This document shows, piece after piece, positions 1 to 37,111 of a DNA stretch of 37,111 nucleotides. Each line of letters begins with the position of its first letter. The stretch's first letter is position 1. Position numbers and translations under genes: made by a program. The notes under the pieces are model-generated. The model did no database searches. It saw only the letters and a program-made list of their open reading frames with translations, and was not told where the DNA came from. The stretch is from a virus, in the IMG/VR virus record IMGVR_UViG_3300019093_000614, positions 1 to 37,111 of that record; one strand, 5' to 3'.

Positions 1-3000
1 GTTTAAATTATTCTGTTCTGTTGTTGATTTTGGATTTTGGCTATTTGTGACAGTTCCATTAAGTAATAATAAAACATCAAGGTCTTTAATGTTATAAGTT
101 GTATTTGATTTTAATTTTTGTAAACTATCTAATCCATCCTTAAGATTTTTAAAGGCTTGCTTTATGCTATCATTTGTTTTTTTTTCTTTTTCAAAATTAG
201 CACATTCTGACTTATTTGTATCGCTGTTAGGAAAATTACAATAAAAATATTGCAGCAATCCATTTTGAGTTATTCTTTTCAAATTAGGAGATATTCTATC
301 GTACATAAATTCAACAAACTTATCTATTGTATCAAAATTTGGAATTGCTTTAACATATTTAGGGATATTATCAATTGATATACAAGAATATTTTTTATTA
401 AAAAATTTTTGATAAGTTGGGGAAAAATTTATCTCCAAATTAATATTCATTGAATAGTTGTTCCCATATCCAACAAATTTATTTTTACTGCTATTAAATG
501 TTGTAATGTAACATATTGCATAAATTATATATTGCATTAATGCATCATTCGTATTTTCATTTCTTTGTAATAAAATATTATTAATAGTTTCTATCATTTT
601 TTCTTGAGTAACACTTGTTTCAACATTTTTAACAACTTCAAATTTATCTTCTTTATATATTTCTAATATCTTAGAAACACAAGCGTTTTCAGGTTGTTGA
701 CGATTATCACTATTTGTTTGTTTTGGAACAACAGTTGTACTTTCTTCCTTATTTTTAATAAATGCTTCAAGCTTAGTTAATAAATTTCGGTTAATACTTT
801 GTAGATATTTGTCTATTTGAGGTAAATCAAAAATTCCTTGTCTTATTCCAGTAAATGAAGTTTGGAAACTACCTGGAGATATTGTATGTGTAACCTCTTG
901 AATCATATAAGGTCCATTAAACATCGGAACATGTCTTAAATTAAAATACATTGTTGGTTGTATAAGAGCATTACCTAAACTAACGACAGTACACGGATAA
1001 CTTCTTTGATTATAATAATTGTATAATCCAACACTTTGTGTTGAAGTATTTGTACCTCCGACGTTATTAATTATATTTAAGGTCGCTTGAATTGATTCTG
1101 CCGTCGCCTTTCCATTATCTTGTCCCACTTGAAAAGAATAAAATATATTTTGATTTCTAACTCCAATATCAACATTAAATCCGACACATCTGTTAGATAA
1201 CGCCCAATCTGTTTTTCCTTTTTGATTTTCTATTAAAGGATTATCAGAAGCTCTTCTTAAATCAAATGCATCATCTCTAAATCTATAAAAATTATTATCT
1301 GGTAAATTAAGATAACTTGATGGTTTTCCTGTAAAGAAACAAACCATTTTTGAAGTTGAGTTTCTATAATCAACATTTAAAAATGTTCCCCACAAATTAT
1401 TTGCAAACTCTAAACTACCTTCAGGTTTTGAAAAATCAATATTACCAACATCTTGTACGTTATAAAAATTAACATATGCCGGTAAATTCATTATTGTAAA
1501 CTTGTTATTAATAAAAATTCCAGCCAAGAAAGTGTAGACACTCATGTTCATATTAAGTGAATTTTTATTTAAAACATTTCTAAGTTCAAAAATATCAACA
1601 AGTAAAACATCCCCTATATTTCTAGATGCTCTATCTAAAAATAAAATGTCTTCAAATAATGTTTTTGACTCATAATCGCCTCCAGCAATCCATTTATCAT
1701 TTACTGCTTTAAATGTTTCGTAAATAGAAACTTTGGATTGGTCTCCGTCAACAACAGTCCGTTTCTCTGTTTCAGGTAATTGACTTTGATTAGGCAATTT
1801 AGCAACAATTTTCCTCATTACTCCATCAATAAATAAATTTTGTAAATCATTACAATCAGTCAAATAAGACTGAATGCTTACCCTAAATCCTGCAGGAGTT
1901 ATTCCATTAGATAATTTTTGTGTTGCATACATTTTAATTATTGGTGCTAACAATGTTATATTTTCAATTGTAAATTCAATATTATTATCAACAAAGAAAT
2001 CCGTAATATACGAACCATTGTCTTTATAGTCCAATTCTGGTATTGTAGAGAATCCTACTTGTAATTCTAATTCCAACCATTCTTTTGGATACTTTTGTTT
2101 TGAACTAGATACTGTAATTCCTCCATATTTTGATGGTAAAGTGAACGGTACATAAGGCTCAAGTGGAATTGGGTCTGTAACAACATTGGTTCCTTGGTAA
2201 GATAGGAATGAAGCAAAAATCCTTTTATTATAATTTGAAGGATTTCCATATCTAAATAAAACATCATAATCCATAAATGTTTTTATTTGACTCAAAACCG
2301 AATTAAATTGTTCGTCTACCGAACTATTAAAATAACTTTCATCATTTTTCTTTTCAAAGTTTGGAGGAACTCTCATCATTTCTTTAAAGAGCAATTGAAA
2401 GTTTTTAAACATAGCATTAATAGTTCCATTGTTTTGGTCATATGTTGTTTTAATTGGTATTCCTTCTTCAATATTTGACATTGATTTAGAGAAATTAAGA
2501 AATTCTTCTTCAAACAAATCTAATATTCTTTTTTCAAACACAGAAAATATTTCATCTATTTTACTATAATTATCTGTACCTAATAACCTAAATGGTGACA
2601 TATCAGACGCATTTGTCTCAATCTTATTTATATAATCGTAAGGACTTGGTTTTACAATTTTAGTAGAATCAAAATAACCATAGTTTGATGCCGACCAAAA
2701 TAACCTTACCGAACCATTAAACACCGCAGGATTACCATTAAATGTATATCCTGGAGTAAGTACTCCATTTGTGACCAAAGCATCCTCAGATTCGTTTACT
2801 CCTCCTCCAAATGAAGGAATAATAAAACTACTTTCCAAATAAGATATTAAGTCTGGTTTACAATCTTCTTGTGGTTTTACAGATTTTTCTGTATTTGCAG
2901 GAATTAATACTGACCAAGTTTTAACATTAAATGTAGTTGTACCTGCAGTTACATTACTAATGTTTGAATTTGGAAAATTATATATTTTTAATCCTCTGTT

Positions 3001-6000
3001 AACAACAGACTGTAATTCATTATCAGTATATCCACTAAATAAATCATACCCATTATAAAATACATTAAAATCGTTAATAACTTTTGGATAAAATCCAATT
3101 TGGATATTATTAATATCTGAAGATACATTTTGAAGTTGTATTACATTTTCTTTTCCGTTTTGAGTATACTTGTATTGTTTTGATAAATTTTTAGTTATTG
3201 GGTCATATCCATTGATAAAGTCATAGTTGTTCCAAACATCTGTTAAGATATCAACATTAGTTTCTTTATATGTTTTATATCTATGCCATATTGAACCCAT
3301 CTTTAAAATCCAAGCATATGGTAATTTGTGAATTGCCCCGAACTTCTTCAAAGTTGCAAAGAAATAGTTTAAATCATCAAGCCCTGAATTTGTAACCACT
3401 CCATTAATATCTGAAATATTAGTTTTAGATTTTAATTTTTCTTTTAAAGAAATAAGTGGTAAAGAATTCAAGAAAAGATAAGCAGATGTTTTATATGGTG
3501 TATTGTTACCTCTTCTCCAATTATCAACACCTTTCAAAATTGAGTTAATAAAATATGGTGTATTGAAAATTGATGTTGTTGTTTCTGTTGGAAGTTGTTT
3601 AAACCCTGCAACATCTTTAGCCGGCACATCTGTATATGTAAATCCTACTGTAGGTAACAAGGTTTTGGTTGATTCTGATTTATAAAAATCAGATAAGGTT
3701 ACAACCGAACTTATAGTTTTTAATGGATTAGGAGGATTCAAATAATAAAAATTAGTTACAGGCCTGTTTACAGTTGTTGTTGAAGTATCATCAAAATTTG
3801 CAAAAACATCTCTTGCAGAGTATACTCTTAAAACTTTACTGACATTATACCTCTTATTACCAAGATTAGTATTATTACTTGTTAAATTTTCCGCACACCA
3901 TTTATCATTTGTGAATGGGTAAGTATCAATAATAGTTGTCTCATCTGAAGCATTTTTTATGACACTTTCTAATTTTGGTGCTAACTCAGCCAATTTGTTT
4001 TGTGGTTCAGCTCCTAAATCTTCTATTGATAATATTGAAAATGATTTGTCTAATAAAGTTCTTATATATGGAGTAACAAAAAAATCCCTAATAAAATCCT
4101 GATAAGACCTTCCCGTTCCTTGATTTGAAAAACTATATAAAGTTCTTAAATAATTATTTGCAGTAATGTTATAGTTTTTTAATTTAAAAGTCAAATATGG
4201 ACTACTTCCTCCAATACTCGTATAGATGTTTTGACTCTCATAATCCGTAACAATATTAATTAATTCATTAATAGGACTATTACCTGAATTACTTTTTACT
4301 CTTCCAAGTCCAGTATAAAATGCCGTTAGAAATTGTCTTTCATATATTTCATAAAAAAACTTAAGTTCATCTTTATTTCTATATGCAACATTTCCTTGTG
4401 GAAATTCAACGGCATTTATATTTAATAAATTAGTTGTTGTTGAGTTATCTAATGTAGGTTGTTCAACAGGAGTGTCAAACTTTTGAGTAAGACCTTTTAA
4501 ATATTCTTCAACAAATTGAACTTCAGGCCATTTAGCATATATATCACCCTTTGTTAAATCAACAACCGAAGGGTCTGCGATATATTTCAATTGAAATTTA
4601 CCTTTAACATCTTCTGTTGTTTCAACAAAAAATTGAGGCCACGGATAAATTGGTATTTCTGAATTTTTTAACGATGAGCTTGTATTTGTTATTGAAACAT
4701 TTTGTTTTGCATCGGAGCTTGTTGCGGAAGATTGATTATTTAAAATTGCATTTCTTCTGATTGGGTCATTCCTTAAATTCCAAGCATTTGTATGAGTTTC
4801 ATCCATTAGTCTTATAAACCCTTCCGCAGATGCCATTATAATTGCACAAATATTTCTAATTGTAGGTTTAAAACCTAACCCTATTTTATCGTCCTCCAAT
4901 TTTTTTGCTAATTCGGCAGTAATCTTTGTTTCTAATTCAGATTGTTTTTTATTAGCGTCTGCTTCCATTTTTCTAATAGAATCTATAAAAAATTGAAACT
5001 TAAAAATACTGCTCTGTTGTAATTCAATTTCTCCAGTGTTAGAATCTTTTACTAAGAAAAATTTAAATAAATTAGATTTTTTTTTAAAAAAACTCGCAAC
5101 TTCTGGCGACGAACCAACAGTTACAAAAATTCCAGCCTCTTGTAATGTTGCAATTACATTAATTTGAGCCTTATTAACTTTTTCTTGAACAATTTGAGTT
5201 TTAGTTATTGGGTTTTCAATAGGATAATCTCCAGCTTTACCTAATGTTTTATTATTAGATAATTCTCCGTTAAACTTTATAATTAAATTTTCTAAATCTT
5301 GAATTGCCGCCGCTTGTTGCGTTATGGTAAATCCTTCTTTAAAAACAAATCTTTTTGTACCATCAGTTAAAATTATTGGTTGTGGGTCCATAAATTTTGA
5401 AAACCAAGAATCGTTTGATTGATATACTTCCTCATAATATTTCTTTAATAGTGACTTATACGCTCTACAGTCTGTTAAAGGTTGGACATCTGCTTTAGTA
5501 TATTGATTCATAATATTAACCTCAAAGGTTGATATTTTATCCATAAGTTGGTATAGTGTTATTTCAGGAAAATCATACGGTAATAAACCTTTTGATTTAT
5601 AATCACTATATACTGAAGCAATTTTTTCATATCCTTTTTCAGTTGTAACTGAACTTAAACTAACGTCATTACTATTTGTTGCACCAAGTGTTGGTTCTTT
5701 TGTTTGTATTGATTTGGATAAATTTTTTGCGTTAGTTTCTGACTGACTAAGTTGAAATGTAGTAGAGTACATGTGTGGTGCCGCTAACAAATGAGATACT
5801 TGTATTTCATTTAATATATTAAACTTATAACCTTTAAGTTCTAACGCAACTTGGTAGTTACCACTAAATGAATTAAATGTGGCATTAAATTTTTCAAGAT
5901 TTAATTGATACTTTACCGCTTGTCCATAATAACCTTTTAAAGTTAAATAAAATGGTGGGTATGGCAAATTAAAAAATGCGGCATATGGTGAATTATCACC

Positions 6001-6534
6001 TAGTGAAAATAATGCTCTTCCTTGAACATCCTCTAATGTAATACTAACACTCGGTATAAATGATGTACTAATTCTTATATTAATACTTGTAATACCTAAT
6101 AAACCATTATCAACCGCTCCATCAATACCATTACTAATAACACCAGCCTTAACATATGCTTTCTGATTATTGGGCGGAACTACAGTTGTTTCGGTTTTTT
6201 GATTTATCCCATTATTTTTGGTTGTATTTTTTCCTGTTAACTCATCATAATAACTTGTTGTAAAATACTGGTCTTTATTTGGCGCCAAAAAATTTATCTT
6301 AGAAATAGAAACAGTTCTAGCAGTATCTTGTGGACTTCCACCAACAGCCAATTTAGTTCTTGGTAATACTTCCGCCTCAAGATTAACAAACATGACAAGA
6401 TTCTCATGGTCTACCAATCTTTCTTTCATGTTACCTTGAGCATCAATAGTTTTATTTGGGTCTACAACAATTATATTGTTATAATCAAATTCAACTAAAA
6501 TATTACCGCTATTGTCGGGAATGTTACCTACCAT
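1..6534 (-). CDS. Giant baseplate/hub-like tail protein, C-terminus cut by window edge
   Basis: I read the complement frame codon by codon. It stays open from an ATG at 6534 to base 1, so at least 2178 residues are present and the stop lies outside the window. The start overlaps the end of the gp53-like gene by 11 bases, which implies translational coupling. Near the N-terminus there is a beta-rich domain containing LPYPPFYLTLKGYYG. Further on there are long mixed segments, including one with KKFGAIHKLPYAWILKMGS. Near bases 870-1000 a segment GNALIQPTMYFNLRHVPMF is followed by a GPYMIQEVTHTISPG motif. The last segment resembles the closing strands of phage hub proteins of the gpD/gp27 type, from memory of that family. 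I saw no lysozyme motif. The role is inferred from these similarities and from its place last in the baseplate operon. Confidence 0.7.
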   Translation of the reverse strand, partial: MVGNIPDNSGNILVEFDYNNIIVVDPNKTIDAQGNMKERLVDHENLVMFVNLEAEVLPRTKLAVGGSPQDTARTVSISKINFLAPNKDQYFTTSYYDELTGKNTTKNNGINQKTETTVVPPNNQKAYVKAGVISNGIDGAVDNGLLGITSINIRISTSFIPSVSITLEDVQGRALFSLGDNSPYAAFFNLPYPPFYLTLKGYYGQAVKYQLNLEKFNATFNSFSGNYQVALELKGYKFNILNEIQVSHLLAAPHMYSTTFQLSQSETNAKNLSKSIQTKEPTLGATNSNDVSLSSVTTEKGYEKIASVYSDYKSKGLLPYDFPEITLYQLMDKISTFEVNIMNQYTKADVQPLTDCRAYKSLLKKYYEEVYQSNDSWFSKFMDPQPIILTDGTKRFVFKEGFTITQQAAAIQDLENLIIKFNGELSNNKTLGKAGDYPIENPITKTQIVQEKVNKAQINVIATLQEAGIFVTVGSSPEVASFFKKKSNLFKFFLVKDSNTGEIELQQSSIFKFQFFIDSIRKMEADANKKQSELETKITAELAKKLEDDKIGLGFKPTIRNICAIIMASAEGFIRLMDETHTNAWNLRNDPIRRNAILNNQSSATSSDAKQNVSITNTSSSLKNSEIPIYPWPQFFVETTEDVKGKFQLKYIADPSVVDLTKGDIYAKWPEVQFVEEYLKGLTQKFDTPVEQPTLDNSTTTNLLNINAVEFPQGNVAYRNKDELKFFYEIYERQFLTAFYTGLGRVKSNSGNSPINELINIVTDYESQNIYTSIGGSSPYLTFKLKNYNITANNYLRTLYSFSNQGTGRSYQDFIRDFFVTPYIRTLLDKSFSILSIEDLGAEPQNKLAELAPKLESVIKNASDETTIIDTYPFTNDKWCAENLTSNNTNLGNKRYNVSKVLRVYSARDVFANFDDTSTTTVNRPVTNFYYLNPPNPLKTISSVVTLSDFYKSESTKTLLPTVGFTYTDVPAKDVAGFKQLPTETTTSIFNTPYFINSILKGVDNWRRGNNTPYKTSAYLFLNSLPLISLKEKLKSKTNISDINGVVTNSGLDDLNYFFATLKKFGAIHKLPYAWILKMGSIWHRYKTYKETNVDILTDVWNNYDFINGYDPITKNLSKQYKYTQNGKENVIQLQNVSSDINNIQIGFYPKVINDFNVFYNGYDLFSGYTDNELQSVVNRGLKIYNFPNSNISNVTAGTTTFNVKTWSVLIPANTEKSVKPQEDCKPDLISYLESSFIIPSFGGGVNESEDALVTNGVLTPGYTFNGNPAVFNGSVRLFWSASNYGYFDSTKIVKPSPYDYINKIETNASDMSPFRLLGTDNYSKIDEIFSVFEKRILDLFEEEFLNFSKSMSNIEEGIPIKTTYDQNNGTINAMFKNFQLLFKEMMRVPPNFEKKNDESYFNSSVDEQFNSVLSQIKTFMDYDVLFRYGNPSNYNKRIFASFLSYQGTNVVTDPIPLEPYVPFTLPSKYGGITVSSSKQKYPKEWLELELQVGFSTIPELDYKDNGSYITDFFVDNNIEFTIENITLLAPIIKMYATQKLSNGITPAGFRVSIQSYLTDCNDLQNLFIDGVMRKIVAKLPNQSQLPETEKRTVVDGDQSKVSIYETFKAVNDKWIAGGDYESKTLFEDILFLDRASRNIGDVLLVDIFELRNVLNKNSLNMNMSVYTFLAGIFINNKFTIMNLPAYVNFYNVQDVGNIDFSKPEGSLEFANNLWGTFLNVDYRNSTSKMVCFFTGKPSSYLNLPDNNFYRFRDDAFDLRRASDNPLIENQKGKTDWALSNRCVGFNVDIGVRNQNIFYSFQVGQDNGKATAESIQATLNIINNVGGTNTSTQSVGLYNYYNQRSYPCTVVSLGNALIQPTMYFNLRHVPMFNGPYMIQEVTHTISPGSFQTSFTGIRQGIFDLPQIDKYLQSINRNLLTKLEAFIKNKEESTTVVPKQTNSDNRQQPENACVSKILEIYKEDKFEVVKNVETSVTQEKMIETINNILLQRNENTNDALMQYIIYAICYITTFNSSKNKFVGYGNNYSMNINLEINFSPTYQKFFNKKYSCISIDNIPKYVKAIPNFDTIDKFVEFMYDRISPNLKRITQNGLLQYFYCNFPNSDTNKSECANFEKEKKTNDSIKQAFKNLKDGLDSLQKLKSNTTYNIKDLDVLLLLNGTVTNSQNPKSTTEQNNLN

Positions 6535-6847
6535 AATAATAAAAATGATTTTCTACTGCTCCTTTATAATCCTGTAATGATGGTAGAAGAGGAAATGGAA
6601 TTGTCAATATAGCACCATCATATATATAATTTTCAAGTCCTCCGAATTGGGGATTAGCCTGTAATATTAACCATCCAAAATAAGGTGTACTATAAATTTC
6701 TTGAGATACCTTATCTAATCTACTTGTTCCAATTTTATAAACATATGTTTTATCTGTTGTTTTTCCTGGCAATTGCACAAAAGGTACAACAGTTTGTTGA
6801 CCATTGATTAAAAATTGGGAATATCTATTCCAATATGTATATGCCAT
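6524..6847 (-). CDS. gp53: gp53-like baseplate wedge protein (LysM-like)
   Basis: This 107-residue protein resembles the T4 gp53 baseplate-wedge family, which carries a LysM-like fold. The core TSRLDKVSQEIYSTPYFGWL is the typical pattern of these proteins, in which a short helix precedes a YFGWLIL strand. It is followed by ANPQFGGLENY and then by a proline-rich IPFPLLPSL tail. The ATG shares its A with the TAA stop of the 1669-residue gene upstream (TAATG). The next gene begins 11 bases before this one ends, so the three are almost certainly co-translated. In T4, gp53 joins neighbouring wedges, and the same baseplate role is expected here. Identification is by motif recognition, not by a search. 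Confidence 0.75.
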   Translation of the reverse strand: MAYTYWNRYSQFLINGQQTVVPFVQLPGKTTDKTYVYKIGTSRLDKVSQEIYSTPYFGWLILQANPQFGGLENYIYDGAILTIPFPLLPSLQDYKGAVENHFYYYGR

Positions 6848-9800
6848 TAATTAAGTTTTATTTTTGCGATATTTACAAAATCAATTTGGTCGTTGAATGT
6901 TTTAGTGTTTGTTGTTGAGTTATCAGTGTTGCCTAATGATTTTATGTAACTAATTCTTTTATTTTTTAAATTGTCTTCTGTGGCGTCAGGATTGTTACTA
7001 TAGTAAAGTTTTATTTCCTTAGTTTTATCAATAACAGTATAGTTTAAATAGTTTTTTAACTCAGTTTTCTCCATGTAATTCATGAAATCTAAAGCCACTC
7101 CATTTTCTTCTTTAAATACTGGAGCCGCACTCAATTTCCAATAAACGTCAAACTCTTCAGATAATCTAGGGTTACCATTACCGAACAAAGCGGGATTAGC
7201 TAAAACCCCTCCGATTATTTTATTTTTAAACGTCTCATACTTTTTGTCATCCACAATATCTTGGTTTAATATAATATACTGATTTGAAAAATTAACATCG
7301 TTAAATAACGGATTTTTAGAAACACTTGTAAATGGTTCTTCTTGTGAAAAATCCTTATTGTTTGATAACATCATTTTATTTGTAAGTTCTTTACCTGAAC
7401 CTGCAGTAAATTTAATTTCTTCACCAAGTTTCAAATAATAATCATGTAAAGAATACGATATTTTTTCTTTATTTTCATAAAGATTTTGAAGTGTCTCACC
7501 TGTTGTATAATAAACTTGAGTATATCCATTTTTTTCTTGATATCCATCAGTACCAGAAGTAGGGTTTTCGGGACCATTGTTTCGTCCAAAATTAATAATA
7601 TTCAATCTAGCCAATTGTTGAACATACGATTGTTGTGACAGAGTGGCTTCTTGAATTACTTTTGTTAACGCATTTGCAAACGTGTCTCTCTTTTCAGATA
7701 CGTAATTATAATAACTTGTTGAAATTTCCCTTACTACTTTATCGGAAAAATTCTTATTTTGTGCAGAAATAAAAGACATGAATGGGTCACCTCCATTTGA
7801 TATTGAGTCCAAATAGTATTGAAATATATTATCAATATTCTGTTGGAATTGTGCAGATTTACCAAATAAGTATTGACTTTGTACCAAATCCCCACTCAAG
7901 ATACCTTCAGTATAATTTCTTTTTAGTGTCCATATTTGTCTAATACCTTCGTTGTATTGAACCAAAACTTCTTTATTCTTATTGAATATTGTTGTGAAAT
8001 AATTTTGAGTTTCGTCAACAACTTGAGACATAAACTTAGTATAAGATATATCTCCTGTTATGCCGCTAACACCTTGTACTGAACTTAGCACTTCTCCGAT
8101 AAATGAACCATTATTTTGTCCGTTATTATTTTGAACTTGTCTTACGGTAGGTGGTGGTTGATTTGAATAAAAATTATTAAAATAATCATCTTCTTTTGTC
8201 AAACTTTCTGTATCAGTAACTTCTGCCCTATCATCGTATACTTCTGTATTTGCATAAAAATTAAATGATAATGCGTTTTGAATTCTATCAACAGCATCTT
8301 TCATACCACTACCACCAACAAATTTAAAGCCCATAGTTATATTTGCAATCATAGGTTGAATGCCAATACCTTCAGGATTAATATCTAAATTCTCATAAGT
8401 TATATTTAAACTATCAGGTATAATTTTTGTATTATAAAAATCCCCCACTCTTAAAACAAGAACAGGAGGCGCACCAAATGCAGTATTAACCGCATTATTA
8501 TATTGTAGAGTTGACTTTCCGTTTATTGTCTTAACTACTGGAATTGTTTCTCCAGGTCTTAAGCATTGATTTAAGAATGTTAACCTTGAATTGAGACCTT
8601 CTGGAGTTGTTGAATGAAATGCGGGATTAAAGAATTTTAACTTATCTTTTAAATTATCATAAACCATTGGTGTGTCTTCTTTAATTGATTCAAAATAATC
8701 ACATTCAGATAATAATAACCTCAACACTCTTTTTGAAATATTATCAGCTAATCTAGGTCTTTGTACTTCTGTAGTTTCAGTTACTGTCGTTTCTGTTATT
8801 TGTTGAGTATATTGTGTTGATGTATTAACTGTTGGTGTTACCGGCTCTGTTGGTTTAATTCTTGGTACTATAGTAACATTATTAATTGCCACCCGTCTAC
8901 AAGCCATTGCATTTACGGTATTTTTCTCATGTGAGGGTGCGGTTGAATTATCTTGGTCCGTACAATTATATGAGTTGCTTGTGACTTTATCTTTATTCTT
9001 AACTGTGACAGAAGTTTCACCTTCTTCTGTTTGAGTTATAGATATAATAATATTATTAGTTAATGCAAGTTCACTTAATGTACTTTTTTCCGTAGCTGGT
9101 TTAAACTCCCTAATATATTTTTTTACAGAATCATCTCTTCTTTTAGCCAAACCCAAATTATATTCTTTAGTTGCCGGAGCTGATGTTGTTCCGACCAAAT
9201 TAATAACCACTTTTTCATATTCATTAGCTTTAATACCATTATAAATCTTCAAAAGGTTTTCATTAACCATAGAATAGTTTGATTCTACAACATCACTAAA
9301 AAATAAAGTTACTTGTTCTTTATTTTTAGTTCCTCCTTCATTTACCGCAGCATTTATGTATGTTTGTTTATTACCAACATATGAGGTATAATAGTAATTG
9401 TAAGGTTGTGGTGTAGTTTCTGTTTTACCTGGTTCATCATTATAAAAATAAAAGCCTAAACCCAATAAAGGTCCTGTAATATCTTGCGTGTTAATAATAG
9501 GATTTTGCACTTCAGGTATAGTTTCATTATTAGAACTATCTTTACCACTTGTTAATTGTTTTGCAATCCAATTAATTTGTTCTTTAGGAACTTGTTTTGA
9601 ATTAAGTTCAGTTTGAATAATATATAAATCATTTGGATTAGCCAAAGGATATTTTTTAGCCAAATCATATAAATCATATTTTAAACAACCTGCAAAAAAA
9701 GAATCAATCATTGAGTTAATTTTTTCTTTGTTTGTTTGACTATTTAAAACTTTATTTACAATTAAATTCAATACTGATGGGTGGTCAACAACTATCTTCC

Positions 9801-11856
9801 AAGTTAAACTACCAGTTCTACTTGTGTTACTGTAAGTATATATTGGTTCAGGTCTTCCAATAAATGATGAATCTTTCCATGACGCACTATTGTTTTCAGA
9901 AAAAGTTAAACCATAAGGAGGAAACCACATAATTCTGCCTCCATTTGGACCTCTTTCACATACAGGTAAATCAGAATATGTAAATCCTGGTTTACTTGAT
10001 GTCCTCCATGCTAAATTCTCAATTGAGAACATATACTTTTTAACGTGACCATCTTTATCAGGGTCCCCAACTAAATTTGTTGAGTTTGCAGTTCCTGTTT
10101 TTTTATTAGGATATATATTAAGATTGTATGTACTATCTAAGACAGAATAACTTATTTTTCTATTTTGTGTTGTAATTCCATCTGTTTTTTGTAAATCGTT
10201 ATATTGTAAATAAGGTAAATCTTTACTAAAAACTCTACAATATTCCGCACCTACTTCATTTCCAATATTTTGAAAACCATTATAATAATAACTTATAACT
10301 TTTGAACCTTTGGTAATTTCTTTATATCCGTCGTTAAATACTTTACTTACTTGGTCTATAGCATTTCCAACATGTTGTAATTTTTTTCCTCCCGATTTTC
10401 CAGCACTATCAATTATTCTTTTTGTCTGGTCTAATATTGAACCGTCTTTAAAGTCAATTGATGTAGACATTGTACTACCAAATGATGGTAATACTTGTAT
10501 CTTTTCAGTTGAAATGGTTCCTCCTCCAGGAGTTACTTTTTTTCCGGCATTTGATTCGGTACCTGGAGATATCCAAGTTAACCCACCTTCAATTCCTCCC
10601 CCATTGACATAAGCAACTCCATTAGCACCCAATCTAATCTCTTTACTAGGACCTTCATATAATTGTGCTAACTCTGACGGACCAAATACAGGTGATTGTT
10701 GTTCTTCCCCAAAACTATTATTAGGTAAAGAACCACTAGGTGAAAAAACTCTTGATGGTTCTGATGTTGTTGACCCTATGTAATAGTTACTATTTTCAGT
10801 ATTAGTACCTACAATAGCCCCTCCTAACCTATCAAATATAGTTCTATTATATCCTGGTTTATATTTGTTATAATTTAAGTTACCAAATAATCTAGATTTT
10901 TGTCCACCTCCAGTATTATTTAAAAATAATTCTGAACCTGTTTTAGGACTTCCAAGTAATTTTGTAACAAATTTACCAACGGTACTTTTTCTAAATGCAT
11001 TATTAAGTTGTTGTATTGTTGTTGGTTGTCCTGAATTAATACTTGAATCAAAATAAGAACCAGGTATTGTTGATACAGGTATTGTTGAACCGGCTAATTT
11101 CAAAGCAAAATCTGTGGCGGCAATTATTGGATTCGCCGGAACTGTAATAGTATAGTTTGGTTCTATAAGTGGTACTCTACCAGTAATCAAATTTAAAACA
11201 TCAGTTCCTGACCTAACATTAAAAATATTTGCCCTTGCAACCGTATTCCTAATAATTTCTCTACCTATTCTTGCTTCAAATTCTTTTTTTAATAATTTAG
11301 CACCTAAACGAGCAATATATGAATCTTGACTTAATAAACCATTATCACCTAATGGGTCAGGTGATAATAATATCCCAACCGGAGTATATGAAGAATTATT
11401 GAATGATGGATATTGTTGACCATTTGGAGTTCTTCCATTATTAACTTGCAAAATTTCCAATGTTGCAATAACATCAGCCGCGTCCAAATTATTACTTGCC
11501 GCATAAGCGTTTAAAGGTCTCCAAAGTTGTGTTGCGGCATAACCATCATCCACAATATTAGCATCCTGATACCCATATTCACCCTCATTAGATTTACTAT
11601 TAAGTAATGCTGTTGGGTCAGGAACTTGTTTATATCCACCTTCTGACCCATACTGATTATTTTTATATAGATTTTTAGCAAAACCAGATTCGTCAATTAA
11701 AACATCAGGCGAATCCGTAACCGAATAATCTGATAATATAGTGTCATAATTAATGGGTGGCGTAATTTTGCTGGGTGACTTGATATAAGGTACCAAGTTT
11801 TTGACAATAATTTTTTTTCTGAATACTTCGGAATTGACAATTAGCGGGCTACCCAT
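6847..11856 (-). CDS. Large baseplate protein with embedded OmpA-like domain
   Basis: The protein has 1669 residues. Residues 1-270 contain GRVPLIEPNYTITVP and IPGSYFD, a pattern I associate with large structural proteins of environmental myophages. Around 640-700 there is a segment with WFPPYGLTFSEN and PIYTYSNTSRTGSLTW. Residues about 797-995 look like an OmpA C-terminal domain. A GFYFYND strand is followed by VVINLVGTTSAPATKEYN, then LAKRRDDSVKKYI, and it closes with CRRVAINNV. Residues about 1128-1210 include VLVLRVGDFYNTKIIPDSL and NALSFNFYANTEVYD, which resemble LysM-type baseplate proteins. The remaining part is rich in Asn and Gln. It is the first gene of the operon with the gp53-like and hub-like genes. 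The exact T4 counterpart is unknown. Confidence 0.65.
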   Translation of the reverse strand: MGSPLIVNSEVFRKKIIVKNLVPYIKSPSKITPPINYDTILSDYSVTDSPDVLIDESGFAKNLYKNNQYGSEGGYKQVPDPTALLNSKSNEGEYGYQDANIVDDGYAATQLWRPLNAYAASNNLDAADVIATLEILQVNNGRTPNGQQYPSFNNSSYTPVGILLSPDPLGDNGLLSQDSYIARLGAKLLKKEFEARIGREIIRNTVARANIFNVRSGTDVLNLITGRVPLIEPNYTITVPANPIIAATDFALKLAGSTIPVSTIPGSYFDSSINSGQPTTIQQLNNAFRKSTVGKFVTKLLGSPKTGSELFLNNTGGGQKSRLFGNLNYNKYKPGYNRTIFDRLGGAIVGTNTENSNYYIGSTTSEPSRVFSPSGSLPNNSFGEEQQSPVFGPSELAQLYEGPSKEIRLGANGVAYVNGGGIEGGLTWISPGTESNAGKKVTPGGGTISTEKIQVLPSFGSTMSTSIDFKDGSILDQTKRIIDSAGKSGGKKLQHVGNAIDQVSKVFNDGYKEITKGSKVISYYYNGFQNIGNEVGAEYCRVFSKDLPYLQYNDLQKTDGITTQNRKISYSVLDSTYNLNIYPNKKTGTANSTNLVGDPDKDGHVKKYMFSIENLAWRTSSKPGFTYSDLPVCERGPNGGRIMWFPPYGLTFSENNSASWKDSSFIGRPEPIYTYSNTSRTGSLTWKIVVDHPSVLNLIVNKVLNSQTNKEKINSMIDSFFAGCLKYDLYDLAKKYPLANPNDLYIIQTELNSKQVPKEQINWIAKQLTSGKDSSNNETIPEVQNPIINTQDITGPLLGLGFYFYNDEPGKTETTPQPYNYYYTSYVGNKQTYINAAVNEGGTKNKEQVTLFFSDVVESNYSMVNENLLKIYNGIKANEYEKVVINLVGTTSAPATKEYNLGLAKRRDDSVKKYIREFKPATEKSTLSELALTNNIIISITQTEEGETSVTVKNKDKVTSNSYNCTDQDNSTAPSHEKNTVNAMACRRVAINNVTIVPRIKPTEPVTPTVNTSTQYTQQITETTVTETTEVQRPRLADNISKRVLRLLLSECDYFESIKEDTPMVYDNLKDKLKFFNPAFHSTTPEGLNSRLTFLNQCLRPGETIPVVKTINGKSTLQYNNAVNTAFGAPPVLVLRVGDFYNTKIIPDSLNITYENLDINPEGIGIQPMIANITMGFKFVGGSGMKDAVDRIQNALSFNFYANTEVYDDRAEVTDTESLTKEDDYFNNFYSNQPPPTVRQVQNNNGQNNGSFIGEVLSSVQGVSGITGDISYTKFMSQVVDETQNYFTTIFNKNKEVLVQYNEGIRQIWTLKRNYTEGILSGDLVQSQYLFGKSAQFQQNIDNIFQYYLDSISNGGDPFMSFISAQNKNFSDKVVREISTSYYNYVSEKRDTFANALTKVIQEATLSQQSYVQQLARLNIINFGRNNGPENPTSGTDGYQEKNGYTQVYYTTGETLQNLYENKEKISYSLHDYYLKLGEEIKFTAGSGKELTNKMMLSNNKDFSQEEPFTSVSKNPLFNDVNFSNQYIILNQDIVDDKKYETFKNKIIGGVLANPALFGNGNPRLSEEFDVYWKLSAAPVFKEENGVALDFMNYMEKTELKNYLNYTVIDKTKEIKLYYSNNPDATEDNLKNKRISYIKSLGNTDNSTTNTKTFNDQIDFVNIAKIKLN

Positions 11857-11868
11857 TTATTTCTTTTA

Positions 11869-11878
11869 ATATAAATAG
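11869..11878 (-). promoter_or_regulatory. TATTTAT box before the 1669-residue baseplate gene
   Basis: The coding strand reads CTATTTATAT, ending 12 bases before the ATG at 11856, in the 36-base gap after the tape-measure stop. It matches the box found before many other genes here. It is the only candidate promoter for the three-gene baseplate operon in this gap. Confidence 0.4.
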
Positions 11879-11892
11879 ATTCTTTAGAATTT

Positions 11893-14052
11893 TTATGCAG
11901 ATTTTGTATAAGAGCTTTGTTGTTCTGTTTCTTTAAACTTTTCAAGAACTATCTTGTAAAACGCTTCTTTAAATTCTTGTTTGTCTATCATCGCATAAAA
12001 TCTTTTAGTATCTAACTCAGGAGGTGCGTCTATTCTCCAAGTAATATTACCATCAAATGTATGCATATGTGATTCTGTATTTTTTGAAAAATTATCTGTT
12101 GAGGGAGTAGACGATGATTTAACCAAACTTCTAACATTATATGCAGAATCTCTATTAATAGGTGTCCCAACAGGACTTTTTATATTTTTTGCAATTTCAC
12201 TAAGTATATTATTACTTTTTTCAGTTAGTCCATTTGTAATACCAACTTGACCTGCAATATCCGCAAAACTAGATTTAAACGCATCAGAAATATCAGTAGG
12301 AATTCCAACAACATATTTTGATTTACCTATTGAAGCAAATAACTCTGTTAATCCTTTATCCCCAATATTAAGAGCTCCAGTATCAATTGTAGTTACAGAT
12401 AACTCTTTTTTATTTGGAAAATCATCAAATTTTGGATATGAATTTTTTGGACTATATTTTGGAAAGTCATCAACTTTTGAATATTTTCCATCATTATTAT
12501 CAAACCAATTTGTCATCTTTTCAAATAATTTTGAAAGGTCAACCGATGGCAAATCATATCTATCTTTAATTTTTTGAGGTATTTCTTTTTTTATGTCTCC
12601 CGACATACCCATTATCTTATCCTTTAATTTTTCAAAATCAAATATCCCTTTAGTTGTTTTCTCCAAAGATTCAAAATCTAATCCGACACTTTCACCTCTA
12701 ATCATTTTTGAGATTATTTCTTTAACATCTCCAATTGTCTCATCTACTTTTCCCCTAACCGCTTTTTGGTCAACATTTTTATTTAAAGTATCAGTCACAA
12801 TTTTTCCAATTTGTCCAATATCTTCAGCAAAATTACTGACTTTTGGAGCAGATACAAAACCGTAAACCAATTTATCTCTAATGGCTCTCATGTCTCCGGC
12901 CATTGCCTCAATATTGTGTAATTGGGCTCTTTGCATGCTCTCTAAATCTTTTGGTCTAGTTTTTTCTTCTTCTATTAAAATGTCTAACTGGTCCTGAGTT
13001 AAATCTTGTAATTTTTTTGTTTCTGTATTTCCTTCTTTATTTACAATATCTACAGTATATTCACCACCCTTTCCCATCTTGGCAATATTTGCCAAATACA
13101 TCTTATCTTCCTCGTTTTCAAATTTCAAAGAAGGTCTTAACATGGAAAGTTTTCTATCCAAATCCGCAGTGTTTAATGCTAATTTGGACATCTCAGATGC
13201 CATAAGTCCTGTTTGGTCTTGAAGTTCTCTCAATTGAAGCATTCCTGCAGGATTTATTTTAAATGATTTTGTTTTTTCATCAAAATAAGTGAATTGCTTT
13301 GTCATTTCTACAATACTATCTTGTAAACCCTCTGGGTCGTTCAATGACTTATACATTAATTCAAATGGGTCGGTTAATCCACCAGCAGAGATTCCTAACC
13401 TTTGAAAGGCGGATGATAACTCAATTGCACCTTGTGGGTCTAAAGCTTTGTCGGCCAAAGTAAAAACCTGACCCATATCAAATTTCATTAAGGTTGCTTG
13501 AGTTGCCATTTTTGTTAAACCTAAAACGCCGTCTTGGAAATTGAACCTATTCATTTGGCTCATATTTTCCATCACTTTACTCATTACCGCTCCAGCATTA
13601 GCTCCAACACTTTGAATATAATCTATAGATTCTTTTATTTGAGGTCCTACTTGTGAAAATTGAACTCCGACATCTTGAAATCCTTCTACAAGCGTTTTAA
13701 CGTCTATACCCGTAATTTGCATTGCCGAATATAATTTCGTTATATCTTCAGTAGATGCCACAACATTTCTATTTGTCGCTTCTGATACTTTTCTTATTGT
13801 TTCAACCGCGTCATATGAAGTACCCCCCAATCTATCAATTGCAGGAATTGCGTCGGCAACCGCAGTTTTTAACTCACCAATTCTTTGTCTGCCTTGTCCA
13901 AATTGTTTATTTATCTCTAAAGCAGCGCCTTCAATATCTCCAAAAGCATCTTTTATATTACCAGCATCAAATTTCAATTGGTTTGCTAGTTTACCAAAAG
14001 TTTCAATAATTCCTGTAGGGTCACCAATATTGGGTATTTTGTCTGTTGCCAT
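11893..14052 (-). CDS. Putative tail tape-measure protein
   Basis: This 719-residue protein is predicted to be largely helical and has no clear enzyme motif. The first 330 residues resemble the coiled, Ala/Gln/Met-rich part of phage tape-measure proteins, for example FGKLANQLKFDAGNIKDAFG and LIVEGFQDVGVQFSQ-like stretches. The later part is a lower-complexity, Lys/Asp/Ser-rich region with repeated KYSK and PKYSP pieces, and the C-terminus is charged. Its position fits a tape measure: it lies directly after a gp26-like assembly protein with an out-of-frame extension, and before the baseplate genes. The tape measure sets tail length and is threaded inside the tube. T4 gp29 is about 590 residues, so the size is compatible. 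No transmembrane segment is obvious. Another internal baseplate or tail protein is possible. Confidence 0.6.
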   Translation of the reverse strand: MATDKIPNIGDPTGIIETFGKLANQLKFDAGNIKDAFGDIEGAALEINKQFGQGRQRIGELKTAVADAIPAIDRLGGTSYDAVETIRKVSEATNRNVVASTEDITKLYSAMQITGIDVKTLVEGFQDVGVQFSQVGPQIKESIDYIQSVGANAGAVMSKVMENMSQMNRFNFQDGVLGLTKMATQATLMKFDMGQVFTLADKALDPQGAIELSSAFQRLGISAGGLTDPFELMYKSLNDPEGLQDSIVEMTKQFTYFDEKTKSFKINPAGMLQLRELQDQTGLMASEMSKLALNTADLDRKLSMLRPSLKFENEEDKMYLANIAKMGKGGEYTVDIVNKEGNTETKKLQDLTQDQLDILIEEEKTRPKDLESMQRAQLHNIEAMAGDMRAIRDKLVYGFVSAPKVSNFAEDIGQIGKIVTDTLNKNVDQKAVRGKVDETIGDVKEIISKMIRGESVGLDFESLEKTTKGIFDFEKLKDKIMGMSGDIKKEIPQKIKDRYDLPSVDLSKLFEKMTNWFDNNDGKYSKVDDFPKYSPKNSYPKFDDFPNKKELSVTTIDTGALNIGDKGLTELFASIGKSKYVVGIPTDISDAFKSSFADIAGQVGITNGLTEKSNNILSEIAKNIKSPVGTPINRDSAYNVRSLVKSSSTPSTDNFSKNTESHMHTFDGNITWRIDAPPELDTKRFYAMIDKQEFKEAFYKIVLEKFKETEQQSSYTKSA

Positions 14053-14060
14053 AATATGTT

Positions 14061-14070
14061 AATAAATACA
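14061..14070 (-). promoter_or_regulatory. TATTTAT box before the tape-measure gene
   Basis: TGTATTTATT on the coding strand, 8 bases before the tape-measure ATG. It begins exactly where the 14070-14096 hairpin ends, so hairpin, box and start codon are contiguous. Confidence 0.45.
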
Positions 14071-14096
14071 AGAAGGACTGTTTTTCAGTCCTTCTT
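14070..14096 (-). terminator. Hairpin between the assembly-chaperone and tape-measure genes
   Basis: An 11-base perfect inverted repeat (14070-14080 with 14086-14096) encloses a five-base A/T loop. The stop codon of the out-of-frame extension (14085-14087) lies at the loop and 3' arm. On the minus-strand RNA it is followed by TTGTATTTATTAAC, a poor U-tract, so it may be a weak terminator, a stability element or a regulatory hairpin. On the plus strand it is followed by GTTTTCTTT. Confidence 0.55.
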
Positions 14097-14264
14097 GTTT
14101 TCTTTATACCACTTATCTAACAAATATTTTCTTACAAAAAGAGGCATTTCTGTAAATTCATTCCACCCTACTTTTAATAAAGTTGCCAAATAATAGAATT
14201 CATCCAGTTGTCCTTGTCTATAATCAGAAGAAAGGACGAAAAAAGTCAACCCCAAAACCAACAT
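14085..14264 (-). CDS. Out-of-frame extension of the tail assembly protein (T-like), possibly made by frameshifting
   Basis: After the stop of the gp26-like gene the coding signal continues in the next frame. It reads DYRQGQLDEFYYLATLLKVG, then a WNEFTEMPLF/VRKYLLDKWY stretch, and ends at a TGA at 14085. The pattern (a helical segment, then a MP-x-[FY]-x-RKY motif) looks like the small proteins that accompany tail assembly proteins just upstream of tape-measure genes in phages. The frame could be entered in two ways. One is a +1 (or -2) ribosomal frameshift at the TTTTTTC at 14238-14244, giving a fusion of about 293 residues. The other is an independent ATG at 14264, giving 59 residues whose first 13 are only a shadow of the upstream gene. 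I prefer frameshifting because tail chaperone genes are known for it (lambda G/GT uses -1, Mu uses -2). Confidence 0.55.
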   Translation of the reverse strand: MLVLGLTFFVLSSDYRQGQLDEFYYLATLLKVGWNEFTEMPLFVRKYLLDKWYKENKKD

Positions 14265-14967
14265 TAACTGTTAGTCTTTCTCCTGATGGGGTATTAACTA
14301 TTCTAGACATATCAAGCCTTGGCTCATTTTCATCTAAAAATTTTTTAATGTATTTAGAATCTAAAATTGGTAATTGTTCAATTAATTTAGCAATCTCTCC
14401 TTTATCTGTTGTTCCATTGGCTTCTATAATTTGTCTTTGTAGTTTCATTGTAACTGAAGGTACAACCCTTCCTTGAGGATAAATTGCCAAAGATTTATTA
14501 ATTTCTCTTATCTCACCGTATGTAAGTATTTTTAGTTTTACAGTTGTATTACTTTTTGGTAAAGTCACCGTAAATGTCCCATCAGGATTTGGGTCTTGAC
14601 CTTTTTTAATTGATAATTGGTCAATCAAAACATTAGCGGTAAATGACTTATCTGTTTTTGGGTCTGTAAGATTAAGTGATATTTCAGGGCCAAAAGATGT
14701 ATTTCTTAAAAAGATAAGAATTGCTTCAACATCACCTTCAAGTAAATCATCAACACGGATATCCGGTTCATAAATTTTTGCCCTAAGTAAATTAATTGCA
14801 ACATCTTCTCCACCCGCCATCAAAATATTTTCGTCAGACGCAGTTAAATACCCAACCTTAACTGATTTCTTTTTATTTTTATAAAAAACACCTTCTGAAG
14901 GTAAAGGTACTACATCATGTGGTAATGTTAGGTTTTCTTGTGCGTATTGTCTTGTTTGTTCATCCAT
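14224..14967 (-). CDS. T4-type baseplate/tail-assembly protein (gp26-like)
   Basis: This 247-residue protein matches the pattern of the T4 baseplate protein family (gp26-like). It has a LPSEGVFY segment near residue 22, then KVGYLTASDENILM near 36-50, then VDDLLEGDVEAILIFLRNTS at about 72-91. A later segment, PNPDGTFTVTLPKSNT, replaces the Cys-rich part seen in some relatives. The gene sits between the tail tube and the tape measure, where many phages encode a tape-measure chaperone, and it has an out-of-frame C-terminal extension. It may therefore act as the assembly chaperone and not be a structural subunit. The ATG at 14967 follows a terminator-like U-tract directly, which is unusual. Confidence 0.65.
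   Translation of the reverse strand: MDEQTRQYAQENLTLPHDVVPLPSEGVFYKNKKKSVKVGYLTASDENILMAGGEDVAINLLRAKIYEPDIRVDDLLEGDVEAILIFLRNTSFGPEISLNLTDPKTDKSFTANVLIDQLSIKKGQDPNPDGTFTVTLPKSNTTVKLKILTYGEIREINKSLAIYPQGRVVPSVTMKLQRQIIEANGTTDKGEIAKLIEQLPILDSKYIKKFLDENEPRLDMSRIVNTPSGERLTVNVGFGVDFFRPFF
14238..14244 (-). other. Candidate +1 (or -2) frameshift site TTTTTTC
   Basis: In the zero frame the codons are GAC TTT TTT CGT, six codons before the TGA at 14224-14226. A phenylalanine tRNA on the second TTT could move one base forward and pair fully with TTC. That opens the frame that encodes the T-like extension. A -2 shift would reach the same frame. Confidence 0.4.
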
Positions 14968-15010
14968 ATATAAAAAAATTAACCCTAAACGTTTATTAGT
15001 TTAGGGTTAA
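14968..15010 (-). terminator. Rho-independent terminator immediately before the gp26-like ATG
   Basis: A perfect 12-base stem (14979-14990 with 14999-15010, core AACCCTAAAC) with an 8-base loop is followed on the minus strand by seven Ts and then ATATATG. It lies 20 bases after the endonuclease-like gene ends and would stop its transcript. The U-tract runs straight into the next gene's start codon. Confidence 0.75.
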
Positions 15011-15015
15011 ATATA
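15006..15015 (-). promoter_or_regulatory. TATATTTA box overlapping the 5' arm of the terminator
   Basis: The coding strand reads TATATTTAAC. Its last bases are the first bases of the terminator's 5' arm (15010-14999). If RNA begins several bases downstream, most of that arm is missing and the terminator cannot fold. Confidence 0.4.
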
Positions 15016-15030
15016 ATTGTGTTTTTATTT

Positions 15031-15939
15031 TTATAAAGACAATCTATTTCTTAAATCGGAAATAATCCATTCAGGTCTTTCGTTAATATCTTTTTCCCAA
15101 TAACGAATTAAAGTAATGTTGTGGTTTTCACACCAAGTATTCTTTCTTTTGTCGTTTGATAAATTTTTTTTCTGTATATCATATTCAGCGAATGAGTATT
15201 TACTATTAGGGTTGCAATGATAAAAATCCCCATCAACTTCTATCATTATTTTATTAATTGGAATATAAAAATCAAAAAATGTTTTAATGTTTAATATTAA
15301 ATGATTGTGAATATAATCAATATCTTTAACATACCCAATTTCATTTAATATTTCAATAAATTTATCTTCTAATTTAGAAGTTTTTACTTTTGAATTTTTT
15401 CTCATCCACTCCAACTTATATTTAGATTGATTAATTTTTAGTTGAGGATTATCTTCATATCGTTTTTTTTGTGAAATTGATAATTTACGTTTTGACTCTT
15501 CTGTTTTTGGAACTCCTTTTAATTTTTTAGATATTTGTTTACCTCTATCTTTATTGTTTCTTAATTTTTCTTTAATTCCTTCTATTTTTTTTAAAGTGTC
15601 TTCAGATTTATTTTCCCACCATCCAATATATTTCCCTTCTTCCCAATTTTTCTTTTGAGTTTCAGCGGCTTTTTGACGAGTTTTCGGATTTTTATGAAAA
15701 TTGTTTTTTCCTGAAACTCTATTATGGTGTGATTGAATAAATCTTGAAAACCCTTTATTTATTGTAATAAATGGGGGTCTGCCACCGCAACCACATTCAC
15801 ACTTTGGTTCTAACCCATTTAAAACATATTCAATATAAATTTTATCACCACTTATATTGTGTTTTTGTGAAGAATGACTTCTTAATGAATTAAGACCGTC
15901 ACATTCTTTTTCGCATATATTACAAATAAAAATTCCCAT
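15031..15939 (-). CDS. Putative free-standing homing endonuclease (zinc finger, NUMOD3-like, Vsr-like nuclease)
   Basis: I chose the ATG at 15939 over the one at 15966 (9 codons upstream) because it lies 3 bases after a TATATTTACT box. This gives 302 residues. At the N-terminus there is a C2H2-like finger (CNICEKEC followed by H-x4-H), then a second Cys cluster, CECGCGG. The middle is Lys-rich with SKKLKGVPKTEESKRKLS, a NUMOD3-like DNA-binding motif. The C-terminus has an acidic nuclease pattern: SKLEDKFIEIL, then FFDFYIP, then IEVDGDFYHCNP. This resembles the Vsr-like/EDxHD homing nucleases. Its position between two tail genes, as an extra gene with its own signals, fits a mobile endonuclease. 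There is no sign of an intron or intein in its neighbours. Confidence 0.7.
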   Translation of the reverse strand: MGIFICNICEKECDGLNSLRSHSSQKHNISGDKIYIEYVLNGLEPKCECGCGGRPPFITINKGFSRFIQSHHNRVSGKNNFHKNPKTRQKAAETQKKNWEEGKYIGWWENKSEDTLKKIEGIKEKLRNNKDRGKQISKKLKGVPKTEESKRKLSISQKKRYEDNPQLKINQSKYKLEWMRKNSKVKTSKLEDKFIEILNEIGYVKDIDYIHNHLILNIKTFFDFYIPINKIMIEVDGDFYHCNPNSKYSFAEYDIQKKNLSNDKRKNTWCENHNITLIRYWEKDINERPEWIISDLRNRLSL

Positions 15940-15960
15940 ATAAGTAAATATACGGGAATT
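15931..15960 (-). promoter_or_regulatory. Hairpin enclosing the box and start codon of the endonuclease-like gene
   Basis: The arms at 15931-15942 and 15949-15960 pair over 12 positions in minus-strand RNA, one of them G-U. In plus-strand RNA that position would be an A-C mismatch, so the structure suits the minus transcript. The start codon (15937-15939) is in the 3' arm and the loop is part of the TATATTTACT box (15943-15952). The stem is followed by TTTATTTG, so it may also act as a terminator for the tail-tube transcript. Confidence 0.6.
15943..15952 (-). promoter_or_regulatory. TATATTTACT box, 3 bases before the endonuclease ATG
   Basis: TATATTTACT-TAT-ATG on the coding strand. It has the same spacing as the boxes before 17805, 25534, 26268 and 31021. 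It spans the loop and part of the 5' arm of the hairpin at 15931-15960. Confidence 0.45.
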
Positions 15961-15999
15961 TAACAATATTGTAAATGGTTAGATGTATTTTATTAAAAA

Positions 16000-16488
16000 C
16001 TAATACACGAGCACACAACGGTCCATTCTTAAAGTACTTGTTATTGTTGCAAGTCCATCTTGGTTATAAGCCAACTGATTGAAGTTAACGTCTGTAAGGA
16101 ATGTACCATATAGAATCCATTTTTCAACAACAACTCCTGTTGGGTCCAACATTTCAAGGTCAATATCTTTTTTATAACCCGCAGCATAACCCATACGACC
16201 TGTAACAGACTCTGCATGTAGACGTACCCACTCCATAAGAGCTTGTGACGCAGAAGGTCCAATTGGGTCTCTAAACGTTACGTTAATGGTTTGCCAGTTA
16301 AATCTACCAGCAACATATACTGATGTGTTTAAAAAAGGAATTTCTGTTGCCGCTATTGTAATGTGTGGTCTTGCAGTACTTTCTACAAACCACTCATTAA
16401 TGCCTAAACTTGATGGAAACCTCAAGATAAAACGGTTCTGACGTTTCGGTTCATAAGGTATCGGCATTTTCATTAGTAAATCAGCCAT
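16000..16488 (-). CDS. gp19: Tail tube protein (gp19-like)
   Basis: The 162-residue protein matches the T4 gp19 tail-tube family in size and pattern. The N-terminus has PYEPKRQNRFILRFP. A conserved segment FNWQTINVTFRDPIGPSASQ is followed by LMEWVRLHAESVTGR. The C-terminal half has GYKKDIDLEMLDPTG and ends in the strand-rich LATITSTLRMDRCVLVY. The protein stacks as hexameric rings inside the sheath to make the tail tube. It is encoded downstream of the sheath gene, but two small genes lie between them, which is not the usual gp18-gp19 adjacency. Confidence 0.9.
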   Translation of the reverse strand: MADLLMKMPIPYEPKRQNRFILRFPSSLGINEWFVESTARPHITIAATEIPFLNTSVYVAGRFNWQTINVTFRDPIGPSASQALMEWVRLHAESVTGRMGYAAGYKKDIDLEMLDPTGVVVEKWILYGTFLTDVNFNQLAYNQDGLATITSTLRMDRCVLVY

Positions 16489-16524
16489 GTTATTTTAATT
16501 TAAAAATTTTTTATTTATTTATTA

Positions 16525-16534
16525 TATAAATATG
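16525..16534 (-). promoter_or_regulatory. TATTTAT box upstream of the tail-tube gene
   Basis: CATATTTATA on the coding strand, about 36 bases before the ATG. The leader between them is almost entirely A/T, with no clear Shine-Dalgarno sequence. The remainder of the 16489-16588 gap shows no other gene or strong hairpin. Confidence 0.35.
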
Positions 16535-16588
16535 TGAGTATCAAAAATAATTTCTATTTACTTTTATTTTAGATAAAATTATATTGTA

Positions 16589-17413
16589 TTAAGCTTCTTT
16601 TTTAGTTCCAGTTGCAGTAGAATAAGTCTTAACTAGTTTTTCTGGTTTATCTGCAAAATGTTTTTTCATTACTTCTACATTTTTAGGGTCATCATCTGAG
16701 AATCCAATCATAGGAACTCTAGGAACAAATTCATTACCTAAATCTTTTTTGATATAAGCTCTTTTATTTAATATTGCTGCCATACCTTTTATATAAGACA
16801 CAAAATCATCCATTGCCATAACTTTTAATTCTTCAGGACTTTCTGCACCTCCAACACCAAAAGTAACAGGATGATATTTGTTGAGTTCCAAATATGTTTT
16901 TATAAGTTCTTTGTCTGACATTTCTTCGTCTCCAACAAAAGACCTATATTTTCTTAAGTTTTTAATTAATTCTTCTTTATCTATTCCACCAAATCCTGTT
17001 ATAATATAATTGTATACCGCTTGCTTTAACGTTTCAGGATTGTGACCTCTTGCGGTAATAATTGAAAATATTGAACCGTTATTAATTGCTTCTTTGAAAT
17101 CTTCAAACGCGGGACCTTTTTTAGCCTTTAACGTATCTATAAGAAATTCTTTATCTCCTTCAGTTCTAAAATTTCTGAAAGGATTTTCAGCATACCCAAC
17201 AATTTTTTCACCCTTATAATCTATAGGGTTTTTACCTAAATCATGTCTGTATTTTGCAAAATCTTCTGTACTCATGCCAATCTCATCACCATCTTCAGTT
17301 TTTAACATAATTTTTGTTGGCATATGAACAATGTTATCGTCCCAATCAAAAGCATAATACTTCATGTTTGGGGTGGTCTCATCCTTAAAACTTTCTTTAA
17401 TAATGTAAATCAT
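16589..17413 (-). CDS. HAD-superfamily phosphatase-like protein with a virion-type N-terminal tag
   Basis: The 274-residue protein has the HAD signature in order. AFDWDDNIVHMPT at residues 21-33 carries the DxD pair (D23, D25). IITARGHNPE around 118-127 supplies the motif II Thr. GFSDDDPKN at 237-245 supplies the acidic motif. Such enzymes are typically phosphatases acting on small molecules, proteins or nucleic-acid ends, and the substrate here is unknown. The N-terminus MIYIIKES is shared in form with the next gene and with the gene at 22374. A second ATG at residue 17 starts closer to the domain. The gene lies between sheath and tube genes, so it might be packaged or used during assembly, but that is inference. 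Confidence 0.7.
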   Translation of the reverse strand: MIYIIKESFKDETTPNMKYYAFDWDDNIVHMPTKIMLKTEDGDEIGMSTEDFAKYRHDLGKNPIDYKGEKIVGYAENPFRNFRTEGDKEFLIDTLKAKKGPAFEDFKEAINNGSIFSIITARGHNPETLKQAVYNYIITGFGGIDKEELIKNLRKYRSFVGDEEMSDKELIKTYLELNKYHPVTFGVGGAESPEELKVMAMDDFVSYIKGMAAILNKRAYIKKDLGNEFVPRVPMIGFSDDDPKNVEVMKKHFADKPEKLVKTYSTATGTKKEA

Positions 17414-17417
17414 ACCA

Positions 17418-17427
17418 TATAAATATT
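17418..17427 (-). promoter_or_regulatory. TATTTAT box before the HAD gene
   Basis: AATATTTATA on the coding strand, 4 bases before the ATG at 17413 and within the 23-base gap after the preceding gene. Confidence 0.4.
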
Positions 17428-17436
17428 TGTAATTAG

Positions 17437-17805
17437 TTATTCTACAACTTTGGCGTTTAAATCAAATTCATTGTTAATCCACTGTATAAATGGTTCAATC
17501 CATAAATCATCAAACAAACTATTAAAAGTATCCGATATACTACTATCTAATGTAAGTAAAGGACATTTTTGTAATACCTCATATGCGTTTTCATTAAAAT
17601 AATCACATTCATAATATCTGAAAAGTTCACCTTCTCCATAATAATCACCAACATAAAAAAGTGTTTTATTAGTGTCTTCATATTCTTCTCCATCCGGAGT
17701 CTCCTCAATTGGATTATGAGTTTTTACTTCATCAATATTAATGTATTGACCAAATAATCTTATCATTGCAGTATGAAGTCTAGATTCTGTTATGATGTAT
17801 TTCAT
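17437..17805 (-). CDS. Hypothetical acidic protein with I-x-E-S N-terminal tag
   Basis: This 122-residue acidic protein is not one I recognise. It begins MKYIITESRL, which resembles the starts of the HAD protein (MIYIIKES) and the protein at 22374 (MIILISET). After about residue 30 the sequence has many Asp and Glu residues and aromatic clusters (YVGDYYGEGELFRYYE). It ends with DLWIEPFIQWINNEFDLN, probably a helix. There are no visible enzyme or transmembrane motifs. It is transcribed just after a terminator and from its own box, between the sheath and the HAD gene. Confidence 0.6.
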   Translation of the reverse strand: MKYIITESRLHTAMIRLFGQYINIDEVKTHNPIEETPDGEEYEDTNKTLFYVGDYYGEGELFRYYECDYFNENAYEVLQKCPLLTLDSSISDTFNSLFDDLWIEPFIQWINNEFDLNAKVVE

Positions 17806-17808
17806 AGT

Positions 17809-17818
17809 TATAAATACA
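17809..17818 (-). promoter_or_regulatory. TATTTAT box, 3 bases before the 17805 ATG
   Basis: TGTATTTATA-ACT-ATG on the coding strand, within a short palindrome (17808-17825). It follows the sheath terminator directly. Confidence 0.45.
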
Positions 17819-17821
17819 TTT

Positions 17822-17856
17822 ATAAATAAAAAAACCCCTCACTAAGGAGGGGTTTT
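17822..17856 (-). terminator. Rho-independent terminator of the tail sheath gene
   Basis: A perfect 10-base stem (17831-17840 with 17847-17856, core CCCCTC/GAGGGG) with a 6-base loop is followed on the minus strand by a run of seven Ts and then ATTTATA. It lies 20 bases after the sheath stop. On the plus strand it is followed by only a weak T-run. Confidence 0.85.
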
Positions 17857-17875
17857 AATATAATCTAAATTGTTA

Positions 17876-20800
17876 TTAGATATTTTCAAACGAAGCACCT
17901 GTTGGTGTAATGAAGAACTCAATATCTATGAATTCTAACGCCTTCGTTGGTTTAAGGTAAATTTTACCTGTAAGTGTGTTTCTATCCAAATCTTCAGGTG
18001 AAGAAGATACAGTCACACGGAAATCGTAAAGACCTCTATCTCTTCTTATTGAATCAAGGATTGGATTGACACTATCAAGGAATTGTTGTCTAACAATTTG
18101 GTCGTTTTGTTCAAACAATAATCTAACCGCTACTGCTGAAATTAACTTACGAGCTTGAAGTAACAATCTTCTAACATTTAATCTGTTAAGTGCTGTATCC
18201 GCAACTTGTAATGTTTTATTACCCCAAATTACAGTTCCTACATCAGAAAAAGTTGCGATTGGATTGATTCTACCTTGATACAAAGTATCTCTAACTTCTT
18301 GAGTTAGTTTCAATCTAGCCTTTACAGAGTTTACAAGACCTCTTGTGTAACCCGCTGATGCGAACCAAGGAAACGCAATGTTATCTGTTAATGCCAAGTT
18401 TCTACAAACTTCACCTGTTGGTGGTAAATAAATTTGTGTATTGGTAACAGTATCTCTTGTAAGTATCCAAGGGTAGTAAGTTGCAGTATAGTTAGAATCA
18501 AGTCCAGTGTTGTCCAAATTATCAACCGCATTTTGTGGATAAATAATTTGTTGAGGGTCAGTACCGTCTGGAGAATACATTGGATAGTCAGGTGTTGTTG
18601 CAATATATACCGAGTCAGCTCTTGAGAACTGAATCATATTAATTGCTTCTGCAACCAAAGCGGGATTATTAACGTAATCAATACTTGTAGTTGCGAATAC
18701 ATTAATATTTGTTGATTCAGGATTTGCAAATGTTAAAATACCAAGTAAATAAGCGTAGTAATCACTGTTTGCAAAATCTTGAGTGTTGTTTTCAACGACA
18801 ATTCTCTTGAACATACCTTGACCTGTTGCGGTTGGGTATCTTGCGGATGGAGCAGCTCCAGCTAAATATCCTGAAGACCCAAGTCTGAATCTATCTTCAT
18901 TTGTTCTATATTCTCTATAAATGTCCCATCCGTCAAATCCACCGGCAAAACACACTGTATACTTTCTTGAATAGATGAAGTAGTATGGGTTTTCTTGACT
19001 TTCAGGGTCATTTCTGAATTCTGCAACACCACAATCAAAAGCGACTTGACCACTAGTAACATATTCACTTCCAATTGTAACAACAGTTGCTCCTGAGTCC
19101 ATATGGAAACCTTGAGTTAAATAATTCCAAGGAGTACTTATTTCCGCAGTGTTAAAATCGGTTACAGGGTTTCTTTTACCTTTATATTGTAACAAAGAAA
19201 TATCTACAGGAATTTTTGTTGAGAATCCTAAATAAGTTCTCCTAACATTATCACCACCAGAATCAACACCTACTCCAAATGGAGGTGTATATATTGGTTC
19301 GCCAGGGTAGTCGTATTTAACTTTATAAATTGGTATTGGTGATTTATTAGTAAGATTTTCATAAACTCTTTGGTCATATCCGTAGAATCCACAAGGAAGA
19401 GCATCTATTGGGGCTTCCTCTGACAAATCAACCATAATATATTTTGAATTCAAAGGATATTCACCGTCATAAGAACCTATTTTTTTTGCAACAAAATTAT
19501 TTGACGCTGGGTCCATATTACAACTCGTGAATTTTTCAATAACTACAGGATTTTGGTCAGTATCAAAAAAACTTCTAACAAGTACATCAAAAGTACTATT
19601 ACCGAATGATATGTTAGCAATTGAAACTTTAACTTCAGTATTAGCCGAGTCTCCATCTGATATAGATATAAATCTAAACAGTTTGTAAACTTTATTACCT
19701 CTTAATTCAGAAACTAAAAATGGTGTTAATGGTGTTTGATACTTTTCCAAGTTCCATGCAATAGAATTACCACTTAAACTTCTTGCGTCTGCAAGTTCAA
19801 CCATATTACAATTTAATCCACGAATGTAACCTTTATTATAAAGATAATCTAATTCCGTAGGGTATACCTCCTCAACAAAAATCGGAACTTCAAGTCTGGA
19901 TTTTCCAAAGTTATCAACGCCTAAAACTTTAGTTATAAATTTAGAACTTGTACTTGCGAAAGAAGTCTCAAACGAGAAAGTTTTTGAATCTTTAGTAACA
20001 CCCGACAATAAGAAAGTTGCGTACGGACTTAAACTAATACCAGAATAAGAACCAGTACAAACCAAATTTAAATCAGTTAATCCTGATACTTGATAGACAG
20101 GTCCATGATTTGTTGAATTGTAATTTGAAATACCTCTTGAACGTAAAGTTGCAATTACAAGATTATTATATTGTGAAAAAGCAGTTCCTGAATATGAATA
20201 CACATTACCTGACAAAGTTCCTGTATAAGTAGAACTTGCACCTGAAGCCATATTTGAAACTACATAACTAAAAGAATATCCTGAATAACTATTTCCTGAA
20301 TAATTTGTAAAATTAGAATAAAACCAAGAACTATTATCTGATGAAGTTAAATCATTTGAACTTAAGTTTAATGAGTCAACACTTAAAGCATTCACTAATA
20401 TAGTACGAATACTACTAAGTGAAGTGTACGCCGAACTTGGTATTGAACCATAAACAATTGCCGTTGTTGCAGAAGTTGATGGAGTGTCCATAAAATCATT
20501 AACATAAGCAGTAAAATCACTACTAAGTGTAGATACACTACCATCTGATAATGTATATTGTTTTGATAAATTTTGTAGAATTGGGTAAGGGAACGTTCCA
20601 AAAGAAACCGTGTTTGCAGAAGAACTTCCTGTAAATCCAACTGTCCAAGTAGTTCCAACTGCGGAACTTAATCCTACTGTTGAACCATCTACATTTGCAG
20701 TGGTTGTTATAGTCCATGATGGACCCGCATCATATCCTGACAAACCCAATACTCTTGTTACAAAAAGTTGATTAGATTGTTGTAAATATGATTTTGCAAT

Positions 20801-21046
20801 ATATGCTGCTTCATATTTTGGAATTTGTGTATTAACAAATTTTGTAGGTTCAGAACCTCCGAAGAATGATTGGAACTCATTGTAATTAGTAATAAAAATA
20901 GGTTCAAATGCCGGACCTTTTAAAGTCTCGCCAACTAAACCAAGTGTAGTTACACCTACACTTTGCGCCACAAAAGATAAATCTGTTTCTGAGGTATAGA
21001 CACCCGGAGAAACAAATACTTTTTGATTAGTCTGTACTGTTGCCAT
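17876..21046 (-). CDS. gp18: Tail sheath protein (gp18-like), enlarged
   Basis: The 1056-residue protein has the typical sheath start, VFVSPGVYTSETDLSF, followed by GLVGETLKGPAFEPI and a SYLQQSNQLFVTRVLG segment by residue 101. The conserved C-terminal region includes FPWFASAGYTRGLV, VRRLLLQARKLI and a closing RRDRGLYDFRVTVS/TGKIYLKPTKALEFIDI stretch. Sheath subunits polymerise around the tube and contract during infection. T4 gp18 is 659 residues. The extra length is partly a Ser/Thr/Tyr/Gly/Asn-rich insertion at about residues 105-365, probably a surface domain. A strong terminator follows the gene and a TATTTAT box lies about 30 bases upstream. Confidence 0.93.
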   Translation of the reverse strand: MATVQTNQKVFVSPGVYTSETDLSFVAQSVGVTTLGLVGETLKGPAFEPIFITNYNEFQSFFGGSEPTKFVNTQIPKYEAAYIAKSYLQQSNQLFVTRVLGLSGYDAGPSWTITTTANVDGSTVGLSSAVGTTWTVGFTGSSSANTVSFGTFPYPILQNLSKQYTLSDGSVSTLSSDFTAYVNDFMDTPSTSATTAIVYGSIPSSAYTSLSSIRTILVNALSVDSLNLSSNDLTSSDNSSWFYSNFTNYSGNSYSGYSFSYVVSNMASGASSTYTGTLSGNVYSYSGTAFSQYNNLVIATLRSRGISNYNSTNHGPVYQVSGLTDLNLVCTGSYSGISLSPYATFLLSGVTKDSKTFSFETSFASTSSKFITKVLGVDNFGKSRLEVPIFVEEVYPTELDYLYNKGYIRGLNCNMVELADARSLSGNSIAWNLEKYQTPLTPFLVSELRGNKVYKLFRFISISDGDSANTEVKVSIANISFGNSTFDVLVRSFFDTDQNPVVIEKFTSCNMDPASNNFVAKKIGSYDGEYPLNSKYIMVDLSEEAPIDALPCGFYGYDQRVYENLTNKSPIPIYKVKYDYPGEPIYTPPFGVGVDSGGDNVRRTYLGFSTKIPVDISLLQYKGKRNPVTDFNTAEISTPWNYLTQGFHMDSGATVVTIGSEYVTSGQVAFDCGVAEFRNDPESQENPYYFIYSRKYTVCFAGGFDGWDIYREYRTNEDRFRLGSSGYLAGAAPSARYPTATGQGMFKRIVVENNTQDFANSDYYAYLLGILTFANPESTNINVFATTSIDYVNNPALVAEAINMIQFSRADSVYIATTPDYPMYSPDGTDPQQIIYPQNAVDNLDNTGLDSNYTATYYPWILTRDTVTNTQIYLPPTGEVCRNLALTDNIAFPWFASAGYTRGLVNSVKARLKLTQEVRDTLYQGRINPIATFSDVGTVIWGNKTLQVADTALNRLNVRRLLLQARKLISAVAVRLLFEQNDQIVRQQFLDSVNPILDSIRRDRGLYDFRVTVSSSPEDLDRNTLTGKIYLKPTKALEFIDIEFFITPTGASFENI

Positions 21047-21076
21047 TATTTTTTAGTTTCTTGTTTATTTATTTCT

Positions 21077-21086
21077 AATAAATATT
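21077..21086 (-). promoter_or_regulatory. TATTTAT box upstream of the sheath gene
   Basis: AATATTTATT on the coding strand, 30 bases before the sheath ATG. The A-rich leader between them has no good Shine-Dalgarno sequence. It lies in the divergent gap 21047-21164. Confidence 0.35.
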
Positions 21087-21164
21087 CTAAATAAAATGAA
21101 AAAACTTTACTTTTATTAATCTATTTGTATTTAGTATGAATAAATTCTACTTTTTTTATCTTTC

Positions 21165-21332
21165 ATGTCTAAATTAACTGATAACAATATAAAGAACATA
21201 AAAATCTCAGAAGACGTACATAAAGTACTAAAAAATTATTGTGATAAAAAAGGAATTAAAATTTACAAGTTTTTGGAACAATTAATTATTGAAAAGTGTA
21301 AAGATAAAAAAGATATTTACGGAGAGTATTAA
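21165..21332 (+). CDS. Small ribbon-helix-helix-like DNA-binding protein
   Basis: This 55-residue ORF encodes MSKLTDNNIKNIKISEDVHK followed by VLKNYCDKKGIKIYKFLEQL. A short strand with alternating residues (IKNIKIS), then two helices, is the layout of Arc/MetJ-type ribbon-helix-helix repressors. It is the only plus-strand gene among the minus-strand tail genes. It diverges from the sheath gene, and its TAA overlaps the stop of the minus-strand gene at 21329 within TTAA. A 13-codon ORF starting at 21136 overlaps its start in another frame. Size and context suggest a regulator, but the target is unknown. Confidence 0.65.
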   Translation: MSKLTDNNIKNIKISEDVHKVLKNYCDKKGIKIYKFLEQLIIEKCKDKKDIYGEY

Positions 21333-22372
21333 ACTAATTTGTTGCTAAAAATTATTTTTGATTCTAATGAATTATTAGTTTTAGTAATTTCAATTCTTAA
21401 TATATCGTTAGTGTTAATTAATATTCTATTAACATTATTTCCAAAATATTGGTTGTTAATGTAAACATTCCAAGAAGTAACATTATTTACTTGGGAAACT
21501 TCCATATCAATAGGGTAATCCATCAATTCACTTAATATGGTATTACCTGTTACAAATAAAAAGTCTAAATCAAAAACATCAGGATTTTTAGGGTTTAACT
21601 CATTTTTCTTTCCTTTTGGAGAATTTGGAGAAACTTCCATCATAGTTAAAACTCTATTTATCGCTGGAGATACTTCAAATTCTTCCTCATCAATAAGATA
21701 TCCTAACATTTGAAATTCGTAATTTTGACTATAATATTTTCTTTTATCCAAATCCATAATACTTTCATCCTGAATACCATTCATAATAATTGGTATATAT
21801 TGACCCTTAACGAAAGTATATGCTTGTCTTGAAGAAAATTTTTGTAATACTATTTTGTTGAATTCATTAAGTTCTCTCATTCTATTACAAACTATTCTCA
21901 CGTTATAAACAATATCAACAGGAACTGGTTGAGGTATCTTATATACATCCATTCCTTCTTGGTTTCCGTTCCATGTTGGAACTGTTGCATAATAAAATTC
22001 TTTTCTATTCGGTATTGTCCATTGAAGTGATGGGTTTGTGCCATACTTAACTTCTGGTTGTCTTACTACCGTAATGAATGGAGGTTTTACGTTAAAATCT
22101 TGGTCAACAAATTCCCAAGTTTCTGTAAATTGTGACCAGTTTTGGGTTGTTAATATTATGTCCAACATTGGAACTAATTTACCTGACACAACCAAATTTA
22201 AACTATCTTTTACAAAATCTAACATACCCCTGTCCAAATCAGAATGTAATACTGATTTTGGCAAATAAGTTCCATCCTTATTAATATAATCTTTAAGTTG
22301 TTCTCTACGGGGAAGAAGAGTTTTTTTATACTGTAAAGGTAATGTTTTTTTTATTTGTTTTGGAAATCCCAT
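21329..22372 (-). CDS. Putative tail-completion/neck protein (gp15- or gp3-like)
   Basis: The 347-residue protein shows segments seen in tail terminator and sheath-stabiliser proteins of T4-like phages. LVVSGKLVPMLDIILTTQNW is followed by SQFTETWEFVDQDFNVKPPF, then a VPVDIVYNVRIVCNRMRELN strand-helix unit and KFSSRQAYTFVKGQYIPI. From about residue 265 there is a separate small beta domain (VTSWNVYINNQYFG). It starts one base after the stop of the 139-residue gene, so it is translated from the same message. In T4, gp15 and gp3 cap the tail before it joins the head. The assignment is by pattern and position only. Confidence 0.5.
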   Translation of the reverse strand: MGFPKQIKKTLPLQYKKTLLPRREQLKDYINKDGTYLPKSVLHSDLDRGMLDFVKDSLNLVVSGKLVPMLDIILTTQNWSQFTETWEFVDQDFNVKPPFITVVRQPEVKYGTNPSLQWTIPNRKEFYYATVPTWNGNQEGMDVYKIPQPVPVDIVYNVRIVCNRMRELNEFNKIVLQKFSSRQAYTFVKGQYIPIIMNGIQDESIMDLDKRKYYSQNYEFQMLGYLIDEEEFEVSPAINRVLTMMEVSPNSPKGKKNELNPKNPDVFDLDFLFVTGNTILSELMDYPIDMEVSQVNNVTSWNVYINNQYFGNNVNRILINTNDILRIEITKTNNSLESKIIFSNKLV

Positions 22373-22373
22373 G

Positions 22374-22793
22374 TTATTTTAATAAATAAATTTTATTAAT
22401 ACCATTAACCATATTTACTTCGTTCCCATAAAATATTGGTTCTTGGGTTGATTTAATAACAAAACTATCATTAACATATGGACTATACGATATTACTTCT
22501 CCCTCAGAATCTTGTGGAATGTCAGAACACGGAAACTCACAAAAATCTTCCAATATACCTATAACAAAGGCGTGAACATTTTTAACTTTTTCTTTTCTAA
22601 CTTTATTTAAACCACCCTTTCTAACTCTAAACTCAACGTCAGATAGTTTTACAAAATCCGCATGTAAAACAACTATACCACTTTTTTGAACTGAAAAAGT
22701 ATGTTTATGTAGATTGTAATAGACCATAACTTTTTGACCTATTATATTTTCTTTCAAAACATCTTTTTGCGTTTCTGATATTAAAATAATCAT
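22374..22793 (-). CDS. Conserved small phage protein with I-S-E-T N-terminal tag
   Basis: The 139-residue protein starts MIILISETQKDV, resembling two other genes here. Residues about 20-80 carry KVMVYYNLHKHTFSVQKSG and then VKNVHAFVIGIL. This pattern (NLHKKxFSV... KNVHAFV) recurs in small uncharacterised proteins of many tailed phages, from memory. Its function is not known. The C-terminal half after about residue 80 appears to be an addition. Its ATG overlaps the upstream stop as ATGA, and the next gene begins one base after its own stop. It therefore sits inside a neck/tail-completion operon. Confidence 0.6.
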   Translation of the reverse strand: MIILISETQKDVLKENIIGQKVMVYYNLHKHTFSVQKSGIVVLHADFVKLSDVEFRVRKGGLNKVRKEKVKNVHAFVIGILEDFCEFPCSDIPQDSEGEVISYSPYVNDSFVIKSTQEPIFYGNEVNMVNGINKIYLLK

Positions 22794-23302
22794 AACCCTC
22801 TAAATTCATTTTCATTTACAGGAGTTCCAATAATAGTTCTATAGAACGGTTTGTAACCTCCGTAAGTATGTTTATTATCTGAAACTACCCTTCCATCATC
22901 AGCGACACTATAATACCTAACTCTTTTTTCAGTTTCGTAATATCCTAAATAATCACCAAATGCAATATCAACTTGTAAGTTATCAAGATAATTTTGATAG
23001 ATAGAAAATTTCATATTTCCAGGCTCTTCCAACTCAACTTTACTTTGACCAATTTTTTGATTTGTTGGAGCCATTATTTGAACATAACCTTTAAGTTCAA
23101 TTGGTGTCAAAAATTGAATTCCATCTTGTAAAGCCTCTCCATAAACATCATCCGACTTAGTCTTATACCTATCAATCCTGTATAAAATAACAGTAAAATT
23201 CATATCACCCTCAAGCCATTCTTGACCCATATTAATGTCTAAAGAATAATCTTCACCACCAAAAAATTTACCTAACCTTGTTATTGGTATTAATTTTTCC
23301 AT
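22790..23302 (-). CDS. Putative neck protein (gp14-like)
   Basis: I use the ATG at 23302 (170 residues), not the one six codons upstream, because a TATTTAT box lies 4 bases before it. A segment FTVILYRIDRYKTKSDDVYG followed by EALQDGIQFLTPIELKGYVQ resembles T4-like neck proteins, where a tyrosine/arginine strand precedes a VYGE motif. The rest is beta-rich (FGDYLGYYETEKRVRYYSV) and no enzyme motif is seen. It heads a three-gene operon with overlapping starts and diverges from the SET gene across a 44-base gap. A gp13-like protein lies on the other strand about 3 kb away. Confidence 0.5.
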   Translation of the reverse strand: MEKLIPITRLGKFFGGEDYSLDINMGQEWLEGDMNFTVILYRIDRYKTKSDDVYGEALQDGIQFLTPIELKGYVQIMAPTNQKIGQSKVELEEPGNMKFSIYQNYLDNLQVDIAFGDYLGYYETEKRVRYYSVADDGRVVSDNKHTYGGYKPFYRTIIGTPVNENEFRGL

Positions 23303-23306
23303 TATT

Positions 23307-23316
23307 GATAAATACA
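23307..23316 (-). promoter_or_regulatory. TATTTAT box before the neck-like operon
   Basis: TGTATTTATC on the coding strand, 4 bases before the ATG at 23302. It occupies the short divergent gap shared with the SET gene. Confidence 0.4.
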
Positions 23317-23346
23317 ACAATTTTTTATATATTTTATTTAAATTTT

Positions 23347-23745
23347 ATGAAAATATTTCCACCAAAAAAAATTTACATAACAAAAAGTCCAATTCATGGA
23401 TATGGAGTCTTTGCAAGTGAAACCATATTTGAAGGTGAAGTTATTGAAGAATGTCCAATACATGATTTGAATATACCACTTGGTACTGTAAGTCCTTTAT
23501 TTATTGATTATAGATTTAATTGGCCTCAAGGAGATATTTGGGAAAAACAAGTTTTGGCTTGGGGATATGGTAGTTTATATAATCATTCAAATAATCCGAA
23601 CGCATATTGGAGGTCAAATCTTGAAAAAGAAACTTTTGAATTTGTTTGTTCAAAACAAATAAACTATAGTGAAGAGATATTGGTCTATTATGGTGGTGAC
23701 ACCTATTGGGCGGATGGAAGGACACATACTGAAATTAAAGAATGA
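23347..23745 (+). CDS. SET-domain protein (putative lysine methyltransferase)
   Basis: I chose the ATG at 23347 because the upstream in-frame extension is hydrophobic and overlaps the divergent gene. This gives 132 residues. The SET signatures are present in order. SPIHGYGVFASE (14-25) forms the first S-adenosylmethionine-binding part, NHSNNPN (79-85) is the catalytic-core motif, and EEILVYYGGDTYW (109-121) is the closing motif. SET proteins transfer methyl groups to lysines of histones, ribosomal proteins or other proteins, so a host or virion protein may be the target. There are no Cys-rich post-SET motifs. The stop overlaps the start of the SNF2 gene as ATGA, so the two are co-translated. 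Confidence 0.85.
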   Translation: MKIFPPKKIYITKSPIHGYGVFASETIFEGEVIEECPIHDLNIPLGTVSPLFIDYRFNWPQGDIWEKQVLAWGYGSLYNHSNNPNAYWRSNLEKETFEFVCSKQINYSEEILVYYGGDTYWADGRTHTEIKE

Positions 23746-25496
23746 CACAAGGAAGTTTAGAATCTAAAGCTATTGAAATTCTTGAATCTTATGAAGGTTC
23801 AAACAACTTCATATTGGAGTTAAGAAAGAGATGCTTGTTGAATAAAAAATTTTATCCGACAAGAAGTCAATCTGAATATGTTATAAACAACCACGATAAA
23901 TCTCCAAAGGTTGCAAAAAAGTGGGTAGTACTTGATGCATATTTTGCACAAAAATTTGCAAACGATAAGTTATTAACCATAGTTCCTGAAAAGATTTGGG
24001 TTGAAAAACTATTGGCAGAAAAAGAAAAGGCTTATCATATTTGGGGAAAATTCTTTGAAGAGAATGAATTACAGGAATTTTGGGTTCCTAAAGCATCTTT
24101 GATTAAAGATAATACAGTTAAGGATGTGGTTATTGATTATTCAAAATATTCTAACAGACCTCAGATGGAACATCAAAAAGAATCCATTCAAAAGTTAGTT
24201 GAAAATAAAAAATATATTTTAGCTGATGATATGGGTTTGGGCAAGACCACGAGTACAATTATTGCCGCTTTGGAAACAAAGTCTAAAAAAATATTAATCG
24301 TTTGTCCTGCAACCTTGAAACTTAACTGGAAACGAGAGATTGAAAATTATACAGACAGACCGATTTATATTGCGGAGGGTAAAAATTTTAGTACTGAGCA
24401 TGATTTTGTAATCATTAACTATGACATCATCAAAAACTTCCACGACCCAAAATCAAAAACAAAAACAGAAATTCAAAAAGCTAATTTTGATTTAGTTATT
24501 GTGGATGAAGCTCACTATATAAAAAATGCTCAAGCACAAAGAACAAAATTAATTAATGACTTTGTTAAAGATATTGATAGGTTATGGTTATTAACAGGAA
24601 CACCAATGACATCAAGACCAATTGACTATTACAATCTTTTAAGTTTGGTTGATTCACCGGTTAGTAAAAATTGGATAGCTTATGTTATAAGGTATTGTAA
24701 TGGTTTTCAATTTAAAGCCGGTTCAAGAAAAGTTTGGAATGTAATGGGGGCGAGTAATTTGGAAGAATTACGAGATAGAACACAAAATACAATACTTAGA
24801 AGATTAAAAGAAAATGTTCTTGATTTACCTGAAAAAATTATAACACCTATTTTTTTAACACTTAAATCAAAAAATTATGAAGAGATAATGGGGGAGTATT
24901 ATGATTGGTATGATAAAAATCCTGACGAATCAAAATCTTTAACAGTTCAATTCTCAAAACTTACAAAAGTTCGTCAAATTATTGCTGATGAAAAAATATC
25001 CCAAACAATTGAAATTGCAGAAAATATTATAGAACAAAATAAAAAAGTTATTATATTTTGTAATTTTACAGATTCTTTGAATAAAATAGTCTCTCATTTT
25101 GGTAAAAGTGCTGTTAAGATTGATGGGTCAATGTCTAAACCAGAAAGACAGAATAGTGTTGACCAGTTTCAAGAAAATGAAAAGATAAAAGTGTTTGTTG
25201 GAAACATAAAAGCCGCTGGTGTTGGAATTACTCTAACCGCTGGTGAGGCTGTTATTATGAATGATTTGTCATTTTTACCTTCGGATATGGCTCAAGCAGA
25301 AGATAGAGCATATCGTATTGGCCAAAAAAACAATGTTTTAGTTTATTACCCAATATATCAAAACACAATTGAAAATATAATTTACGATATTGTCAATAAC
25401 AAGAAAAAAGTAATTTCAACTGTAATGGGAGATAATCAAAACACTGCAGACGCGGCAGAAGAGATTATGAAAAAAATTAATAATTTAAGAAAATAA
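23742..25496 (+). CDS. SNF2-family DNA helicase/translocase (SMARCAL1-like)
   Basis: The 584-residue protein has a complete superfamily 2 helicase core. Motif I is ADDMGLGKTT (161-170), motif II is VDEAHYIKN (254-262) and motif III is LTGTP (284-288). In the second domain there is KVIIFCNFTDSL, then GVGITLTAGEAV, and motif VI is QAEDRAYRIGQ (518-528). The compact form without large insertions resembles SMARCAL1-like annealing helicases and phage SNF2 proteins. The first 130 residues form a separate N-terminal region. It probably remodels or reanneals DNA at replication forks, a role like that of T4 UvsW. It is translationally coupled to the SET gene. Confidence 0.88.
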   Translation: MTQGSLESKAIEILESYEGSNNFILELRKRCLLNKKFYPTRSQSEYVINNHDKSPKVAKKWVVLDAYFAQKFANDKLLTIVPEKIWVEKLLAEKEKAYHIWGKFFEENELQEFWVPKASLIKDNTVKDVVIDYSKYSNRPQMEHQKESIQKLVENKKYILADDMGLGKTTSTIIAALETKSKKILIVCPATLKLNWKREIENYTDRPIYIAEGKNFSTEHDFVIINYDIIKNFHDPKSKTKTEIQKANFDLVIVDEAHYIKNAQAQRTKLINDFVKDIDRLWLLTGTPMTSRPIDYYNLLSLVDSPVSKNWIAYVIRYCNGFQFKAGSRKVWNVMGASNLEELRDRTQNTILRRLKENVLDLPEKIITPIFLTLKSKNYEEIMGEYYDWYDKNPDESKSLTVQFSKLTKVRQIIADEKISQTIEIAENIIEQNKKVIIFCNFTDSLNKIVSHFGKSAVKIDGSMSKPERQNSVDQFQENEKIKVFVGNIKAAGVGITLTAGEAVIMNDLSFLPSDMAQAEDRAYRIGQKNNVLVYYPIYQNTIENIIYDIVNNKKKVISTVMGDNQNTADAAEEIMKKINNLRK

Positions 25497-25499
25497 TTT

Positions 25500-25519
25500 T
25501 GTGAATAATCACACTTTTA
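25500..25519 (+). terminator. Weak hairpin after the SNF2 gene
   Basis: A TGTGA/TCACA stem of 5 base pairs with loop ATAA begins four bases after the SNF2 stop and is followed by CTTTTATT. It is short, so termination would be partial at best. It is followed directly by a TATATTTATA box. Confidence 0.3.
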
Positions 25520-25520
25520 T

Positions 25521-25530
25521 TATATTTATA
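25521..25530 (+). promoter_or_regulatory. TATATTTATA box, 3 bases before the 25534 ATG
   Basis: TATATTTATA-ATT-ATG on the plus strand. The same box with the same 3-base spacing precedes 26268. It supports starting the small protein at 25534 and not at the GTG at 25501. Confidence 0.5.
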
Positions 25531-25533
25531 ATT

Positions 25534-25695
25534 ATGGGAAGAAAATTAAAAACAAAAGAAGAAAAAAAAACTAAAGTATCGGTAGCATTAGACCCCGAAT
25601 TATTAACATACTACAGAGGTCTTCATATTAATTTATCTTCTCTTGTTAATAAATTACTAAAAGATTATAGAAAAAATGGAAACAAAGATTTGTAG
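25534..25695 (+). CDS. Small ribbon-helix-helix-like DNA-binding protein
   Basis: From the ATG at 25534 this gives 53 residues. The N-terminus is lysine-rich (MGRKLKTKEEKKTK). Then comes KVSVALDPELLTYYRGLHIN, a strand and first helix of ribbon-helix-helix type, and SSLVNKLLKDYRK as the second helix. It is the second such protein in the window, and the two are not close in sequence. The end overlaps the start of the HNH gene by 20 bases. The function is probably DNA binding and regulation, with an unknown target. Confidence 0.6.
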   Translation: MGRKLKTKEEKKTKVSVALDPELLTYYRGLHINLSSLVNKLLKDYRKNGNKDL

Positions 25696-26239
25696 TAAAT
25701 GTAGTTTAGAAAAAAAATTAGATGATTTCCACAAGGATAAAAATAGAAATGACGGATATTACGTCCATTGTAAACTGTGTCGTAAACTAATTTATCAATC
25801 TAACTCTGTAATAATTAAAGAAAAAAATAGAAAGTATTATTACGATAACAAAGAAAAAAACCATAAAAAAAGTTTAGAACGAAATAGATTATGGAGAAAG
25901 AATAATCCTTCATACACCACAGATAGAAAAAAAATTGACCCAACATTCAAATTAATTAAAAATATTAGAAGAAGATTAAATAGATTTATAAGTTTTACTT
26001 ATTTTACGAAAAGAAATACAACAATACATCATATTGGTTGTTCTCCCCAAGAATTAAAATTGTCTTTAGAAAAAAAATTTATTGATGGAATGACGTGGGA
26101 AAATTATGGAAAATGGCACATAGACCACATAATTCCATTATCATCCGCAAAAACAGAAGAAGAATTATATAAATTGTGTCACTACACTAACCTACAACCT
26201 TTATGGGCGATAGATAATCTTAAAAAATCAAACAAATAA
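25676..26239 (+). CDS. HNH endonuclease with N-terminal zinc ribbon (homing-type)
   Basis: In this 187-residue protein the N-terminus carries two Cys pairs (C6/C9 and C32/C35) that probably bind zinc. The middle is strongly basic. The C-terminal HNH core is WHIDHIIPLSSAK (147-159), followed by YTNLQPLWAIDNLKKSNK, giving the Asp-His pair and the later Asn residues of HNH nucleases. Such free-standing genes in phages are usually homing endonucleases, though some help in packaging. Its position, between a small regulator and a neck gene far from the terminase, favours homing. It overlaps the preceding gene by 20 bases. Confidence 0.82.
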   Translation: METKICSKCSLEKKLDDFHKDKNRNDGYYVHCKLCRKLIYQSNSVIIKEKNRKYYYDNKEKNHKKSLERNRLWRKNNPSYTTDRKKIDPTFKLIKNIRRRLNRFISFTYFTKRNTTIHHIGCSPQELKLSLEKKFIDGMTWENYGKWHIDHIIPLSSAKTEEELYKLCHYTNLQPLWAIDNLKKSNK

Positions 26240-26254
26240 AGTTTTATTTTTTGA

Positions 26255-26264
26255 TATATTTATA
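26255..26264 (+). promoter_or_regulatory. TATATTTATA box, 3 bases before the gp13-like ATG
   Basis: TATATTTATA-GTT-ATG. A weak imperfect hairpin (ends ATCAAA 26227-26232 and TTTGAT 26250-26255) directly precedes it, after the HNH stop. Confidence 0.5.
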
Positions 26265-26267
26265 GTT

Positions 26268-27389
26268 ATGTCAGTAATAGCAGAACCAGAAAGAAGTAAA
26301 ATTTATACAAGAATTAAACATTTATTGGGTGCCCCAATCAGAAGTGTTGAGGTTGAAGATGAAATGATGGATTCCTTATTGGAATTATCAATTGGTGATT
26401 ACGAACAATACATTCTTGATTGGTTAATTGAATCTCAATGGGTTAACCTTGTCAATTTAGATATGAAAAATCAATCTGTAGCAAACGCATTGATTACAAG
26501 AACAATGAATTTTGAGCAACAATTCCAATATTCATATTCTAAAATTGTTGGATTACAAACAGTTGGTCCGTGGGCATTGAAAAAAGATTATTTTACATTA
26601 AGTGCAAACACACAAACATATGAAATTCCTGCGGGTAGAGAGGTTAATGAGTTATTGTGGTATAGTAATCAATCTATGGGAATGTTTGGATTTGGTGGGG
26701 TTGGGCTTGGATTTGGATATGATGGTGCTGGTTTAGGTGGAACTCAATCTGGATATGCACAATTTGGGTATCAAGGGTCGTACTTTATGATGTCAGGATT
26801 TGATTATTTAATAAGAGCTCAAGAAGGTAATATCCTAAATAGAATTTTAGGTGGTAACTTAACATATAGAATAACTGGACTACCTGACGGAAAAAAATTA
26901 ATTCATTTAATGAATACTCCTGGTGGAAAATTCAATTGGTCATCATATAGTAATTATATTGGTACAAATGTTTGGTATTGGTATTATGATACCACAGGTA
27001 AAGATAGAAATGATTGTTTAAAACAAAATCCCGATATAATTAAATTACCTACAGATGTTCCTATTGGAGAATTATTGTGGGATGACTTAAATGAACCCGC
27101 AAAACAATGGGTTAGAAGATGGTTTACCGCATATGTTAAAGAAACACTAGCCAGAGTTAGAGGAAAATATTCAGGTAATTTAAAAACACCCGATTCAGAA
27201 ATTCAGATGGATTATACAAGTCTTTTAACTGAAGCCAAAGATGAAAAGTCTAAATTAGAAGAAGAACTCAAGTTAAGATTAGAAAGACTAAGACCAGAGA
27301 AACAAATGGAGAAAGAAGCACTAATAGCCGAAAATCTTAATAAACAACTTAAATTTCATGCTTTCCCAAGACAAATTTATGTAATATAA
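26268..27389 (+). CDS. Putative neck/head-completion protein (gp13-like)
   Basis: In this 373-residue protein the N-terminus, KIYTRIKHLLGAPIRSVEVE followed by DEMMDSLLELSIGDYEQY, resembles T4 gp13 and related neck proteins, which begin with a helix, a LGxP turn and an acidic VxxxxMxDxL helix. A Gly/Phe-rich stretch at about residues 135-175 (GFGGVGLGFGYDGAGLGG) is low complexity. The C-terminal quarter is a charged helix (KSKLEEELKLRLERLRPE). In T4, gp13 closes the filled head and binds gp14 before tail joining. Here it is on the opposite strand from the other virion genes. Confidence 0.55.
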   Translation: MSVIAEPERSKIYTRIKHLLGAPIRSVEVEDEMMDSLLELSIGDYEQYILDWLIESQWVNLVNLDMKNQSVANALITRTMNFEQQFQYSYSKIVGLQTVGPWALKKDYFTLSANTQTYEIPAGREVNELLWYSNQSMGMFGFGGVGLGFGYDGAGLGGTQSGYAQFGYQGSYFMMSGFDYLIRAQEGNILNRILGGNLTYRITGLPDGKKLIHLMNTPGGKFNWSSYSNYIGTNVWYWYYDTTGKDRNDCLKQNPDIIKLPTDVPIGELLWDDLNEPAKQWVRRWFTAYVKETLARVRGKYSGNLKTPDSEIQMDYTSLLTEAKDEKSKLEEELKLRLERLRPEKQMEKEALIAENLNKQLKFHAFPRQIYVI

Positions 27390-27397
27390 TTGTTATT

Positions 27398-27733
27398 ATG
27401 GCAATCATTAAAAGTATACCCTCGCAAAGAATTATTCACGGAAGAATATTAAACACATCAGAAGTATCTATTGTATCTGAAACGGATTACAGAACACAAG
27501 GTGAAGATTGTGTTGTTGTTAAAGATGTACTGTTTTCTAGAATTGTTTTAGATTCAAGGACAACAGACCATACAGTAATTAAGGCTTTAACTAAAATTAC
27601 TATTACACCAGATGTTGGAAAAATTGATGAAGAGTTTGATGAAATTGAGGCAGATAGAGGGGCTTGTATTGAGTTCAGATTTTGTGGTGGTAGTTGGTAT
27701 ATTTTATCATCGGACGGATTAAAACAATCATAA
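27398..27733 (+). CDS. Hypothetical protein, possibly virion-associated
   Basis: The 111-residue protein begins 8 bases after the gp13-like stop and ends at the two-way terminator. It has a beta-rich pattern with EFRFCGGSWYILSSDG near the C-terminus. This style of ending (a Gly-rich strand, then SWxI.S.DG) recurs in phage surface proteins. I do not recognise a family. It has no own TATTTAT box, so it is probably co-transcribed with the neck gene. Confidence 0.55.
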   Translation: MAIIKSIPSQRIIHGRILNTSEVSIVSETDYRTQGEDCVVVKDVLFSRIVLDSRTTDHTVIKALTKITITPDVGKIDEEFDEIEADRGACIEFRFCGGSWYILSSDGLKQS

Positions 27734-27770
27734 AAAAAAGGAATATGTAAAAAAAACATATTCCTTTTTT
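27734..27770. terminator. Bidirectional terminator between convergent genes
   Basis: A perfect 15-base stem (27734-27748 with 27756-27770, core GGAATATGT) has an A-run on one side and a T-run on the other, so it works in both directions. It separates the plus-strand small protein, whose stop ends at 27733, from the minus-strand DNA polymerase, whose stop begins at 27774. Confidence 0.9.
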
Positions 27771-27773
27771 CTT

Positions 27774-30554
27774 TTAGTTAAGGTGTTCTTCCCACCCTTC
27801 TTCGGCCAATTCATACATATAGTCAGAATTAAGACCTCTTTTCTCCCAATAACTTAATTCACCTTCAGAGAGAGACATAACTTCTTCTAAACTATCTTGG
27901 TCACTTTCTTCAAATGGCTTACCATTAATTAATTCGCATTGAGCTGTTGTAAATATTCCCCTGTCTTCAGGTTTGTCAACAATCAATCCATCTCTAACCT
28001 CATCTTTAAACACCACCAATAAAGGTTCAATTCTTTTGTTAAATGTTGTAACCGCTCTTGGTACATTATAGTCTCCCGTTAAATCAGGATTTGTTTCAAG
28101 AATATCCGCTTTCAACATATAACAATTAATCATAACACCGTCCGTAATTAATTTTGCTCTTGAATTCTCGTGTAATAAAACTGCGTTTGTATCTTTAATT
28201 TGTTTAGCGGTCATCTTTTGTACATCTCCTTGTGAAGCTTTAGTTCCGTTGTTAACATACATTATCACATCACCCAAATTAACATTTAGGTTTTCTTTGA
28301 TTGCCAATTCCATATGCGCCATTCGGGACATACTATTACCTGCCTTAGTTTTGGTAGTTAACCTTTTCTTATAATCATCAAGAGTTAATTTAACTTTTGC
28401 CCTTTGTGCAATTTTAGACAAAGGAACTTTTTTGTCATATATCTTTTGTAGGTACTCGTAGTAATATTCTACAAAAGATTTTCCATCACCTTCCAATAAC
28501 ATTTTAACTCCCTTATCCAAAAACTCCTCAATATAAAGTGGTAGTTTCTTTGACTTAATACTGTTACCTGTAAGTTTAATCTTTCCTTTGGAATCCATAA
28601 CCGCATAATTCTTACGAGCCAAGTTAATACATGAAGGCCAAACACCATCAGTGTCAAGAGCCATCTCACCCCTCATGAAGATATCATTATATTCTGCAAC
28701 ATCGGCCTCAGGTCCCGTATATTCTTTACCTAACTTAACCTTCCAGTTCAAACCACGACCAACATACTTTCTATTATCAACATCGTCAGGACTTGAAAAG
28801 TTTACACCATCAGTATCCATTACAAGTGGTGTATAGCCTTTTGATGTAAAGAACCTAATCATCTGACGAAGATATTGTCTACCTGTACAAGTAATCTGTT
28901 CTCCCATATACATGTCCCCCCAAGCATAAACCTGTGGAGCGGACAACGCTCCGAACATGGAGTTAATGAATATTTTAATTGGTAATTGTTTATGACCATA
29001 TGATTCTGACTTCTTTTTATCCGTTTCATAATAATGCTCCGCAAGTTCTTTATATTTAATACGGGTATCACGAAACCACTTTAACATTCCTTTCATCGCA
29101 CCTGTAACATCACACTCAGGGAAAACATCGTGTACGAGCTGAATTGAGGGGTATAGAGACGAGAAGTCCAACTTAAGTACATTCTTACTATACCCAACCT
29201 TAAGTAGTCTAGAAAGACCTCCTACGAAGTCAGTCTTATCTTCTTTGGCAGGAATGGCAAGTCCATGTTTATAAGACCAAGCCAACATCAACATCTTCCA
29301 TAATGTTGCGGTACCCATTGTTGATACCCTCTCATAGGTTGTTGGAATCATCGCAGCAAGTAGGAATGAACCCTGATTAAACTCTTGGTCAACCTTTAAT
29401 GTTTCATCCAAATCATCATCAAGGTATCTCTCAACAATATTATCTCCAGTTGTTTTAATATAAACATCAGTTCTCTTTTCACAAACGGAATCAATACTTG
29501 GGTCAATACCTACTTTTCTGTAGTTACCATTTTGAATATTTAACCAAAACTCTTCTTTGTTTAAATACATCTTTCCAATATCCAAATGTTGAATGTACAC
29601 ACGGTCAGGTGCTTCTGCGTCAATATATTTGGTAATATACTTCAAACCTGCTGCTTTGATACTTGAATTAATTGCCTGAGCTCTTCTTACTGCGTGGATA
29701 ATATCAATCACATTATATCCCCATATTGAGGTTTGAACATAAGATTCTACCTCATTCGCCAACTTTAACATACTATCTTTCCTTGTGAATGAATGTTGGG
29801 GATGGAGAGATTTACAGACCTTTTTGGGGTCAATCTTTAAGATTCTACATCTTTCAAATATCCAATGCCAATCAAAGTTTGCGGAGTTATAACCACCAAT
29901 AATACTTGGTTTTATCTCATCTATTATATTGAAAAACTCAATGATAGCACCTCTCTCTTGAGACTCATCCATACACTCAATGACCTTATGATATCCTTTA
30001 TTGGTTTTAATTCCAATCATAAAGATACGACCGTCTGTTGGTTCAAGAGATGTAGTTTCCAAGTCATACACAAGTCTTGTTACTTGATTGTAATCTTCAA
30101 ACCCTTTGAATAATCTTTTTTCTTTTGAGATAAGGTATTGTTCTACAGGAGGTAGAATTGTTATTTTGTCTTTCGTTTTGTCACCCCAAGGGTCACATCC
30201 TCCGTCTCTAAAGAACTGAATAAGTTCTCTATAACCTTTGAGGGATTTAACCATAAAAGTTAATCCTTTTTTAAGTCTTTCATTTCCTGATGTTTCAAGA
30301 CTCTCAATCATAATACCATATTTGGTCATGGCTTCTTTTTGAGCGGTTTTAGAATCGTTGTAAAATTTAAGACCTTTTAAATCACCAACCCAAGCAAATG
30401 GAATGAATGTGTCTTTTCTGATTTCTTTTCCCTTACCAGGAATCTCCTTAATCTTGTAAATGGAGTTGGATGCGTAGTCAAATTCAATTGCGACAATAAA
30501 TTCTTCGGGGTCGCTTCCGTGCAAAAACGATTCAATTTCTTCGTTAGATATCAT
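27774..30554 (-). CDS. gp43: Family B DNA polymerase (gp43-like) with 3'-5' exonuclease
   Basis: The 926-residue protein is slightly longer than T4 gp43 (898). The exonuclease motifs are VYDLETTSLEP (D164, E166), GYNSANFD (D228) and a YLDDDLDET segment near 377-385 that supplies the YxxxD motif. Polymerase motif A is LDFSSLYPSIQ (D463), motif B is KIFINSMFGAL (K527, N531, G535) and motif C is MDTDGVNF (D580, D582). All catalytic positions are present, with no inserted intein and no split. It replicates the phage genome. The leader of about 90 bases has a TATATTTATA box and a small palindrome. It lies beside tail genes and not in a replication cluster, apart from the SNF2 helicase 2 kb away. 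Confidence 0.95.
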   Translation of the reverse strand: MISNEEIESFLHGSDPEEFIVAIEFDYASNSIYKIKEIPGKGKEIRKDTFIPFAWVGDLKGLKFYNDSKTAQKEAMTKYGIMIESLETSGNERLKKGLTFMVKSLKGYRELIQFFRDGGCDPWGDKTKDKITILPPVEQYLISKEKRLFKGFEDYNQVTRLVYDLETTSLEPTDGRIFMIGIKTNKGYHKVIECMDESQERGAIIEFFNIIDEIKPSIIGGYNSANFDWHWIFERCRILKIDPKKVCKSLHPQHSFTRKDSMLKLANEVESYVQTSIWGYNVIDIIHAVRRAQAINSSIKAAGLKYITKYIDAEAPDRVYIQHLDIGKMYLNKEEFWLNIQNGNYRKVGIDPSIDSVCEKRTDVYIKTTGDNIVERYLDDDLDETLKVDQEFNQGSFLLAAMIPTTYERVSTMGTATLWKMLMLAWSYKHGLAIPAKEDKTDFVGGLSRLLKVGYSKNVLKLDFSSLYPSIQLVHDVFPECDVTGAMKGMLKWFRDTRIKYKELAEHYYETDKKKSESYGHKQLPIKIFINSMFGALSAPQVYAWGDMYMGEQITCTGRQYLRQMIRFFTSKGYTPLVMDTDGVNFSSPDDVDNRKYVGRGLNWKVKLGKEYTGPEADVAEYNDIFMRGEMALDTDGVWPSCINLARKNYAVMDSKGKIKLTGNSIKSKKLPLYIEEFLDKGVKMLLEGDGKSFVEYYYEYLQKIYDKKVPLSKIAQRAKVKLTLDDYKKRLTTKTKAGNSMSRMAHMELAIKENLNVNLGDVIMYVNNGTKASQGDVQKMTAKQIKDTNAVLLHENSRAKLITDGVMINCYMLKADILETNPDLTGDYNVPRAVTTFNKRIEPLLVVFKDEVRDGLIVDKPEDRGIFTTAQCELINGKPFEESDQDSLEEVMSLSEGELSYWEKRGLNSDYMYELAEEGWEEHLN

Positions 30555-30580
30555 AATATATTTTTAAGTGGTTTATTAGC

Positions 30581-30597
30581 TTTCACAACATGTGAAA
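30581..30597 (-). promoter_or_regulatory. Palindromic hairpin in the DNA polymerase leader
   Basis: TTTCACA and TGTGAAA form a 7-base perfect stem with a 3-base loop, about 26 bases before the ATG. It may be an RNA operator (T4 gp43 binds a hairpin in its own leader) or a DNA operator. Neither is shown by the sequence. Confidence 0.35.
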
Positions 30598-30609
30598 TTT
30601 ACCTTCCTT

Positions 30610-30619
30610 TATAAATATA
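30610..30619 (-). promoter_or_regulatory. TATATTTATA box upstream of the DNA polymerase
   Basis: TATATTTATA on the coding strand, 55 bases before the ATG, followed by AAGGAAGG. The leader is longer than at other genes, leaving room for the hairpin at 30581-30597. Confidence 0.35.
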
Positions 30620-30643
30620 AAAAAACCATCTCAACGAATCAAA

Positions 30644-31021
30644 TTAACAACAAGGATTTACCGAAGAAAAACTATCTTGAACATTAATATAAACATCTTC
30701 TCTTATTGGTAATATTAAATTACCTTCATCATTCTTGATTAAAAACTCTCCTTGATATCTACCAGGTGTATTAGTATCTCTTTCTGTAAATTGAAAATAT
30801 ATGTAATATTCTGGCGGTGACCCTGCAGGTAAATCTAAAGGAACAATACCACAAGGTGCGTCTATAATTTTTGGGATACCATTGTAAACATCAACCATTG
30901 AAAAGAAAATAGTCGATACTTCCAAATCTTGCATCAATTGGATATAGCCAGCTCTCCCGTCTTTGACTACCTGCATTTTTAAAACAGGTAAGGTTGCATT
31001 TTTCTTAATATAAAATTCCAT
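30644..31021 (-). CDS. Hypothetical beta-rich, structural-looking protein
   Basis: I start at the ATG at 31021 (125 residues) because it has a TATATTTATT box 3 bases upstream and does not overlap the glycosyltransferase gene. An ATG at 31066 would overlap it. The protein is beta-rich, with FYIKKNATLPVLKMQVV at the start and GRYQGEFLIKNDEGNLILP followed by REDVYINVQDSF near the end. This last pattern resembles N-terminal domains of phage baseplate and fibre proteins. It ends in PCC. The family is not recognised with certainty. Confidence 0.55.
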   Translation of the reverse strand: MEFYIKKNATLPVLKMQVVKDGRAGYIQLMQDLEVSTIFFSMVDVYNGIPKIIDAPCGIVPLDLPAGSPPEYYIYFQFTERDTNTPGRYQGEFLIKNDEGNLILPIREDVYINVQDSFSSVNPCC

Positions 31022-31042
31022 AACAATAAATATATTGTTATG
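31019..31042 (-). promoter_or_regulatory. Perfect hairpin enclosing the box and start codon of the 31021 gene
   Basis: CATAACAATA (31019-31028) and TATTGTTATG (31033-31042) form a 10-base perfect inverted repeat with a 4-base loop. The start codon is at the end of one arm, the upstream gene's stop (31038-31040) lies in the other, and the TATATTTATT box (31025-31034) spans the loop. Confidence 0.6.
31025..31034 (-). promoter_or_regulatory. TATATTTATT box, 3 bases before the 31021 ATG
   Basis: TATATTTATT-GTT-ATG on the coding strand, with the same spacing as at 25534 and 26268. It lies inside the hairpin 31019-31042. Confidence 0.5.
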
Positions 31043-32708
31043 ACTCTTTACGAAGACCCCCGTCATAATGTTCGAATCTATTATGTTCAGTTGGGGTTAA
31101 AAGTAATAATCCAGGATATAATTCATCTTTTTTAACTAACTGATACATATGACTCATCCATGTTTGTTCGAATGGGTGTGCCCATGTTGTGTCTAAGAAC
31201 ATCTTTTGATTTCCGGGTCTACTAACTATCTGAGGCCAATTACAATAATAAACTTCACCTACAGCATAAGGCATTCCTTTATGCGATAAGACAGCATCAA
31301 ATTTAGTTTTCGGTGCATTTGGGTCTAACCCTTGAACAGGTAATCTATTTTTACCTGGCCAAAATTGTTCTCTAACACTTTGTGGTACGTTATACCAAGA
31401 CCATTGAGTCCCATTGTCTCCGTAAAACTCTGAGTAATTAAGTTTTAAGAAATCAAAATTTTCTTTTTTCATAACCTCTAATGACTTAGTGTATAGGTTT
31501 GGAACAAATCTATTGAATCCGTTTCTACAAACTCCTTCATTAGGAAAAAAAAACATATCATCTTCAAAGAATAAATAATAATCTAAATCTGTTGTTTCAA
31601 AATGTTCGGCAATCCACTGTCTTCCACCACATATTCCCAAATTATCTTTTTTGATATGAGTAAAGTTATGTTCTTCACAAAGTTTTGCATATTCTTCAAA
31701 CGTAGATTCGTCAGAAGAGTTGTCTAATAAAAACTTTTCAGTTTTGAGTAAGTAATCTTTATCATACTCAGTCATCGATTTAATTAAAGTTCTTAATTGG
31801 TTTGGGCTGTTAAATGTTATAACATATAGTCCGACTTTATTCGTATCCAAATTATTTGTAACAACAACCTTAGTTTCGTTTCTAGTTTTAAGGGTATCGT
31901 TTTTTAAATCCTCAAAAAACCTACCAATTAAACCATTTGATTCAATCTCAAAGTAATTTATAATATCAGAATGTTTATAACACATAATACTGAAAATAGA
32001 TTCTTCAGTACCCATATATCCTTCATCTAAGGTTGTCTTTAATAATGAATAGTAAATTCCATTAATGTCGCTAATAGAATCTTTAGGTCCCCCGAAGAAA
32101 CCACCTCTAGCAACTTTTGTTACTTTATCACCAGCAATTGAATTTAATTTGTTGTATTCAAACCCGTGAATCTCATTCTCAGCATCGTATGGGAAACAAA
32201 CGAATGAAAACTTGGAAATATGTTTAGATAATTTATCCAAGACTTTATCGTGAGTAAAATAACCGGGGTGAACGGTATTTGTTAAACCTCCATCAATCCA
32301 AAACAAATATTCTGAATTGAATTGGTCCATAATTTTAGCGTCGTTAAGTAAAAATACTTTGGACATTACAAGAGGGTTATAATTTTCTAATCTTGCTTGT
32401 GTAGATTCTTTTAACCAACCAACTTGGTTTGACCAAGATTCGTTAGTTCTTATTTTTTGAATCATGTCAAAAAACTCATTATCTTTAAACCACTCTAATG
32501 GTCTTGTAATAAATTGAGTGTTTTCTCTACTTCTTTTACTAAAAACAAAATCTTTTAATTCTTCGTCACCAAAAATTATCATGTTAGATTCAACATCCAA
32601 TAATTGTGAAAACTTGTCCAAATAATGTTGGAATGGTCTTGACCATCCTTCTTGTAATCCGTCTCTGCCGATATTCCATATACCGGTTACTAAAGTTATA
32701 TTACTCAT
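31038..32708 (-). CDS. Two-domain glycosyltransferase: HtrL/YibB-like plus GT-A
   Basis: The 556-residue protein seems to be a fusion. Residues 1-280 resemble the HtrL/YibB (WlaTC) family, with YLFWIDGGLTNTVHPGYF around 134-151, RGGFFGG (201-207) and GTEESIFSIM (233-242). Residues 290-556 are a GT-A fold. GLYVITFNSPNQLRTLIKSM begins the nucleotide-sugar domain, and FFEDDMFFFP near 380 gives the acidic metal-binding motif. The first domain is related to the separate protein encoded next upstream (32701). The start overlaps that gene by 8 bases. Donor and acceptor sugars are unknown. Confidence 0.7.
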   Translation of the reverse strand: MSNITLVTGIWNIGRDGLQEGWSRPFQHYLDKFSQLLDVESNMIIFGDEELKDFVFSKRSRENTQFITRPLEWFKDNEFFDMIQKIRTNESWSNQVGWLKESTQARLENYNPLVMSKVFLLNDAKIMDQFNSEYLFWIDGGLTNTVHPGYFTHDKVLDKLSKHISKFSFVCFPYDAENEIHGFEYNKLNSIAGDKVTKVARGGFFGGPKDSISDINGIYYSLLKTTLDEGYMGTEESIFSIMCYKHSDIINYFEIESNGLIGRFFEDLKNDTLKTRNETKVVVTNNLDTNKVGLYVITFNSPNQLRTLIKSMTEYDKDYLLKTEKFLLDNSSDESTFEEYAKLCEEHNFTHIKKDNLGICGGRQWIAEHFETTDLDYYLFFEDDMFFFPNEGVCRNGFNRFVPNLYTKSLEVMKKENFDFLKLNYSEFYGDNGTQWSWYNVPQSVREQFWPGKNRLPVQGLDPNAPKTKFDAVLSHKGMPYAVGEVYYCNWPQIVSRPGNQKMFLDTTWAHPFEQTWMSHMYQLVKKDELYPGLLLLTPTEHNRFEHYDGGLRKES

Positions 32709-33582
32709 AAATTCTATTAAATTCTTCTAATATTTTATAAAAACTTTTATTTGTTTCAAACATCTCATCTGATACCCCTGCAGGTGAATTACCCTTAAAC
32801 CACCAAATATCAAAATGTTTACGTTCAAAAAGTTCTTTGTGATTGAAATACATTAATGTCATAATAACTTCCTCATGGTAAGTTACTTTTTCAGTTGTTA
32901 GTAGTTTTTCTAAATAATTTTCGAATATATTAACAATATTATCCCATTTATCTCGGTGACCACCAAAAAGACCACCAACTATATGAATACTCCTATCATA
33001 ATTTGTATACCATTTTTGGTCTACAGTTCCTGACCAATAATTTCTATCATTTTCTTTACCCAAAAGAATAAATTTATCACCAGTATCTTCTATTAAATTC
33101 TTTAAAAAAGTATTGTTAAATAAATTGCTTTCATAATAACATCTCATTGGGCCAACCTCAGTCAAATATTTATCAGGTATTAACCCACAATGAGATAATC
33201 CTGCGTCAATCCAATAATAATAATCATAACTTTTATCTTCATTCCACCACCAATGAAATTTACTATATTGTACTTCAATACATCTATCAGAATGTTTAAC
33301 CTCCTCAATATTTTTGTGTTGTGATATAAGGTCTTTGAATTTTGTATTACCAATATCAAAAACCTCAAGTTTTAATTTATCTGACGAAATACCATTATCT
33401 TCATAGAAAAATTTAATTAAATCATTAATTTCTCTGTCTGAAGTATAACATAAAAAATCGGCATCTGTCATTTTAAGTAATGACAATAAACTATACCTAT
33501 AATGACTTCCTCTATTTGGTCTACCGCCAAATTCAGTTCCGTGTAAATCACTATAAATCGATGTTATAAATTTAATTTTCAT
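32701..33582 (-). CDS. HtrL/YibB-like putative glycosyltransferase
   Basis: The 293-residue protein has YYYWIDAGLSHCGLIP (121-136), HIVGGLFGGHRDKWDN (200-215) and YHEEVIMTLMYF, the same three landmarks as the first domain of the 556-residue neighbour. The family is usually placed among sugar or capsule biosynthesis enzymes, with biochemistry poorly known. The N-terminus KFITSIYSDLHGTEFGGRPN also fits. It overlaps the previous gene's stop as ATGA and the next gene by 8 bases, so it belongs to a single translation-coupled operon. Confidence 0.65.
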   Translation of the reverse strand: MKIKFITSIYSDLHGTEFGGRPNRGSHYRYSLLSLLKMTDADFLCYTSDREINDLIKFFYEDNGISSDKLKLEVFDIGNTKFKDLISQHKNIEEVKHSDRCIEVQYSKFHWWWNEDKSYDYYYWIDAGLSHCGLIPDKYLTEVGPMRCYYESNLFNNTFLKNLIEDTGDKFILLGKENDRNYWSGTVDQKWYTNYDRSIHIVGGLFGGHRDKWDNIVNIFENYLEKLLTTEKVTYHEEVIMTLMYFNHKELFERKHFDIWWFKGNSPAGVSDEMFETNKSFYKILEEFNRIYE

Positions 33583-34304
33583 ATATTTTCTGTAAATCTT
33601 TGTGAATAATTTTTATTACCCCAATCCGAAAAATGAGGTAAATGAAATGGTGCAAAATTATTCGTTGGTTTAATTTTATGAGGAATTACTGAATAGTAAA
33701 TTCTACCCATCATATCTCCATCCTCGGCACCCCACCCAACATATTTTTCATCAAACCCACCCAAAGATGTTAGTAAATTAGTATCGGAAATGTAAACACC
33801 ACCTAATCCACCGGTATGATGTCTTAATGGACCATTTTCTTTGGCTCCTGAATACGCATAAGACCAATCTGCCTTTTCAATGATAAATTTATCATCAATA
33901 ACATAATCCGAAACATTGTCATTTAATTTTGCTAAATCAAAAGTACAAACGTCTCCTTTATCTAAGGATTTAATTAATTCCAAAAGTTTTTCGTAATCTT
34001 GTTCATGGAAGAAAGCATCGCAATCAATTACCATAAAAAAATCATAGTTTTGCTTATCTTTTAGAATTATGTTAGTTTTTTCTGATTTTTTATAAACACC
34101 TAAAGGATATGAAATATGAATTGAATCTGAAATTATTTGCTCGGGTGAAAAATCATATAAAGATGCTTCAGCGGTAATACCGTTTGAATTAAGATAACTT
34201 GACAATTTTTTTAATTCCTTCCAAGAAAAATTAACGTTTCTTATTCTGGTTGAGTCGGGTTGACCATCATCCCAAAATTTCATGTTCAATGAAATACTAT
34301 TCAT
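33579..34304 (-). CDS. GT-A glycosyltransferase with galactosyltransferase-type motif
   Basis: The 241-residue protein has the DxD-type metal-binding motif at FMVIDCDAFFHE (D94, D96). LGGFDEKYVGWGAEDGDMMGR (181-201) matches the C-terminal motif of beta-1,4-galactosyltransferase-like GT7/GT2 enzymes. In these, the GWGxED stretch helps bind the acceptor and the catalytic residue. The sequence between the start and the DxD is short. The sugar and acceptor are unknown. It overlaps both neighbours by a few bases. Confidence 0.75.
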   Translation of the reverse strand: MNSISLNMKFWDDGQPDSTRIRNVNFSWKELKKLSSYLNSNGITAEASLYDFSPEQIISDSIHISYPLGVYKKSEKTNIILKDKQNYDFFMVIDCDAFFHEQDYEKLLELIKSLDKGDVCTFDLAKLNDNVSDYVIDDKFIIEKADWSYAYSGAKENGPLRHHTGGLGGVYISDTNLLTSLGGFDEKYVGWGAEDGDMMGRIYYSVIPHKIKPTNNFAPFHLPHFSDWGNKNYSQRFTENI

Positions 34305-35232
34305 TCACCAGTAATTTAATTCTTTCCCAAATATTATATTTAGGATTTATGAAAAAATCTTCTTTTAATTTTTTTATGTTGTCAGAGTATTGTTCATATA
34401 GGTTTGATTCGTTATCCACAATAGACTTAACTTTATTAACCATTTCATCCATAGTCATGTCATTGAGAGAGATATAACAATTATCGGGTATTAATTCATT
34501 AATGTTGGAACATCCTAAATAAATTGGAATGGTGTTTGTTAAAACCGCATCCCAAAATTTTTCACTAATATAATTTTTTTGGATGGTGTTTTCACAAGCC
34601 ACGGAAAATTTATAGTCATCAAGACCAACATGTTTGTTCCAAACCTCTCCTTTAATATTTTCACCATTAGATACCCAATAAGTTCCGTAAACATCAATCC
34701 TGTTATCTTTAGATAATTCAATACCTAAATTGGTTCTTTCTTCATAATTTATTTTATTAGTATTTTGATTCTGTAAATGATTGTAATGACTATAAGTATC
34801 TTTTCTAACTATGATTGAAACTGACTTGTTTTTTGAATATCCCTTATCTTTTAATTTAGAAGACCAATCCCATTCTTCTCTATGGTCATTTTCTCCTCGA
34901 CCCGCATAAAACATTGGTAATAATGTTTCTATGTATTCTTCTCTATCAGGATACTCTAATTTATCAGATATTAATATTTTTGAACAGTAATCGTGTATAC
35001 CATCTTTCGGTTGATTTGGAGACCATAAAGGTTCCTGTGAGACATAAAAAGTTTTTTCTTTTGGAGTCTCGATTTTATCCCAATCAGTTCTACCAAATAC
35101 TATTGTGTAGTCCGGATTTTCAGTAACAAGTGAATAATCTATTAAATCAGCACTTGGTACGAATTGTCTAATCATTCTTGTGTTTAATGATAAAGTATCA
35201 GTCCACCAACATTCTAATTTTATTTTAATCAT
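34297..35232 (-). CDS. GT10-like (fucosyltransferase-type) glycosyltransferase
   Basis: The 311-residue protein contains YKFSVACENTIQKNYISEKF (207-226), then DAVLTNTIPIYLGCSN. This is the conserved donor-binding motif of alpha-1,3-fucosyltransferase family GT10 (YKFxxxxEN...TEK...GxxPxYxG). The N-terminal half is more divergent, with TFYVSQEPLWSPN near 61-73, also typical of that family. The donor may be GDP-fucose or a related GDP-sugar, but no fucose pathway is visible in this window. No TATTTAT box precedes it, and the stop of the methyltransferase lies 14 bases upstream. Confidence 0.78.
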   Translation of the reverse strand: MIKIKLECWWTDTLSLNTRMIRQFVPSADLIDYSLVTENPDYTIVFGRTDWDKIETPKEKTFYVSQEPLWSPNQPKDGIHDYCSKILISDKLEYPDREEYIETLLPMFYAGRGENDHREEWDWSSKLKDKGYSKNKSVSIIVRKDTYSHYNHLQNQNTNKINYEERTNLGIELSKDNRIDVYGTYWVSNGENIKGEVWNKHVGLDDYKFSVACENTIQKNYISEKFWDAVLTNTIPIYLGCSNINELIPDNCYISLNDMTMDEMVNKVKSIVDNESNLYEQYSDNIKKLKEDFFINPKYNIWERIKLLVNE

Positions 35233-35246
35233 AGATTATTTTTTTT

Positions 35247-35786
35247 TTATTTTTTTATTCCCCAAAAATATAAATCGTAAGAACCTCCATTATATTGAAA
35301 TAAAAGTTCAGAAAAATGACTTTCAATATCAATTACTTCTCGTATGTCACTTTCTGTTAAGTTTTTATAATAATCACTCCAACCTTCTATTTCATTCAAA
35401 AATGGGGCGTCATGTGGATTTGTTCTTCTTGTTCCATGCTCACCTCTACCAGTTGATGCGCAGGTGAATGTAAAAAGTCCATTAGGTTTAGTTAATGATA
35501 TACAATTTTTAATTGTTTCAGCGTAATACATATCATGCTCAAAACATTCTGAACTTATAACAATATCGTATTGTTCATCTGATTTATACTCGTGTCCTTT
35601 ACTCACAATATCAACATTTGGACCTACACCAACATCAACACCAATATAGGTATAATCTTCAAATAGATACCTATTGTTACCGTTTAAGTCTAAAGAACCT
35701 ATGTCTAAAACTGAACAATTTTTAAATCTTTCAGGAAATTGTTCTTTAACCTTTTTAAAAAATTCTTGTTGTGCTACGTGGGCCAT
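35247..35786 (-). CDS. Class I SAM-dependent methyltransferase
   Basis: In this 179-residue protein, motif I is SVLDIGSLDLNGNN (25-38), followed by YIGVDVG with the acidic ribose-binding Asp at 51. YDIVISSECFEHD (73-85) is the motif that closes the SAM pocket. The form is that of the Methyltransf_11-like group, which methylates small molecules and sugars. Position in a glycosyltransferase operon suggests it methylates a sugar or sugar-containing chain. The start follows the upstream gene by 72 bases, which hold no recognisable box or hairpin. Confidence 0.8.
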   Translation of the reverse strand: MAHVAQQEFFKKVKEQFPERFKNCSVLDIGSLDLNGNNRYLFEDYTYIGVDVGVGPNVDIVSKGHEYKSDEQYDIVISSECFEHDMYYAETIKNCISLTKPNGLFTFTCASTGRGEHGTRRTNPHDAPFLNEIEGWSDYYKNLTESDIREVIDIESHFSELLFQYNGGSYDLYFWGIKK

Positions 35787-35858
35787 TATCTTTAATTTGT
35801 GTTATTATTTATTTTATTTTATTTTAATCATATGATTTTTAAAGAGTAATAAAAGGTA

Positions 35859-36611
35859 TTATAACTTATGTTTATTTTCTCTAAAAAATTTTTCATATGG
35901 ATATAAATTTATATCTAATAGATTTTTTTTCTTTGTCGGAACAAAACAACACACAATACCATTTGGGTCGGTAACATATTTAGAATTTTCCATAAAAAAA
36001 CAAAAATCAGAGTTAAACGCCGAATATTTGTTATTAACACATTTTATTTCTTCATCCCTTATATCTATCACTAAATTATTAATTCCATGAATATAAGTGT
36101 CTTTTATCCATTTATTATATTTTTCAATATATCTATACGTAATATCACCATCTTCATCTCCAAAACCTAATAATCTTTCATCAAAATAACCTAAATCATC
36201 AATTAATTTTTTGTGAATAAAAAAATGAGAAAAAGAACCATTAATCCTAAGTAAATCAGGGGTTTCAGTTAAATCATTTTGACCAAATAAATCAAAATCG
36301 GCGGAAAGAACTTCTACATCATCATTCATTAATAAACACCAATCTGTTTTAGAATGAACTATTAAAGTATTCCACAATTTTGCTAATCCCCTTTGTTCTG
36401 GAAAAAAAATTGGATAAATATTATCATGATTGGTACAAAGTGATAATATTTTTTTCCTATATTCGTTATTAAAATTTTTATTATAATCACCATTTACTGA
36501 TATTAATATATCGGCATCTGTGTAAGTTCTTAATTGACTTACTAATGTTTCTACATAAGAAAATCTTTTCGAAAAAGTTGTTATACCTATAGAAAATTTA
36601 CTTTCAATCAT
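35859..36611 (-). CDS. GT2/GT-A glycosyltransferase, tandem paralog A
   Basis: The 250-residue protein starts with FSIGITTFSKRFSYVETLVS, the typical nucleotide-sugar half of family 2. WCLLMNDDVEVLS (91-103) carries the acidic motif. LGYFDERLLGFGDEDGDITYR (140-160) is the acceptor-side motif, similar to GFDExxxGWGxED. The C-terminus is DINLYPYEKFFRENKHKL. It is clearly paralogous to the next gene upstream (36608), including the C-terminal residues and flanking bases. Its ATG overlaps that gene's stop as ATGA. Confidence 0.8.
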   Translation of the reverse strand: MIESKFSIGITTFSKRFSYVETLVSQLRTYTDADILISVNGDYNKNFNNEYRKKILSLCTNHDNIYPIFFPEQRGLAKLWNTLIVHSKTDWCLLMNDDVEVLSADFDLFGQNDLTETPDLLRINGSFSHFFIHKKLIDDLGYFDERLLGFGDEDGDITYRYIEKYNKWIKDTYIHGINNLVIDIRDEEIKCVNNKYSAFNSDFCFFMENSKYVTDPNGIVCCFVPTKKKNLLDINLYPYEKFFRENKHKL

Positions 36612-37111
36612 AAATTATTTTTATTTTCTATAAAAAATTTTTCATATGGATATAATTGGATATCATCTAATAGTTGTTCACATTCTATCTCTTCAGGAAA
36701 AAAATAAATATCCCCATTACATTTATATTTTTGGTTAAAAATATAATCCCTATTAAAAAAAGAATATTTACCCACACCACTTTTTATGTGTTCGTGTCTT
36801 ATATCTGATACAATATTTTCAAGACCATCAGCGTTTAATCGAAAAACCCTTCTTCCTTTTTGTTTATTTAATCGATACATAATATCACCGTCTTCTTCAC
36901 CAAAACCAAGTAATCGTTCATCAAAATACCCTAACTCATCAACAAATTTTTTGTTAATAACAAAAAAGGAGAATGTATTATTAATTATACTTAATCCAAA
37001 ATATTCAGGTGTTTTAATGTGGGTGGAAACCACTTCAAACATATTATTAGAAGTAACATTGATGTCATCATTTAATATTAACAAATCATCTTTAGTTGAA
37101 TGTATTAATAA
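36608..37111 (-). CDS. GT-A glycosyltransferase, tandem paralog B (5' end outside the window)
   Basis: The frame stays open to the right edge, so the apparent TTG start at 37084 is probably internal and the true start lies outside the window. The visible 167 residues include LLILNDDINVTS, LGYFDERLLGFGEEDGDIMYR and DIQLYPYEKFFIENKNNL. These align with the neighbour's LLMNDDVEVLS, LGYFDERLLGFGDEDGDITYR and DINLYPYEKFFRENKHKL. The missing part should hold the donor-sugar-binding half. It heads the visible end of the operon. Confidence 0.75.
   Translation of the reverse strand, partial: LLIHSTKDDLLILNDDINVTSNNMFEVVSTHIKTPEYFGLSIINNTFSFFVINKKFVDELGYFDERLLGFGEEDGDIMYRLNKQKGRRVFRLNADGLENIVSDIRHEHIKSGVGKYSFFNRDYIFNQKYKCNGDIYFFPEEIECEQLLDDIQLYPYEKFFIENKNNL

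Follow-up and report, generated by a model that had tools for sequence, protein, structure and literature searches.

In a 37,111-nucleotide stretch of DNA from a T4-like phage (IMG/VR record IMGVR_UViG_3300019093_000614, referred to here as the window), the start codon of a free-standing endonuclease gene lies within a hairpin that also holds a promoter-like box. On sequence grounds, we regard it as probable, though well short of certain, that this hairpin is an RNA insulator of a selfish nuclease gene with a built-in late-type promoter. This reading is based on the stem, its conservation and covariation, wobble pairs confined to the sense RNA, the enrichment and spacing of the box motif and the recurrence of the layout across endonuclease families, from which we infer promoter activity, the RNA start site, the block to translation and its purpose. 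RNA reading through from the tail tube gene upstream would contain both arms of the hairpin, leaving the AUG and its surroundings paired so that ribosomes could not start. RNA polymerase acting at the box would instead begin the transcript about at the AUG, and this RNA, lacking the 5' arm and the loop, would form no hairpin and would be translated leaderless or nearly so. In this way, the promoter of the gene itself, and not the tail operon, would determine the dose of endonuclease, with partial termination at a T-tract at the base of the stem possibly contributing.

A homing endonuclease gene at the tail tube locus

The gene (minus strand, 15031..15939) encodes a protein of 302 amino acids with an EDxHD/Vsr-like C-terminal nuclease domain and an N-terminal part that is zinc-finger-like and carries a Cys cluster. 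It matches homing/HNH endonucleases in PHROG, and residues E191, D223, E234, D236 and H241 are invariant among its homologs. No Pfam family scored above threshold for the protein, and a PDB sequence search with it returned nothing useful. An AlphaFold model (pLDDT 80.5, pTM 0.45) was compared with the PDB using Foldseek, for which the best match was 3r3p, the catalytic domain of I-Bth0305I (probability 1.00, TM 0.76 by target, E 2.3e-3), with Vsr among the top five structural matches. By sequence and modelled fold, the gene product is an EDxHD-type homing endonuclease that has the catalytic-domain fold (PD-(D/E)xK-type) and the E/D/E-D-H residues in common with I-Bth0305I and Vsr, but differs from them in its N-terminal part.

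The co-directional tail tube gene (minus strand, 16000..16488; PHROG 4542 tail tube, E 1e-23), whose end is separated from the endonuclease ATG by 60 nt, would be the source of read-through RNA. Downstream lies a baseplate gene (minus strand, 14224..14967; T4_baseplate, PF12322), which adjoins the tail tube gene in relatives without the endonuclease. In most of these relatives the tail tube stop codon is followed by approximately 40 nt, a terminator-like hairpin and then the baseplate ATG. In the window, this native junction hairpin (minus strand, 14979..15010) is now found downstream of the endonuclease, indicating that the insertion, which brought in the gene together with its own hairpin, took place between the tail tube gene and the native junction hairpin, and the native tail tube terminator has come to lie ~930 nt further downstream. 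Such an insertion pattern suggests that the endonuclease is capable of homing. The window contains a second endonuclease gene (25676-26239), which is endonuclease-VII-like (phrog_1035), is preceded by a small open frame and has no box-hairpin.

A hairpin over the start codon

The minus strand from 15961 to 15930 reads AAATTCCCGTATA-TTTACT-TATATGGGAATTT and forms 13 base pairs, including one G-U pair, around a 6-nt loop (5' arm 15961-15949, loop 15948-15943, 3' arm 15942-15930). The initial annotation had described a minus-strand stem of 12 pairs with a G-U pair (15960-15931), and our analysis upholds that stem with its 13 pairs. Also as described there, the ATG (15939-15937) is inside the 3' arm, the box (15952-15943) occupies part of the 5' arm and the loop, and full pairing is possible in minus-strand RNA only, because the wobble between G at 15953 and U at 15938 would become an A-C mismatch in plus-strand RNA. 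An upstream TTG (15966) was considered as the endonuclease start and ruled out by homologs of the L088/L116 type, in which a stop codon (TTG TGA) is found in frame upstream of the ATG.

The 61-nt hairpin region folds at -17.6 kcal/mol with RNAfold (z = -5.2, 0 of 200 shuffles). The bare stem is not rare, as in shuffled minus strands the mean number of stems with 12 bp or more, 3 or more of them GC, is 1.7 per 37 kb, and the maximum in 30 shuffles is 6. Since stems of such length are not rare in this AT-rich window, the case for the hairpin rests on comparison with homologs.

A homolog search of viral contigs identified 92 relatives, 80 of which were retained, and the same hairpin covers the ATG in nearly all close and medium endonuclease homologs. 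In a set of 20 distinct, symmetric hairpins from homologs, 97.7% of cells pair, and a shift in register of 1-3 positions reduces pairing to 19-65%. Three pairs in these 20 hairpins are changed on both sides, which 0 of 500 shuffles reach, the p-values being optimistic because the hairpins come from related sequences. The ATG is kept in the endonuclease homologs, and variants of the protein start (MGI, MGN and MEF) are accompanied by a matching change in the non-coding 5' arm. In the 23-sequence homolog set, we counted 19 sense G-U or U-G wobbles and no A-C or C-A. This restriction of wobbles to the sense strand points to selection on the sense RNA and not on a DNA inverted repeat. The evidence beyond chance for the hairpin is therefore comparative, consisting of conservation, covariation and the sense-only wobbles.

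The wobble counts bear directly on the idea that the inverted repeat is a protein-binding site in DNA, for example an operator for autorepression by the endonuclease. The repeat does overlap the promoter-like box, and I-TevI represses its own expression through an operator that overlaps its late promoter (PMC2988022). A DNA repeat should tolerate A-C and G-U equally, however, which the 0 and 19 observed do not fit, and the endonuclease families discussed below have the layout in common and not the stem sequence. We consider a DNA-level operator improbable.

In more distant homologs, the arrangement varies. L152/L154 carry TATATTTATA in the loop of a hairpin that ends just before the ATG, and L156/L158 use ATCCTCCTC..GAGGAGGAT, keeping the idea with a different sequence. 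The box-hairpin is absent from homologs L134 and L149, and no homolog of the endonuclease was found in named phages. A subgroup represented by L083 / G006 36623 has an extra in-frame ATG upstream of the hairpin, so that translation of read-through RNA might run through the stem there. Two different endonucleases follow the tail tube gene in tandem in L095 and L114, each with its own promoter-hairpin. L124 also has such a pair, with 3 nt between the first gene and the start of the second, which lacks a hairpin.

The promoter-like box and the predicted RNA start

The box in the window, TATATTTACT (minus strand, 15943..15952; mostly TATATTTAT in homologs), takes in the last part of the 5' arm and the entire loop. 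Its core, TATTTAC (15950-15944), is one base off the genome-wide motif ATATTTAT; L082 carries TATATATA. Within the window, TATATTTACT with one mismatch is not over-represented (15 occurrences vs 12.5 expected). We examined the regions upstream of 549 genes in 12 contigs (~1.1 Mb, window included), where ATATTTAT is present in 142 of these regions in sense compared to 21 in antisense orientation, in agreement with the proposal of the initial annotation that the box is promoter-like. The same set of genes revealed no conserved -35 element at these boxes. Box starts peak at 11-13 and 20-23 nt before the ATG, and where the box lies far from any ATG (156 cases), 75-80% of the bases at +11 to +13 from its start are A, making these positions the likely RNA start. 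ATATTTAT is a promoter-like motif found genome-wide, with putative promoter activity and a putative start site. The spacing peak predicts leaderless mRNAs for ~60 genes of the 12 contigs (G001-G020) and the window, structural genes among them.

Position +11 from the window box is 15939, the A of the ATG, and the RNA made from the box is therefore predicted to be leaderless, starting at the AUG (15937..15939, +11 to +13 from the box core start). The earlier proposal was that read-through RNA buries the start codon and that a transcript beginning in the loop is free of the hairpin. In silico, the stem is maintained in the sense RNA and the box transcript would lose the 5' arm, as proposed, while the predicted start is moved from the loop to the AUG itself, 11-13 nt past the box core start.

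No Shine-Dalgarno (SD) sequence precedes the endonuclease ATG, and SD-like words occur at chance level in the 12 contigs (26 vs 24 of 976 genes). Given that the genes lack SD sequences, it is the start codon and not a ribosome binding site that would be buried. In F. johnsoniae, SD-less translation is tuned by structure near the start, and most of its mRNAs have leaders (PMC6847099). A Bacteroidota host is likely for these phages. TATTTAT is also found before 16 of 34 genes (5 antisense) of the cultured Flavobacterium phage immuto, and in 9 of 25 (3 antisense) in Microcystis phage Mel-JY01, where it is typically ~40 nt upstream with an SD-like sequence in between.

Late promoters of T4 have no -35 element and have AT-rich start regions (PMC2988020). 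The boxes described here also lack a -35 element genome-wide and have an A-rich start, yet a -35-like TTTACA is conserved at the endonuclease gene. A gp55-like protein of ~232-250 amino acids is encoded once per contig in all five relatives longer than 129 kb (L223 = G001 92566, L224 = G003 95073, L225 = G002 101483; G004, G005), and the match is weak but consistent (phrog_234, E 0.003-0.014 in direct scans). This conserved protein is a candidate late sigma factor. There is no match to it in the 37-kb window, which is itself a fragment, and PHROG 12791 (late sigma) gave no match, its control also being silent.

The TTTACA element (minus strand, 15970..15975) is located exactly 17 nt before TATATT, and TTTACA or TTGACA is found at this exact spacing in two unrelated endonuclease families at the tail tube locus. 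When scored as a match to TTGACA at 4 or more of its 6 positions, a -35-like element is present in 25 of 37 EDxHD sequences, in all 9 of the phrog_3339 family and at 26 of 358 other boxes. A scan of 12000-22000 for sigma-70-type promoters was not above chance (59 vs 51), with TTTACA-N17-TATATT among the best matches. The element may be an operator or a -35 that a host sigma factor recognizes, and its conservation hints at a second or different type of promoter. Should it serve as a -35, the endonuclease may additionally be expressed from its own promoter ahead of late time.

A box of the same motif class, TATTTAT, is located upstream of the tail tube gene (minus strand, 16526..16532). Judged by gene identity and motif, the transcription unit upstream of the endonuclease is late-type and not early or middle. 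The initial annotation had likened the locus to T4 I-TevI; the hairpin with a putative late-type promoter inside it fits that likeness, but a tail tube gene with its own late-type box at 16532-16526 does not fit a switch between early and late timing. Therefore, the probable purpose is insulation of dosage.

Recurrence on other endonuclease genes

A scan of gene starts revealed box-hairpins over the ATG of the GIY-YIG endonucleases G002 51203 and G001 41172. Scanning viral contigs for the pattern CCATATATTTAT-N1..24-ATATGG returned at least 120 stretches, and among the matches listed are Vsr-like phrog_3339, GIY-YIG/NUMOD1, endonuclease-VII-like, HNH and DUF723 proteins. These families have a common layout and not a common stem sequence, a recurrence that the initial annotation had missed. 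After clustering of the matches listed at 90% identity, a stem reaching 3 or more pairs past the pattern is seen in 16 of 25 clusters of endonucleases compared to 1 of 16 others (p = 2e-4), and at 35% identity in 6 of 9 compared to 1 of 12 (p = 0.009), some endonuclease labels in this comparison having been assigned after the stems were seen, from similarity to scanned members or from motifs by eye.

The stem could conceivably be a functionless by-product, given that an AT-rich box beside ATGG is self-complementary (ATATA/TATAT) and codon choice could provide the rest. The inner pairs do come nearly free, and there are structural genes that match CCATATATTTAT..ATATGG with no further stem. What a by-product would not account for is the outer extension, which distinguishes the endonuclease clusters from the others, nor the tracking by the non-coding 5' arm of codon changes in the 3' arm. 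We view this explanation as the least probable of those considered, marginally below that of an operator.

For 270 boxed genes, we calculated how much more it costs to open the start region in read-through RNA than in RNA begun 11 nt past the box start; counting pairs across the predicted start was discarded in favor of opening energies, as it is too permissive in AT-rich DNA. The median gain is 9.4 kcal/mol for endonucleases with a co-directional neighbor (n = 19) compared to 2.0 for other co-directional genes (n = 199; p = 1.1e-6, with p-values in this test inflated by related genes). The window endonuclease ranks 8th of 270 with a gain of 12.3 kcal/mol, and some genes that are not endonucleases also score high. 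Endonucleases with a divergent neighbor have a median gain of 6.0 (n = 7). A smaller gain would be expected here if read-through were the problem that the hairpin solves, and the difference from co-directional endonucleases is suggestive and not conclusive (p = 0.053). The stricter prediction that endonucleases with divergent neighbors lack the hairpin has G009 56972 as a counter-example.

Several other genes carry similar structures. Strong box-hairpins cover the ATG of three genes not known as endonucleases (G001 95910-97685, 152640-154124 and 58795-60012), the first two of which have upstream neighbors that are intein-like by eye. G009 26418-27581, TnpB/OrfB-like by eye, has a box at -12, a structured start and an opening gain of 10.7 kcal/mol. 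A 15-pair box-hairpin lies over the start of a 123-aa protein in L301 (11825-12193).

A more serious rival, also overlooked by the initial annotation, is partial termination. According to this explanation, the hairpin is a terminator with an embedded promoter that acts on RNA polymerase and not on ribosomes, the stem and T-tract ending transcription of the tail tube gene and the box restarting it. The T-rich tract TTTTTATTT at the stem foot (minus strand, 15924..15932) is flagged as terminator-like and could be a weak intrinsic terminator; the U-rich tract is present but interrupted, and the stem contains only 3 G-C pairs, which speaks against a terminator. In energy, the stem is close to the native junction hairpin (-14.6 vs -14.7 kcal/mol), and the displacement of the native terminator also favors this rival. 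The native junction is built in a similar way, in that a TATTTAA-type box (TATTTAAC) abuts the 5' arm of the terminator-like hairpin right before the next ATG in 44 of 50 distinct junctions (window 14979-15010; L002-L081). Moreover, a weak internal terminator has been described for T4 mobE (PMC2988022). A terminator would not require the AUG to be within the stem, however, and although a T-tract also follows the stem in the Vsr-like family, none follows the GIY-YIG and HNH-type stems (G002 51203, G001 41172, L252, L292). Start hiding is consequently the common denominator of these cases, and we assign the terminator a minor but appreciable share of the probability, with insulation by a hidden start codon as our preferred reading.

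Comparison with known systems and implications

Hairpins that hide a translation start are known for I-TevI, I-TevII, I-TevIII, segB, Aeh1 mobE and the T4 genes e, soc and 49, with late promoters freeing the start where studied (PMC2988022, PMC3014915). A close parallel is T4 I-TevI, along with I-TevII and I-TevIII, in which a hairpin hides the start of a homing endonuclease in RNA initiated upstream and a late-type promoter located there gives hairpin-free RNA (PMC2988022, PMC3014915). Those genes are intron-encoded, belong to the GIY-YIG or HNH type and have a hidden SD sequence or ribosome binding site, whereas the gene described here is free-standing, of the EDxHD type and SD-less, with a buried AUG at which the RNA is predicted to start. 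The initial annotation had suggested that this might be an independent case in a free-standing endonuclease, but it is not the first, as T4 segB and mobE of Aeromonas phage Aeh1 are free-standing homing endonucleases with a start-hiding hairpin, in their case sequestering the ribosome binding site, and a late promoter (PMC2988022). mobE sits in an interrupted nrdA gene and segB in a tRNA region, while here the upstream gene is structural and late-type and the stem lies over the AUG. The T4 late genes e, soc and 49 likewise have an inhibitory structure on long transcripts, and for gene e, transcripts begun at late promoters within the region of the arm are missing the 5' part and are translated well (PMC3014915). 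These are SD-dependent phage genes with the box TATAAATA, unlike the mobile element and ATATTTAT box here. The present system would operate in the manner of the known hairpin systems. It differs from them in that an AUG is hidden where the genome lacks SD sequences, RNA is predicted to begin at this AUG, the upstream gene is late-type and the layout recurs across unrelated families of one phage group.

We put at about even the chances that this promoter-in-hairpin cassette is common to, or arose repeatedly in, homing endonuclease families unrelated to one another (EDxHD, Vsr-like phrog_3339, GIY-YIG and HNH/EndoVII-like) in T4-like phages infecting SD-less, probably Bacteroidota hosts. In such a cassette, the choice of RNA start would decide whether the AUG is buried or a leaderless late mRNA is made, and the gene would be insulated from read-through of structural operons. 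This would extend the I-TevI/mobE principle, known from T4 and Aeromonas phages, to uncultivated T4-like phages, a large group in which the device must work without SD sequences. The same solution on unrelated nucleases bears on the need of homing endonucleases for tight control of dosage, and on how an invader may fit into a late operon without damage. It also yields a testable late-promoter motif and predicts that leaderless late mRNAs are widespread in these phages.
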